Origin: Gammaproteobacteria bacterium
GTDB taxonomy: Bacteria > Pseudomonadota > Gammaproteobacteria > UBA6429 > Thiohalophilaceae
Assembly: GCA_022712915.1 (NCBI GenBank)
Contig: JAFLJQ010000195.1
Coordinates: 1 to 59,921, forward strand
DNA length: 59,921 nucleotides
Direction of reading: 5' to 3'
In this document: positions 1 through 59,921 of the stretch, piece by piece
How positions within the stretch are numbered: position 1 is the stretch's first letter
How the letters are laid out: the number at the start of each line of letters is the position of its first letter
Notes under the pieces: generated by a model
The model's input: the letters and a program-made list of their open reading frames with translations, nothing else
The model's database searches: none
What the model was told of the DNA's origin: nothing
Translations under genes and position numbers: made by a program

Positions 1-55
1 TACCATCCAGTTTATTGAGAAAATTGAAGTGTGAGACTTTATCTACGCAGCAGGC

Positions 56-1150
56 TTATAGCCTAAGGGTGGGCTCAAGTTCATCACACTTCCTGATACG
101 CTGATAGCTAATCAGAGTATCGAGAGAGATACAAGGGTGGGGTGCATCGGGGACAATGGTGATAACTCTATGGGCAGTTCCAACGTCACCATCCTTCTCC
201 AGTCTTGCTGTTATGGAGTGTGTGCCAATAGGGAATTTTTGTGTCATATTCGGCCCCATCCATATCTGGCCTGGAAATGCGCTTGAAAACCACTGAATAT
301 TACCTAATGAATTAACACCATCGATTGTTGCGGCTGCAACAGATAATGTCACGGATTTATAGGTTTCATGTGGTGTGTCCAAGACCGCTTGGATTCGGGC
401 AATAATAATCTCATGTGGTATAACATTAACCGTAACTGTCTTACTGGTAGATACTTGTTTAGTTCTTGTCCCTTCCACGCTCACTCTGTTTATGCATTCA
501 ACGGTAAACTCTTTTGTTGATAAAGGTGCACTACTTAATAAAGGCCCTACTTCCACGGAAATAGCACCACCGTTGTCGAACCCATAATAAGAGGGCCTTG
601 CACTATTAAAATCATTCACCCATTGACTTGGCCCTGCAGCAGAACAAATAATACTGTTACTAAACTCCCAAGTAGATGAAACTCGATCACCAATATCCAG
701 CACGATTGTTGTTTTTGTATTTGTTCTTATACTCGAAGGTGAAGCATAAAGTGAAAAGGTAATTTCCTTGCATTCTTTACCTGTGAAATATTCATTCTCG
801 CTACATGCGGGGTTAGGGTACTTGCTGTAATATTTTGTAATCCACCACTTATGGTCAATACCAGACCCTACACATTCTTTTCTACTTGTGCCATAAGAGT
901 GTACATTACCAAAGTTAAAAATTGGAATCTCTGTAATCGTACATTTGTATGCAGTATCCTCACATGTTGTAGCTTCTGCACCAAAAATATACCAGCTTGG
1001 CATATTGCCGTGATGACTTAACCTATCTTGTGCGACCCACATATCCTTGTTAAATACATATACATCAGAACTACTGATACATGTTGTAGCCGCCATACCA
1101 TTCTGCATGTAAAGCACAAGTAGACACAAAGACAAAACTTTCATTATCAT
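56..1150 (-). CDS. Secreted protein of unknown function
   Basis: I do not recognise a family. The reading frame could begin upstream at 1252, but an ATG at 1150 (with another at 1144) starts a convincing signal peptide: a short basic start, a Leu-rich core (LSLCLLVLYM) and an Ala-x-Ala-like end before TTCISS. I therefore prefer 1150, which gives 364 residues. An AAAGGAA stretch lies about 16 bases upstream, further than ideal. The mature part has many Cys (several spaced pairs in the first 150 residues and two near the C terminus), which fits disulfide bonding in the periplasm or outside the cell. The middle and C-terminal parts are rich in beta-forming Ser/Thr/Val segments and may be Ig-like. 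No neighbour on the same strand explains its role. Confidence 0.6.
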   Translation of the reverse strand: MIMKVLSLCLLVLYMQNGMAATTCISSSDVYVFNKDMWVAQDRLSHHGNMPSWYIFGAEATTCEDTAYKCTITEIPIFNFGNVHSYGTSRKECVGSGIDHKWWITKYYSKYPNPACSENEYFTGKECKEITFSLYASPSSIRTNTKTTIVLDIGDRVSSTWEFSNSIICSAAGPSQWVNDFNSARPSYYGFDNGGAISVEVGPLLSSAPLSTKEFTVECINRVSVEGTRTKQVSTSKTVTVNVIPHEIIIARIQAVLDTPHETYKSVTLSVAAATIDGVNSLGNIQWFSSAFPGQIWMGPNMTQKFPIGTHSITARLEKDGDVGTAHRVITIVPDAPHPCISLDTLISYQRIRKCDELEPTLRL

Positions 1151-1837
1151 TTTGCCGTATGGGTATTCCTTTAAAAAGAGAGCCGCGGAAATATTTAATA
1201 ACCACCCTCTTGCTTTCTTCTCAAATAAATGCTTTTGATTGTTTTTTTGCATGTCACACTCTACAACTGTATTTTTTAATTTGACGCAGTTTCAAATAAT
1301 AGCTGCAATTCATTTAAACCGAGAGTAAATCACTTCACTGCTCCAAGTATAGAGATAAAGGGGCATCTATCAGAACCTACTGCTCTCACCGAGACATAGA
1401 CTCCTAAGGCACTCAACACGACACAAGGGGGAGGGATGTCGATTGAGATACGTTAAAATTTATTTCATTAAACAAATAATATATGGGTGTTAATAACACA
1501 TACACCATGAAATTAACAAGTTAAAATGTCACTCATGCTTTATAAACGAAACCATCAATAAATTTTTGATAGCTTGCCATCATTTATTTTGTTAAACATT
1601 AAACAATGGTTGTCTGGTTTGAGAATAAAACAATTTGTAATATGTTTATAAATTGTACAAATCCATTTAGAATTTGTTTAAGACAAGATCTACATCATGT
1701 GTTATATGATCGTATTATTATTTATACCGTGGTATACGGTGATTGAAGTGTCTGTATTTTTTCGTATATGAGTATGATGTTTTCTATATTTTTTTCCAAG
1801 ACAATAAAACGATAGACGATGAATACAATTTACCAAC
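1151..1837. other. AT-rich intergenic region between the secreted protein and fic
   Basis: This stretch of nearly 700 bases is very AT-rich. It holds the promoter region of the secreted-protein gene on its left and the 3' flank of the Fic gene on its right. I see no convincing gene, RNA or strong hairpin. An open frame on the plus strand from about 1743 runs antisense into the Fic gene and has no support. Confidence 0.5.
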
Positions 1838-2887
1838 TCAACGTATGCTATACCAGACACCCCGCCCAGCACCATGTCGGCTTAAGTGGCCCTGTTCAAA
1901 CAGTGACTTCAGGTGGTCTTTAATCGTATTTCGGCTTGCACCGGTGACTCTTACCGCTTCACTGACTGTTACACGGCCATGTTGTTTGGCTATCTCTAAA
2001 ATATTTAATGAGAGTTCCGGGATCGTGCCAGTCAGGAGCTTTTCCCGCTCCACCATTGTCTGTAATTTTAATTTCTGTTGTTGTAATATACTTAGGAAAA
2101 ACTCGAGCCATGGCTGCCAATTTGGTTTATCTGATTGAATCGTTCCCTGGGTACGCCGTAAAGCCAGATAATAACCTTCCTTATTTTTCTCAATAATGCT
2201 TTCTAGTGAACAATAAGGAATATAGGCATAGCCAGACCGTAACAGGGCGAGTGATGTCAGGATGCGTGATAGTCGCCCATTGCCATCCTGAAAGGGATGA
2301 ATAGCTAAAAAGGCAACCACAAAAATGGCGATAGCAAACAGAGGGTGTAATGTTTTGGCCATAATGGTTTCATCCAGCCAAATTGCCAGCTCTGTCATGC
2401 GATACGGGGTATCAAATGGAGAAGCTGTTTCAAACACAATGCCAATGCTTTTTCCGCTTTCATCAAAGGCTTCAACATTGTTCGAAAGGGTTTTATATTC
2501 ACCACGATGCTTCATATCCTTGTCACTAAACTGTAAAAGGTCACGGTGAAGCTGTTTGATGTAATTTTCTGTTAACGGTATATCCTGCCAGTGAGAGAAA
2601 ATAGTCTCCATGACATTGGCATAGCCCGCCACTTCCTGCTCATCACGGGATTGGAACGATGTTATTTGCAGATTGCCCAGTAATATCTCAACCTCTTTAT
2701 CAGATAGCTTGCTGCCCTCAATCCGCGTTGATGAACCAATAGATTCAATGCTCGCGACCTTCCGCAGCATAGAGAGACGATCTGGGGCCAAAACACCCAG
2801 GGCGCGCCACGCCCCTTTGAATTCGTCAATTTCCCCGATTAACGCCAGTATTTTATGAGTAATTTGCAGCGAAGTCGTATTTAGCAT
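1838..2887 (-). CDS. Fic family protein (probable AMP transferase) with C-terminal winged helix
   Basis: Fic proteins transfer AMP, or sometimes another nucleotide part, from a nucleotide to a hydroxyl group of a target protein. The signature HPFxDGNGRxxR is present around residues 195-206 (HPFQDGNGRLSR) with catalytic His and all glycines intact. Near residue 55 is STRIEG, which fits the (S/T)xxxE(G/N) inhibitory helix placed N-terminal to the Fic core, so this is a class II, self-inhibited type. The last 70 residues look like a winged helix-turn-helix (VTVSEAVRVTGASRNTIKDHL), common in this subfamily, suggesting that the protein may also bind DNA. At 349 residues it has the usual length. 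There is no antitoxin-like partner gene beside it. Its promoter carries an iterated motif described separately. Confidence 0.9.
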   Translation of the reverse strand: MLNTTSLQITHKILALIGEIDEFKGAWRALGVLAPDRLSMLRKVASIESIGSSTRIEGSKLSDKEVEILLGNLQITSFQSRDEQEVAGYANVMETIFSHWQDIPLTENYIKQLHRDLLQFSDKDMKHRGEYKTLSNNVEAFDESGKSIGIVFETASPFDTPYRMTELAIWLDETIMAKTLHPLFAIAIFVVAFLAIHPFQDGNGRLSRILTSLALLRSGYAYIPYCSLESIIEKNKEGYYLALRRTQGTIQSDKPNWQPWLEFFLSILQQQKLKLQTMVEREKLLTGTIPELSLNILEIAKQHGRVTVSEAVRVTGASRNTIKDHLKSLFEQGHLSRHGAGRGVWYSIR

Positions 2888-2902
2888 GGCATCCCATTAA
2901 AT

Positions 2903-2967
2903 ATCCGTTTCCATCCATTTAACTGTAATTGCCCAACATCCATTTGTCCATCCTATTCCATCCGTTT
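2903..2967. promoter_or_regulatory. Iterated ATCCRTTT motif upstream of fic
   Basis: Five copies of ATCC(A/G)TTT or a close variant begin at 2903, 2913, 2938, 2950 (variant ATCCTATT) and 2960. Spacings of 10, 25, 12 and 10 bases place most of them near one helical turn apart, as expected for cooperative binding on one face of DNA. They sit just upstream of the Fic start codon. The winged helix in the Fic protein itself is one candidate binder. This is inference from pattern only. Confidence 0.4.
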
Positions 2968-3161
2968 TTAGTACGATACTTTGAAAATACCTCGTAAAAT
3001 TCGAATACTTAGATCAAAAAATGGATCCCCATCCTAAATATCTACACACAAGCACAAAGCACACAAGGGGCAAATCTTGCTTTTTGCCTTCCCTACTTCT
3101 CAGCAAAATCATATTTAACTCCATATGGCATCCCATTTAATACAAAAGAAGTCGAGGCTCT

Positions 3162-3650
3162 TTATTTTCTTTCGAGGATGACAAAACTATGGTCATGGGG
3201 ATTTTTTTCATCGGCATCGTGATCGATGTGTTCTATCTCCTGCCATTCATGTTTGTTCCATTCCGGGAACCAGGCATCGCCTTTGATTTTGGTATGAACG
3301 AAGGTGAGGTAGAGTCGGTCAGCTTTGGGTAGCATTTGCTCATAGAAGGAAGCGCCACCAATGACCATGATTTCATCGGCCTCACTTGCAGCGTTGATGG
3401 CTTCTTCTATGGCGTAAACCACGATGCTGTTTTCGGCCTGATATGTTTTATCACGCGTGATAATAATATTGCTTCTGCCCGGCAGCGGTTTTGCTCCGAA
3501 GGATTCAAAGGTTTTTCGACCCATAACAATGGGTTTGCCGAGGGTGTTTTGACGAAACCATTTCATGTCATTGGGTAACTTCCAGGGAAGTGTGTTGTTG
3601 ATACCAATAACACGATCATCGGCCATGGCGGCGATCATAGAAATTTTCAT
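3162..3650 (-). CDS. folA: Dihydrofolate reductase
   Basis: Reduces dihydrofolate to tetrahydrofolate with NADPH, regenerating the cofactor that thymidylate synthase consumes. The 162-residue length is close to the E. coli enzyme. Recognisable family segments run in order: the N-terminal strand MKISMIAAMADDRVIG, the substrate-binding LPWKLPNDMKWFR with the acidic residue, the NADPH-binding GRKTFES, LPGRSNIIITR, and IMVIGGASFYEQ. It lies about 250 bases downstream of thyA on the same strand, so the two consecutive enzymes of the folate/thymidylate cycle are neighbours. An AGGG sequence lies about ten bases before the ATG. Confidence 0.96.
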   Translation of the reverse strand: MKISMIAAMADDRVIGINNTLPWKLPNDMKWFRQNTLGKPIVMGRKTFESFGAKPLPGRSNIIITRDKTYQAENSIVVYAIEEAINAASEADEIMVIGGASFYEQMLPKADRLYLTFVHTKIKGDAWFPEWNKHEWQEIEHIDHDADEKNPHDHSFVILERK

Positions 3651-3674
3651 TTGCTAAACCCTTTTAATCATCTT

Positions 3675-3893
3675 TTCACCACGAAGACACGAAGAAAACA
3701 TTGATTCTTTGTATTTCGCTTCGCTCATACAGGTTACCGTCGTGATAACAGTTTTATGTCTCATGGTGAATGTTCTTATTTTCATTTTCTTCGTGCCTTC
3801 GAGACTTCGTGGTGAGTGCTTTAATATTTTATTCCCTTGGTGGTGAATGTTTTAAATTTTATCCCCTTGGTGTCTTGGAATCTTGGTGGTAAA
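3675..3893. repeat. Cluster of degenerate CTTCGTGNCTTCG-type repeats between thyA and folA
   Basis: The folA-thyA gap carries an inverted pair: CACCACGAAGACACGAAG near 3678-3695 and the opposite-sense CTTCGTGCCTTCGAGACTTCG at 3789-3809. A diverged direct copy follows at about 3865-3893 (CTTGGTGTCTTGGAATCTTGG). Each of the last two is followed by GTG(A/G/T)..TTTA. This resembles short extragenic repeats seen in many environmental bacteria. A related copy lies at about 56219-56250. Confidence 0.55.
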
Positions 3894-3897
3894 TACT

Positions 3898-4692
3898 TTA
3901 TACCGCCACAGGTGCCTTGATATGCGGATGGCATTCGTAATCTACCAGCTCAAAATCATCAAAGCTAAAGTCAAACAGATTATCAATGGCCGAATTGATT
4001 TTCATACTCGGTAAAGCATACGGTGTGCGTGATAGTTGTTGTTCAACTTGTTCGAGATGATTCGAGTACAGGTGCGCATCACCCAGAGTATGGACAAACT
4101 CACCGGGCTTGAGGCCGGTCACTTGCGCCATCATCAGGGTCAATAAGGCATAAGAGGCAATGTTGAATGGCACACCCAGAAAGATGTCGGCGCTGCGCTG
4201 ATAGAGCTGGCAAGAGAGTTTGCCATCTGCGACATAAAACTGGAAAAAGGCATGGCAGGGCGGCAGGGCCATGTCATCAACTTCCGCGACGTTCCAGGCG
4301 CTAACGATAAGACGGCGTGAATCGGGGTTGTTTTTGATTTGCTCGATCACCTGGCTGATTTGATCGATGTGACGACCATCGGCCGTGGGCCAGGAACGCC
4401 ACTGATAACCATAGACATGACCAAGATCACCGTTTTCATCGGCCCAGTCATCCCAGATGGAGACACCATTATCTTTCAGGTATTTGATGTTGGTGTCGCC
4501 CTTCAGGAACCACAGAAGCTCATGGATGATGGAGCGCAGGTGGCATTTTTTGCTGGTAACCAAAGGAAACCCCTTACTGAGGTCAAAGCGCATTTGATGG
4601 CCAAAAACACTCAGCGTGCCGGTGCCGGTACGATCTTCCTTGTGGATGCCATGATCGCGAACATGGCGCATAAGATCGAGATATTGCTTCAT
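3898..4692 (-). CDS. thyA: Thymidylate synthase
   Basis: Methylates dUMP to dTMP using methylene-tetrahydrofolate and releases dihydrofolate, the substrate of the neighbouring folA product. At 264 residues it equals the E. coli enzyme in length. Diagnostic parts are the N-terminal [13 protein letters not shown] phosphate-binding loop, the active-site segment [12 protein letters not shown] with the nucleophilic Cys near 146, [23 protein letters not shown], and the C-terminal [10 protein letters not shown] ending in the closing Ala-Val tail. AGGGGCAG precedes the ATG by about six bases, supporting the start. Confidence 0.98.
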
Positions 4693-4883
4693 TACTGCCC
4701 CTGATTGCCTGGAATGGCGCTTATTCTAACATGCAGGATTGGCTTGGGAATGGTGAATTTGAGGCTGGTTTTTAATCACGGGCTCCAAAATCCTGCGGGA
4801 AGAGGCCATGAGGTTTGCGGTGTAAGAAAATGATTAAGAGAAGCTTTGCCATTTGACCGAGCCGTCCCATGGGATGCGCTTTT

Positions 4884-6153
4884 TTAAAAACCAGTCCAGG
4901 GATAATTAAAGAACAAAATACTTTGTGAGCCCTCATCCCCCGTCGCAAGTTCTGCCCGAAAGACGATGCCCGAGGACATCACGAGTCGTACACCGATGCC
5001 ATAGGACTCACGCCAGATATCACCCAGTTTGTCTTTTTCATCCGCGACGCTGGCGGTTTCCCAGAAAAAAGAAAGCTGAACACCGGTCCGAATATCCTTG
5101 GCGACACCGATATCGAAGGGTTCAAACTCCTCGGTCAAGTTCCAGCGAATTTCAGTCCCATAGAACAGGACATGTGCGCCTTTATAGCGACCACCGGGAT
5201 AAGATCGCAGACGTGATGTCCCCCCCCATGCTTTCCGCCGTGCCATACCGATTGTGGGCAATCGTATTATTAACCGCTTGTTCACACTGAAGACGTTGCG
5301 GTGCGGTCAGGCCGGGGACAGCACAGTCCAGCCCCATGAGATCTTCTACAGCAGCAAAATCCACCTCCCCCATGCGTGTCACAAAAGCATCGGAACGAAA
5401 GTAATTGAATGCCCAGGTACTGATATGACCAATGGGAATATAGGCCGTCAGGTTATGTTCCTGTTGATAATACTCAGTGGCCCTGGGCGATGTTTCATCC
5501 CGCCACCAGCGTGAAACAGCATACCGCACACCTCGACGAGGATCCTGGTAGTCATCTGTCCAATCGAATTGAAAACCGAGTGTATAATACTGCCCCTTGC
5601 TGGCTTCACTATCACGCGCATCCAGAAGCAGATTCCCCTCTCTGTCACGCAGACTCGTCAGATGCACCTCATTCTTAATGGTCTGTGCCTGGACTTCAAG
5701 CATACGGTCATAAAAGCTACCTTTAAGACGTGCCGACACCGTTTTTACATCATCATATTCAAGAATACTGTGATCGTCCTGATTGGTTTCCATGCCACGG
5801 CCGTTATAACTGATAACCGCCACTTGGCTAAGTCGTGACGCGGTCACTTCGCCAATCAACATCCTGTCTATCAGGTGCATGTCCGTTGCAACCGCACCGA
5901 AACCTTCAATATCACCGCTAACGATAAAACCGGCATAGTCGGTGTAACTGTCGTGTGCATTACTGTCTACTCCCAAAAGTATGACGGCATCCCCTATGCC
6001 AGGATAGCTAATGGGGGTGGGAACGATGTAATGGCCAGGCTCTTTAGAAAACTGATCCCGACGCCGCTCCATGGCGGCGAGATCACTCACTAAGGCAATC
6101 AACAGAAAACAATAAATAATAATAAAATATTGATGCTGTTGTTTATTGTGCAT
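4884..6153 (-). pseudogene. Omp85/BamA-type outer-membrane barrel, copy 1, frameshifted at a G tract
   Basis: Two overlapping frames together make a full copy of the 419-422 residue protein encoded twice more downstream. The 5' frame starts at 6153 with a signal peptide ending near SDLAA and reads MERRRDQF, GRGM, LRDREGNLL and FQFDWTDDYQDPRRGVRY. It then shifts after GTAESMGG and stops early (323 residues). The 3' part, in the other frame from about 5224 to 4884, holds SRLRSYPGGRYKGAH, the barrel signature like the (L/V)RGY of Omp85 proteins, and ends in FFNYPWTGF with the terminal aromatic residue of barrels. The switch falls on eight G on the coding strand (5220-5227); seven would restore the frame exactly. 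It may be a true phase-off state, a dead gene, or an error in a homopolymer. Confidence 0.85.
5220..5227 (-). repeat. Poly-G tract of eight inside outer-membrane barrel gene copy 1
   Basis: The coding strand reads AGCAT then eight G then ACATC. With seven G the protein reads MGGTSRLRSYP, matching copy 2 (MGGPSRLRSYP), which has exactly seven G at 9024-9030. Tracts of this kind within surface-protein genes are classic sites of slipped-strand on/off switching. Confidence 0.8.
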
Positions 6154-6401
6154 TGTCTCTTCCTTCCTTAAAGAAAAATATACTTGCCGCCGTTTTTAAA
6201 AGAATGAAGAGGGTTGTTAATCAAGAGATTGATATGCACTAAATATAAAAGTGAACCTTATTCTTACACTGATATTCACCATTAAATTTTCTTGCTAAAA
6301 ACAACAGAAAGACCATTCAAGGACATACGATAAAGGCACCCTTAAATAAAAAATATTTTTTTTTGAACAACATAAGACATCCCGGTATTGTGCCCCGAAT
6401 T

Positions 6402-6644
6402 TTATTTGTCGATCGCTTCTTCATATTGCTGCCGATATTCGTTATAAGTTGGAGTATCGGAGTCGCAATTTATGGCATCGTCCCCAGAAATACATTGCCG
6501 TGTTTGCAAGGCTTTATAAGTGTTATGTTGCATGTCACTGACACTGCATGCTGAAAACAAAAATACTAGCATCAACAACCCCAGGCTCTGCAAGCAACGC
6601 ATAATCGCAAACGGGTCTTTTTTACTTTCACTTAAAGCACGCAT
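6402..6644 (-). CDS. Small putative lipoprotein
   Basis: Eighty residues with a hydrophobic stretch ending in a lipobox-like LFSAC, so the mature part would be a lipid-anchored peptide of about 50 residues with two Cys and an acidic Tyr/Gln-rich end. GGGGTG six bases before the ATG at 6644 supports that start; a GTG at 6650 and an ATG at 6602 are alternatives, and 6602 would give a more usual signal length. It follows the lipoprotein gene at 6660 by 15 bases, so the two are probably co-transcribed. No family recognised. Confidence 0.55.
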   Translation of the reverse strand: MRALSESKKDPFAIMRCLQSLGLLMLVFLFSACSVSDMQHNTYKALQTRQCISGDDAINCDSDTPTYNEYRQQYEEAIDK

Positions 6645-6659
6645 AATCACCCCAGTATT

Positions 6660-7073
6660 TTATTTTTTGCCAACGGTCTGTGTTGACTTTGTATTCAAAC
6701 GAACACGGATGTAACCTGGCTTTGGGTATGTGTAACCAGGGAGTTTGACATCCACCCCTAGGCTAAGCACATCGCTGTGATGTTGCCAGGTAACCTGATC
6801 AAAGCTGACCCACTCCTGCCAGGCATAGATATCCCGGTTTAATTTCACCACAAGCTTATCACTGACGACTTGCTGAAACAGATTACCGGCCATACTCACC
6901 TCCGACGTAATGGGCTTACCTGCCGGAAAATGCAGGATAAATTTGCCGTCTTCCGGAACAGCCGCCCCAAACGGCACCACCGGCAGTCCGGCTAACTCCT
7001 GCTGTGTGGGTGGAAAAGCACAACCGACAAGTGAACTACAAAGAAAAAATAACATAAGTACGGGTTTACGCAT
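6660..7073 (-). CDS. Putative lipoprotein sharing a domain with the divergent membrane protein
   Basis: The 137-residue product begins with a lipoprotein signal (MLFFLCSSLVGC), lipobox LVGC with Cys at about 18. The mature part reads FILHFPAGKPITSEVSMAGN and continues through a segment with a conserved Trp. The C-terminal part of the membrane protein encoded divergently from 7201 has the matching IVHFPANTVIPLEVNIKGN followed by a similar layout (a D-V-S/L-N segment, then W-hydrophobic). So the lipoprotein and the periplasmic tail of the membrane protein appear to carry the same unnamed beta-rich domain. Two palindromes lie between the divergent starts and may control both sides. The function is unknown. 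Confidence 0.7.
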   Translation of the reverse strand: MRKPVLMLFFLCSSLVGCAFPPTQQELAGLPVVPFGAAVPEDGKFILHFPAGKPITSEVSMAGNLFQQVVSDKLVVKLNRDIYAWQEWVSFDQVTWQHHSDVLSLGVDVKLPGYTYPKPGYIRVRLNTKSTQTVGKK

Positions 7074-7137
7074 GGTAACTCCTTGTTAAACAATATTTTT
7101 TAGCTCATCCACTACCTGACAATAGTATGATGATGGT

Positions 7138-7162
7138 CTATACTCTGAAAAACAGAGTATAG
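7138..7162. promoter_or_regulatory. Palindrome 1 of a tandem operator
   Basis: CTATACTCTG-AAAAA-CAGAGTATAG: two perfect ten-base arms around five A. It lies in the 127-base gap between the divergent genes at 7073 and 7201. It is too AT-rich in its loop, and lacks a T run after it, to be a typical terminator, so an operator is more likely. The core ACTCTGA is shared with palindrome 2. Confidence 0.7.
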
Positions 7163-7164
7163 TT

Positions 7165-7181
7165 ACTCTGAATTTCAGAGT
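7165..7181. promoter_or_regulatory. Palindrome 2 of a tandem operator
   Basis: ACTCTGAA-T-TTCAGAGT: perfect eight-base arms with a single central base. Its centre is 23 bases from that of palindrome 1, close to two helical turns, so two dimers could bind on the same face. It ends 19 bases before the ATG at 7201, where binding would block transcription or initiation. The winged-helix protein encoded at 8260-8565 in the same transcript is the obvious candidate binder (inference). Confidence 0.7.
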
Positions 7182-7200
7182 CAAATACAGGAGCTTATCT

Positions 7201-8244
7201 ATGCAGGATCACGCGGCCGGTCAAATTGAAGCGATCCATAGTATGCTTGCCACAGGCCACCACAGTGTGCGCCTGGAACGACACAGCCTGATCCTTTGGG
7301 GCTTGACGGCCGCGAGCCTGATCATCTTAATCAATGCCGTGATCACGCCTGAGCGATTTCCAATACAATGGCAACGCTCGCTGTTCTCAAATTCATTTAT
7401 CACGCTGGTTGTTACAACCATAGCCTTTCTGGACTTTCGTCTGACCAAACTAAAACGGGAGTCACGGGATGAAATAGTCTCATTTGTTCAAATCCAGTTA
7501 ACCAAAGTATGGTGGTTCTTGCTTGGGCTGATCATCCTGATCAATATCGGTATGGGTTTCTTTGGCGGTGGTTATCTGTTTTACCCCATCATGATTATTC
7601 TGGTTGGACTTGGTCTTTACATTCAGGGCTTGTTTTCCCAGCAGCTCCTTGCCTGGAATGGCATATTAATGGTGCTCACAGGTCTGGGCAGTATTATCCT
7701 GCAAGCACCGTTACAAACCCTTGAATGGTTTACTGTCGTGATCTTTGGCATGGGTATGCCTGTGCTGGCATGGTTAATTGATCTACCTGCGGTTCAAAAA
7801 CAAATACGATACCGTCTGTTATCCAGTCTTGCCTGGTTGTGTCTGGTCTGCATTCCCACCTGGATGATTAATCAATTGATTTATCAAACCAACATACCGG
7901 ATTGGCCCGTCATTTCCCTACAGAAATACCAACAGCTTCCAACACCCACGCTAGAAAATTATATCGTCCACTTTCCTGCCAATACGGTCATACCCCTTGA
8001 AGTGAATATCAAGGGCAATACCGTTGCAAACACCAGGCCGTCAATAATACCTATGATCATGTCTCAACCGTTTGATGTGTCCGTCAGTAATAGTATCCTC
8101 GATGGTCGATACCGTGTTAATGGCGGTAACTGGATCAAGCCCCGCCAAAAGTATCAAATAATAAATTTTAATCTATCGACACACCTGACCAACAAAGATG
8201 GGCCGAGGATCGCCCTTGATTTCTTTTTAAAAACTGAAGACTAG
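7201..8244 (+). CDS. Polytopic membrane protein with C-terminal periplasmic domain
   Basis: The 347-residue product has about six or seven hydrophobic segments within residues 25-230 (for example LILWGLTAASLIILINAVI and YPIMIILVGLGLYIQGLF). A soluble tail of about 110 residues follows. That tail resembles the mature part of the lipoprotein encoded divergently at 6660-7073 (IVHFPANTVIPLEVNIKGN against FILHFPAGKPITSEVSMAGN). AGGAG about eight bases before the ATG supports the start. The gene is followed after 15 bases by a winged-helix regulator, a pairing known for small membrane proteins with HTH_34-type regulators. No enzymatic motif was seen; a sensing or envelope role is inference only. 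Confidence 0.75.
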   Translation: MQDHAAGQIEAIHSMLATGHHSVRLERHSLILWGLTAASLIILINAVITPERFPIQWQRSLFSNSFITLVVTTIAFLDFRLTKLKRESRDEIVSFVQIQLTKVWWFLLGLIILINIGMGFFGGGYLFYPIMIILVGLGLYIQGLFSQQLLAWNGILMVLTGLGSIILQAPLQTLEWFTVVIFGMGMPVLAWLIDLPAVQKQIRYRLLSSLAWLCLVCIPTWMINQLIYQTNIPDWPVISLQKYQQLPTPTLENYIVHFPANTVIPLEVNIKGNTVANTRPSIIPMIMSQPFDVSVSNSILDGRYRVNGGNWIKPRQKYQIINFNLSTHLTNKDGPRIALDFFLKTED

Positions 8245-8259
8245 CCTGGAAAAGTATTT

Positions 8260-8565
8260 ATGGATGCCATGTCACCCTTTGAACTCGATGTTACTCTGCA
8301 TCAGCCAGTACGGACTCGCATTGTCGCCTTCCTGGTAACAAGGGGTGAAGCAACCTATACCGAATTAAAAAAACAGCTCACCATTACCGATGGCAATCTG
8401 GAATCACACATGAAAAAACTCCTGGCATCCGGCTATCTGCAAAAAGAAAAAAGAACCGGTACATCAAAACGCGTCCAGACCGTTTACAGGCTGACACCAC
8501 TTGGGCATGAGGCCTTTGAAAATTACCTGGAAACCCTCAAGCGAATCCTTTCCGTCAAGATTTGA
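8260..8565 (+). CDS. Winged-helix transcriptional regulator (HTH_34-like)
   Basis: A 101-residue protein that is almost entirely one winged helix: helix 1-2 around PVRTRIVAFLV, TYTELKKQLTITDGNLESHMKKL as helix-turn-recognition helix, then a basic wing KEKRTGTSKRVQTVYRLT and a C-terminal dimer helix. This matches the MarR/ArsR-like 'winged helix DNA-binding' small regulators that usually sit in one operon with a membrane protein, as here. It probably represses its own operon through the twin palindromes at 7138-7181. An ATG three codons in is an alternative start; GGAAAAG before the first ATG favours 8260. Confidence 0.85.
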   Translation: MDAMSPFELDVTLHQPVRTRIVAFLVTRGEATYTELKKQLTITDGNLESHMKKLLASGYLQKEKRTGTSKRVQTVYRLTPLGHEAFENYLETLKRILSVKI

Positions 8566-8616
8566 GTTTTAAACCTGCGGCAAAATCGAACCATCAACGC
8601 GCACATGGCGCATGAG

Positions 8617-8632
8617 ATCCCAAATTTGGGAT
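8617..8632. other. Perfect 16-base palindrome downstream of the outer-membrane barrel copy 2
   Basis: ATCCCAAATTTGGGAT is a perfect dyad with no loop, placed between the convergent ends of the regulator gene (8565) and barrel copy 2 (8688). It could act in termination for either strand, or be a protein site. No T tract follows, so I do not call it a terminator. Confidence 0.35.
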
Positions 8633-8687
8633 GGGCCTTTTCCTGAGTACTTTTTAAGCGGCCATTATAAATCAAACGGCTAGAGGC

Positions 8688-9947
8688 TTAATATCCCAAC
8701 CAGGGATAATTGAAGAACATGACAATGTTTTCACCTTCATCACCCGAGGCCACCTCCATGCGAAAGACAATCCCTGAGGTCATGATCAGGCGCAGACCGA
8801 CGCCATAGGAATCACGCCAGATATCGCCTAACTTGTCTTTTTCATCTGCCACGCTGGCGGTCTCCCAGAAGGCGGATAATTGCACGCCGGTTCGAATATC
8901 CTGGGCAATGCCAATATCAAAGGGGCGGAATTCCTCGGTGATATTCCAGCGAAATTCTGTGCCATAAAACAGTGTATGGGCACCCTTGTAGCGGCCTTCT
9001 GGATAGGATCGCAAACGAGACGGCCCCCCCATGCTCGCGGCCGTACCGTAACGATTATGGGCGATGGTGTTATAAACAGCCTGTTGGCATTGAAGCTGTT
9101 GTGCCCCCGACAAACCACTACAGTCAAGATCCATACGCGCGGCAACCGTGGCAAAATCCGTCTCCCCCACTCGCTCTACATAAGCATCGGAGCGAAAATA
9201 ATTAAATGCCCAGGTGCTAATCCGGCCGATGGGAATATAGGCCGTCAGATTATGTTCCAATTGATAATAGTCTGGCGAACCCGATGTCGATTCATTCCCT
9301 TCCCAACGTGAAATATCATAACGAATCCCTTTACGCGGGTCCTGGTAGTCATCAGTCCAATCAAACTGGAAGCCAAACATCAGATATTGTTGCTCTATCA
9401 TTTCACTATTACGGGTATCACGAATGAGATTACCATCCTTGTCACGTAGTGCTGACATATGCACCTCATGATTGACCATCAAAGCCTGTAGCTCAAACAT
9501 CCTGTTCTGGAATGTTCCCCGGAGACGTGCCGTCGTCGATTCCACATCATCGAGTTCAAAAACATTATAATCATCTTTGTGGTTATCCATGCCGCGCCCG
9601 TTGTAGCTAAAGATGGCCACCTTGTTGAGCTTTTCAAACGCGACTTCGGCTATTAATGTTTTTTCAATCAAATGCATGTCCGTGGCCACGCCACCAAAAC
9701 CTTCAAAGTCCCCACCAAGTACAAACACGGCGTAGTCATTATAGCTATCATGCGCATTGGCATTCACACCAATAGCGGCAAAACCTTCACCAATGCCGGG
9801 GTAACTGATAGGAACAGGAACCAGATAATGCGCGGGTTCTTTCATAAATTGATCTCGTCGGCGCTCCATGGCCTGACCTGGAGATATAAAGACCAATAGC
9901 AAAATGTTAAGTAAAAAAAACAAAAAATATTTTTTTAAAACAGACAT
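8688..9947 (-). CDS. Omp85/BamA-type outer-membrane barrel, copy 2
   Basis: A 419-residue protein of the bacterial surface antigen (D15) barrel type without POTRA domains. After a signal peptide ending SPGQA comes MERRRDQF, then a run of amphipathic strands, FQFDWTDDYQDPRKGIRYD, YIPIGRISTWAFNYFRSDA, the Omp85-like signature SRLRSYPEGRYKGAH near residue 300, and the C-terminal FFNYPWLGY with the aromatic end needed for barrel assembly. I placed the start at the ATG at 9947: it is preceded by AAGGGGAAAG and gives the same length as copy 3, while the frame open back to 10064 lacks signal features. A G tract of seven (9024-9030) keeps the frame open here. It is likely to be inserted in the outer membrane; cargo or activity is unknown. 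Confidence 0.88.
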   Translation of the reverse strand: MSVLKKYFLFFLLNILLLVFISPGQAMERRRDQFMKEPAHYLVPVPISYPGIGEGFAAIGVNANAHDSYNDYAVFVLGGDFEGFGGVATDMHLIEKTLIAEVAFEKLNKVAIFSYNGRGMDNHKDDYNVFELDDVESTTARLRGTFQNRMFELQALMVNHEVHMSALRDKDGNLIRDTRNSEMIEQQYLMFGFQFDWTDDYQDPRKGIRYDISRWEGNESTSGSPDYYQLEHNLTAYIPIGRISTWAFNYFRSDAYVERVGETDFATVAARMDLDCSGLSGAQQLQCQQAVYNTIAHNRYGTAASMGGPSRLRSYPEGRYKGAHTLFYGTEFRWNITEEFRPFDIGIAQDIRTGVQLSAFWETASVADEKDKLGDIWRDSYGVGLRLIMTSGIVFRMEVASGDEGENIVMFFNYPWLGY

Positions 9948-10156
9948 GATAACTTTCCCCTTCATTATCCTGGCATTACCCCATGTATTCCTATGATACT
10001 TAAACGGTTCCTCCACCCAACACATATTGAGAATGTATAGTCCTTTAAGTGCGCCTGAACACAAACATATTTAGGAACCGGGACTAACACTTAGTCAGTA
10101 GTAAGAATAATTTTTAAACCTAATTGCAACGCTGCCCTGGCTGCGCTCAGGCGTTC

Positions 10157-11425
10157 TCAAAAGCCTTCCCAGGGATAGCCGACAATGACGGATAACTCCT
10201 CCCCCTCATCCCCCGTCGCAACATCCGCGCGAACAACCAGGCCGGAGGCAGTGACCATTCTCATACCCATGCCATAGGAATCACGCCAGACATCACCCAA
10301 TTGTGCCTTTTCATCTGCCACGGTGGCCGTTTCGTAGAAAAAGGCCAGTTGGATACCGGTACGAATGTCCTTAGCAATACCAATGTCAAAGGGTTTAAAT
10401 TCTTCAGTCAGGTTCCAACGTAATTCTGCACCATAAAATAAGACATGGCCGCCCTTAAAGCGGTCATTGGGATAGGAGCGCAGGCGCTGCCAGCCGCCTA
10501 CACCGCCGACTGTGCCGTACTGATTTTGAGCAATGGTATTATTCACCACCTGATTACAATTATTTGTCTGCTCGGCGGTATACTCTGGATTGCTACAATT
10601 CAGATCAGAGCGGCTTTCGACAGAGGCAAAATCCGTGTCTCCAATACGCGTCACATGAGCATCAGAACGAAAATAATTTAATGCCAGGGTGCTGATTCGA
10701 CCGATGGGTATATAGCCGGTCAGGTTGTGTTCCTGCTGATAAAAATCTGAGGCGTAACTTTCTGCCTCATCGCGCCACCAGCGTGAGAAGTTGTAGCGTA
10801 CACCACGACGGGGATCGAGGTAGTCATCTGTCCAGTCAAACTGAATGGCCGCAGTATAAGATTGATATTTCTGGGTTTCACTATTACTGGTATTCTCAAT
10901 TAGATTACCATCTTTATCACGCAAGCTTGTCATATTTTGTTTGGCCTGCAAGACAGCACCACTTATCTCAAACATGCGATCATCAGAGGTCATCGTCAAA
11001 CGGGCAGCGGCAAATTGATTATCTTTCAACTCCATCAGGCTGTAATCATCCTTGCTGCTTGCCATGCCGCGGCCATTATAATTACGTATACTGACCTTGC
11101 TGATGACCTGTGCATAAACATCCAGAATCAGAGTCCGATCAACTAGGTGCACATCCTTGACAATCGCACCCGCACCTTCGAGATCACCTGCGATGATAAA
11201 GCCGATATAGTCAGTATAGCTGTCATGGACATTGTTCACCGTCCCCGCTAACAGAAACCCCTCGCCTATGCCTGGCAGGCTATAAGGCATGGGAATAACA
11301 TAATGCCCTGGCTCCCTGGAAAATTGATCCCGCCGGCGATCCATGGCATGCACGTCACTCAGCAAGGCAATGAGTAACAAACAATTAATGATGATGAAAT
11401 ATCGATGCTGCCGTTTATAGTGCAT
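10157..11425 (-). CDS. Omp85/BamA-type outer-membrane barrel, copy 3
   Basis: A 422-residue paralogue of copies 1 and 2 with the same plan: a signal peptide ending SDVHA, MDRRRDQFSREPGHYVIP, NYNGRGM, LRDKDGNLIEN, FDWTDDYLDPRRGVRY, QQEHNLTGYIPIGRIS, the signature WQRLRSYPNDRFKGGH, and an aromatic C-terminus (VGYPWEGF). Its signal region (MHYKRQHRYFIIINC) is nearly that of copy 1 (MHNKQQHQYFIIIYC), so 1 and 3 share their 5' ends. It lacks the G tract: the corresponding codons read GGVGGWQ. It is about 200 bases upstream of copy 2 on the same strand, so the two may be transcribed together. Confidence 0.88.
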   Translation of the reverse strand: MHYKRQHRYFIIINCLLLIALLSDVHAMDRRRDQFSREPGHYVIPMPYSLPGIGEGFLLAGTVNNVHDSYTDYIGFIIAGDLEGAGAIVKDVHLVDRTLILDVYAQVISKVSIRNYNGRGMASSKDDYSLMELKDNQFAAARLTMTSDDRMFEISGAVLQAKQNMTSLRDKDGNLIENTSNSETQKYQSYTAAIQFDWTDDYLDPRRGVRYNFSRWWRDEAESYASDFYQQEHNLTGYIPIGRISTLALNYFRSDAHVTRIGDTDFASVESRSDLNCSNPEYTAEQTNNCNQVVNNTIAQNQYGTVGGVGGWQRLRSYPNDRFKGGHVLFYGAELRWNLTEEFKPFDIGIAKDIRTGIQLAFFYETATVADEKAQLGDVWRDSYGMGMRMVTASGLVVRADVATGDEGEELSVIVGYPWEGF

Positions 11426-11579
11426 TCTCTCTTCCTTTAGTTATAGCGAAAAAAACCCATTACCTTCATTAGAGGAATAAATGTGATCATTTTCTAAATC
11501 ATGTGGTTAATATAGTCCAAATGAAAAAATTGAGTCTCAGCTTACACATACACCGACTGATAGCTCAATTGCCTTGCCA

Positions 11580-12077
11580 TCAACAGCGAATCAACATCCA
11601 GACACCACTTGAAAACTCATCCAGCAAGTCTGGCTCCAGTACGTTGAAACACTGAATATCTCCCAGCAATGATGTCATCTTGACCCTGACATTTCCACCA
11701 CTGAACATCCGATAGGATTCAACGTGCACTTGCTCCGCCTCAACTATGGCAAATGCCTCCTGATGGAAATCTGAGGGCAGATCGCCAAAAGTCCGGTAAG
11801 TTACCTTATCTATTTCTTGCCGGTGAATATAGTCTAAACTTTGTTTGATAATTTGCGCGGCATCAAGCGTGCTCTCAGGCACTTTTATCCGGACATGGCC
11901 TGGCGTCAATACAGAAAGATTAATTCGAAACACATGCTCTATCGTGTCAGCATGTGTTAATAGGACGCGCTCTTCGAATTCGTCAATAAACAGGACACTG
12001 CCATGAATGGCAACTGAAACAATGAGCAAAATGAAAAGCCGCTGCGGTCGCCGATCGACTATGTTTACAGTATCCAT
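11580..12077 (-). CDS. Single-pass membrane protein of unknown function
   Basis: The 165-residue product starts with a basic segment (RRPQRL) and one hydrophobic helix containing a His (FILLIVSVAIHGSVLF). That layout recalls the inner-membrane anchor of TonB-like proteins, but no Pro-rich spacer or TonB domain follows. The rest is a soluble periplasmic domain of about 130 residues with a few Cys near the end. It is the third gene of an apparent operon (DUF2975 protein, XRE regulator, this gene), 24 bases after the regulator. No family assigned. Confidence 0.65.
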   Translation of the reverse strand: MDTVNIVDRRPQRLFILLIVSVAIHGSVLFIDEFEERVLLTHADTIEHVFRINLSVLTPGHVRIKVPESTLDAAQIIKQSLDYIHRQEIDKVTYRTFGDLPSDFHQEAFAIVEAEQVHVESYRMFSGGNVRVKMTSLLGDIQCFNVLEPDLLDEFSSGVWMLIRC

Positions 12078-12101
12078 CTAGATAGCGTCTTAGCCGCTTT
12101 C

Positions 12102-12308
12102 TTACTCACTACAGAATTCCAGGATGTCTCCAGGTTGGCAATTGAGATACCGGCATATGGCATCCAGGGTTGTAAGCCGAATGGCCTTTGCCTTACCTGT
12201 CTTAAGAATAGAAAGGTTCTGTTCCGTAATTCCAATGAGCTGAGCCAGTTCATTTGATTTCATCTTGCGTCTGGCAAGCATCACATCAAGATTAACAACA
12301 ATCGCCAT
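12102..12308 (-). CDS. Small XRE/Cro-type transcriptional regulator
   Basis: A 68-residue protein made of one helix-turn-helix domain: MLARRKMKSNELAQLIGITEQNLSILKTG is the characteristic first half, with LTTLDAICRYLNCQPGDIL the last helices. This short YozG-like form is the usual partner of DUF2975 membrane proteins, and here it begins eight bases after the end of such a gene. It probably regulates its own operon. Confidence 0.9.
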   Translation of the reverse strand: MAIVVNLDVMLARRKMKSNELAQLIGITEQNLSILKTGKAKAIRLTTLDAICRYLNCQPGDILEFCSE

Positions 12309-12316
12309 TACAGCCT

Positions 12317-12853
12317 CTATACCGTGTAGGTCTGTTCTTCTGCCAACTTGCGTCCTTCATCCATGACCCAGGAAATCAACACCACAATGGCACCGATGAT
12401 CAACATCGAAAAATCAGCAAGTACAAATTGTGCCACTATCATACGCTGACCAGGCGGATTCCCAGAGGTAAGAACAACACTGATCAGTGTGGTGAAGATC
12501 ATTCCACTGATGACCCACAGAATAAGACTATAACCCAATCGATGAAGATGCTTCACGTTCTCTGCGCTAAACACGATGGCATGTTCATACAGGCGAAATA
12601 GTTTGATCAATGTCACCACACCAAACATCGCAACACTCACCGGTAACAGACTGACTAAATATGCCAGCATAAGAGTAACAAAAGAAAGTTCGCGATTGAT
12701 CGGAACCGGGAGTGCAATAAGCCCTGCAGGCAGGTGATTGAATAATACCCAATACAGCAAGTCTAAAAGGGGGATGCAAACTAGCAGTGCGGTGAATAAA
12801 TAGCGGAATTCTCTGCTTATACGTTGTATTCGTATCAGATCTTGGTTAGCCAT
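12317..12853 (-). CDS. DUF2975-type membrane protein
   Basis: The 178-residue product has four hydrophobic helices (about 20-40, 55-80, 110-130 and 145-165) and the pattern of DUF2975 proteins: a helix 2 to loop region with LIKLFRLYEHAIVFSAENVKHLHRLGYSLI, where a short amphipathic linker holds 'F..ENV..L...G'. These proteins occur with a small XRE regulator, as here, and their job is unknown. It is the first gene of the operon continuing to 11580. Confidence 0.85.
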   Translation of the reverse strand: MANQDLIRIQRISREFRYLFTALLVCIPLLDLLYWVLFNHLPAGLIALPVPINRELSFVTLMLAYLVSLLPVSVAMFGVVTLIKLFRLYEHAIVFSAENVKHLHRLGYSLILWVISGMIFTTLISVVLTSGNPPGQRMIVAQFVLADFSMLIIGAIVVLISWVMDEGRKLAEEQTYTV

Positions 12854-13125
12854 CTCTTATTGCCTCACGTCAAAATATTGGACATATGCAAGCATAGGCT
12901 TAATTTTGCCGTAAAACAACAAATAATTATTGATTTGCGATAATTTTTATAAAAGTGCACATTCTGAATTTAGCCGCTGATGCTAAATTGGTGTCAGTGG
13001 TATACGCGCGCGCCCCTGTATTTATACCTGCAATACTAAAGACTTAACCTAAGGCAAGCCTCCTGCCTGCCCTTCGGAAATAACTCACGTCCTGGCTCTA
13101 AACAATATTGATAAAACCATGCACG

Positions 13126-13917
13126 TTATGTCTTCTTCAATTGCATGGGATGATAGGCCAACCAGAGGAATGCTGCACCGGCCAGGATAATGGGTATGGT
13201 CAATACTTGCCCCATGGTTACCCAACCAAAGGCAAGATAACCGATATGCGCATCAGGCACGCGCACAAATTCAATCATAAAACGTGCGGTACCATAGCCG
13301 ATACCAAATACACCAGAAATGGCCATCGTGGGTCGGGGTTTGGATGAATAGAACCAAAGAATAATAAACAACAACACACCTTCGGATAGGCATTCATACA
13401 GGGGGGACGGATGACGCGGCAGGTTTGAACCCGAGGTCGGAAAGACCATGGCCCAAGGTACATCACTGACCTTGCCCCACAGTTCACCATTAAGGAAATT
13501 ACCAAAGCGCACAGTCATAATGCTAATCGGCACATAAAGTGCTATAAAGTCCAGAACATTAAAATATCCCTTCTTATATTTTCGATTAAAAAACCACAAT
13601 CCAATCATCACACCGATCAGACCGCCATGAAATGACATGCCGCCCTCCCAGATTCTGAAAAAGCTAAGCGGGTTGTCGAGTAACATATTGAAGTTATAAA
13701 AAAACATATAACCTATACGACCACCGACAATCGCGCCAAGGCCCGCAAAAAATAACAGGTCATCGGCCTCAACAGGTTTCCAGTCGATAATTTTTTTCGC
13801 AATACGATAACGGATCAGGGCCAGACTGCTGGTAAAGCCGATCAAGTACATTAAACCATACCAGTGGATGGGCCAGCCAAAGACGCGAAATGCCACGGGA
13901 TCGAAATCAACAATCAT
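13126..13917 (-). CDS. lgt: Prolipoprotein diacylglyceryl transferase
   Basis: Transfers diacylglycerol from phosphatidylglycerol to the lipobox Cys of prolipoproteins in the inner membrane, the first step of lipoprotein maturation. It would act on several lipoproteins in this window. Family motifs are the HWYGLMYL segment, GGRIGYMFFY, MSFHGGLIG and VRFGNFLNGELWG, with the Arg, Asn and Glu of the active site in the last. Its 263 residues span seven predicted helices. It lies 26 bases downstream of the epimerase-like gene on the same strand. Confidence 0.96.
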   Translation of the reverse strand: MIVDFDPVAFRVFGWPIHWYGLMYLIGFTSSLALIRYRIAKKIIDWKPVEADDLLFFAGLGAIVGGRIGYMFFYNFNMLLDNPLSFFRIWEGGMSFHGGLIGVMIGLWFFNRKYKKGYFNVLDFIALYVPISIMTVRFGNFLNGELWGKVSDVPWAMVFPTSGSNLPRHPSPLYECLSEGVLLFIILWFYSSKPRPTMAISGVFGIGYGTARFMIEFVRVPDAHIGYLAFGWVTMGQVLTIPIILAGAAFLWLAYHPMQLKKT

Positions 13918-13943
13918 TTAGTCACCTGTTAAATTTTATTTAA

Positions 13944-14900
13944 TTAAGCTTGCTTGCCATTCATACAGACAGCAATGCGTTTTAATTCTTCATCCATTGT
14001 CGTTACCGGTTGCCAGCCCATAATTTTTTTTGCCTCACTGTTGTCCACTTGCAATGATCCCGACAAACGATTCCAGACGGCCTGTTTACCCAATAAACGG
14101 GTTACCCAGGCCATAATGGCTGGCGGGAAAAAAAATGCCGGAGAGCGCTGTCCAAAGCTATTGGCAATTTTATTGATCAACTCCGCCGATGATACCGGCT
14201 CATCATCAGCCGCCAGAAAAACATGTCCGGCAGCTGCGGGGTGTTCACAACAGGTCATAATAAGATCTGCCAGGTTATCCAACGCCACCAGACTGCGTTT
14301 ATTATTGATGCCAGCAACGGGTAATGGGATACGTTTTCTAACCAGATTAATAAGACTTAAAAAGTTGGCCTTCACACCGGGGCCATAAACCAGCGTCGGA
14401 CGGATGACAACGACCTCCAGACCGGTTTCCAGGCTTATTTCCTGTAAAGCCTTTTCAGCTTCCCATTTTGCAATGGCATAAGGGTCGGAGGGTAACGGTC
14501 GGTCTTGCGAGGTAAAAGGCAAAACCTGCGTGGCCTCACCATTGACCTTGATTGAGCTAATATAAACAAAGCGTTTTACACCAGCCTTGGCTGCCGCCTC
14601 AGCTAATGAACGAGTACCATCCAAATTAATCTTCCGAAACTCCACCAACGGATTATCGACTTGATCATTCATGATATGTACTCTTGCGGCAAGATGCACT
14701 ATCACATCAATATCTTGCACAGCCTGGCTCCAGTCTGTGTGTGCATCAACTTCCCCCACCACAATCGAATCGGTTTGCACATCGACGCTGCTGCTGGCTC
14801 GCCGCACGGCTGCACGACATGAGTGTCCATTGTCCTGAAGCATAGCCAACAATCTGTTTCCAACAAAACCGGTCGCACCGGTAATTAATATTTTCGACAT
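13944..14900 (-). CDS. NAD-dependent epimerase/dehydratase family protein
   Basis: An extended short-chain dehydrogenase of 318 residues. The Rossmann motif GATGFVG is at residues 7-13, VHLAARVHIMND follows strand 4, ISSIKVNGEAT carries the catalytic Ser, and YAIAKWEAE supplies the Tyr-x-x-x-Lys pair. The sequence most resembles the UDP-sugar reductases/epimerases used in O-antigen building (WbpV-like), which act on nucleotide-linked hexosamines. No other polysaccharide gene is nearby, so the exact substrate is open. AGGA about seven bases before the ATG supports the start. Confidence 0.85.
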   Translation of the reverse strand: MSKILITGATGFVGNRLLAMLQDNGHSCRAAVRRASSSVDVQTDSIVVGEVDAHTDWSQAVQDIDVIVHLAARVHIMNDQVDNPLVEFRKINLDGTRSLAEAAAKAGVKRFVYISSIKVNGEATQVLPFTSQDRPLPSDPYAIAKWEAEKALQEISLETGLEVVVIRPTLVYGPGVKANFLSLINLVRKRIPLPVAGINNKRSLVALDNLADLIMTCCEHPAAAGHVFLAADDEPVSSAELINKIANSFGQRSPAFFFPPAIMAWVTRLLGKQAVWNRLSGSLQVDNSEAKKIMGWQPVTTMDEELKRIAVCMNGKQA

Positions 14901-15836
14901 ATGATCCTAGTCTTAATAATTGTACGAATCTTAATCGCACATGCTATCGTGTTCATGAGGGTGGTGCATCTCCCCATGTCACTGCTTATCGGCAAACCCG
15001 GAAGTCTGATCAAGTGTGGCAGTACAATCCCGTTTCATTATAGTCGACAGGCGCAATATAGAATTGGTCATGCCCCACAATCAACCCAAGGGCACGTCTA
15101 AAAATCCACTGAAGCAGCGTTGGCTGCGTTAAAAACAAGCTCAAAATGCTTATTTACTACGTGTAAACTGCGCTTTTTCGCTTGTTTTTGTCTCGCCATC
15201 ATCAGCTTGATTGAATTTTTAGACATGCCCTCAAATACAAAACCAGTCCCAACCTGCCGCAACACACCAACAATCCCATTGACTGGCGGCCCTGATGCAA
15301 GCAAACATACACTAAGGCTAGAGAAAAATCGGCTGTCCCGCCTGCCACTAGTGCCATATGATGGCCCATGCGCCCCTCGAAGATCTGACAACCGCCAAAC
15401 TCATGAGCCGACACTATTATAAATATAATGCGAAAGATGCCCCAATCTGGACAAAATTTACCCGCTGGCCCACCAGCGACTCAACAATCACCCTGCCATA
15501 AAGTAGGCCGCAATAGAAGGGGCATGCCAACACTCCCCCACAGAATCAAGGCCGACGTAAACTGGCTCACCGTTTTGACCAGAAATATGCCGATTTTGGA
15601 ACAGCCCCAAAATTTCCTCATCCCATCAGCATTGAACACCTGCTGCGCCATTACCAGGAACCGTGATAGATATTGCCAAACTTAATGACCTCAGCAAATA
15701 TGCTGTTTTATATAAAGAAACTATTTACAATAATTAACAAAACCGGCCACAATATTTTATTAAGGTGTGAGCTTATTATGTCGATAATCTGAAGTAGGTA
15801 AAATATTCGATTTTATCTTTTCATTTGGGGAAAACA
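14901..15836. other. Long intergenic region with a MITE and probable decayed coding DNA
   Basis: Apart from the MITE at 15090-15230 no intact gene is visible. Between about 15355 and 15670 the plus strand reads like damaged coding sequence: a short frame MSRHYYKYNAKDAPIW that stops soon, and further protein-like pieces in other frames. I could not identify the ancestor. The last 150 bases are AT-rich and should contain the promoter of the EAL/HDOD gene. Confidence 0.4.
15090..15230. mobile_element. MITE-like element, copy 1 (141 bases)
   Basis: Ends are inverted repeats of 26 bases with four mismatches: GGGCACGTCTAAAAATCCAC on the left and, read inward from the right, GGGCATGTCTAAAAATTCAA. 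It encodes nothing. The outer 40 bases of the left end match the right end of the element at 25639-25723 with few changes. The terminal pattern TCTAAAAA also matches the IS5-type end at 59681, suggesting that an IS5-family transposase moved it (inference). The four-base flanks CCAA and TCAA are imperfect copies of each other. Confidence 0.75.
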
Positions 15837-17045
15837 ATGCAGGATACTTATGTCGGTTCACAACCGATATACAATAAGGAACTGGCTATCTATGCCTATC
15901 AATTACTCTTTCGCAATAACGACGAAAACAATGCCTCATTTTCAGACGGTGACCAAGCCACTTCTGAAGTTATTCTAAACAGCCTGACCGATATCGGCCT
16001 TGATAAACTGGTCGGCAATCACAAGGCCTGTATTAATTTCACACGCAACTTTATTCTCGGTGAATACCCTATTCCTGCACTCAAAAGACAAATTATTATT
16101 GAAATACAGGCAGATGTCACATTAGATAACGAGATAATTGAGGCTCTGCATCAATTATCAGAAAAAGGCTATACCCTGGCCCTGCCAGCACCACTTTTTT
16201 TAAAATACTTTAATACCCCCTCTGAACATCTTTATATAGTTAAATTTGACACCACTAAATATAATCATGCCCAACTCGAATCAATGATAGAAGAATTACG
16301 CCTGGACAACGTACGTCTATTAGCAGAAAAAATTGAATCACAGCATGAATTCAATGTCTCGACCAAAATGGATTTTGATTACTATCAAGGTTATTTCTTC
16401 TGCCATCCCAGTATAATCAAAGGTCGAGGCATGCCGGCAAACAAGATTCAGCTGGTGCAGTTGCTGCAAAAATTACAGGACGACAACACTGACAGTAAAG
16501 AAATAGACCGCCTGGTCAGTTCGGATGTCAGCCTGAGTTTCCGACTATTACGTTATGCTAACTCCAGCATGTTCGGGCTGAACACACGCATTGAATCCAT
16601 TCAACATGCCGTTACCTTGCTGGGTTGGAATGCCATCAGGATGATCACCACACTACTTGTTCTCTCCAGTATTGACGACAAACCCCCGGAGTTATTCCGC
16701 CAAGGTTTGATTCGTGCCAAATTATGCGAACATCTGACTAAATACAAACACCGAGTTGACAAGAATATGGCCTTCACCGCCGGACTGTTATCGATCATCG
16801 ATGCCTTGCTGGATACACCCATGGATGAAATCCTCGCACAACTACCACTTAATAACAAACTGACCCAGGCCTTACTCAATCACGAAGGGGAGCTGGGTGA
16901 ACTTCTGCATGACAGCATTGCCTATATTTATGGAAAACCTGAAGAAGCCAAAAAATTTGGGGTGGAGATCGTTATCCTGCGTGAAAGTTATCTCAAGGCT
17001 CTGGTATGGGCCAATGCAACGCTTCCGGCACTGCAGGAACATTAA
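15837..17045 (+). CDS. EAL/HDOD-domain signalling protein (YuxH-like)
   Basis: A 402-residue cytoplasmic protein. The N-terminal half is a degenerate EAL domain: it begins with the typical QPIYNKELAIYAYQLLFR and contains YYQGYFFCHP at the end, but the Glu-Ala-Leu triad and metal ligands of active c-di-GMP phosphodiesterases are not preserved, so it is probably a non-catalytic, binding-type module. Residues from about 200 on form an HDOD domain (LVSSDVSLSFRLLRYANSSMFG, IESIQHAVTLLGWNAIRMITTLL). Such proteins take part in c-di-GMP-linked motility or surface behaviour. GGGGAA six bases before the ATG at 15837 decides the start against a TTG upstream. Confidence 0.88.
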   Translation: MQDTYVGSQPIYNKELAIYAYQLLFRNNDENNASFSDGDQATSEVILNSLTDIGLDKLVGNHKACINFTRNFILGEYPIPALKRQIIIEIQADVTLDNEIIEALHQLSEKGYTLALPAPLFLKYFNTPSEHLYIVKFDTTKYNHAQLESMIEELRLDNVRLLAEKIESQHEFNVSTKMDFDYYQGYFFCHPSIIKGRGMPANKIQLVQLLQKLQDDNTDSKEIDRLVSSDVSLSFRLLRYANSSMFGLNTRIESIQHAVTLLGWNAIRMITTLLVLSSIDDKPPELFRQGLIRAKLCEHLTKYKHRVDKNMAFTAGLLSIIDALLDTPMDEILAQLPLNNKLTQALLNHEGELGELLHDSIAYIYGKPEEAKKFGVEIVILRESYLKALVWANATLPALQEH

Positions 17046-17049
17046 GATC

Positions 17050-17391
17050 TCATACTGATTCTGCGCGCTTGCCACCAAAACAATGTATGGTACGGGTGCC
17101 AGCTGTAAATTCACCGGCATGCGGGACACCTTTAGGAATAAAATACTCATCCCCCTTATTCAATAAAATTATTTCATCGTTTAAAAACAAACTGTACTAA
17201 CCTTGAAGCAGCACAAAGTATTCATCATAAGCATGCACATGCTGCTCTGACTTGCCATCACTAGTACAAATCCAGTAGGCCATTTGTTTGCCATCGACAC
17301 TCTCATATAACCAACCGGTTACCCCTTTTGATTGAGACGTTGAGGCAATGGCATTAGCTGTGGATTTCATAAAATCAGGAAAATCATTCAT
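17050..17391 (-). pseudogene. Cupin-domain protein interrupted by one in-frame amber codon
   Basis: From the ATG at 17391 the frame reads MNDFPDFMKSTAN and HVHAYDEYFVLLQG, then TAG at codon 65 (17199-17197). It continues in the same frame with GDEYFIPKGVPHAGEF and TIHCFGGKRAESV to a TGA at 17050. The pieces fit one small cupin of about 113 residues with the His-x-His and the second-motif His. Everything but the stop looks intact, so the mutation is recent, the stop is read through, or the base is an error. It lies 28 bases after the GFA-family gene and was probably co-transcribed with it. Confidence 0.8.
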
Positions 17392-17419
17392 AGTACACAC
17401 CTTGTAATACTCTAAATTA

Positions 17420-17824
17420 TTAACGATTTGGTTCATATTCCTCGTACTGAGGTACATCGCCGCAGATACTCTCCCAATTGGCCTTTGAGGTAACAAAAAT
17501 ATGGGCCTCTGGCCGTTCAGTAATATCAGATTCGATAGTTCCTAAACGAACTCTAACCTGATCGGGTCTGGAGACACTTTTACTGAGAATAGGCGACCCA
17601 CAATATTTACAAAAATACTTGGTCTGCCCTGGTGTCGAGTCATAAGCGGTCAGATCATGCTCACCGGTCACAAGCGTAAAATTATCTGCATCGACAATAC
17701 CATTAGAGGCAAAGGCACTGCCCTGTGCCTTACGGCATTGTGAACAGTGACAATAAATAATATTCCGAATCCCGTCTGATATCGTAAACCGAACAGCACC
17801 ACATAAACAGCCACCTTTATACAT
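17420..17824 (-). CDS. GFA/CENP-V family zinc protein
   Basis: The 134-residue product has the zinc-binding pattern of the GFA family: GGCLCGAVRF near the N-terminus, CHCSQCRKAQGSAFASN around residue 32, and FCKYCGSPI around 90, giving the usual Cys set. The family includes proteins annotated as glutathione-dependent formaldehyde-activating enzymes, but that activity is disputed, and the sequence does not show a substrate. I start it at the ATG at 17824, which is preceded by GGAGATAAGA; an ATG four codons upstream lacks a ribosome site. Confidence 0.9.
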   Translation of the reverse strand: MYKGGCLCGAVRFTISDGIRNIIYCHCSQCRKAQGSAFASNGIVDADNFTLVTGEHDLTAYDSTPGQTKYFCKYCGSPILSKSVSRPDQVRVRLGTIESDITERPEAHIFVTSKANWESICGDVPQYEEYEPNR

Positions 17825-18253
17825 TCTTATCTCCATTCATTTATACTGAAAAGATAGTGACAAAATATCATGACTATCCCATTAAAAATTAAATCCATTT
17901 CAAAATCTAAACCACTAAGAGCACAAAGTGTGTGTTACGACGACCTTTTGTATCTAATGTCCCTTTCAAATGCCACAAGCCTTTAATTAGCAGGGTGATA
18001 ATAGTTAGTCTGAATGGTTAACCAAACATTAACGATATTTTTAGTTAATTAAAAAATTCACCATGACAACTTTTATCCCTCAAGTCGTTTCACTTATTAG
18101 TTAAACATAAGGGCCTGAAATTCTGTAGAGTCAAAAAATATTGATAACTTCCCATATCAGCATGTTCATTTTGTCTGCTTAATTAAACTGGCTTTATGCT
18201 TCTACTGAGTAACTTGTTTATATATAAAAACTAGTTCTGAAATTAATTAAAAA
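17825..18253. other. AT-rich intergenic region, no gene seen
   Basis: More than 400 bases between the GFA-family gene and the terminator of the first giant FG-GAP gene. It contains the upstream region of the GFA gene. I see no coding frame, RNA or repeat that I can support. Confidence 0.5.
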
Positions 18254-18273
18254 AGGCGGCCCGCAGGCCGCCT
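18246..18273 (-). terminator. Rho-independent terminator of FG-GAP gene 1
   Basis: On the minus strand AGGCGGCC-TGCG-GGCCGCCT forms a perfect eight-pair GC-rich stem with a four-base loop, followed by TTTTTTAATT. It lies 26 bases beyond the stop codon of the giant gene. Confidence 0.92.
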
Positions 18274-18298
18274 AATAAACGTGATCGCGTCAGAAGAA

Positions 18299-21200
18299 TC
18301 ACCTCATGCTGTTAAGAATTTTAACCATGCGTGGTCGCCACAGATAAATACCACTAACCAACAACATCAAGGGTAAAAGCGGGTCAAACGGTGCATTGGT
18401 TTTAACAGAACAACCACCACCTCCTCCTCCTCCAGCGGCAGGTGCAGGTGCACCGTCGTCGATATCTGTGACATTTACGGTAACGGTACCGGTTTCATTC
18501 AATGAGCCATCACTAGCGCTAACGGTGAGGGTGTAACTTTGCGTGGTTTCATAATCCAGGGCCTGGACCACGGTAACCTGTCCTGTTGTGGCATCCATTG
18601 CAAACCGACCATCCGTGTTACCCGCACTAATACCATAGCTTAGAGCCTCCTCTTCCGGATCTGTCGCAATGACCGTAGTAACCAGGGTGCCAATGCTCAC
18701 ATTTTCCGCGAGGTCAAAACTGCCGATCCCGGCAGTAAAGGAGGGAGGATAATGAACATTTACGGTGACAACACCTACTCCACTCAATAAACCATCACTG
18801 GCACTAACGGTGAGGACATAACTTTGCGCAACACCAGAATCCAGGGCCTGGGCCACGGTGATCTGCCCTGTTGTGGCATGCATCGCAAACAGTTCAGCCG
18901 TGTTGCCGTCGGTAATGACGTAGTCTAACGCCTGCCCTTCCGGGTCTATCGCAAAGACGGTGGTGACCAGGGCGTCAATATCCGCATTCTGGGAAAGAGC
19001 AAAATTACCGACCCCGGAAATAAATAAGGGAGGCTCCTCAATATTCGTGACATTTACTGTGACAGTATCGGTTTCACTCAATGAACCGTCACTGGCTCGG
19101 ACGGTGAGGATATAATTTTTTATATCTTCAAAATCCAGGGCCTGGGCCACAGTAATCTGGCCTGTCACTGCATCTATCGCAAACGGGCCAACCGTATTGC
19201 TGCCATTGCTAAAGTCGTAGCTTGGCGTCATCCCATCCGGGTCTGTCGCAACAACGGTGGTGATCTCCGTGCCGAGGCTCACATTTTCCGCCACATTTTT
19301 CGCAGGGCCAAAAAGGTCGGTCCCTGAAATAAATAAAGGAGAATAGTTAACATCCGTGACATTTACTGTGACAGTAGCGGTTTCACTCAAGTCACCATCA
19401 CTGGCACGGACGGTGAGGGTGTAACCTTGCATGACACCATAATCCAGGGCCTGGGCCACGGTGATCTGGCCTGTCGTAGCATCTATCGCAAACCGGCCAG
19501 CCGCATTGCCGCCAACAATCTCATAGGTTAGCGTCGCCCCTTCCGGGTCTGTCGCAACGACGGTGGTAACCGCCGTGCCTGTGCCCACATCTTCCGCAAC
19601 AACAAAACTGCCAATCCCGGAAGTGAAGAAGGGGGGAACATTGGTATGATTAGCGGCTCGAATGTCGCCATTGTCGGCCCGCGCAGCAAACCGACGCCAT
19701 GGCCCATGCAGAGGATTGACGGGTGGGATACCGCTGACCAATATCGATTCATCGGCATACAGCACTCTGGCCCGCCAGTTGTATAAACCTTCAACACCGG
19801 TGGAAAGGGTTTGGCTTAGCACAACACCCGATGCCCCACTAGCCAATACCCAGTTTATCGGGGTGTCCGTCTGGCAACTAACATCATCAAATGCAACGCC
19901 GGAGGGGCAGTATTCCACCTGCATTTTGACCGCACCACGAGCCGTTGGGTGGGTAGCATTCATGGCAACGGTAAACTGTCCTGCCGCGTAACTCAGCCCC
20001 CAGGTTTGCACCGGGGTAATGGGGCTGTCCTGCTGATATTGTCTGGCCTGTACCAGCCGACCAAGGCTGTTACCATAATAGACAAAGGCCGCCCCTTCAT
20101 CGGCTTCACCATTGTCATAAAGAGAAGCCCCGGCGATGACATCACTGTAACCATCGCCGTTCACATCCCCGGCACCGGCCACGCTGATGCCAAAGTTAGC
20201 AAAGGCCTGATTGGCTTCCAGCAATGTACTGACGGTACTATCAACACCGCCTGCCCTGCCATAGTAGACAAAGGCCGCCCCTTCATCGGTCTCAAGATTA
20301 GTATAAAGATTAGCCCCGACGACGACATCGCTGTAACCATCGCCGTTCACATCCCCGGCTCCGGCTACACTCCAGCCTAGATGGGCACCCTCCTGGTTGC
20401 CTTCCAGCTGTGTGCTGGCGGCAGGATTAATACCGCTGACCGCGGCACCATGGTAGACAAAGGCCGCCCCTTCAGAGGCCTCGCCATTGCTATAGTAGCG
20501 CGCTCCAACGATAACATCACTGTAACCATCGCCGTCCACATCCCCGGCACCGGACACACTGATGCCAAAATTGGCAGAGGCCTGGTTGGATTCTAGCTGT
20601 GTGCTAATGGTCGTGCTAACACCGCCAACCCCACCGTGGTAGACAAAGGCTGCCCCTTCATTGGTTTCACCATTATCATAAAAAGAAGCCCCGACAATGA
20701 CATCACTGTAACCATCACCGTTTACATCCCCGGCTCCGGCCACACTGTGGCCAAACAATGCAGTCCCCTGATTGACCTCCAACAGCGTATTCACGGTGGC
20801 ACGGAGGCCACCCAGTCCGCCGTGGTAAACAAAGGCCGCGCCTTCATAGGCCTCTCCGTTGTCATACGCATAAGCACCAACAATGACATCGCTGTAACCA
20901 TCGCCGTTCACATCCCCGGCACCGGCCACACTGATACCAAAATTAGCAAAGGCCTGGTTCGATTCTAGCTGTGCGCTAATGGTCGTGCTAACACCGCCAG
21001 CCCCGCCATGGTAAACAAAGGCAGCCCCTTCTTTGGCCTGATCATTATCATAAAAAGGTGCCCCAACAATGACATCACTGTAACCATCGCCGTTCACGTC
21101 CCCGGCCCCGGACACACTGCTGCCAAATTTCGCACGGCCCTGATTGGCCTCCAGCAATGTACTGGCGGTCATGCTGAGGCCACTGGCCCCACCGTGGTAG

Positions 21201-23500
21201 ACAAAGGCCACCCCTTCACCGTCCTGACCATTATCATATTCATGTGCCCCGACGATAACATCGCTGTAACCATCGCCGTTCACATCCCCGGCCCCGGACA
21301 CACTGATACCAAAATTGGCAGAGGCCTGGTTGGCCTCCAGCAATGTACTGGCGGTGAGACTAGTACCACTGGCCCCACCGTGGTAAACAAAGGCTGCCCC
21401 TTCATCAGTCTCAATAACATCACTCTCATAAAGAGAAGCCCCGACGATGACATCACTGTAACCATCGCCGTTCACATCCCCGGCTCCGGCCACACTAATG
21501 CCAAAATTGGCATTGGCCAGGTTGGATTCTAGCTGTGCGCTAATGGTCGTGCTAACACCGCCAGCCCCGCCGTGGTAAACAAAGGCCGCCCCTTCATCAG
21601 TCTCACTAACATCACTCTCATAAAGAGAAGCCCCAACAATGACATCACTGTAACCATCGCCGTTCACATCCCCGGCACCGGACACACTGATGCCAAAATT
21701 GGCAGAGGCTAGGTTGGATTCTAGCTGTGTGCCAATGGTCGTGCTAACACCACCAGCCCCACCGTGATAGACAAAGGCCGCCCCTTCATCGGCTTCACCA
21801 TTGTCATAAAGAGAAGCCCCGACGATAACATCACTATACCCATCACCGTTCACATCCCCGGCTCCGACCACACTGATGCCAAAATTGGCAGAGGCCTGGT
21901 TGGATTCTAGCTGTGTGCTGGCGGCAGGATTAATACCACTGACCGCGGCGCCATAATAGACAAAGGCCGCCCCTTCATTGGCTTCACCATTGCTATAAAG
22001 AGAAGCCCCAACGATAACATCACTGTGACCATCGTCATTCACATCCCCGGCTCCGGACACACTGATGCCAAAATTGGCATTGGCCAGGTCAGCCTCCAGC
22101 AGTGTACTGACGGCACTATCAACACCGCCTACACCACCATAGTAGACAAAGGCCGCCCCTTCATCGGGCTGACCATTGTCATAAAGAGAAGCCCCGACGA
22201 TGACATCACTGTAACCATCGCCGTTCACATCCCCTGCCCCGGACACACTGATGCCAAAATTGGCAGAGATCTGGTTGGATTCTAGCTGTGTGCTGACGGC
22301 ACTATCAACACCGCCTACGCCACCATAGTAGACAAAGGCCGCCCCTTCTTCGGCTTCACCATTGCCATAAAGAGAAGCCCCGACGATAACATCACTATAT
22401 CCATCACCGTTCACATCCCCGACACCGGCCACACTGATGCCAAAATTGGCAGAGGCCTGGTTGGATTCTAGCTGTGTGAAGATACCGCTGATACCACTGA
22501 TCCCGCCGTGGTAGACAAAGGCCGCCCCTTCATCGGGCTGACCATTGTCATAAAGAGAAGCCCCGACAATGACATCACTATACCCATCACCGTTCACATC
22601 CCCGGCCCCGGCCACACTGATGCCCAGATTGGCGTTTTCCTGGTTGGATTCTAACATTCCATCCCCAACCCCGGTTAGCAACGGGTCAACGGTCAAGGGC
22701 CAACTAGCCTGGTGATCATTTATGCTGAGCAGGATGTAATTATTCTTAACACCCATATGCGCCTCAACGGTTTGACCCTCTGCATCGATGACCTTTAAGG
22801 CCTTATAATCGAGTATTCGACCCGTATCAGTTTTTAATTGGATGACATCATTTGAAGCGGTCCTGGCCTGGGCTCCCCGCAGTGCAATCGCAAGTTTCAG
22901 TTGTCCTTTACCCTGAGGGCGTTGATGCAGGGTAAAACCATGCTCAAGCCCCTTGGCGCTGTTGTCATACCACTCACTGATGATATCTCCATCATAGACG
23001 TAGGTTACCCTGTTGCCTTGATGTTGTGGCTTGCTGGGTTTGATCTGTTGCACTGCTTCACCCCGGCCATAACTCGACAGTTGCATACCTAGCAACAAGG
23101 GCTCACCCTTGGCTGTGCGGTCATGCACCTGAATCCCCTGTTCGGTGTAATAAATACGCAGGTTATGCGCCCGGTTCGGGCTTTGCAGCCCCGTGCCATT
23201 GTGACTCGCCTGATATTCACGTTCGGCCAGTTCTTTTTGTGCCTTGCTCAACCAGCTACCGTCCGCATCCACTACAGGCGTTGCCGGCAGTGTTGGTGCA
23301 AGTGCCATACCAATATTGGGGGAGCGTTTAATCTTTTCGTCGATCACCGGCCTGTCTGTTATCGACTCAGAGGCATAGACCGGTTGCAGGCCAATAATCA
23401 GCAACGCCAGGGGGAAAAATAAAGACAACAACAGCCTGTCAAACCATGACCACTGACAATGACTGAAATCCCGGGGTGCGTTGAATAATGACTGATGCAT
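18299..23500 (-). CDS. Giant secreted FG-GAP/cadherin repeat protein 1 with C-terminal anchor
   Basis: A 1733-residue surface or secreted protein. A long signal region (residues 1-43, ending PVYAS) is followed by an N-terminal domain (about 60-270) shared with the protein at 25963-29355. Next come 14 FG-GAP repeats of about 62 residues (275-1145), each with LE(S/A)NQ, FGISVAGAGDVNGDGYSDV and EGAAFVYHG; the D-N-G-D-G-x-x-D loops should bind calcium as in integrin-alpha propellers. After a linker come four cadherin-like repeats (about 1285-1675, ATDPEG, TGQITVAQALD, TVNVTD). The end is Gly-rich, then a Cys, NAPFDPLLPLMLLVSGIYLW and a basic tail, a sorting/anchor signal resembling the JDVT-CTERM type. 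GGAG seven bases before the ATG at 23500 decides the start over one 26 codons upstream. Confidence 0.9.
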   Translation of the reverse strand: MHQSLFNAPRDFSHCQWSWFDRLLLSLFFPLALLIIGLQPVYASESITDRPVIDEKIKRSPNIGMALAPTLPATPVVDADGSWLSKAQKELAEREYQASHNGTGLQSPNRAHNLRIYYTEQGIQVHDRTAKGEPLLLGMQLSSYGRGEAVQQIKPSKPQHQGNRVTYVYDGDIISEWYDNSAKGLEHGFTLHQRPQGKGQLKLAIALRGAQARTASNDVIQLKTDTGRILDYKALKVIDAEGQTVEAHMGVKNNYILLSINDHQASWPLTVDPLLTGVGDGMLESNQENANLGISVAGAGDVNGDGYSDVIVGASLYDNGQPDEGAAFVYHGGISGISGIFTQLESNQASANFGISVAGVGDVNGDGYSDVIVGASLYGNGEAEEGAAFVYYGGVGGVDSAVSTQLESNQISANFGISVSGAGDVNGDGYSDVIVGASLYDNGQPDEGAAFVYYGGVGGVDSAVSTLLEADLANANFGISVSGAGDVNDDGHSDVIVGASLYSNGEANEGAAFVYYGAAVSGINPAASTQLESNQASANFGISVVGAGDVNGDGYSDVIVGASLYDNGEADEGAAFVYHGGAGGVSTTIGTQLESNLASANFGISVSGAGDVNGDGYSDVIVGASLYESDVSETDEGAAFVYHGGAGGVSTTISAQLESNLANANFGISVAGAGDVNGDGYSDVIVGASLYESDVIETDEGAAFVYHGGASGTSLTASTLLEANQASANFGISVSGAGDVNGDGYSDVIVGAHEYDNGQDGEGVAFVYHGGASGLSMTASTLLEANQGRAKFGSSVSGAGDVNGDGYSDVIVGAPFYDNDQAKEGAAFVYHGGAGGVSTTISAQLESNQAFANFGISVAGAGDVNGDGYSDVIVGAYAYDNGEAYEGAAFVYHGGLGGLRATVNTLLEVNQGTALFGHSVAGAGDVNGDGYSDVIVGASFYDNGETNEGAAFVYHGGVGGVSTTISTQLESNQASANFGISVSGAGDVDGDGYSDVIVGARYYSNGEASEGAAFVYHGAAVSGINPAASTQLEGNQEGAHLGWSVAGAGDVNGDGYSDVVVGANLYTNLETDEGAAFVYYGRAGGVDSTVSTLLEANQAFANFGISVAGAGDVNGDGYSDVIAGASLYDNGEADEGAAFVYYGNSLGRLVQARQYQQDSPITPVQTWGLSYAAGQFTVAMNATHPTARGAVKMQVEYCPSGVAFDDVSCQTDTPINWVLASGASGVVLSQTLSTGVEGLYNWRARVLYADESILVSGIPPVNPLHGPWRRFAARADNGDIRAANHTNVPPFFTSGIGSFVVAEDVGTGTAVTTVVATDPEGATLTYEIVGGNAAGRFAIDATTGQITVAQALDYGVMQGYTLTVRASDGDLSETATVTVNVTDVNYSPLFISGTDLFGPAKNVAENVSLGTEITTVVATDPDGMTPSYDFSNGSNTVGPFAIDAVTGQITVAQALDFEDIKNYILTVRASDGSLSETDTVTVNVTNIEEPPLFISGVGNFALSQNADIDALVTTVFAIDPEGQALDYVITDGNTAELFAMHATTGQITVAQALDSGVAQSYVLTVSASDGLLSGVGVVTVNVHYPPSFTAGIGSFDLAENVSIGTLVTTVIATDPEEEALSYGISAGNTDGRFAMDATTGQVTVVQALDYETTQSYTLTVSASDGSLNETGTVTVNVTDIDDGAPAPAAGGGGGGGCSVKTNAPFDPLLPLMLLVSGIYLWRPRMVKILNSMR

Positions 23501-23699
23501 GACAATCTCCATATTATGATAGATAATTTTTTGCCATGGTAACAAAAAAATGCTTACCATGAGAAGAACCAAAACCAAACGAAGTTACAAATAACCGACA
23601 TATTCGAGCAAAAATGAATATGGCAGATTTTAACTCGAAGTACATAACCACCGAAACTGCAGTTACAGCCGGTGTTCCGCCATTAATTCTACGAATATT

Positions 23700-24290
23700 T
23701 TATTACGAATATTCTTTCTTTGTCGTCATAGCGCTTGCTAATGACAGCAACTATCTTATTGGCCGAAATTTTTTTAAGCTCGTATTTTTTGGCCCGTGTT
23801 GCCGTAAGAGATCGCGGATATTTTCATTCAAGCCATGCTGCCATGCGTCATATAAATCTGCATAATATACCGGTGCATCTAATGCTTCTGTCATTATCTC
23901 ATGCGTAAACAAATTCTTTACCATTATCCGAGTCGATAGTGAGTGCGACATATTCATACCGCTTAAGCAGATCCATAATGACCACTGTAACCATCTTCGT
24001 TAAATTGTCATTGCACCATTTTGATAAGGTGAAGCTCATCTCTCTTACTACAATGGTCACTAAAGCACCACTATGCTTCTTTCCACGATAACCAGCTCAA
24101 TCTCCCCATCACCTAAACATCCTCTCTCATCAATAATTGCGGGACATTCATCAATGCTGATGCCGTTCTTTAATATTATCCATTGCCACGACCTGCCATT
24201 TTCTTACTTCGTGCTTGATATGCCTTACCTCAACAGCGCAAAAACAATATAACTATCCCCTGGTATGGCATCTACACAGGTAAACAAAAT
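23700..24290 (-). pseudogene. Decayed IS30-family transposase
   Basis: No long frame survives, but pieces in successive frames line up with IS30-type transposases in order: KAYQARSKKMAGRG, then ISIDE-like SIDECPAIIDERGCLGD, KHSGALVTIV, TIDSDNGKEFVYA with the second catalytic Asp, and YYADLYDAWQHGLNENIRDL (the YFADPYSSWERGLNENTNG block with the catalytic Glu). Several frameshifts and stops separate them. The extent is approximate. I could not recognise terminal inverted repeats. Confidence 0.75.
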
Positions 24291-25028
24291 CATGCGTGAC
24301 ATACTGAGTTACTCCATTAAAATTCAGCACATCTAAATATCCTGACAAGACATCACTCCCGCCATTGCTTGCTGGTTAAGAAATATCACGCATTGCCACA
24401 AACAATATTATGTACCGCCATATCCGACAACTCACACATAATAAGCCTCATATTAATCGATACGGCTTGTATAATGTTGTTCAAGCAGAGGACGATTGCC
24501 TCCATAATCAGCCTTAATGATAAATCGATCACTGAATTTTTTAAACACCTCTCAATAATCGATTTTCACCGTATCCAGAATACAGGGGGATGGGTGTTGA
24601 CCTAATAGAGCAAAAATATTTTCGACTAAATACGCCAGTTAAACGTTCGAAATGAAGATTCGCATGACCCGTCAACCATTGCATGACAAAGAGGGATTCA
24701 TATCGACAAATGACAACACACGCTTGTCAAAAAATAATTGAGTGCGGGCCTTTTACTTTTACCGAACAGGGGCAGGAGAGGGAACAAGATTATCCAGTAA
24801 CAGAGAAATGCTATTGCCTCCACATACCACAGCAAATGTAAGACCGAAGAGGTATTAAGAACAGTATATGCATTTTATTTTTGATCATGTTATGTTCTTT
24901 GTTCACTAATGACATTAGCACATTAGTTCAAAGAAAATATGGAAAAACCCTTTCCCTCCACCATTACTCTATTTTCAGATTCAAGTGAATTAATTTAACT
25001 ATCAAGCCTTGTGGTATATCCGTGACAA
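24291..25028. other. Decayed AT-rich region, no gene seen
   Basis: About 740 bases between the IS30 relic and the regulator relic. The left part may hold more of the IS30 element's N-terminal half, but I could not align it. No frame here has a plausible start and composition. Confidence 0.4.
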
Positions 25029-25472
25029 TCATAATTTTATTCCATCATACTGAATACCAGCAGCAAGATCATCCCCTTTGTTCACGGCACAGAGCACACA
25101 ATGTCCCAACAACATGCAATCCATCAAGTGCATTCCACGAGCATGGGTGATCTCAATACCGGTCTATAAAGCCAATATCGCCCGAGGATAATCAGCCGCC
25201 AGCATCTGCGACCAGCCCTCAACCAGATACCGGAAGGAGGCAAGAACCATATCACCTTCATCCACTTGATACCACAGCAACGAAAAATGCCGACTTAATA
25301 AATAACTGCTGGCCAGTATAGTCTTACCCGATCCTGCGGGAGCACTGATCCATACGGCCTTATGTTGCCTGGCCTGATCCAGATCAATAAAAAGGCGTTC
25401 TCTTGCTAAATAATTTTCTGATCGAGGCAAAGAAATCTTGGCCAAAGGAGATTTTATATTGTGATGAGACAT
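25029..25472 (-). pseudogene. Relic of a MalT-type LuxR-family regulator
   Basis: The first 102 codons from the ATG at 25472 match the N-terminus of large (about 900-residue) ATP-dependent MalT-like regulators: KISLPRSENYLARERLF, the Walker A loop ISAPAGSGKT, and LLWYQVDEGD. The frame then meets TAG at 25164. It continues in frame with GIEITHARGMHLMDCMLLGH and a GD-L-A segment, which resembles the helical-repeat part found hundreds of residues later in such proteins. So a large internal deletion plus a stop has removed the NTPase core, and no C-terminal HTH remains. Confidence 0.7.
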
Positions 25473-25638
25473 CGAATAATTCCAGCAATCATGTATTCTT
25501 TTTTACTGCCCGTATTTTCTTACACAAACACCACGGGCAAGCACTATTTAACATCATGGCAGCTACACCCCTTCACAGCAAGAACGTGATTTTTTTTGCC
25601 CTAAAAACAATAATGTTCCCAACTCACTTTATTCTTAA

Positions 25639-25723
25639 GGGCCAATCTAAAAACTCAATCAAGAAGATGAAAGTTTGATTTATACGCAGCCAACACAGCT
25701 TCAGTGGGTTTTTAGAGGTGACC
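25639..25723. mobile_element. MITE-like element, copy 2 (85 bases, internally deleted)
   Basis: The left end GGGCCAATCTAAAAACTCAA and the inward-read right end GGTCACCTCTAAAAACCCAC match the two ends of the element at 15090-15230 in inverted orientation. The right 40 bases align to the left end of copy 1 with about five mismatches, but the centre is shorter by about 55 bases. Flanks TTAA and TTGA resemble the four-base YTAR target duplications of IS5-family elements. Confidence 0.7.
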
Positions 25724-25731
25724 TTGAATTA

Positions 25732-25763
25732 AAAAAGCCCCGCCATGACTGACGAGACTTTTT
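25732..25763 (-). terminator. Probable terminator of FG-GAP gene 2
   Basis: On the minus strand AAAAAGTCTCGTCA-GTCA-TGGCGGGGCTTTTT forms a 14-pair stem with three G-T wobbles and ends in six T. It lies about 200 bases beyond the stop codon of the second giant gene. It may also work on the other strand. Confidence 0.7.
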
Positions 25764-25962
25764 ATTCCGCTTAAATTAAACAATGAAAAAAAACACAGGA
25801 CAGGCTTGCATCTTGCCTCTCACCATAGTCACAAGAATGCAACATCAGCCACATCCACGGCATGCTATTCAAACAATTCCAGAGTGCAACTCACCCAGTC
25901 GTATTAACCTGGCTCCACACTCGCCATCACGACTATTGGCTGACCAAACCACGATAACGAAT

Positions 25963-28900
25963 TTACCCTCGACGGCGACGCAGGAGATAAAACAACCCCA
26001 GACTCAGCATTACAGGTAACGTGGGATCAAACACCGCGTGTTGGTTAAGTGTACAACCGCCTCCACCTCCAGAGCCCAACTGATCCTCCGGGGTATCAAT
26101 TACATTCGTAATGGCAATCGTTACCACGCCCTCATCACTGAGTGCTCCATCATTAGCACTGACTGTCAGGCTGTAGTGTTTAATGCTTTCATAATCCAGC
26201 CCGGTGGCCACCGTGATAACGCCTGTGCCACTATCAATGGCAAAATGCCCGGCACTATTACCCAGAGTGATACTATAAACAGGTAATGTGCCATCCACAT
26301 CCGAGGCCACTATCGTGGCGACCGCCGTGCCCACAGCAACACCCTCAGCCAGGCTATAACCACCCGTACCAGTCTCAATCACCGGGGCATCATTCAAAAA
26401 GTTGGTCAGGCGAATATCGGCATTATTGGCATGGGCCGCCAGCCGACGCCAGGGGCTATGGGCAGGATTGGCCGGCGAGACGATACCGGCTTTAAGCACC
26501 CCCTCACGGGCTATCAGTATGCGCGCCCGCCATTGATAAAGCCCTTCGACTTGCTTGCTGATCGTCTGTGACAAGCTGCTACCCGCATCACCATATACCA
26601 GTCTCCAGGCTTCCTGAGTGTCCAGAATGCAACTCGCATCCCCAAAGGGCACAGCATTGGGGCAACTTTCCACCTGTAGCTTGACCGCCCCCCGACCCAG
26701 AGGGTGAGTAGCATGCAGACTCACGGTAAACTGCCCGGCAGCATAACTCCCGCCTAACAAGGCAACAGGGGCAATCGTCGTATTCTGCCGATATTGCCGT
26801 GCCTGAACCAGGCGACCATCACTGTTTCCGTGGTAGATGAAGGCCGCCCCTTCATTGTCCTCACCATTGTCATAGCGATCAGCGCCCACAATCACATCGC
26901 TGTAACCATCGCCGTTCACATCCCCTGCACTGGCCACGCTATTTCCAAAAGAAGCATAAACCTGATTAGACTCCAGTTGGACACTGGCGATCATGGCCAG
27001 CCCACCGGCACTGCCGTGGTAGACAAAGGCCGCCCCTCCATGACTATAACCAAGCGCCCCCACAATCACATCGCTATAACCATCGCCATTTACATCCCCG
27101 GCACTGGCCACGCTACTGCCAAACAAAGCACCGGCCTGGTTGGACGCCAGTTGGGTACTCACCGTCATGGCCAGCCCTCCAGCACTGCCGTGATAGACAA
27201 AGGCCGCCCCTTCACTGCCCTCGCCATTCCCATAGTATCTAGCCCCCACCACCACATCGCTATAACCATCGCCGTTCACATCCCCGGCACTGGCCACGCT
27301 AACGCCAAACTCAGCATAGGGCTGGTTGGACTCCAGTTTAGTACTAGCCGTCGTGGCCAACCCACCGGCACCGCCGTGGTAAACAAAGGCCTTTTCATAG
27401 GCCTCGCCGCCAGCTCCCACCACCACATCGCTGTAGCTATCGCCATTCACATCCCCGGCACTGGCCACGCTCCAACCAAAATTGGCATAGGCCTGGTTAG
27501 ACTCCAATTGGGCGCTCATGGTCGTGGCCAGCCCACTGGCACTGCCGTGATAAATAAAGGCCGCCCCTTCAGCAGCCTGGCCATTACTATAGGCATTAGC
27601 CCCCACAATCACATCGCTGTAGCCATCGCCGTTCACATCCCCGGCACTGGCCACACTAAAGCCAAGCACAGCACCAGCCTGATTGGACTCCAGTTGGACA
27701 CTGGCGGTCATGGCCACCCCCCCGGCACCACCGTAGTAGACAAAGGCGGCCCCTTCATCAGTCTCGTCATTGTCATAGCGGAAAGCTCCCACAATCACAT
27801 CGCTATAACCATCGCCGTTCACGTCTCCGGCACTGGCCACGCTACGGCCAAAATAAGCATCAATCTGATTAGACTCCAGTTGGACACTAGCGATCGTGGC
27901 CAGCCCACTGGCACCACCGTGATAGACAAAGGCCGCCCCTTCATTGGACTCACCATTGTCATAGCCAGAAGCCCCCACCACCACATCGCTATAACCATCG
28001 CCGTTTACATCACCGGCACTGGCCACGCTAGCGCCAAAAGAAGCGTCGACCCGATTAGACTCCAGTTGAGTACTCGCCGTCATGACCAGCCCACCGGCAC
28101 CACCGTGGTAGACAAAGGCAGCTCCACCCTCGCCATAGAAATAAGCCCCCACCACCACATCACTATAACCATCGCCATTTACATCACCGGCACTGGCTAC
28201 GCTAGTGCCAAAAGAAGCGCCGACCTGATTAGACTCCAGTTGGACACTAGCGGTTATGGCCAGCCCACCGGCACCACCATGATAGATAAAGGCCGCCCCT
28301 TCATTGTCCTCGCCATTAGCATAGCCAAAAGACCCCACGATCACATCACTATAACCATCGCCGTTCACATCACCGGCACTGGCCACACTAAAGCCAAAAT
28401 AGGCATTGGTCAGGTTGGACTCCAGTTGGACACTCGCCGTCGTGGGCAGCCCACCGGTACTGCCGTGGTAGACAAAGGCCGCCCCTTCATTGGTCGCGCC
28501 ATTGTCATAGAGACGAGCCCCCACCACCACATCGCTATAACCATCGCCGTTCACATCACCGGCACTGGCCACGCTAATGCCAAACTCAGCGCTGGCCTGG
28601 TTACTTTCCAGAAGCGTGTCAGTGCTAGAAGTCAACAAGGGGTCGACCAATAAGGGCCATTCGGCCTCATCATCATTGATCGTCAGTTTAATTTGCTTGC
28701 CCTGTCCACTCATACGGGCTGGTACAGGTTTGCCCCTGGCATCAAACACTTTGAGGGCGTCATACTGAAGTTGGCGGCCCGTGGCCGTGGTCAGGCGGAT
28801 AGACCCGGCATCCCCGCCACTGGTTGTCGCCCCGTCCAGGCGGATCACCAGTTGCACCTCACCCTTGCCCCTGAGTTTATTATGCAAGAGGAAACCGTGT

Positions 28901-29355
28901 TCCAAGCCTTTGGCACCATTGTCATACCATTCGGTAATCGAAGAGTTATAGCGATATTCGATTTGCCTGTCCTTTTGGACCGGCTGCGTAGGATTAATAG
29001 TCTTGAGCTGTTTTTCCCGGCCATAGTGACTGAGGCGCATATTTAACAACAGAGGCTCGTCTTTAGTTGTACGGTCATGCACCTGAATACCCTGCTCGGT
29101 ATAATAAATCCGCAGATTGTGCGCCCGGTTGGGGCTTTGTAGGCCTTTGTGGTTAATGCTAGGTAGATATTCTTTTTCAGCAAGGTCTTTTTTGACCTTC
29201 GCCAGCCAGTTGTTATCTGTATCCGTAGTAGCAATACTTTGCGGTGCCTTGTCTGCCACAGTCACCTGAACCGCCGCCTGAACAGACGCCATCACGCTCA
29301 TTAAAAATACAACAGAGAAAATAACGCACCAAATTCTATTTGCAATCCTACACAT
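25963..29355 (-). CDS. Giant secreted FG-GAP/cadherin repeat protein 2 with C-terminal anchor
   Basis: An 1130-residue paralogue of the protein at 18299-23500. The signal peptide ends near SVQAA (residue 28). The shared N-terminal domain (about 45-235) has GLQSPNRAHNLRIYYTEQG and EWYDNGAKGLEHGF nearly identical in both. Ten FG-GAP repeats (240-845) follow, each with FGxSVASAGDVNGDGYSDV; repeats 3, 7 and 9 are shortened. A linker domain and one cadherin-like repeat (about 990-1085) precede the tail GGGGGCTLNQHAVFDPTLP, a hydrophobic helix and RRRRG. This tail fits the JDVT-CTERM type of anchor, in which an intramembrane protease is thought to process the protein. AAAGGAGA before the ATG supports the start. 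It lies 134 bases after the kinase gene on the same strand. Confidence 0.9.
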   Translation of the reverse strand: MCRIANRIWCVIFSVVFLMSVMASVQAAVQVTVADKAPQSIATTDTDNNWLAKVKKDLAEKEYLPSINHKGLQSPNRAHNLRIYYTEQGIQVHDRTTKDEPLLLNMRLSHYGREKQLKTINPTQPVQKDRQIEYRYNSSITEWYDNGAKGLEHGFLLHNKLRGKGEVQLVIRLDGATTSGGDAGSIRLTTATGRQLQYDALKVFDARGKPVPARMSGQGKQIKLTINDDEAEWPLLVDPLLTSSTDTLLESNQASAEFGISVASAGDVNGDGYSDVVVGARLYDNGATNEGAAFVYHGSTGGLPTTASVQLESNLTNAYFGFSVASAGDVNGDGYSDVIVGSFGYANGEDNEGAAFIYHGGAGGLAITASVQLESNQVGASFGTSVASAGDVNGDGYSDVVVGAYFYGEGGAAFVYHGGAGGLVMTASTQLESNRVDASFGASVASAGDVNGDGYSDVVVGASGYDNGESNEGAAFVYHGGASGLATIASVQLESNQIDAYFGRSVASAGDVNGDGYSDVIVGAFRYDNDETDEGAAFVYYGGAGGVAMTASVQLESNQAGAVLGFSVASAGDVNGDGYSDVIVGANAYSNGQAAEGAAFIYHGSASGLATTMSAQLESNQAYANFGWSVASAGDVNGDSYSDVVVGAGGEAYEKAFVYHGGAGGLATTASTKLESNQPYAEFGVSVASAGDVNGDGYSDVVVGARYYGNGEGSEGAAFVYHGSAGGLAMTVSTQLASNQAGALFGSSVASAGDVNGDGYSDVIVGALGYSHGGAAFVYHGSAGGLAMIASVQLESNQVYASFGNSVASAGDVNGDGYSDVIVGADRYDNGEDNEGAAFIYHGNSDGRLVQARQYRQNTTIAPVALLGGSYAAGQFTVSLHATHPLGRGAVKLQVESCPNAVPFGDASCILDTQEAWRLVYGDAGSSLSQTISKQVEGLYQWRARILIAREGVLKAGIVSPANPAHSPWRRLAAHANNADIRLTNFLNDAPVIETGTGGYSLAEGVAVGTAVATIVASDVDGTLPVYSITLGNSAGHFAIDSGTGVITVATGLDYESIKHYSLTVSANDGALSDEGVVTIAITNVIDTPEDQLGSGGGGGCTLNQHAVFDPTLPVMLSLGLFYLLRRRRG

Positions 29356-29489
29356 CTTTGTACTCTCCTTTCGGTTTATCCTTAAATAATTGTTATCTTA
29401 TCGATATAACAATCCGCATCTCAAAAATAGGGGTAACATGTTTTACAGCATCATGCTGGGCGACATTAATCCAACATCATCCTTCGGCT

Positions 29490-31184
29490 TTAAAACCCAC
29501 CAAAGACACGCTGTTTGGGTATGGCTTGCTCAGCTTCGGCCTGAACTTCAGCTTGAGGTTTTACGGGCGTGTCCCTGCTTTGGCTTTGCTGTTTTTCCTT
29601 TGCGGCCAGTTGTTTATTTTTCAATTCAAATATTGTCTGCTGTGTTGCTGCGAGTTGAGGGTGTTGTGGAGAAATGCGGCTTGCACTTTGCACATAGGCT
29701 TCGGCAGTATCAAACTTATGTTTTTCAGCCTTGCTCACCGCAAGCGCAAGATATTTTTCAGCGACACGATTTATACCCTTCATGGCAGCTTTATTGTTGA
29801 CATCAATTTCCAGTATTTTTTGAAAAGAACCGTAAGCATCTTTTAATCTGTTTTTCGATAAAAGAGACTCTGCACTGACAACAAGGCGACTAATATTTTG
29901 TTCCATTTTGTGTATTTTTTTTGTCTTTTCACGCATAACCAGGGCAAGTCTTTCTTTTTCCGTCGCCATCCATTCACGCTCTGCATTTTCAGCAACCATC
30001 CGTTCACGGCTTTCACGTTCTTCATGTTCAGCCGCGATCCGTTCACGTTCAGCATTTTCCTTTATGATGGCAGCTTGTCTATCTCGCTCAATTTCAAGGC
30101 GTCTTAACTCAACCTGTCGCTCATTTTTATTGTTGTCTTCCGCAACGATTAACGGCGAGGCCTTATCCGTCAAATAGCTAAACAAAATCACACTGGCAGT
30201 AGACATAAACATGAATGCCACAATGGCAAAAACGTATTTTTGCTCGAATAGACCTTTAAACACATGTCCCTTTTGTAGCCACAGTGCTTTAAATGCACGT
30301 TTTTTTTTCGGGGACAACCAGGTTCTTTCACTGACATACACCTCACTAGAGTTTTTAGGCGGCATGATGATGGTGGCAAACTCAGGGGTAACGCGTAATT
30401 CTATGCGCTCGATATCTTTAATAATATCAGCAGCGCATGGATAACGTTCATGGGCATTTTTGGCCAGCAAGTTATTCAACAGAGGCTGAAAAATTTTAAG
30501 TTTTTCCGTCAATTTCGGGATGGGATCATTCACATGTTTATACATGATCGCCACAATAGAATCGGCACGATAAGGCACTACCCCGGTGAGCATTTCATAA
30601 AAAACAATACCCAGACTATAGATGTCTGAATTGGGTTTTATCTCAATCCCCTGAGCTTGCTCGGGACTCATATAGTGGGGCGTGCCAATAATCGTCCCTA
30701 CTTCGGTCATCCGGGTCTCCGAATGTTCCGCGCGAGCCACACCGAAGTCGGTAATAACAGGGGAACCACCTTCCCTGAAAAGAATATTTTCAGGCTTGAT
30801 ATCCCGATGGATAAAGCCCTTGTCATGAGCAAACTTTAGCCCCATCGACATCTGCTTTAAAATAGATAACGCCTTACTTGGCTCAATACCCGCCTTTATT
30901 TTATCCCCCAGTGATTCACCGGGCAGATACTCCATGGCAATGTAGTGATAGCCCTTATTCACATTAACATCAAAGATGGTGATAATGTTTGGGTGGCTCA
31001 TCCTGGCAACAATTCGCGCTTCCCGTAGAAAACGATCACTAAAAGCGGGATCAGCAGATAAATTGGGGTACATCAGTTTGATGGCTACATGCCTGTCCAA
31101 CCCTTCATGCAAGGCGAGATAAACACGGGCCATGCCTCCACGGCCCAATTCACGCAGAAGTTTGTAACCAGGCAATTCAATCAT
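29490..31184 (-). CDS. Membrane-anchored serine/threonine protein kinase
   Basis: A 564-residue Hanks-type kinase. The domain starts at once: GYKLLRELGRGGMARVYLA (glycine loop), HVAIKLMYP (ATP-binding Lys), FIHRDIKPENILF (catalytic loop), ITDFGVARA (metal-binding Asp), GTPHYMSPEQ and DIYSLGIVFYEMLTG. A single membrane helix lies near residues 315-336. Beyond it, presumably in the periplasm, are a long charged coiled coil rich in Glu-Arg repeats and a TPR-like region around VSAESLLSKNRLKDAYGSFQKIL, ending in a Gln/Pro-rich tail. No PASTA domain is present. I start it at the ATG at 31184 because the kinase core begins there; a GTG 13 codons upstream is possible. It lies between an outer-membrane protein gene and the second FG-GAP gene on the same strand. 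Confidence 0.92.
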   Translation of the reverse strand: MIELPGYKLLRELGRGGMARVYLALHEGLDRHVAIKLMYPNLSADPAFSDRFLREARIVARMSHPNIITIFDVNVNKGYHYIAMEYLPGESLGDKIKAGIEPSKALSILKQMSMGLKFAHDKGFIHRDIKPENILFREGGSPVITDFGVARAEHSETRMTEVGTIIGTPHYMSPEQAQGIEIKPNSDIYSLGIVFYEMLTGVVPYRADSIVAIMYKHVNDPIPKLTEKLKIFQPLLNNLLAKNAHERYPCAADIIKDIERIELRVTPEFATIIMPPKNSSEVYVSERTWLSPKKKRAFKALWLQKGHVFKGLFEQKYVFAIVAFMFMSTASVILFSYLTDKASPLIVAEDNNKNERQVELRRLEIERDRQAAIIKENAERERIAAEHEERESRERMVAENAEREWMATEKERLALVMREKTKKIHKMEQNISRLVVSAESLLSKNRLKDAYGSFQKILEIDVNNKAAMKGINRVAEKYLALAVSKAEKHKFDTAEAYVQSASRISPQHPQLAATQQTIFELKNKQLAAKEKQQSQSRDTPVKPQAEVQAEAEQAIPKQRVFGGF

Positions 31185-31293
31185 AATCCATCTTCTTTGT
31201 TCTTCTTCATAGTCAAAAAACACTTATTCCCAACGTATGACGATACTCATCATTCAATATCTAACGGATACCGGTTCACACTCATAGGCATCT

Positions 31294-32010
31294 CTAAAAA
31301 TTCAGATAATAAGCCGCTTCTATGCCTAAAATAGATTCATCAACATCCCCGACTGCGCTGAAATCAGTGAAACCATAATATTGATAAAAACTCCGCGCAC
31401 GCAAACCTGAAGTTTGACTAAGCGGATGGTTATAGCTTGCAGAAAAACTCAAGCCCATAGCATCGCCAGAATCATTTAAAGTGCTGGTGTTATAAATATC
31501 ACCAGTCATAAAGGCTAATGCACCACTGAATGATATTGATGAGCCATTATCCAGGCCAATAGCCTTACTGGCACCACCAAAAGGTCCATAAGCCTCAAAT
31601 GTAAGCCGATACCCTGGGTTATTGTCCCGATAAAATACAGATTTTCCAGACTTATAGCCCCCAAACACAGACCAGCCATTATCCAACAGATAGCCTGCCG
31701 TCAAGGCCATGTCAGACCGCTCAAAATCCCCTTCAAAATCCGGCCAGTCATGTGTCGCGCCTAAACCCTGGCTAAAGGAACCATCTACATACATGTTCCC
31801 GGTCGCATAAGTGACTCCAACCCCCGCGACCAGATATAGACTCGTGGCATCAGGCCCGGTTGAACCTTCACCCACCATCGTCAAGTCATAGGATGAATAC
31901 CCCACGGAGGCTCGGGCACGAAGCAAGTCATCACCTTCGGCCAATGCCTGCGACCCCAAAAACAAAAAACCACTGACGGTCAAAATAGTCCTAAATAAAT
32001 TCTTTCTCAT
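31294..32010 (-). CDS. Outer-membrane beta-barrel protein of unknown function
   Basis: A 238-residue protein with a signal peptide ending SQALA and then alternating strands with aromatic girdles (ARASVGYSSYDLT, SLYLVAGVGVTYA, MALTAGYLLDNGWSVFGGY), ending in YYLNF with the C-terminal Phe of barrels. This is probably an eight- to ten-stranded porin-like or OmpW-like barrel. GGGAG eight bases before the ATG at 32010 decides the start against one eight codons upstream. The terminal codons AAT TTT TAG fall in a stretch resembling a MITE end. The kinase gene starts 109 bases downstream. Confidence 0.78.
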   Translation of the reverse strand: MRKNLFRTILTVSGFLFLGSQALAEGDDLLRARASVGYSSYDLTMVGEGSTGPDATSLYLVAGVGVTYATGNMYVDGSFSQGLGATHDWPDFEGDFERSDMALTAGYLLDNGWSVFGGYKSGKSVFYRDNNPGYRLTFEAYGPFGGASKAIGLDNGSSISFSGALAFMTGDIYNTSTLNDSGDAMGLSFSASYNHPLSQTSGLRARSFYQYYGFTDFSAVGDVDESILGIEAAYYLNF

Positions 32011-32330
32011 AATAAACTCCCAAACACAGTTCAAACTATCTCAACTTAATTTTTTATGCGCGACAAAACCACCACCATACTCAGCAAATAAATCCTTAGA
32101 CCATCGATACCAAAGCACTAGACACTACAACCAAACACCCAGCAGACGGTTCAAGATAACCACAATAACACAAGTAATACCGTATCCCGATCACAGCTTA
32201 CTTGAGCATCCGGAGATACCCTTACTCGCCCCTTTTATGTAATATGAATTCGTGATTATTTTTTGAATATACGCGAAGCTCCCTGTGATAAGCAAAATTG
32301 GTACCGCACCCAGAATAATACATCCGCCAT
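32011..32330. other. Intergenic region between the barrel gene and the groL terminator
   Basis: About 320 AT-rich bases, presumably with the promoter of the barrel-kinase-FG-GAP gene set. No other feature seen. Confidence 0.5.
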
Positions 32331-32363
32331 AAAAAAGCCCCACCATAAATGGCAGGGCTTTTT
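32331..32363 (-). terminator. Rho-independent terminator of groS-groL
   Basis: On the minus strand AAAAAGCCC and GGGCTTTTTT flank a second pairing (GCCAT with ATGGTG) around a short loop, followed by T residues. It is placed about 40 bases after the groL stop codon. Confidence 0.88.
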
Positions 32364-32401
32364 ATATCGCTTGAAAAAAAGCGTTAAGGTTTTGGGGCTG
32401 C

Positions 32402-34081
<1,680 letters not shown>

Positions 34082-34113
34082 TTATGCGTTAATAGTGTTG
34101 AATATTCTGTAGC

Positions 34114-34401
34114 TTATTCAACAATACCCATGATGTCTTCTTCGCGCATGACCAGCAGTTCTTCGCCGTCAACCTTTACTTCAGTACCAGAATATTTACC
34201 GAACAGAATCTTGTCGCCAGCCTTCACATCAAGGGCACGCAGGTCACCAGAATCAGTGATCTTGCCATTACCCACAGCAATAACTTCACCCTGCATGGGT
34301 TTTTCAGTTGCTGTATCAGGAATCACAATACCACCAGCACTGGTGCGCTCTTCTTCCATACGACGAACAATCACACGATCATGCAATGGACGGATTTTCA
34401 T
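34114..34401 (-). CDS. groS: 10 kDa co-chaperonin GroES
   Basis: A 95-residue lid of the GroEL chamber. It starts [18 protein letters not shown], has the mobile-loop segment [18 protein letters not shown] and the [14 protein letters not shown] core, and ends [16 protein letters not shown] lies a few bases before the ATG. The first gene of the groS-groL operon, it lies 84 bases downstream of a perfect CIRCE element. Confidence 0.99.
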
Positions 34402-34485
34402 ACTTTCCTCTCCTCAAAAAGTCAATAAATTCATATATTAAGCCAGTCAATCGAACTGGTCTGTTAGTCAAATTCGAGCACGCTT

Positions 34486-34512
34486 TTAGCACTCAACTTC
34501 GATGAGTGCTAA
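34486..34512. promoter_or_regulatory. CIRCE operator (HrcA site) upstream of groS
   Basis: TTAGCACTC-N9-GAGTGCTAA, the full consensus with nine-base arms and a nine-base spacer and no mismatch. CIRCE is bound by the repressor HrcA, so the groS-groL operon here should be repressed by HrcA at normal temperature, whether or not sigma-32 also acts. hrcA itself is not in the window. Confidence 0.97.
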
Positions 34513-35422
34513 TAATAGCGGGCAAGTTTCACCTGTCAAGAGATAAGGACAAGATTTAGAATTTCAATGCCAGACCGACAATTATATCTGGCAGTTTTGC
34601 TATCTATGCGATAACCGAGTACTGCTCAGGGCATTAAATACCGCGATAGCGGTGTCAGCGCCACCTGGATGGCACCTTGCCCTCATGTATCCCATATACA
34701 CGGCGGTTCTAGGATTCTGACTCCATGCTTCATCCAACCTCCTGCTCTGCCCTCCATGGAAGGCGGAAATGCAAAAGGATGGTATGGAACAATCCTTACC
34801 ATGCAGTCGTCCCCGCAGTGCTTCCTTGCTTTCACGAAAAAGTCACTATTTATAGAAACGCCCTCAAACAAATATTGACTCTTGACCGCATAGCGTTAAG
34901 TACCCAATAGGGTGTTCAAGGTCGAGATAATGAATGACGATAGTTATAGAAGGTAAGAATAATATAGCCCTTATCGATTCAGGAGTGGCTAATCAAACTA
35001 GCCACCACGAATAGTGAACTGGCTGTTAAAATAGTGATACCAACACCAAATATCCCTTATGCCGATCCGGACAATGGGCAAGTATTACGTTGGAAATTCG
35101 TAAAAATAACGAAAATTTTGATATCGCAGAGATATCAATCTCGTTTTGGCAATATCTTAATTATTTACAAAAACATTCAGATCAAAAATGCGAGTGGATA
35201 CATAAACGGTTTAATATTGAAGCGGCATTTTTTCCGGCGTTTATTCAATAAATACTAAAAATTTCATAAGACAAGCGAAATGCCTGTGTTTTCACAAAAA
35301 GCGTCGGGACAGAGCAAGCAGAAAACCATGCGAATAACACGGCATATGTGGCCGATGGTGAGACCCAGCAGAGATAATCCCACATTTATCATACAAGTAT
35401 AAACTAAAATATTTACCGGGAA
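34513..35422. other. Long intergenic region between groS and fxsA
   Basis: About 900 bases with no gene I can support. A short palindrome ACCGC-GATA-GCGGT lies near 34640. From about 35020 to 35249 the plus strand holds a frame without ATG whose translation is protein-like (LEIRKNNENFDIAEISISFW ... FFPAFIQ) and could be a gene remnant. An overlapping ATG-less frame from 35034 is less plausible. Confidence 0.4.
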
Positions 35423-35866
35423 CTAATCATCCCGGCGTTCAAACTCACCTTCAATGGCATCCTGGCTCTGGGAAGGAGGTCGACGACCCTTTCCACCCTG
35501 GCCAAAACCACCCGTGAGGCCACGCTGTAGCACCGCAATAGCCAATTTCTGGCGAAGAGCAGGAATCAGGCACAGAAACCCAACCGCATCTGTGAAAAAA
35601 CCGGGGGTCAGTAACAACGCACCAGCAAACAATAATATGGCAGCCTCGATCATCGCGATCGCCGGTAATTCACCTCGCGAAGTGCTTTCCTGCAGGCGGC
35701 GAATGGTATTGATGCCCTGCATGCGTAACAGGCTGGCGCCAATCACAGCCGTCAGCACCACTACAAATACGGTCCACAGGGCACCTATCAGGCTACCAAC
35801 CTTGAGCAACAGGAATATTTCCAATAGGGGAACGCTTAGAAACAGGATAACGAGTATTCGAAACAT
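35423..35866 (-). CDS. fxsA: FxsA family inner-membrane protein
   Basis: A 147-residue membrane protein with three hydrophobic stretches (residues 3-20, 27-45 and 75-100) and family hallmarks PLLEIFLLLKVG near the start, GASLLRMQG, and FAGALLLTPGFFTDAVGFLCLIP. FxsA of E. coli blocks exclusion of phage T7 by the F plasmid; its normal role is unclear. The C-terminal tail is basic then acidic and cytoplasmic. It is often near groS-groL in gammaproteobacteria, as here. Confidence 0.94.
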   Translation of the reverse strand: MFRILVILFLSVPLLEIFLLLKVGSLIGALWTVFVVVLTAVIGASLLRMQGINTIRRLQESTSRGELPAIAMIEAAILLFAGALLLTPGFFTDAVGFLCLIPALRQKLAIAVLQRGLTGGFGQGGKGRRPPSQSQDAIEGEFERRDD

Positions 35867-35961
35867 GGTACCGGCCTTTAGCTTGAACTGTGCTTTAAAA
35901 TGATTGGAATCGTCATTATACCTTTTGCCCTGTGCACCGCTATGCTTTATCTTTAGTGTGC

Positions 35962-36291
35962 ATGCAAAATGAACCGCAACATATAATAGTCCTGTGTACC
36001 TGCCCGGACAATCATACAGCCACAGTGATCGCCGATAAACTGGTGGCAGAAGGCTGTGCCGCCTGTGTGAATATTGTGCCTGGGGTGGTGTCAGTCTATC
36101 AGTGGAAGAACAGGATTGAGCACAATAAGGAGTTGTTGCTGATTATCAAGACCCGGCAAGACTGCTACCCGGCACTGGAAGCCACGATTCAGGCGCTACA
36201 CCCATACGAACTTCCCGAGATTATTGCGGTCTCTATCGAACGCGGTTTGCATGAATATCTCAAGTGGATTGACCAATCTGTAGGAAAATAA
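35962..36291 (+). CDS. cutA: Divalent-cation tolerance protein CutA
   Basis: A 109-residue trimeric cytoplasmic protein linked to copper and other metal tolerance. Typical sequence is VLCTCPDNHTATVIADKLV, GCAACVNIVPGVVSVYQWKN, LLLIIKTRQDCYPAL and HPYELPEIIAVSIERG. I use the ATG at 35962, which fits the family's length; an in-frame GTG at 35932 would add ten residues. The stop is one base before the ATG of dsbD, so the two genes are probably translationally linked, an arrangement often seen. Confidence 0.94.
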   Translation: MQNEPQHIIVLCTCPDNHTATVIADKLVAEGCAACVNIVPGVVSVYQWKNRIEHNKELLLIIKTRQDCYPALEATIQALHPYELPEIIAVSIERGLHEYLKWIDQSVGK

Positions 36292-36292
36292 T

Positions 36293-38611
36293 ATGCCCCA
36301 GATCCAGAAAATAATAAATATCTTACTGCTGCCCATTTTGCTTGGCTGGACGACCATTAGCCAGGCCCAGGACGAGCCTCTGATGCCCGATGATGCGTTT
36401 GCCTTCAGTGCCAAAGTCATTGATGCCAATACCGTGCGGGCTGAGTGGAATGTTGCGGACAAATACTACCTTTTCCGCGATAAGATTAGCTTCTCAACCG
36501 ATACCCCTGAAATCAGCCTGGGGCAAGTTGAGCTGCCAGCCGGTAAACTCAAGCACGGTATCAAACCAGATGGCACTGAAGGTGACGTGGAAACCCTCAT
36601 GCACACGGTTACTATCGATATCCCACTTAACCGCAACAATCCCGCACTCAACAATTTCACCCTGATCGCCCATTCCCAGGGTTGTGCCGAAATTGGCCTT
36701 TGTTATCCACCCCATACCCAGAAGGTCGAGCTGGCACTACCACCTGCCGAGGCCAGAGCAGACTCGACACTCAGCAAAATGACATCCCTCAGTGACAGCC
36801 TGGGTCTGGGTGGGCACGATTCAGTATTACCTCCCGATGAAGCCTTCCAGTTGAATCTGGATGTAGTTGACGGCAATACCATCATGGCTCGCTGGGTGAT
36901 CGCCGACAAACATTACTTATTGCAAGACAAATTTAACGTCAAACTGAAAAATGCCCGCGGCGTACAATTGCTTGATGTCATCATTCCCGATGGCGAAACC
37001 AAGCAAGACGAGATTCTCAATCAAACCCTACAGGTATTTCATAATCATGCCCAGGCTGAGATCAAACTCGCTAGGAGTACCAAAGAACCCATCAACATCA
37101 CCCTTGAACTAACCTACCAGGGCTGTGCCGAAGAGGCCGGCACCTGTTATCCGCCAATCAAAAAAGAACAAACTTTAACCCTGCCGACCGTGACCACCGT
37201 CACCACCGTCACCACCGTCACCACCGTCACCACGGCCGAATTAGCAACGGCCCCAGCGTCAGAGATGGAACGCTTCAATCGCATACTATCCGATGGCAAC
37301 CTACTAACGGTGATCCTTGCGGCACTGGGTTTCGGTATCCTGCTGGCCTTTACTGCCTGCATGTACCCCATGATTCCCATTCTCTCCAGCATCATTGTCG
37401 GTCAGGGTGAAAAAGTCACCATGGCGAAGGGCTTTTCCCTCTCGTTGATCTACGTAGGTGCCATGGCGCTGACCTTTGGCGTAATTGGCGGCGTCATGGC
37501 CAGCTTCGGGGGCGGTGTCGGGCTGCAAGCCTATTTCCAAAGTCCCTGGTTATTGATTCCCTTTGCGATCCTTTTTATAGGGCTGTCGCTGTCAATGTTT
37601 GGTTTTTACAACATCCAGATACCGGCCTTTATCCAAAGTCGTTTAAGCAGCACCAGCAACCAGCAAAAAGGCGGCACCTTATTAGGGGTTGCCTTCATGG
37701 GGGTTCTGTCTGCCCTGATTATCGGCCCTTGCGGTGGCCCTATCCTGATCGCTGCGCTGAGTTATGCCGCCGCATCAGGTGATGTCATCACAGGGTTTAT
37801 TACCCTGTTCAGTCTGGGCTTGGGGATGGGCCTGCCCTTGCTGGTAGTGGGTGCCAGTGGTGGCAAACTGTTACCCAAGGCGGGCAACTGGATGAATACA
37901 GTCAAGGCCGTGGCTGGAATCATTCTGTTGGCTGTCGCCATTGTCATTCTGGAACGCATGCCGACGATCTTCCCAACCATGCTCACCATGTTGCTCTGGT
38001 CGGCACTATTTATTGTCTCCGGTATTGTGATGGGTGCACTGGAACCACTGGCGGTAGAAAGCACCGGCTGGAAAAAATTCTGGAAGGGTATCGGTTTTAC
38101 AATTGTCATTTACGGCATCATCGTTATGCTCGGTGGCCTAACCGGTGGCAGCTATTTTAATAACCCATTACATGGTTCGAGTCTGACCAGCGCCCGCACA
38201 GGCTCCACGATTTCAATGGCTGGGGCCACAACCAACAATGCTTCTGAAGTGGGCTTTAAACGGATCAAATCGGTCGCTGATCTGGATCGGGAATTACAGG
38301 CCGCGAAGCAGGCTGGCAAGGTGGCTATGCTGGATTTCTATGCCGACTGGTGCGTCTATTGCAAGGAGTATGAATCGTATGTTTTTCCTGATCCGGCTGT
38401 TCAACCGCTATTAAAAAAGATGGTATTGCTAAAGGCAGACGTTACCGCCATGGATGATCAGGACAAGGCACTGATGAAGCATACCGGTGTCTTATTACCT
38501 CCCGCCATTTTATTTTATGATCGTAACGGTCAGGAGCAGCGAGCTTATCGACTGGTCGGATTAAAAAAAGCGGATGAGTTTCGTGCTCACGTTGAGAAAG
38601 CCACTCGCTGA
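36293..38611 (+). CDS. dsbD: Thiol:disulfide interchange protein DsbD with duplicated N-terminal domain
   Basis: Carries electrons from cytoplasmic thioredoxin across the inner membrane to periplasmic reductases. At 772 residues it is about 200 longer than E. coli DsbD because the N-terminal periplasmic alpha domain occurs twice (about 25-145 and 165-290), each ending in a Cys pair (CAEIGLCYPP and CAEEAGTCYPP). A Thr-Thr-Val repeat linker follows near 299-315. The membrane core (about 330-620) keeps its two Cys (FTACMYPMIP and GPCGGPI). The C-terminal thioredoxin-like domain has DWCVYCKEYE near 685. A signal peptide ends near SQAQ. The start is ATG directly after cutA. It is followed by a TlpA-like reductase gene, a likely partner. 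Confidence 0.95.
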   Translation: MPQIQKIINILLLPILLGWTTISQAQDEPLMPDDAFAFSAKVIDANTVRAEWNVADKYYLFRDKISFSTDTPEISLGQVELPAGKLKHGIKPDGTEGDVETLMHTVTIDIPLNRNNPALNNFTLIAHSQGCAEIGLCYPPHTQKVELALPPAEARADSTLSKMTSLSDSLGLGGHDSVLPPDEAFQLNLDVVDGNTIMARWVIADKHYLLQDKFNVKLKNARGVQLLDVIIPDGETKQDEILNQTLQVFHNHAQAEIKLARSTKEPINITLELTYQGCAEEAGTCYPPIKKEQTLTLPTVTTVTTVTTVTTVTTAELATAPASEMERFNRILSDGNLLTVILAALGFGILLAFTACMYPMIPILSSIIVGQGEKVTMAKGFSLSLIYVGAMALTFGVIGGVMASFGGGVGLQAYFQSPWLLIPFAILFIGLSLSMFGFYNIQIPAFIQSRLSSTSNQQKGGTLLGVAFMGVLSALIIGPCGGPILIAALSYAAASGDVITGFITLFSLGLGMGLPLLVVGASGGKLLPKAGNWMNTVKAVAGIILLAVAIVILERMPTIFPTMLTMLLWSALFIVSGIVMGALEPLAVESTGWKKFWKGIGFTIVIYGIIVMLGGLTGGSYFNNPLHGSSLTSARTGSTISMAGATTNNASEVGFKRIKSVADLDRELQAAKQAGKVAMLDFYADWCVYCKEYESYVFPDPAVQPLLKKMVLLKADVTAMDDQDKALMKHTGVLLPPAILFYDRNGQEQRAYRLVGLKKADEFRAHVEKATR
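37187..37234 (+). repeat. Nine-base tandem repeat in dsbD linker
   Basis: About five consecutive copies of ACCACCGTC encode Thr-Thr-Val units between the second alpha domain and the membrane core of DsbD. Copies are nearly identical, so their number may vary between strains without breaking the frame. Confidence 0.85.
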
Positions 38612-38661
38612 TCGCATAATGTTAACCTCATTAACTGTCTAAATTTTTTAACGATAAAGAT

Positions 38662-39195
38662 ATGAATAAAACACTTCTGTTTATAGCTATTGGCTTTCTA
38701 GGCTTGTCGATTGGTTTTGTTACCAATCAACTTTTCAACAAGCGGGTAATACAACCTACCAAAGTTGAAACCAGCACACCTGAGTATGCCCCGAGCTTTA
38801 ATCTGAAAGATTTAAACGATAAACCACGCAACAGTAAGGAATGGCAAGGTAAGGTAATGATGGTCAATTTTTGGGCCAGTTGGTGTCCGCCCTGTTTACG
38901 CGAGATCCCTGCCTTTATCAAATTGCAGGAGATCTATGCCCGTCAGGGTTTGGTGATAATTGGCATAGCAATTGACAATAAACAAAGTATTATCGACTTT
39001 GCCGATCCCATGGACATCAACTATCCGCTACTGATGGCGGAAAAAGAAGGTATCAGCCTGGCAAAGGCCTACGGTAATCGCCTCAGTGTCTTGCCCTATA
39101 CCGCCATCATCGATAGATCTGGAAAAATCATCTACACACACCGAGGCGAATTGACATTTGATACCGCCGAAAAGATCATTAAGCCCTTATTGTGA
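38662..39195 (+). CDS. TlpA/ResA-like membrane-anchored thioredoxin
   Basis: A 177-residue protein with an N-terminal membrane helix (LFIAIGFLGLSIGFVTNQLF) and a periplasmic thioredoxin fold of the TlpA class: FNLKDLNDKPRN, then VNFWASWCPPCLREIPAF with the redox pair Cys-Pro-Pro-Cys, VIIGIAIDN, and the cis-Pro loop VLPYTAIIDRSG. It starts 50 bases after dsbD, which probably keeps it reduced; targets could be apocytochromes c or other periplasmic disulfides. Confidence 0.92.
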   Translation: MNKTLLFIAIGFLGLSIGFVTNQLFNKRVIQPTKVETSTPEYAPSFNLKDLNDKPRNSKEWQGKVMMVNFWASWCPPCLREIPAFIKLQEIYARQGLVIIGIAIDNKQSIIDFADPMDINYPLLMAEKEGISLAKAYGNRLSVLPYTAIIDRSGKIIYTHRGELTFDTAEKIIKPLL

Positions 39196-39426
39196 TGCTG
39201 AACTCAGGTTTTTATTCATTTTAATATTACAATTCATGCGATGTGCGGCGATTTGCATCGATATAGTTAGAATAATCTCTAAAACTGGACAAAATGTCCA
39301 TCCTGGTGCAAAATCTCACCAGAATTTACTAAAATTGCATTTAGCGTATTTTCGCTGCAAATTTATGCATTTAATCAATTTTGGCGAAATATTTTAATCC
39401 TTAACCTGGCATATAAAACAGCCCCA

Positions 39427-39870
39427 ATGGCAAACATTCTTGTATTACATGGTCCAAATCTGAACCTTCTGGGGATCCGCGAGCCTGAGTACTACGGGGC
39501 GACTACGCTAGATCAAATCAATCAGACCCTGAACAAACAAGCGACCGATGCAGGTCATCAACTTGAGTGCTTACAAAGTAATGCCGAACACGAACTGATC
39601 AACAAGGTACATGAAGCCAGCCAGAATCAGGTCAAACTGATCATTATCAACCCTGCGGCCTTTACCCACACCAGTGTTGCCCTGCGCGATGCCCTGGCAG
39701 CCGTGGCGATCCCCTTTATTGAGGTGCACCTATCGAATGTGCATACCCGGGAAGAATTTCGCCAACACTCCTTTTTCTCAGACCTGGCCCTGGGTGTAAT
39801 CAGTGGACTGGGCGCACAGGGTTATGAGCTTGCCTTGCAGGCTGCCATCACCAAACTAAATCCAAATTAA
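39427..39870 (+). CDS. aroQ: 3-dehydroquinate dehydratase, type II
   Basis: Converts 3-dehydroquinate to 3-dehydroshikimate in the shikimate pathway. The 147 residues show the type II pattern: [21 protein letters not shown] with the flexible lid that follows, [30 protein letters not shown] with the catalytic region, and [20 protein letters not shown] with the His. It stands directly upstream of accB-accC, the standard order in gammaproteobacteria. Confidence 0.97.
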
Positions 39871-39897
39871 ACAACACAGACGAAGGTAAAAAGTCAC

Positions 39898-40338
39898 ATG
39901 GATATCCGCAAAGTCAAAAAGCTCATCGAGTTACTGGAAGAGTCCGGCATCGCCGAGATTGAAATCCATGAAGGTGAAGAATCAGTTCGCATCAGTCGTC
40001 AAAGCGTGGCCGTTGTACCTGCGCCCGTCGCGGCCGCTCCGCTTGCTGCACCCGCCCCGGCACTGGCACCCGTCATCGAGGGCAGTGCCAGTGAAGAAAT
40101 TTCTGGCCACGTGGTTAAATCACCCATGGTGGGGGCCTTTTACCGGGCCTCTTCACCAGGTACCAAATCCTTTGTTGAAGTTGGGGATCGGGTCAAGATC
40201 GGCGATACCCTTTGTATCATCGAGGCGATGAAGCTACTCAACCAAATCGAGAGCGACAAGTCCGGTGTAGTCAAAAAGTGCCTGGTGGAAAATGGCCAGC
40301 CCGTGGAATACAACGAACCGTTGTTCATCATCGAATAA
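39898..40338 (+). CDS. accB: Biotin carboxyl carrier protein of acetyl-CoA carboxylase
   Basis: A 146-residue carrier that holds the biotin carboxylated by AccC in the first step of fatty-acid synthesis. The N-terminal helix [20 protein letters not shown] is followed by an Ala-Pro linker (about 40-60) and a C-terminal biotinyl domain with [11 protein letters not shown]; the biotin Lys is residue 112. The usual EAMKMMN reads EAMKLLN here, a mild variant. It begins 27 bases after aroQ. Confidence 0.97.
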
Positions 40339-40379
40339 TTCGGCTAATAGTGCCCGCTGTAACTGAGTAGATAGAAACA

Positions 40380-41735
40380 ATGATAGACAAAATCCTGATT
40401 GCCAACCGTGGCGAAATTGCCTTGCGCATATTGCGTGCATGTCGTGAACTGGGTATTAAAACCGTTGCCGTGCACTCGGAAGCTGACCGTGACCTGAAAC
40501 ATGTCCGTCTGGCCGACGAGTCGGTCTGTATTGGTCCCAACTCATCCACCGAAAGTTACCTTAATGTCCCGGCCCTGATCAGCGCCGCCGAGATAACCGA
40601 TACCGTCGCCATCCATCCCGGCTATGGCTTCCTGTCAGAAAATGCCGACTTTGCTGAGCGTGTTGAAGAGTGTGGTTTTATTTTCATCGGCCCCAAATCT
40701 GAAACCATCCGCATAATGGGTGACAAAGTTGCCGCCATTGCGGCGATGAAAAAAACCGGGGTTCCCTGTGTACCCGGCTCTGATGGCCCACTCGGTACTA
40801 ATGATGAGACCAACCAGCGTATTGCCCATGAAATCGGTTACCCAATTATCATCAAGGCCTCCGGCGGCGGCGGTGGCCGTGGTATGCGCGTGGTTCATAG
40901 TGAGGCGACATTGCACAACGCCATCTCTCTGACCAAAGCCGAGGCCGGTGCCGCCTTCAATAATGACGTGGTCTACATGGAGAAATTCCTCGAGAACCCA
41001 CGCCATATCGAAATCCAGGTATTATCGGATGCCCATGGCAGCGCTATTCATCTGGCCGAACGCGATTGCTCCATGCAACGCCGCCATCAGAAAGTTATTG
41101 AAGAAGCCCCGGCTCCTGGTATTACTGAAGAAATGCGCAAAAAGATCGGCGAACGTTGTGCCCGAGCCTGTGAAGACATAGGCTACCGTGGTGCCGGTAC
41201 CTTTGAATTCCTGTATGAGGACGGTGAGTTCTATTTCATCGAAATGAACACGCGCGTACAAGTAGAGCATCCCGTAACAGAAATGATCACTGGCGTGGAC
41301 ATCGTGCGTGAACAAATTTTAATCGCTGCAGGCGAACCCCTGTCGTACAAGCAATCAGATATCAAGATCAATGGCCATGCCATGGAATGCCGTCTGAATG
41401 CTGAAGATCCAAACAACTTCATGCCTTCCCCCGGTACCATTCTGAATTATCATGCACCGGGTGGCCCCGGTATTCGCGTCGATACCCATCTCTATAACGG
41501 CTACCGAGTACCCCCTTTCTACGATTCCATGATCGGTAAACTGATAGCCCATGGCCCTAACCGTGATATCGCCATGGCGCGTATGCGTAACGCCCTCGCT
41601 GAAGTCGTCATCGATGGCATCAAGACCAACATCCCTCTGCACCAGGAGCTATTCCGCGATGCCGCTTTCCAGGCCGGTGGCACCAACATCCACTATCTGG
41701 AAAAGAAACTGGATGAAAAGAGCAAACAAGGCTGA
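40380..41735 (+). CDS. accC: Biotin carboxylase subunit of acetyl-CoA carboxylase
   Basis: The 451-residue ATP-grasp enzyme carboxylates the biotin on AccB. Sequence marks are [37 protein letters not shown], the Gly-rich ATP loop [27 protein letters not shown], and [20 protein letters not shown] with the catalytic Arg and Glu. It is 41 bases after accB and ends nine bases before prmA. Confidence 0.98.
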
Positions 41736-41744
41736 TTGCACACC

Positions 41745-42626
41745 ATGTCCTGGGTGCAACTAAAACTGCACATTGCATCACCTCTGGCTGAAAAGCTAGA
41801 GGTGATCCTCTCTGAGCTGGGTGCCGCTGCCGTTACCATGGAAGATGCTGAAGACCAGCCCCTGTTCGAGCCCCCTGTCGGCACCACCCCTTTATGGGAC
41901 AACACCATCGTCACCGGGCTATTTCCAGCCGAAACCGATGCCAAGAGCCTGATTGAACAAATTAAACCCTTGTTGGGGGATACCCCGCTACCCAAATGGA
42001 CGGTGGAAATTCTCGAGGATCGGGACTGGACTCGTACCTGGATGGACAACTTCAAACCCATGCGCTTCGGCAACCGGGTCTGGATCTGCCCTAGCACCTA
42101 CGAACAACCCGAACCCGAGGCCATCAACATCCTGCTCGACCCAGGCCTCGCCTTTGGCACCGGTACCCATCCCACCACAGCCATGTGCCTAACCTGGCTG
42201 GATGAGTTTCCCCCCACAAATAAAATCGTTATTGATTACGGCTGCGGTTCCGGTATTCTCGCTCTGGCTGCCGGAAAACTGGGGGCGAACACTCTCTGGG
42301 CCATTGACAACGATCCCCAGGCCCTACTCGCAACACGTAGCAATAGTAAACAAAACGGCTTGGAGGAATTGATTCAAACCTGTCTGCCAGAACAATTCAC
42401 CCACTTGCAAGCCGATGTACTGCTAGCCAATATCCTCGCCAGCCCCTTACATCAACTGGCCAGCCACTTTGCAACATTACTCAAACCCGGCGGGAAACTA
42501 GCGCTATCAGGCCTGCTCGACCACCAGGCAGAGGCCATCATCCAGACATACAAAACCTGGTTTGATATTGCCCTCTATCGACAAGAGGAAGAATGGGTTT
42601 GCTTGCACGGCACCCGCCAAAGCTGA
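41745..42626 (+). CDS. prmA: Ribosomal protein L11 methyltransferase
   Basis: Trimethylates ribosomal protein L11 using S-adenosylmethionine. The 293 residues split into an N-terminal substrate domain (MSWVQLKLHIASPLAEKLE) and a methyltransferase domain with DPGLAFGTGTHPTTAMCL and motif I VIDYGCGSGILALAAGKLGA, then NILASPL. The ATG at 41745 is chosen over a TTG three codons upstream. Placement after accC is the common order. Confidence 0.96.
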   Translation: MSWVQLKLHIASPLAEKLEVILSELGAAAVTMEDAEDQPLFEPPVGTTPLWDNTIVTGLFPAETDAKSLIEQIKPLLGDTPLPKWTVEILEDRDWTRTWMDNFKPMRFGNRVWICPSTYEQPEPEAINILLDPGLAFGTGTHPTTAMCLTWLDEFPPTNKIVIDYGCGSGILALAAGKLGANTLWAIDNDPQALLATRSNSKQNGLEELIQTCLPEQFTHLQADVLLANILASPLHQLASHFATLLKPGGKLALSGLLDHQAEAIIQTYKTWFDIALYRQEEEWVCLHGTRQS

Positions 42627-42706
42627 AGCAGTTCACATCAAACCCCGGCAAGCCTATACTATTGTTATTCCTTAAATCATGACCTGATAAGCCGCTTTAA
42701 CGTCAC

Positions 42707-44104
42707 ATGTATACTCAATGTCCACATTGTCAGACCATTTTTGGTGTGAGCAAGGCTCATCTATCCGCCGCATTTGGTCGGGTACGCTGCGGGCATTGCA
42801 GTGGGCAATTCAATGCCAAGCGTCATCTTCTAGACGAGATTCCCGAGCAATCGAGTGTATCCGAGCCCCCCCCACCCCTGCCTGTTATTAGGGAACAAAC
42901 CAGTACCACTGAACCGGCCGAAACAAAGTCTGAAGAAATAGAACCCTGGCCATCAGACATGATCCCGGCCAATGAAATTGACCACATCGACCTGACAAAC
43001 GCGATTAAAGAATCCACTGAAACTGAACCCGTCACAACAAACAGTGATGAACCCAGTGAAATAGGCAAAGCAGAGACAACAAAAGAACCAGCACAGATTC
43101 AAAATACGTCTGAAAATCAAGAGCTCGATGCTATTTTTGCTGCATTGGATAACCGTCTGGAAGCACTTTCTGAAAATACAGATGATGCCGTCATCAAACC
43201 CTTTGAAAAATTTGAAGCGAATAATACCAGGGCAGAGGGTTATAACGAGGCCTTTGGAGATCCAGACAGCCAGACCAAGGATGACATTAAAGCCAGCATC
43301 GAAACTATTTTTGCCGCTGCTGAGGCCGAACTAATCAGAAGCAACACCACAGATGATCATGAAAACCATGCTGATAATAATATTCCACAGGAAACCCTTC
43401 TGGCTAAACCTCATATCGAATTAATAGGTATCGACAAACAACACCCCCATGAAAATGTCTTCCGCACAGAGAACAGTGAAGAAATTGAAGACTTTGAGCT
43501 TGTCACTAACGACAAGAAGGAATCCAACGCTAAACAAACCCAATCAGACCTCAAAAACCTGGCATTTGAACAGGAAGAATTGCCCTTCGCGCTCCACGAA
43601 GCCCTGTCTACCGAACAAACACCACCACGCAGTTGGCCAAAAACATTTGCTCTATTAAGTCTCATCCTGCTTTTATTACTGTCTATCGGATTCCAACTGG
43701 CCCTATTCCGCAATGTCGAACTGGCCCAAAAATTACCTGTTATCACGCCATACCTAGTGAAATTTTGCCGATACCTGCCCTGTCAGTTTACTGGCCTGCG
43801 GGATGTCACTCGCATTACCCTCACCAGCCGGGATGTGCGCATTCACCCAAAAGATAAAAATGCCATTTTAATCAGTGCTATTTTTGTCAATAACGCTCCA
43901 TTTGACCAACCCTATCCTGATATTATGGTTACCCTGTCTGATTTAACTTCCACCGTTGTCGCCCGGCGACGCTTTACACCACATAACTACCTGCTAAAAG
44001 CCAATGCCTTTCAGTTAATGAAACCCAGCAAACCCATCCATATCAGCCTTGAAGTACTGGATCCTGGCAATGATGCCGTCAATTTCCAATTTAAATTCCT
44101 ATAA
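42707..44104 (+). CDS. Zinc-ribbon and DUF3426 membrane protein
   Basis: The 465-residue product begins with a MJ0042-type zinc ribbon, YTQCPHCQTIFGVS and VRCGHCSGQFNA (two Cys-x-x-Cys pairs). There follows a long acidic, low-complexity linker (about 45-295), a single membrane helix (TFALLSLILLLLLSIGFQLALF) and a C-terminal DUF3426 domain of about 130 residues (RDVRIHPKDKNAILISAIFVNNA, QPYPDIMVTLSD). This architecture sits between prmA and dusB in many gammaproteobacteria; its function is unknown. The linker is longer than I would expect for the family. Confidence 0.9.
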   Translation: MYTQCPHCQTIFGVSKAHLSAAFGRVRCGHCSGQFNAKRHLLDEIPEQSSVSEPPPPLPVIREQTSTTEPAETKSEEIEPWPSDMIPANEIDHIDLTNAIKESTETEPVTTNSDEPSEIGKAETTKEPAQIQNTSENQELDAIFAALDNRLEALSENTDDAVIKPFEKFEANNTRAEGYNEAFGDPDSQTKDDIKASIETIFAAAEAELIRSNTTDDHENHADNNIPQETLLAKPHIELIGIDKQHPHENVFRTENSEEIEDFELVTNDKKESNAKQTQSDLKNLAFEQEELPFALHEALSTEQTPPRSWPKTFALLSLILLLLLSIGFQLALFRNVELAQKLPVITPYLVKFCRYLPCQFTGLRDVTRITLTSRDVRIHPKDKNAILISAIFVNNAPFDQPYPDIMVTLSDLTSTVVARRRFTPHNYLLKANAFQLMKPSKPIHISLEVLDPGNDAVNFQFKFL

Positions 44105-44253
44105 GCCATAATGTAAATACAGAATTTATTTCTTCAAATATAAAAAGCCTGATGGCTGAGTTATAAAAAAAGGTCATGTTCACCCTTTATCCAATGGTCT
44201 GAAGCCGCTATGATTAGCGGTCTTCCGTTGGTATTTCAGACAAATGAGATATT

Positions 44254-45240
44254 ATGCAAATCGGGCCCTACACCCTTAAAAACAAACTCATTCTTGCCCC
44301 TATGGCAGGCGTCACAGATCGCCCCTTTCGGCAACTGTGCCGCAGCCTGGGAGCAGGCATGGCCGTATCCGAAATGGTTTCATCCAATTCCCTGTTATGG
44401 GGCAGCGACAAAACCCGTCGTCGTGCCAACCATGAAGGTGAGCCTGGACCCAAGTCAGTCCAAATCATGGGCACCGACCCTGACATGATGGCCCGGGCGG
44501 CAAAATATAATGCCGACAATGGTGCCCAACTCATCGATATCAACATGGGCTGTCCGGCCAAAAAGGTCTGCAATGTACTAGCCGGCTCTGCCCTGCTAAA
44601 AAATGAAGTGCTGGTGGGGCAAATCCTGGCGTCCGTTGTCAAGGCAGTAGATGTGCCAATCACACTGAAGATTCGCACTGGCTGGGATCAACAGAGTCGT
44701 AATGCCTCGTCTATCGGTAAAATTGCCCAGGAGAGTGGCATTCAGGCCCTGGCCATCCATGGTCGCACCCGCGCCGATCAATATACCGGCGAGGCTGAAT
44801 ACGACACCATTGCCGACGTAAAAAGTCGAATCGAGATACCTGTCATCGCCAATGGTGATATCAATACACCTGAAAAGGCCAAGTATGTGCTAGATTACAC
44901 TGGTGTCGATGCCATCATGATCGGTCGTGCAGCCCAAGGACGACCCTGGATATTCAGGGAAATTGATCATTATTTAACTACCGGCGAAAAATGTCCTGAT
45001 CCTGGTAGTAAAGAAATACGTGACATTTTGCTCAAACACCTGCAAAATTTATATGAATTCTATGGGGAACATACTGGGGTACGCGTCGCACGCAAACACA
45101 TCAGTTGGTATAGCAAAGGGCAACCGCATGGAGCAGCCTTTCGCAAAATCATCAACGACATAGATAATTTTGAATCACAACTTTTAGTGGTTCAGCATTT
45201 TTTTGAACGTTTGATCGCCAAGGAGGAAATGGCAGCATGA
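44254..45240 (+). CDS. dusB: tRNA-dihydrouridine synthase B
   Basis: An FMN enzyme that reduces uridine to dihydrouridine in the D-loop of tRNAs. The 328 residues show LAPMAGVTDRPFRQLCR, SVQIMGTDPDMMARAA, INMGCPAKKVCNVLAGSALL with the catalytic Cys, ALAIHGRTRADQYTGEAE, ANGDINTPEKA and MIGRAAQGRPWIF. The stop overlaps the fis start (ATGA), so the two are translationally coupled, the classical dusB-fis arrangement. Confidence 0.98.
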   Translation: MQIGPYTLKNKLILAPMAGVTDRPFRQLCRSLGAGMAVSEMVSSNSLLWGSDKTRRRANHEGEPGPKSVQIMGTDPDMMARAAKYNADNGAQLIDINMGCPAKKVCNVLAGSALLKNEVLVGQILASVVKAVDVPITLKIRTGWDQQSRNASSIGKIAQESGIQALAIHGRTRADQYTGEAEYDTIADVKSRIEIPVIANGDINTPEKAKYVLDYTGVDAIMIGRAAQGRPWIFREIDHYLTTGEKCPDPGSKEIRDILLKHLQNLYEFYGEHTGVRVARKHISWYSKGQPHGAAFRKIINDIDNFESQLLVVQHFFERLIAKEEMAA

Positions 45241-45533
45241 CAGATGCAGCAATAGCAGATAATAATGTTACGCAACTACGCGTTGATTCAGCTGAAACGC
45301 AAAAACAAACTTTACGTGATTGTGTCGCCAATGCATTAGTTGATTACTTCGATAATCTGGATGGTCATCCCGGGGGGAATCTATATCAAATGGTACTACA
45401 AGAAATCGAACAACCATTATTTGAACGCGTAATGCAACAAGTCAATGGAAATCAAAGCAAGGCCGCAATTTTACTCGGCGTTAACCGAGGAACGCTACGC
45501 AAAAAATTAAGAATGTATAATCTGCACAACTAA
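45237..45533 (+). CDS. fis: DNA-binding protein Fis
   Basis: A 98-residue nucleoid and recombination factor. The C-terminal helix-turn-helix is nearly canonical: VMQQVNGNQSKAAILLGVNRGTLRKKLRMYNL. The central dimer helices include LRDCVANALVDYF and LYQMVLQEIEQPLFERV. It starts within the last codon of dusB and is followed by a strong terminator, so dusB-fis is a transcription unit apart from purH. Confidence 0.97.
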   Translation: MTDAAIADNNVTQLRVDSAETQKQTLRDCVANALVDYFDNLDGHPGGNLYQMVLQEIEQPLFERVMQQVNGNQSKAAILLGVNRGTLRKKLRMYNLHN

Positions 45534-45614
45534 CTTACTTAATTACGTCATTATTTTAGTTAAAAAATCATATCACCATAATGTGCAATAAATGCATTAT
45601 GGGACGTCTCACAT

Positions 45615-45642
45615 GGCCGTGTTTTACACGGTCTATTTTTTT
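45615..45642 (+). terminator. Rho-independent terminator after fis
   Basis: GGCCGTGT-TTT-ACACGGTC (one G-T pair) followed by TATTTTTTT. It ends 17 bases before the purH start codon, so it may also act on the purH leader. A weaker hairpin, CATAATG with CATTATG arms, precedes it at about 45579-45604. Confidence 0.88.
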
Positions 45643-45659
45643 GTCGCAAAGGTATCATC

Positions 45660-47225
45660 ATGTCCAAAATCACCCGAGCCCTGATTAGTGTTTCGGATAA
45701 AACCGGTATTATTGAGTTTGCCAAATGTTTACAACAAGACTTTGGTGTTGAAATCCTCTCTACTGGCGGAACAGCCAAACTACTTGCAGATAATAATATA
45801 AATGTCATTGAAGTCTCCAACTATACCGGTTTCCCGGAAATGATGGATGGCCGAGTCAAAACACTGCATCCAAAGATTCATGGTGGCCTATTGGGACGAC
45901 GCGGCATCGATGACAACATAATGGCAGAACACGATATCCCACCGATTGATCTGGTGGTCGTCAACCTTTACCCCTTCGAAGAAACTATATCCAAACCAGA
46001 TTGTGACCTACCCACAGCGATTGAAAACATCGACATCGGCGGCCCCACCATGTTGCGCGCCGCAGCGAAGAATCACAAAGATGTCACCGTCGTGGTCAAT
46101 GCCAGCGATTATCAAACCGTGCTCGATGAAATGAACAACAACAGCAATGCCGTGAGCGATGCGATACGTTTTAATCTGGCCGTTAAAGTCTACGAACACA
46201 CCGCCAAATACGACGGTGCGATAGCCAATTACCTCGGAGCCATCTGTGCCAATGGTAACAAACAAGACTTTCCGCGCACCTTTAATACCCAGCACATACA
46301 CCAACAAGGGATGCGTTATGGCGAAAATCCACATCAATCAGCCGCTTTCTATGTCGAGGCTGGTGCCAAAGAGGCCAGCATCAGCACTGCCACACAATTG
46401 CAAGGCAAGGAACTCTCTTATAACAATATCGGTGACACCGATGCAGCACTGGAATGCGTCAAGCAATTCAATGACAGCCCAGCTTGTGTCATCGTCAAAC
46501 ACGCCAACCCCTGCGGAGTGGCCACTGGCAAGAACATACTAGAAGCCTACGACCGCGCCTATCAAACCGATCCTGAATCTGCCTTTGGTGGCATCATCGC
46601 TTTCAACCGGGAGCTGGATGGTGAAACAGCCAGGGCCATTGTCGACCGTCAGTTCGTCGAGGTCATCATTGCACCAAGTGTCAACAAAGACGCCATCGAC
46701 ATTGTCACCGCGAAAAAGAACGTACGCCTGCTCGAATGTGGACAATGGCCCGAACAGGCCGATACACGACTCGACTTCAAACGTGTTAATGGTGGCCTAT
46801 TGGTACAGGGCAGTGATCTGTTACTCTATAACGATCTTAAAGTCGTCAGCCAACGTCAACCGACCGAACAAGAAATGAACGACCTCCTGTTTAGCTGGAA
46901 GGTTGCCAAATTCGTCAAATCCAACGCCATCGTCTACGCAAAAAATAATATGACCATCGGCGTCGGTGCAGGTCAAATGAGCCGCATCAACTCCGCCCGC
47001 ATCGCAGCCATAAAAGCCGAACATGCCAAACTAGAAGTCAAAGGTTCCGTCATGGCCAGCGACGCCTTCTTCCCCTTCCGCGACGGCATCGACGCCGCAG
47101 GAGAAACCGGCATTGTAGCCGTCATCCAACCCGGTGGCTCCATGCGGGATGAAGAGGTGATAGCGACAGCGGATGAACATGGCATGGCAATGGTGTTTAC
47201 GGGGATGAGACATTTTCGACATTAG
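45660..47225 (+). CDS. purH: Bifunctional AICAR formyltransferase/IMP cyclohydrolase
   Basis: Performs the last two steps of IMP synthesis: formylation of AICAR and ring closure. The N-terminal cyclohydrolase (MGS-like) part has [27 protein letters not shown] and [18 protein letters not shown]. The C-terminal transformylase part has [25 protein letters not shown] (Lys and His) and [18 protein letters not shown]. The 521 residues match the family. purD often follows in relatives but does not here. Confidence 0.98.
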
Positions 47226-47748
47226 GCTTTACCTTTATCGCCTTTCCCTCTGGGAAAGGGATAGTTGAGCGGCCTTTTATTTTGAACCGCTACCGCAAAC
47301 TGAAGATTTGTATCGGGCAACCACTGACTTAAAATTTCAGCATCTTACCTGCAACTCAAAAAAAAGCTCCTCATCCGCCCGAGAATGGCCTTAAATATCC
47401 GCATCACGATAACGACTCAAAATTGTCATTATTGTTGCCCTGAATTATAGCAAGCTAACCACCAAGGGCATGACAATAGTTCTGTCCGGAATGCGACATA
47501 ACCCAATTAAGCTAGTAAGTGGTAACCAACTGGCGCACCATTTAAATTACCCAATATAATATGCCCGCAGCCCTGTTTAGCATCTAACATAACTTCAGTA
47601 AAGCCCTGTTAACGGGCGGGTGGTGTCGGCCAAAAGGAGGAAAACTTAAATAAATTTCCACAAATTTAATATTTTTTTATCTTCGTCTTTGTAGGTTCCT
47701 TGACTATCATTTAGACAATGGAGGGCAACCGATCCTATCGAGGCGCCT
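47226..47748. other. Intergenic region after purH
   Basis: A hairpin CCTTTCCC-TCT-GGGAAAGG lies at about 47242-47260 but has no T run. The rest (about 480 bases) shows no gene or repeat that I can support. Confidence 0.5.
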
Positions 47749-48237
47749 ATGTTATATGAACTACACATCAAAGTTCTGTTGTTGATCATCATTGCCAATG
47801 GTGCACCGATCATCGCACGGCACATATTCAGAGCACACTTTAATGATCCTCTGGATCTGGGGATGCGTTTCTTTGATAAACGTCCCATTTTTGGGCCCAG
47901 CAAAACCATGCGCGGCATATTCATGGCAGTGATGATCACACCTGTCGCAGCCCACTATATGGATATCAACTGGTTTACCGGTTTTTTGATCGGCCTGTAC
48001 GCCATGTTTGGTGATCTGTTTTCCAGTTTCATCAAACGCCGTAAGGGGTTTGAGTCCAGCGATATGGCTTTTGGCCTGGATCAAGTTCCTGAATCATTAT
48101 TTCCTTTATTGGCCTTGCAGGTTTATTTTGGATTCAGTCTGATCGAGATACTGGGCATGGTGGCGATATTTACCATAGTGGAGCTAATTCTGTCACGCAT
48201 CCTGTTTTATATGAATATCCGTTTGCGGCCATACTAA
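47749..48237 (+). CDS. CDP-archaeol synthase-like membrane enzyme (CarS family)
   Basis: A 162-residue polytopic protein of the CTP-transferase family best known from archaea, where CarS makes CDP-archaeol from CTP and the unsaturated archaetidic acid precursor. Matching segments are the N-terminal helix with NGAPII, FFDKRPIFGPSKTMRGI (the G-P-x-K-T-x-R-G loop), and GDLFSSFIKRRKG with D-Q-hydrophobic after it. Bacterial members occur in gammaproteobacteria; they cannot be making archaeol and their substrate is unknown, possibly a phospholipid precursor as for CdsA. GAGG lies before the ATG. It converges with the metallophosphoesterase gene, six bases apart. Confidence 0.82.
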   Translation: MLYELHIKVLLLIIIANGAPIIARHIFRAHFNDPLDLGMRFFDKRPIFGPSKTMRGIFMAVMITPVAAHYMDINWFTGFLIGLYAMFGDLFSSFIKRRKGFESSDMAFGLDQVPESLFPLLALQVYFGFSLIEILGMVAIFTIVELILSRILFYMNIRLRPY

Positions 48238-48243
48238 ACAACA

Positions 48244-49194
48244 TCAGCCGCAAACCAGCTTATGTAATGTCACTTCTGGCGGGCAATTGAACCGCACATC
48301 TACCACACAGGAACCCGCCCCGACCGAGGTGTAACCCTGCAATTGTTCATATCGCCAATAACCTCTACACACAGAACGTGAACACTTGGCGTTATAACTC
48401 AAGGCCACACCGCCAGGTAAACATATCTGGCCACCGTGGGTATGGCCACTCAACATCACATCAAAATCGGTATAGGCAGCATGTCGATAGATCTCCGGTG
48501 AGTGTGACAGAAGAATACTCACCTCACCATCTGGAATCTGTTCCGAGGCCCTTTCCAGATTATCGGCTCGATAGTAATGAGGATCATCTATACCCGCCAG
48601 ATAAATCACACTATTGGCCTTTTCAAGGGCAATGGTTTCATTGAGTAGCAGGCGTATATCCATTTTCTCCAAATCCGGTACCATACAGATCGAATCATGG
48701 TTACCCAATACGGCATAGACTGGTTTATTAATGGCACCACGCAATTCCTGCATACCTTTTAATGCGGGCAAGTAATCACCATAGGTATTGGCGCGGAAAT
48801 CACCTGTAATCACACATATATCATAATCAAGATCTCGTATTGCATCGCTAATGGCGGCAGGTATATCGCTGGCCATATCAAGATGCAGGTCGGAGATGTG
48901 CAATAAAGTAAAACCATCAAATTCATCAGAAAGATGTTTCAGCGGAAAAAAATTGTTTCTGAGCTGAATTCGCCGGGCGTTGCGTCTGCCTCGACCGTGT
49001 AACAGCAACAATCGCAGAGTATTACGAATCAGACTATGTACTGAATACCAATTTTCAATATGAAAAAAATTCCGCCCCTGACCGAAGACTCTGGCTTCAT
49101 TGAATTGCTCAATACCAAGGCGCTGTTTCAAGTGCCAGCGTGCTACACGCTTATGCAAATAAGCCAGTACCGCCTGTTCATCAAAAAAACTCAC
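48244..49194 (-). CDS. Calcineurin-like metallophosphoesterase
   Basis: The 316-residue product carries the five blocks of dinuclear metal phosphoesterases: LHISDLHLDM, ITGDFRAN, LGNHDSICM, LLSHSPEIY and LSGHTHGGQICLP. An N-terminal extension of about 85 basic residues precedes the domain. It resembles the YaeI/UDP-diacylglucosamine-type group of membrane-linked phosphodiesterases, but the substrate is not visible. It starts at a GTG four bases after the stop of the DUF4156 lipoprotein gene, so the two are co-transcribed. Confidence 0.9.
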   Translation of the reverse strand: MSFFDEQAVLAYLHKRVARWHLKQRLGIEQFNEARVFGQGRNFFHIENWYSVHSLIRNTLRLLLLHGRGRRNARRIQLRNNFFPLKHLSDEFDGFTLLHISDLHLDMASDIPAAISDAIRDLDYDICVITGDFRANTYGDYLPALKGMQELRGAINKPVYAVLGNHDSICMVPDLEKMDIRLLLNETIALEKANSVIYLAGIDDPHYYRADNLERASEQIPDGEVSILLSHSPEIYRHAAYTDFDVMLSGHTHGGQICLPGGVALSYNAKCSRSVCRGYWRYEQLQGYTSVGAGSCVVDVRFNCPPEVTLHKLVCG

Positions 49195-49198
49195 CCGG

Positions 49199-49537
49199 TT
49201 ATTCGGTGCCTTCCGGATTCACACATTGATAAACAGCAAAGCTTTGTTTACCCGCTTTTATTTCACTCGCAGGCACAATACTATCCCCCTTCGATTTAAA
49301 CATTTCGAACGTGCTATTGCGGGCCAGACTTTCCAATTCTCGCTTGACCTTGTCTTCATTGCGATCAAAACCGGCAATCTGATCTTTGAGAGAGACCATG
49401 ACTTTGCCCAATTTTTTACATGTTTTAATATCATCCATACTGACAATACGAATTTTTTTTCCTTCATCCGACAACTCGACCCAGGTACAGGCTGAGATGA
49501 GCAAACTAGCCATTAATAGAACAAATGTTTTTTTCAT
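49199..49537 (-). CDS. DUF4156-type lipoprotein
   Basis: A 112-residue protein with a lipoprotein signal (VLLMASLLISAC, Cys at 17). The mature part follows DUF4156: VELSDEGKKIRIV, CKKLGKVMVSLKDQIAGFDRN, VKRELESLARN, and a C-terminal YQC that could pair with the first inner Cys. The role is unknown. It is the first gene of a two-gene unit with the metallophosphoesterase. Confidence 0.88.
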   Translation of the reverse strand: MKKTFVLLMASLLISACTWVELSDEGKKIRIVSMDDIKTCKKLGKVMVSLKDQIAGFDRNEDKVKRELESLARNSTFEMFKSKGDSIVPASEIKAGKQSFAVYQCVNPEGTE

Positions 49538-49712
49538 TATATTTCCTCTTAAGCACTATCCACTAATATAAAATAAAATCGACAAAGGCATATATAACAA
49601 ACTCAACAAAATCGTCAAGAACGCCATACGGGCAACAAATACATGACCAATGCTTTCGCCACTATGTATAGATTACGTAAATTAAAATTTTCCAGTACCA
49701 TGCAACCCGTCA

Positions 49713-49904
49713 TCACTGGTACATTTTAACCATACGGTCAAGTTTAAACAATCTTACCCAGATTAACCCGACAAACACCCCCAAACAAATTTCAATAACA
49801 ACATAACCAGATCTCCCACCCAATAAATCACATCGAAAATGGCCCAGGAAAAATAAACTGCCGATAACAGAGAACAAGGCAACAAAGAACGGGAACGTTA
49901 CCAT
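49713..49904 (-). CDS. Possible small membrane protein
   Basis: Sixty-three residues with two hydrophobic helices (FFVALFSVIGSLFFLGHF and GYVVIEICLGVFVGLIWVRLF). Its ATG shares its A with the TGA of a preceding 37-codon hydrophobic frame on the same strand (49904-50017, GTG start, LLILRYLISVIVLTLVS), a TGATG overlap typical of coupled genes. Both are short and lack strong ribosome sites or homologues that I know, so they may be chance frames or remnants. Confidence 0.3.
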   Translation of the reverse strand: MVTFPFFVALFSVIGSLFFLGHFRCDLLGGRSGYVVIEICLGVFVGLIWVRLFKLDRMVKMYQ

Positions 49905-50017
49905 CACCTTTTGGCATACACAATCACCCGTTCATACCCATAGCGGCAAAGAATAGTACTAACCAAAGTTAATACAATGACTGAAATCAAATAGCGCAAA
50001 ATTAATAAAACAATCAC

Positions 50018-50503
50018 TACCTCAAACCATCATTATGTATGGATAAATAAACAACAAATTTAAAATAATCGCTCCCACAATGAACATACCCAAACTCCGT
50101 GCGGGCATATTCAGTATATTACCTGTCACTCATACTCAGGGCTACATAACCATTGCCATTACACAAATGGCAGACTGATATAAACCGGCTTAAATTCAAT
50201 CTGACTGAATACTGAAATAATCAAACAGCGTAAACGTGATAGACAAGCCGGCCTAAAAACTGTCCGGTATATTTGACACTTAAATAACCACAAGAGGAAA
50301 AAGTATCAAACCAAGACTCAAGCATGAAAGGAATCTATCATTAACAATTAATATTTAATCCCGCAACGGCATGTGCCGATATAAACCATACACCAATCCA
50401 AAGGAAACGATATGTATAACATACTAAAATTAAACCCCATTTAACAGGGCCTTATACCGGACTGGGCTATACTTTATTTAAGGCATATGACACTACAAGA
50501 ACG
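50018..50503. other. Intergenic region upstream of the patatin-like gene
   Basis: About 490 AT-rich bases with scattered hydrophobic codons on the minus strand but no complete frame. No repeat or RNA recognised. Confidence 0.45.
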
Positions 50504-51649
50504 ATGACAAAAAATAACGAATCAAAACTGGGCATCGTACTTACTGGCGGTGGGGCGAGAGCAGCTTATCAGGTTGGGGTGCTTAAGGCGATTGCTGACA
50601 TTCTACCTTATAAAAGCCAAAGCCCCTTTCAGATTATCTGTGGCACTTCTGCAGGGGCGATCAATGCTGCCGCACTGGCCTGTTATTCAGCCAATTATCG
50701 TGATGCAGTACGTCGCACCTTGATGATATGGGCCAACTTTCGTGCCGAACATGTCTTTCGAACCGATCTACTGGGCATCAGCCAGACCGGCGCCCGTTGG
50801 CTTGCCAGTATGATGCTGGCCGGTATAGGTAAAAATAACCCCAGCTATCTGCTGGATCGCACACCTTTGCATGCCTTATTATCCAAATACATTAAGACAG
50901 AATACATCCAGAGTGCCGTGGATAACGGGCATATTCATGCACTCAGTGTCTCTCTGTCCGGTTATACATCTCATCAATCGGTAAGTTTCTATCATGGACA
51001 TCCATCTATCGAACCCTGGGCACGCTCAAGACGGATAGGTTGTCCCTCCCCCATTACCATGGATCATCTGATGGCCTCTTCGGCAATTCCCTTTTTATTT
51101 GAATCCGTCAAGGTTCACAGAGAGTTTTTTGGTGATGGATCTATGCGCCAGATTGCCCCTATCAGTCCAGCCCTGCACCTGGGCTCTGATCGGGTGCTGG
51201 TAATCGGCAACCGACAGGAAAACGACATCAAAATAGAACGTGAAAAAAACCCGCCTTACCCAACCCTGGGGCAAATTGCCGGCCATGCTCTGGATAGCAT
51301 TTTTCTAGATAGCCTGGAAGCCGACCTGGAACGACTGCAACGCATCAACCGAACGGTCGAGCTAATACCGGAAACCACAAAAGAACAACACGGTATTAAA
51401 TTGCGTAAGGTAGAGATCATGATCATTTCCCCCAGTGAAGATATGGGAGAAATTGCCTGTCAATATATGCACCAATTGCCCAAAACCATTCGTTTTATGA
51501 TGCGAGGCATCGGTGCCAGCAGCAAAAACAACTCCAGTCTCGGTAGCTACCTGTTGTTCGAAAAAGGTTACACCCGAGCCTTGATCGATCTGGGGTACAA
51601 AGATGCCATGAAGCAGGAAAAAGAACTAAAAGAACTGCTAAGAATCTAA
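50504..51649 (+). CDS. Patatin-like phospholipase
   Basis: A 381-residue lipid hydrolase using a Ser-Asp dyad. The oxyanion loop GIVLTGGGARAAYQVGVLKA is at residues 9-28, the nucleophile motif GTSAG at about 47-51, and the Asp in FGDGSMRQIAP near 210. The region after 260 (LDSIFLDSLEADLERLQRIN) and the C-terminal helices fit RssA-like bacterial patatins that include a C-terminal DUF3336-free extension. No signal peptide, so it is cytoplasmic or peripheral to the membrane. No operon partner. Confidence 0.93.
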   Translation: MTKNNESKLGIVLTGGGARAAYQVGVLKAIADILPYKSQSPFQIICGTSAGAINAAALACYSANYRDAVRRTLMIWANFRAEHVFRTDLLGISQTGARWLASMMLAGIGKNNPSYLLDRTPLHALLSKYIKTEYIQSAVDNGHIHALSVSLSGYTSHQSVSFYHGHPSIEPWARSRRIGCPSPITMDHLMASSAIPFLFESVKVHREFFGDGSMRQIAPISPALHLGSDRVLVIGNRQENDIKIEREKNPPYPTLGQIAGHALDSIFLDSLEADLERLQRINRTVELIPETTKEQHGIKLRKVEIMIISPSEDMGEIACQYMHQLPKTIRFMMRGIGASSKNNSSLGSYLLFEKGYTRALIDLGYKDAMKQEKELKELLRI

Positions 51650-52111
51650 ATTCTCCACCATCACTATAATTTCATTCCATTGTTTTTTTATATTCCTGTC
51701 AAGAATATATGAATAGTATGTATATTTATCCCCATATCAACCGATAAGAAGTAATAATTTCATGGTTAACTGCACGTTAATCTACACAGATTAAAGGTAT
51801 ATCAAAATGTCATCGCTCATATCAAAAATATCGACCGGCAAAGCACAATGTCGAGAGCACGGTCCAATGGTATAAGCACTCCCTCATTAACATCATGTGC
51901 CCAGATCTATCTGCAATCGAGAATAACCTCTTCTATTACAATAATGTGAATATATCGGTCACAGTAGACCTTGATCAGTAATTTATGACTGGTAAGTAAC
52001 TTAATAACATCAGGCTGAACATGCTCTGTAAAATATTTTCTGCCAGGGATGTTCTGGTGACATGAATAGACTACATTTTTCCTGACGTGTATTTTTATAA
52101 AGGATTTCCCC
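51650..52111. other. Intergenic region between the patatin-like and cytochrome genes
   Basis: About 460 AT-rich bases; presumably holds the promoter of the cytochrome cluster. No gene, hairpin or repeat I can support. Confidence 0.45.
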
Positions 52112-53239
52112 ATGCCTAATAAAATTATTAATAAAGTGGTTATATGGGATCTCCCAACCCGGGTTTTTCATTGGCTCCTGCTGGCCAGTTATTTATTAGC
52201 CTGGATCACCTATGCTGACAACCGCTTCCTGTATTTTCACGTCTTTGTCGGTTATATCTTTTTCGGCCTACTGATATTCCGTCTGGCGTGGGGATTTATC
52301 GGTACTCACTATGCACAATTTCGTAGTTTTGCCCAAGACTGGTCTTCCGTCACTGAATATCTGAAGGGACTGATTAATGGCAAGGCCATGCGCTACATCG
52401 GCCACAACCCTATTGGCGGTTACGCCATTTTTGCCATGCTCCTACTTGGCTTCATTATCAGCATCAGTGGATTATTAACACTGGCAGGTGAAGAAGGACA
52501 CGGCCCACTACAAGGCATGGTCAATTATTCGGTTGGCATTGCCTCACATTCCATCCATGAAATCCTCGCGTGGGTAATGCTGCTATTAACAATAGTGCAC
52601 GTACTAGGAGTAATCGTCGAAAGTATCTGGCATAAAGAAAATCTTGTCTGGGCCATGCTAAGCGGTCAAAAAGAGGCCGCCGCAGGTACCTCCAGTATCC
52701 AGGGACATCACCTTCTTGCTCTATCAATCAGTATGGTTGTTATTATAGTCACACCAATCTATTTCAACGGTTACCTTAAAGAGACCGCTGATAAACTTTA
52801 TCAACCCTATAAAGGTCCTGTTTTGCCCGACAATGCCAGTTGGAGAGAAAACTGTAGCGAATGCCATATTGCCTTTCATCCAAGCTTGTTACCTGCCCGC
52901 TCCTGGCAAAAAATATTCAACACCCAGCACCAACACTTTGAGGATGACCTCGATCTCGATGATGAAACCATAACTGAGTTGCTGAAATTTCATCTCGATA
53001 ATGCCGCAGAAAAGGAACTTACCGAAGCAGCACGAAAAATACTTTATTATACCCCTGAAAATGTTACCCCCATTCGGATAACGAAAACAATTTACTGGGA
53101 AAAGAAACATAAAGACATTGATGAAGCTTACTGGAAGCATGATAAAATCAAGATCAAGGGAAATTGTGACGCCTGCCACCTTGATGCAAAAGAAGGAACC
53201 TATGAAGACTCAGACATGCGTTTACCTGAACTGGAGTAA
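52112..53239 (+). CDS. Cytochrome b561-type protein fused to a dihaem cytochrome c (DHC)
   Basis: A 375-residue fusion. Residues 1-220 form a four-helix cytochrome b561/Ni-Fe hydrogenase-type cytochrome b with paired His: WDLPTRVFHWLLLASY, FHVFVGYIFFGLLIFRLAWG, GYAIFAMLLLGF and SIHEILAWVMLLLTIVHVLGV. A further helix leads to a periplasmic part with two haem-c sites, CSECH near 247 and CDACH near 351, in the DHC pattern (FHPSLLPARSWQKIF after the first). It should pass electrons from quinol to a periplasmic acceptor. In known SHP clusters the b-type and DHC proteins are separate genes; here they are one chain. It is the first gene of a cluster running to 54923. Confidence 0.92.
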   Translation: MPNKIINKVVIWDLPTRVFHWLLLASYLLAWITYADNRFLYFHVFVGYIFFGLLIFRLAWGFIGTHYAQFRSFAQDWSSVTEYLKGLINGKAMRYIGHNPIGGYAIFAMLLLGFIISISGLLTLAGEEGHGPLQGMVNYSVGIASHSIHEILAWVMLLLTIVHVLGVIVESIWHKENLVWAMLSGQKEAAAGTSSIQGHHLLALSISMVVIIVTPIYFNGYLKETADKLYQPYKGPVLPDNASWRENCSECHIAFHPSLLPARSWQKIFNTQHQHFEDDLDLDDETITELLKFHLDNAAEKELTEAARKILYYTPENVTPIRITKTIYWEKKHKDIDEAYWKHDKIKIKGNCDACHLDAKEGTYEDSDMRLPELE

Positions 53240-53326
53240 TAAGCCGGACAATAAAAACGTAATTCAAGCTATAAAAATAACTTAACTATTATATATAAAA
53301 CACCCTTTACACCCGATGAGATAATA

Positions 53327-53905
53327 ATGTTCAAAACTATCATACTCACGGCCTTCTCATTATTTTACAGTGGTCTGGCCTTGTCCCAAGAAGCTCCTGT
53401 CATCAACTATGGGGCAATCTATGATTCATCACCCTTTGCCTCATTCCAACAAATAGAGTACCGCCAACTCAGCGCCAAACAAGCATCACAAACGAATGAA
53501 TTCACCAAAGTACCTGCCAGTATAAAAGATAAACCTGTCTTTAAAGAAGACTGGTTAACCGCAAACAAGATTCATAAGTACCTCGGTATTGGCTCCATTA
53601 CACTGGCATTATTAGCTGCCATAGTCCCTAAACCCACCAAAGAAAATACAGACGAAGGCAATCATAAAAACTTCGCTGAAGCCGCAGCTTTCTTGGGCGG
53701 TGCAGCCGTGACGACCTGTTTGATTTTTCATTATGACGATATCTTTAACTATGGCGCATCAGACCCTGACAACCTGCATGCCACATACGCCACACTTGGA
53801 GCAATTGGTTTTGCCCTGGCGGTCAGTGATGCTCCCGAAGCAGGACATGTTGGTCATGGAATGTTGGGTGCCATCCTCATGACTGTCGGTATCAAATACA
53901 CCTGA
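53327..53905 (+). CDS. Four-helix membrane protein with conserved-looking His, possible haem b protein
   Basis: The 192-residue product has a signal-like start (ending ALS) then a soluble stretch of about 65 residues and four hydrophobic segments. His lies at or near each: NKIHKYLGIGSITLALL, GGAAVTTCLIFHYDD, NLHATYATLGAIGFALA and GHVGHGMLGAILMTVG. The layout suggests a b561-like four-helix bundle with haem ligands, fitting its place between a cytochrome b561-DHC fusion and an SHP-type cytochrome. I recognise no named family. It is 27 bases upstream of the SHP gene. Confidence 0.7.
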   Translation: MFKTIILTAFSLFYSGLALSQEAPVINYGAIYDSSPFASFQQIEYRQLSAKQASQTNEFTKVPASIKDKPVFKEDWLTANKIHKYLGIGSITLALLAAIVPKPTKENTDEGNHKNFAEAAAFLGGAAVTTCLIFHYDDIFNYGASDPDNLHATYATLGAIGFALAVSDAPEAGHVGHGMLGAILMTVGIKYT

Positions 53906-53932
53906 TAACAACCATTCAATACGGAAAACATT

Positions 53933-54328
53933 ATGAAAAAATACATTTTAATTATTAGCACCCTATTTATTTGTCAAACCGCATTTGCTCAATCGGCACA
54001 AGACGAAGCATTCAAAGCATATTCAGAAAACGGAAAGCTCAAGTTTGACTCTAAACGAGGCCATGTTCTCTGGACAAAAAAACACCCTGACAAAGAAGAT
54101 AAAGATCGACAGTGCTCAACCTGTCATACCAAGGATCTCACACAAAAGGGCAAACATGCTAAAACTGGCAAGGTAATTGAGCCAATGGCCCCCTCAGTAA
54201 ACAAAGATCGATATACAAAATTAAAAAAGATTAATAAATGGTTCAAACGTAACTGTAAATGGACCTTGGGCCGTGAATGCACCAATCAGGAAAAAGGTGA
54301 CATTCTAAAATACCTCACTCAACAATAA
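53933..54328 (+). CDS. SHP-type monohaem cytochrome c (DUF1924)
   Basis: A 131-residue periplasmic cytochrome with a signal peptide ending TAFAQS. The haem site is CSTCHTKDLTQKGKH near residue 61, followed by PMAPSVNKDRYTKLKKINKWF and RNCKWTLGRECTNQEKGDIL. This matches the DUF1924/sphaeroides haem protein family. In the studied SHP the distal ligand is an Asn that leaves on reduction so that oxygen or other small ligands can bind; the Asn in RNCKW is the candidate here, and the two Cys of this block probably form a disulfide. Its reductant in known systems is DHC, encoded next door. Confidence 0.92.
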   Translation: MKKYILIISTLFICQTAFAQSAQDEAFKAYSENGKLKFDSKRGHVLWTKKHPDKEDKDRQCSTCHTKDLTQKGKHAKTGKVIEPMAPSVNKDRYTKLKKINKWFKRNCKWTLGRECTNQEKGDILKYLTQQ

Positions 54329-54339
54329 TCCGGCAGGCG

Positions 54340-54923
54340 ATGATGATGAATAAAAGAATCCATTTAATCTTCACAAGTTCAGTCTTGTGTTTGACCCTTT
54401 TATTCAGCTATATACCGGTAACTCATGCAGAACAAGAAGGTTTTTCTCATAGCTCATCACCCTGGAGCGACGTAAAGGTGTCAAACCGGTTACTGATAAA
54501 ACCTATAATGAGGAATGTGGTTCCTGCCACTTTCCTTATCAACCCGGTTTATTACCCGAAGCATCCTGGCGAAAGCCTCTGACCCGTCAGGCACTGGAAA
54601 AACACTTTGACGAAACTGCTGAGCTGGATGAAAAGGAACGCAAGCACATACTCGCAATTGCAGTTGACAACTCAGCCGATAAATCCCGCTACAAACGTTC
54701 AAAAAAAGTCATGGCATCCCTACAAGAAAATGAAGCCACTATACGCATAAGTAAAGTACGTTATTTACAAGATAAACATGAAGAAGTTTATAACAAGGTG
54801 GTCAAAAACAGCAAAAAAATCAAATCCATGAGTCTATGTGATGACTGCCACCAGAGGGCGAACGAAGGTGTATTTGATGATGACACCGTCGTTATACCGG
54901 AATATGGTCGCTGGACCTGGTAA
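54340..54923 (+). pseudogene. Dihaem cytochrome c (DHC), frameshifted after the signal peptide
   Basis: An ATG at 54340 opens a signal peptide (LIFTSSVLCLTLLFSYIP ... THAEQ), but its frame ends at 54582. From about 54462 a different frame carries the whole mature protein: RRKGVKPVTDKTYNEECGSCH, FPYQPGLLPEASW, then CDDCHQRANEGVFDDDTV and a stop at 54923. The mature part is intact with both haem-c motifs and the spacing of DHC proteins. One base gained or lost between about 54445 and 54470 separates it from its signal. No long homopolymer is at the site. Either the gene is dead or this is a sequencing error; the fused DHC domain at 52112 could replace it. Confidence 0.85.
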
Positions 54924-55095
54924 TACTTGATTACGACAGGCGCCAATCAGACTCGTCAAATACGCAAAATCCAGTCAAAACAGGAAATAGATAAAGTCTG
55001 TTGCCAGTTTTTACTTCAGCAACAGGAAAAATAAGGTAACTTAGGATAAAATGTAGGGTGCTGCTAACAATAAAACAAATTAACTACAAACACCC

Positions 55096-56019
55096 ATGTC
55101 TGACAACAAGACAAACTATTTTGCTATTCGACGCCTGTCCCCTTTTCAAGGTTGCCTACAGGTCATAGAAGCCTGCGATGCCCAGACCTCCAGCAGTAAT
55201 GGCATAGACTGGCGTATCCAGGTCAAGACGCAAATGTCGCTGGATCAATGGGACAACACAGACGGCTCTCACCCGGATCAGCAGATCATCCTGTTCGGCT
55301 TCTGGTCAGAGGAAGGCGGCTTTCACCGAGTTCCCCTGCCACAACAGGTCAGCTCTCATCAAATCGAGATCGCGGCACAACCCATCATAGATGTACTTCT
55401 AAGTTTGACCCGCTGTACCCCCTTCACCCAATGCGATAACTACGAACTCTGGCTACTCGATGCCAAAGAATCTAAACCTCTAGTATTAATCAGTGCTAAC
55501 AGTGATGCGGAGCAATTACCCAATATTCAGCAGCTGGAATGGCAACCTACCCTGTTAACGGATCACAGCTTTACCTCCAGCAAGAACAACAGCACGCATA
55601 ATGCTCCCGCCCACGCTGCCAGAGAGGCCTTGACCAATCTTGTCAATCAACGTGCCGGTCAGGCCCCCAGAGCGCAATGGTTCGAACGCCACGCTGATGG
55701 TTCAGGCAAGGGAATAGGAGGCATCCATAACGATACAGCGATACAACAAAGAACACTATCCAAAAATGAATTTCCAGAACTATTGATACACGAAGACTGG
55801 CCAGATAAAGAGGCGCAAGACTTAATCAACGACTACATCGAGTGGCAAGCCCCCTTTCTTCTATGCCTGCCCACCCTCAGCAAACTCACTCGAAAACGTA
55901 TCGAACAACTGGCCTTCAAACAACCGTCAAAAGTAGAAAGCCAGCACAAGCTCTATCCAGAAGTAATAGATCTGGAGCGTCTAAAAGCAGTACTGATCGA
56001 GGCTCAAATGCGCCGTTAA
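55096..56019 (+). CDS. Conserved-looking protein of unknown function
   Basis: A 307-residue soluble protein without signal peptide or membrane segment. I recognise no family. The first 150 residues look like alternating strands (LQVIEACDAQ, WRIQVKTQM, IILFGFWSEEGGFHRVPLP), and the C-terminal third is helical and charged, ending in KLYPEVIDLERLKAVLIEAQ. Codon use resembles its neighbours, and it starts at an ATG about 170 bases after the cytochrome cluster. Nothing in the context gives a role. Confidence 0.7.
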   Translation: MSDNKTNYFAIRRLSPFQGCLQVIEACDAQTSSSNGIDWRIQVKTQMSLDQWDNTDGSHPDQQIILFGFWSEEGGFHRVPLPQQVSSHQIEIAAQPIIDVLLSLTRCTPFTQCDNYELWLLDAKESKPLVLISANSDAEQLPNIQQLEWQPTLLTDHSFTSSKNNSTHNAPAHAAREALTNLVNQRAGQAPRAQWFERHADGSGKGIGGIHNDTAIQQRTLSKNEFPELLIHEDWPDKEAQDLINDYIEWQAPFLLCLPTLSKLTRKRIEQLAFKQPSKVESQHKLYPEVIDLERLKAVLIEAQMRR

Positions 56020-56218
56020 TAATCCAAATGTCTGTAAAAACGATTTAAACTATTCACTACCAAGGTGTAAAAAAACATTCAAATTTAAAAAAGATCACCT
56101 CAAAAATTCAAAAAAATATTTTTAATTGTTTTATACAACCCGGCTTATTCACCCACCTTTTCAAATACAAATGTACAAGGCGTTCTATGCAGTTATCCTA
56201 TTTTTGATGACTAATGTT

Positions 56219-56250
56219 CTTCTTCATGTCTTCTAGACTTCGAGGTAAAG
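56219..56250. repeat. Diverged copy of the CTTCGTGNCTTCG-type repeat
   Basis: TTCATGTCTTCTAGACTTCG followed by AGGTAAAGCTTTATTTT resembles the copy at 3789-3830 (CTTCGTGCCTTCGAGACTTCG followed by TGGTGAGTGCTTTAATATTTT). It lies at the 3' end of the deacetylase-like gene. Confidence 0.45.
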
Positions 56251-56252
56251 CT

Positions 56253-57206
56253 TTATTTTCCACCATGTTCAACAAACGCATGTACCACGGCGCACCAGGC
56301 TCTGGCCAGATTATCGAGGTTATAACCCCCTCCCCCCATGGCAATAATACGCCCATCACAAAATTCATCGGCTATAGCGCATAATCTCTCAGCCGCAAAG
56401 CCATGGGCCTTTTCACTGTATCGAAGATGCGTGATGGGATCACCATCCAGACTATCTGCTCCACATTGCATCAGGATCAATTCCGGTTTACTTTGACGAA
56501 TAAAACTCTCAGCCTTTTCCCATGCATGCATAAAATCCACATCCGTGGCCCCCATCGGCATGGGAATATTCAATTTAGTGCCTTCTGCAAGGCCTTTACC
56601 CGTTTCATTGGCAAAGCCCGTACCAGGATAAAGATAATGACCATCTTCATGCAAATCTACAAACACCACGCCAGGATCATCTTCAAAACTATAAAACACA
56701 CCATCACCATGATGGGCATCAATATCGACATAGGCTATCTTGCCTATATTGTAAATCTTACGTGCGGCTTCTATGACCACACCGCAATCATTAAAAATAC
56801 AAAAACCGGCGGCACTATCCCGTCTGGCATGATGTAAACCAGCAATAGGAATAAAGGCCCGGGAACAATTTCCCGTCATCACTTGTTCAAGTGCATTCAG
56901 TGTCGCACCAACAACCGTAGATGCCACGTTATACATACCGACAAAGGCCGGTGTATCACCTCCATCAAGAAAACCGCCGCCAAGCTGCGACATGGAAATG
57001 ACCTTTTCAATATACTCAACGGTATGAAACCACTCCAATTGCTCCTGTCTACATTCTTCCGGTTCGCACAAGCTGACTTTTTCGTGCAGGTTCTGACGTT
57101 TGAATTCCTTAACAAAGGCACCATAACGTTTGGGGCCAAATGGATGCTCATTACCAAAATTATAACGAGCCAGTTCTTCACCAAGGTAGACGCACGTCTT
57201 ATTCAT
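56253..57206 (-). CDS. Histone deacetylase-like amidohydrolase (AcuC/AphA type)
   Basis: A 317-residue zinc hydrolase that removes acetyl groups from lysine, acetylpolyamines or other amides. Diagnostic residues are intact: NFGNEHPFGPKRY near the start, GLHHARRDSAAGFCIFND with the His pair near 123, YVDIDAHHGDGVFYSF with the metal Asp and His near 160, GADSLDGDP with the second metal Asp, and MGGGGYN near the end. It is on its own transcription unit. The substrate cannot be told from sequence. Confidence 0.93.
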   Translation of the reverse strand: MNKTCVYLGEELARYNFGNEHPFGPKRYGAFVKEFKRQNLHEKVSLCEPEECRQEQLEWFHTVEYIEKVISMSQLGGGFLDGGDTPAFVGMYNVASTVVGATLNALEQVMTGNCSRAFIPIAGLHHARRDSAAGFCIFNDCGVVIEAARKIYNIGKIAYVDIDAHHGDGVFYSFEDDPGVVFVDLHEDGHYLYPGTGFANETGKGLAEGTKLNIPMPMGATDVDFMHAWEKAESFIRQSKPELILMQCGADSLDGDPITHLRYSEKAHGFAAERLCAIADEFCDGRIIAMGGGGYNLDNLARAWCAVVHAFVEHGGK

Positions 57207-57759
57207 AGCGTTGAGCCACCAAGCTGACCTTGTTTATACCGATGGAAATAGCCGTAACCTGTTCCAGCCCGTTCCTGTTTTGTCATTTGCATAACACCCA
57301 TAAAATCTAAATCTCGACATTCAAATCAGAAAATACAATCCACTCATGACACAGATCAAATAATTTACCTAGTTTACTGATAATATTTTGTAATTAATGC
57401 CTACGGTTAAATCGACAAAAAAACTCATTAATGTATTCTTTTAAATATTTTCCGTGCACACCATAAAACGCGCCCAGTAAAAACCGTTTAAGATTGCTAA
57501 TGACAATGTATACCCTAGGCAACCACTCATCTACTTATTCCGCTGGTATCAATCGTGGTATATGTTCTTGTATCTTCGCCAAGAAAATGAGCCCACGAAA
57601 ACCATTGGTTTTTCATAGTCAAACTTTTATTATGGGCTGAAACTGACTCTTACTTTACGTATTTTCAATTGGGTAATAATGAACCCTTAGTTTTTCAGTA
57701 TTACAAACTATAATACCTTCCACGTTTATTAGACCACTATACCGGACATCCATTTAATC
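57207..57759. other. AT-rich intergenic region, no gene seen
   Basis: About 550 bases upstream of the deacetylase-like gene. No coding frame with a credible start, no hairpin with a T run. Confidence 0.45.
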
Positions 57760-57836
57760 AATCAAGAGGCCAGTACACATGATTTTATTCGTTTTTACCA
57801 TCAATCCTACTTTTCAAGTGTACTGCCCCTTTGATT
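57760..57836. repeat. Short palindromic-ended repeat, copy A (77 bases)
   Basis: The ends are inverted: AATCAAGAGGCCAGTACAC on the left and, read inward from the right, AATCAAAGGGGCAGTACAC (two mismatches in 19). The interior reads TTTTTACCATCAATCCTACT. A diverged copy lies at 59063-59140. It is non-coding and resembles a very small MITE or REP-like element. It sits just beyond the 3' end of the PEP-CTERM gene. Confidence 0.7.
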
Positions 57837-57860
57837 GCCAGAACACACCTACTCAACTTA

Positions 57861-58505
57861 TTACAATGATCTGTTAGTCGGTTTTTTTAAACTAAATAAT
57901 AAAACTAAAAATCCAGACATCATCAAACCCAACGTCGGAGGCAATGGTACATCAACAACTTGCCCCTCTAGAGAAACTCTAATACCAGACTCAGGGAATT
58001 CAACCCAACTATCTACATAACTACGATATTCGATATAATCACTTAACGAAATTTGTGATTTAGTTAAATCAGGAGCCTGAGGCATCCAACCAAAATCACT
58101 TACTCCAAAATCGCTAAGACCACCAAAAAACACTACATAATTTCCAGCATCAAGTGTAATATCTGCACTTGTTGTTATATCACTTGATGTAATACCTGCA
58201 AAACTATTTTCCTGATAAAAAAGAAGACCAGAAGAATCAAAATCAGGAGCAATAATAGGCAGAGCACTTTCAGTTGATACTATCCCAGTAAAAAAATTTC
58301 CAGACCCACCTAAATTTGCAGTAACAAAATTCAGGTACGTTGTAGAATCAAGAGAAAAACGAACCCCCAAATAACTATCGGCCCCCATCAACACCCATCC
58401 GCCGGATGCATATGTACTATCATCTGGCGTAAACGTTTCCATTATCACACCAGCGTTAACTAAATTTGAAATAAACAACATTCCGACAATAAATAACTTT
58501 CTCAT
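57861..58505 (-). CDS. PEP-CTERM sorted secreted protein
   Basis: A 214-residue exported protein: a signal peptide (LFIVGMLFISNLVNAG), a beta-rich Ser/Thr/Gly body with three or four Asp-rich turns, and the C-terminal sorting signal VPLPPTLGLMMSGFLVLL followed by a short basic end. PEP-CTERM proteins are cut and anchored or released by an exosortase and typically occur with exopolysaccharide genes; no exosortase gene is in the window. The start at 58505 is set by AGGAGGGG six bases upstream; the frame is open eight codons further. Confidence 0.85.
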   Translation of the reverse strand: MRKLFIVGMLFISNLVNAGVIMETFTPDDSTYASGGWVLMGADSYLGVRFSLDSTTYLNFVTANLGGSGNFFTGIVSTESALPIIAPDFDSSGLLFYQENSFAGITSSDITTSADITLDAGNYVVFFGGLSDFGVSDFGWMPQAPDLTKSQISLSDYIEYRSYVDSWVEFPESGIRVSLEGQVVDVPLPPTLGLMMSGFLVLLFSLKKPTNRSL

Positions 58506-59628
58506 ATCCCCTCCTAACTCCATAAACATGAGATTAATTTATATAGCTAACAAACTTACAATTTAACTAGTTGTTAACCTCATAATTTAAAAAATAAGAC
58601 TTGATCTAACTGTTTACTGATTATTTTTCTTAGACAACACAGCATAACTACAAAAGCTATTTCCGTGGAACATAAAATGTCACTTTAGTCAAAAAAGTGC
58701 GTAAAAATTAATATAATGGTCTTCCTCACAGTAGGATAACATGCAAGGCGCCCCTACAAATTCGACAATACTGTGGATAGGATTGGGCATAACAATGTAG
58801 TGATCTAATGTAGAAAGAACATAAAACCATCCCTTACTGTCATATCATTTTCTATAAAAAATCTGAAATGATATGCGAGATTTGTAACTTCCTATCTTTT
58901 CCACACCAGTGGTCAATTATATTAACAATTAAATATTTATACGCCATACGCATTATGGTGAGTTAAAATGGTTGGAACAAATAGGAAGAATTGATATTTG
59001 TCACCGTTATTTTTTTCTAATGGCTTCTCACAGACATAATGATTTATGCGGCTTCAGTTTCAAATCAAGAGAGCAATGCACTTGGTTTTATTTATCTTTA
59101 CCATCAACCCTGCTTTTTAATTGTATTGACCCCTTTATTTATAGAGCGGGCACAAGGCCAAGATAAGTGACACATTGTGGAGCCGATTCAAAATCACGAC
59201 TATGAATAATGGCTAACATTAAGCGTAAAATAACCGTATACACACCCGTACAAATATTTACTGACTGTGAAACCCACCATAACATTAACCGTTTAGTTGA
59301 CAAAGCGGCCTAAATCAAAAACCACATCACCACCATCAAACAACCGCAATTAAAATAAAAAACGTCTAGCCGATATTTTAATCAGACTGTCAGCATATTG
59401 AACTATAAAATGCCACCTCCCAAAAAAGGCTATAGAGCATAAGCCTAAGACTGCCATGCTGCACACTTCATCATGGACATCTTCCAACTTTCACCTTCTT
59501 TATTAAGTTTTTGTGGCTCACTTAAAATATAAAATGTAAACCAAATCCGATAATAAACATTCAATACCCATACATTACAATGTCACACAAAAAACAAAAC
59601 GTCCTAAAACTGATCGAGGATAAATATT
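58506..59628. other. Long AT-rich intergenic region with repeat copy B
   Basis: About 1.1 kb without a supportable gene. Its only recognisable content is the diverged palindromic-ended repeat at 59063-59140 and, at the right end, the promoter and ribosome site of the interrupted gene at 59629. Confidence 0.45.
59063..59140. repeat. Short palindromic-ended repeat, copy B (78 bases)
   Basis: Aligns along its whole length with copy A at 57760-57836: AATCAAGAGAGCAATGCACT at the left, TTTACCATCAACCCTGCTTT inside, and TTGTATTGACCCCTTTATTT at the right. Its ends pair less well than those of copy A, so it is the older copy. Confidence 0.6.
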
Positions 59629-59680
59629 ATGAAATTTATTATTGATTTAGATAAAAGAGAATTTTGGCATAAAGAGTTAA
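59629..59680 (+). pseudogene. 5' fragment of a gene interrupted by an IS5-family element
   Basis: GAGGATAAATATT precedes an ATG at 59629 that opens MKFIIDLDKREFWHKELR. After codon 17 the IS end begins at 59681. Translation would run into the IS and stop at 59777. The rest of the gene would lie beyond the window. No family can be named from 17 residues. Confidence 0.5.
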
Positions 59681-59921
59681 GGGAACCTCTAAAAATTAAC
59701 GGAACTTTCTGTATTTCCCACGATCAGATCAAGAACGCCAAGGAGATCCGATATAATGTTACAGCCCAGTTTTTTTGATACAGAAGAGCGCCTAAAAAAG
59801 CTAGATCAACACGGCGACCCACTCAAAGCCATCAACAAAGTCGTTGATTGGCATGTTTTTCAACCTATATTGACCAAAGGCTTAAAAAAAGCCCGCAAGA
59901 CAAAAGCCGGTCGCCCCTCCT
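59681..59921 (+). mobile_element. IS5-family insertion sequence, left part
   Basis: The left terminal repeat starts GGGAACCTCTAAAAATTAAC at 59681. The preceding TTAA fits the YTAR target duplication of IS5-family elements. The transposase gene starts 75 bases in. The element runs past the window edge, so its right end was not seen. The terminal TCTAAAAA pattern is shared with the two MITE-like elements at 15090 and 25639. Confidence 0.82.
59756..59921 (+). CDS. IS5-family transposase, N-terminal part
   Basis: Partial at the window end; 55 codons are visible. The start MLQPSFFDTEERLKKLDQHG followed by DPL, DWHVFQPIL and KARKTKAGRPS is the standard N-terminus of IS5-family DDE transposases, which cut and join the element's terminal repeats. 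AAGGAGATCC about ten bases before the ATG supports the start. No catalytic residues are within the visible part. Confidence 0.9.
   Translation, partial: MLQPSFFDTEERLKKLDQHGDPLKAINKVVDWHVFQPILTKGLKKARKTKAGRPS

Follow-up and report, generated by a model that had tools for sequence, protein, structure and literature searches.

The barrel gene that we call copy 1, on the minus strand of the 59,921-base contig analysed here in its entirety (the window), is out of frame exactly at a run of eight G, with sound coding sequence on both sides of the break, and it is probably a dispensable member of a multi-copy family that was recently put out of frame by a one-base slippage. The window comes from a draft genome of 4.24 Mb in 274 contigs, 97.8% complete with 0.14% contamination. 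A sequence-only reading of this DNA had proposed a phase-variable switch, a claim that was left unsupported by our comparisons, in which the tract is not conserved at its site and appears to derive from an invariant Gly-Gly pair.

The frame break in copy 1 and its surroundings

The features that concern copy 1 and its two neighboring paralogs are listed here by window position.

4884..6153, minus strand: copy 1, frame-broken gene of a predicted POTRA-less Omp85-type barrel, homologous before and after the break to copies 2 and 3
5182..6153, minus strand: 323-residue reading frame at the 5' end of copy 1, with ~311 homologous residues followed by ~12 out of frame
4884..5219, minus strand: 3' piece of copy 1, continuing in the other frame for 111 residues up to the natural stop, predicted barrel strands 12-16
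5220..5227, minus strand: G8 tract at the frame change, on the Gly-Gly codons before the loop-6 motif
6154..6175, minus strand: leader of copy 1 with a purine-rich putative ribosome-binding site (AAGGAAGGAAGAGACA), as read from the letters
8688..9947, minus strand: copy 2, intact, Omp85 (Pfam PF01103), 419 residues
9024..9030, minus strand: in-frame G7 at the same codons of copy 2 (C7 on the plus strand)
10157..11425, minus strand: copy 3, intact, 422 residues, with mixed Gly codons and no tract
8260..8565, plus strand: HTH_34 winged-helix regulator, located between copies 1 and 2, possibly acting locally

Read directly, positions 5220-5227 of the plus strand are C8, which on the minus strand gives an internal ATG codon followed by seven further G. 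The first frame of copy 1 reaches a stop at 5182 after 323 residues, and an overlapping minus-strand frame (4884-5285) continues the protein (GGTSRLRSYP...NYPWTGF) uninterrupted to its natural stop. The sequence-only reading had placed the frame change at the eight G, and the homologous frame does switch there; its location and lengths were also correct, as copy 1 comprises 1270 nt and copy 3 comprises 1269 nt, a difference of 1 nt. Likewise, copy 2 is open and has seven G at the same codons, one fewer than copy 1. The coincidence of the tract, which lies 73% into the gene, with the frame change is real, and the G tract per se is ordinary. The further proposal that slippage caused the shift we judge probable, and the rest of copy 1 is sound on both sides of the break.

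The relatives of this genome are uncultured Gammaproteobacteria, including a sister species of the same genus (G001). Between copies 1 and 2, the plus strand at 7201-8565 encodes a membrane protein of no known family beside the HTH_34 winged-helix regulator, a pair that is conserved in the sister species, and the lipoprotein gene adjoining copy 1 (6660-7073) is absent at the sister locus. Farther along the minus strand are two large proteins (18299-23578 and 25963-29355) that end in a JDVT-CTERM sorting signal, scoring above the cut-off of NCBIfam NF033191; FG-GAP repeats and a cadherin domain are present in the protein of 25963-29355, and that of 18299-23578 is similar in appearance. A plasmid search gave no match. 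Beyond the window, the genome holds an intact barrel homolog on contig C6 and a more distant one on C261. A single-protein scan of the genome contigs gave no match; an alignment-based scan did. Another paralog of the barrel family is decayed, with several frame breaks, one of them at a T8 run (G000:C113:1073-2287, L025).

The barrel family and the source of the G run

The identification of copy 1 as an outer-membrane barrel gene was borne out, with the Omp85 superfamily as the family concerned. Pfam PF01103 (Omp85) matches copy 2 with 26.6 bits (cut-off 24, E 5e-6) and copy 3 with 20.4 bits, just under the cut-off, and the NCBIfam Omp85_fam model gave E-values of 5e-12 and 2e-14, yet with scores far under its 200-bit cut-off. 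The predicted model of copy 2, generated from 11 homologs, has 16 strands and a mean pLDDT of 79, and Foldseek with this model retrieved TamA and BamA barrels at E ~1e-10 but with a TM of only ~0.5. Unlike the fold search, a PDB sequence search returned no real match. The model leaves no room for a POTRA domain, as the signal peptide is followed by strand 1 at residue 39; this excludes BamA, TamA, and TpsB proper but not the Omp85 superfamily. The genes are, as modeled, POTRA-less 16-strand barrels of the Omp85 type.

Loop 6 of the Omp85 superfamily carries a VRGY/F motif (PMC4890855), and at the corresponding place the present family mostly has GG-x-x-RLRSY, with RLRGY in a few relatives. In the predicted model, the break of copy 1 falls between strands 11 and 12, which is the long loop 6, so that strands 12-16 would be removed. 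A survey of the superfamily described members that lack an N-terminal extension, termed "noNterm" (PMC4104836). Our barrels resemble these in being of the Omp85 type and in having no N-terminal POTRA extension, and differ from them in a loop 6 that mostly reads LRSY or LRAY, in a few cases LRGY, and not VRGY/F.

The glycines at the tract, Gly307-Gly308 in copy 2 numbering, are invariant in an 11-sequence alignment, and in copy 1 both are written GGG directly after ATG. The G run would thus exist because the protein needs Gly-Gly before the loop-6 motif and both codons happen to be GGG after ATG. Across 78 related loci from several phyla, the Gly-Gly codons are mostly mixed. At the 73 of these loci where our pattern recognised the motif, a comparison made between species, G runs at the site reach at most 2-3 in 61 loci, 4-6 in 10, and 7 in two (both in frame), and G8 occurs in none. 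Comparing related genomes for seven, eight, or nine G had been suggested as a check on the switch, and the result does not favor one; with 2-6 G in 71 of the 73, conservation of the tract as a sign of a switch is rejected. Within the barrel family of the genus, the run is present only in copies 1 and 2, and the sister species' copy-2 ortholog reads ATGGGTGGACCG at the site, with the tract interrupted. These alignments point to a chance local choice of codons, at a motif that the protein cannot do without, as the origin of the run. The suggestion that copy 2 may switch too found no support either, its G7 being in frame and two distant relatives also having an unbroken G7 there.

Age of the break and fate of copy 1 in the sister species

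The two pieces of copy 1 were each compared separately, with no mended gene built. The gene retains 59 of the 60 residues invariant in 27 relatives (30/31 + 29/29), and neither piece contains a second lesion or further stop. Its dN/dS is ~0.08-0.19 where dS is unsaturated, a rough guide only, as dS is saturated in many comparisons. In a tree of the 5' piece, the copy 1 branch measures 0.26 vs. 0.19 for copy 2 and 0.25 for the sister-species sequence G001a, i.e., there is no acceleration. With the residues kept, no other stops, and no acceleration of the branch, the break should be recent or reversible, and copy 1 would be either newly broken or switchable. A long-dead gene is rejected on the same retained residues and the lack of another lesion.

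The same tree has copy 1 branching off before copy 2 and G001a, with support of 100/99. That copy 1 splits first implies that it was already present in the common ancestor of the two species and that the sister lost it. At the sister locus, there is merely a ~130 bp C-terminal barrel relic with stops (G001 L018:11638-11775), which adjoins the intact copy-2 ortholog; it scores equally against copy 1 and G001a, which assigns it to the copy 1/2 clade without settling its exact parent. The relic is probably what remains of the sister's copy 1. Only five of the 36 other genomes searched in the family have any barrel homolog, and loss or patchy presence seems to be frequent in these barrels.

A spare copy newly broken by slippage is favored because copy 1 was lost in the sister species and the paralog on C113 is ruined, and because a switch is suggested by the tract alone. 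Copy 1 would be one of several copies of a POTRA-less barrel of the Omp85 type with 16 strands, a small family in which the Gly-Gly requirement (GGG GGG after ATG) ahead of the loop-6 motif would give rise to a G run, and a one-base replication slippage within that run would have put the gene out of frame. With translation stopping at 323 residues, strands 12-16 including the C-terminal strand would be missing, and the truncated product should form no barrel. As copy 2, copy 3, and the C6 paralog are intact, the loss is probably tolerated through redundancy, and copy 1 is probably being lost, a fate that it has already met in the sister species. The slip is mutationally reversible in principle, and no feature indicates selected reversal.

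Switching, assembly error, and G tracts across the genome

The contingency gene put forward by the sequence-only reading, in which slipped-strand mispairing would make copy 1 yield either the complete barrel or a truncated protein, the off state being the one assembled, we consider unlikely. In its favor, copy 1 encodes a surface protein, contains a G tract, is undamaged elsewhere, and shows the constraint of its family to either side of the tract; its reading frame includes a homopolymer at which a single base makes the off state, and the absent second lesion, contrary to our preferred reading, also fits a switch that is now off. However, the tract is missing in almost every relative and in the sister's copy-2 ortholog, it lies 73% into the gene, and copy 1 was lost in the sister species. 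Its length is borderline against published thresholds: G/C tracts of at least 8 are often variable in Neisseria (PMC5084427), a cut-off of at least 9 G has been used for phase-variable tracts in Neisseria phasomes (PMC5953494), which places G8 at the low edge and under that cut-off, and in Bordetella G/C tracts longer than 8 exceed chance, with one C6 tract known to vary (PMC1891110).

Copy 1 is like the poly-G genes of Neisseria and Campylobacter, such as the hemoglobin receptors hmbR and hpuAB (PMC3786947), in being a surface protein gene with a G run within its coding sequence, truncated by a length change of one base. The tracts of those genes vary within species and typically have at least 9 G; here, the length is 8, the tract is not conserved between species, and no switching is seen, with one genome per species. 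The Campylobacter capC autotransporters, for which decay was inferred in place of poly-G switching (PMC7168839), are also a surface-protein family with a poly-G tract and lineage-specific decay rather than phase variation, but the capC tract lies upstream of the gene and its decay is advanced, whereas copy 1 has one lesion.

Nor does the genome show an excess of G tracts. In the window, 7-G positions number 6 against 9.5 expected, and G8 is found at 110 positions of the genome (some 70 tracts), against ~46-130 expected from Markov models of order 1-3 fitted to the window. With the count inside this range, tract enrichment as the sign of a phasome is rejected; among relatives, the G8 frequency runs from ~1 to >30 positions per Mb. 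We examined 62 tracts, in the stretches around 60 of them and the two in the window, taken from 100 of the 110 G8 positions. About 34 of the 62 G8+ tracts are inside intact genes, many others fall between genes, and four coincide with candidate frame breaks. Tracts as long or longer occur in housekeeping genes, including an unbroken G10 and an unbroken C10 in genes that, from their protein sequences, we take to be mnmG and valS, respectively, which also speaks against phase variation of copy 1.

The four candidate breaks are copy 1, a G8 in an integrase-like gene with a weak Integrase_1 match (G000:C58:2359-2366, L116), a G8 in a gene for which 35 relatives have no homolog (G000:C227:11533-11540, L158), and a C9 where one gene of a four-copy family changes frame, as in copy 1 (G000:C148:20642-20650, L138, L175). 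The family of the C148 gene shares its N-terminal region and has variable C-terminal parts, and its paralogs on C31, C65 (C7), and C168 (C6) are open. Candidate breaks at coding G8+ tracts (4 of ~38) are commoner than at random coding positions (75/3847), A/T runs of at least 7 (1 of ~69), or G6-7 runs (2/31), as called by a classifier with fixed length limits whose random background includes overlapping neighboring genes. This surplus, with the C148 tract in a multi-copy family, runs contrary to our preferred reading and lends something to phase variation, and it is what slippage would give, selected or not.

A homopolymer sequencing or assembly error over a truly intact gene is quite unlikely. 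Homopolymers are the usual site of such errors, and copy 1 has one break in an otherwise perfect gene; however, in the stretches of this genome that were read, ~68 A/T runs of at least 7 and ~34 G/C runs of at least 8 are open, so the assembly is not visibly error-prone there. The sole break at an A/T run of at least 7 is in the already decayed C113 gene, and a homopolymer-prone assembly is rejected for want of any sign. Very unlikely is the broader proposal of a G/C-tract contingency set comprising the barrel, the C148 member, and others, in which slippage at the loop-6 Gly-Gly would switch a POTRA-less Omp85 barrel. RNA polymerase slippage on the G run, by which a minority of in-frame mRNA would yield some full barrel from the broken gene, is possible in principle on G8 and would suit the conserved 3' piece, but it is hardly credible, as an out-of-frame tract of this kind is kept in none of the relatives and a recent break already accounts for the 3' conservation.

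If copy 1 were a true switch after all, homopolymer phase variation would extend to Omp85-type barrels in an uncultured environmental lineage. On the reading that we prefer, of a spare copy recently broken by slippage, the gene carries a caution, namely that the G run found at a frameshift can have arisen as a by-product of an invariant Gly-Gly, in a family that gains and loses copies.
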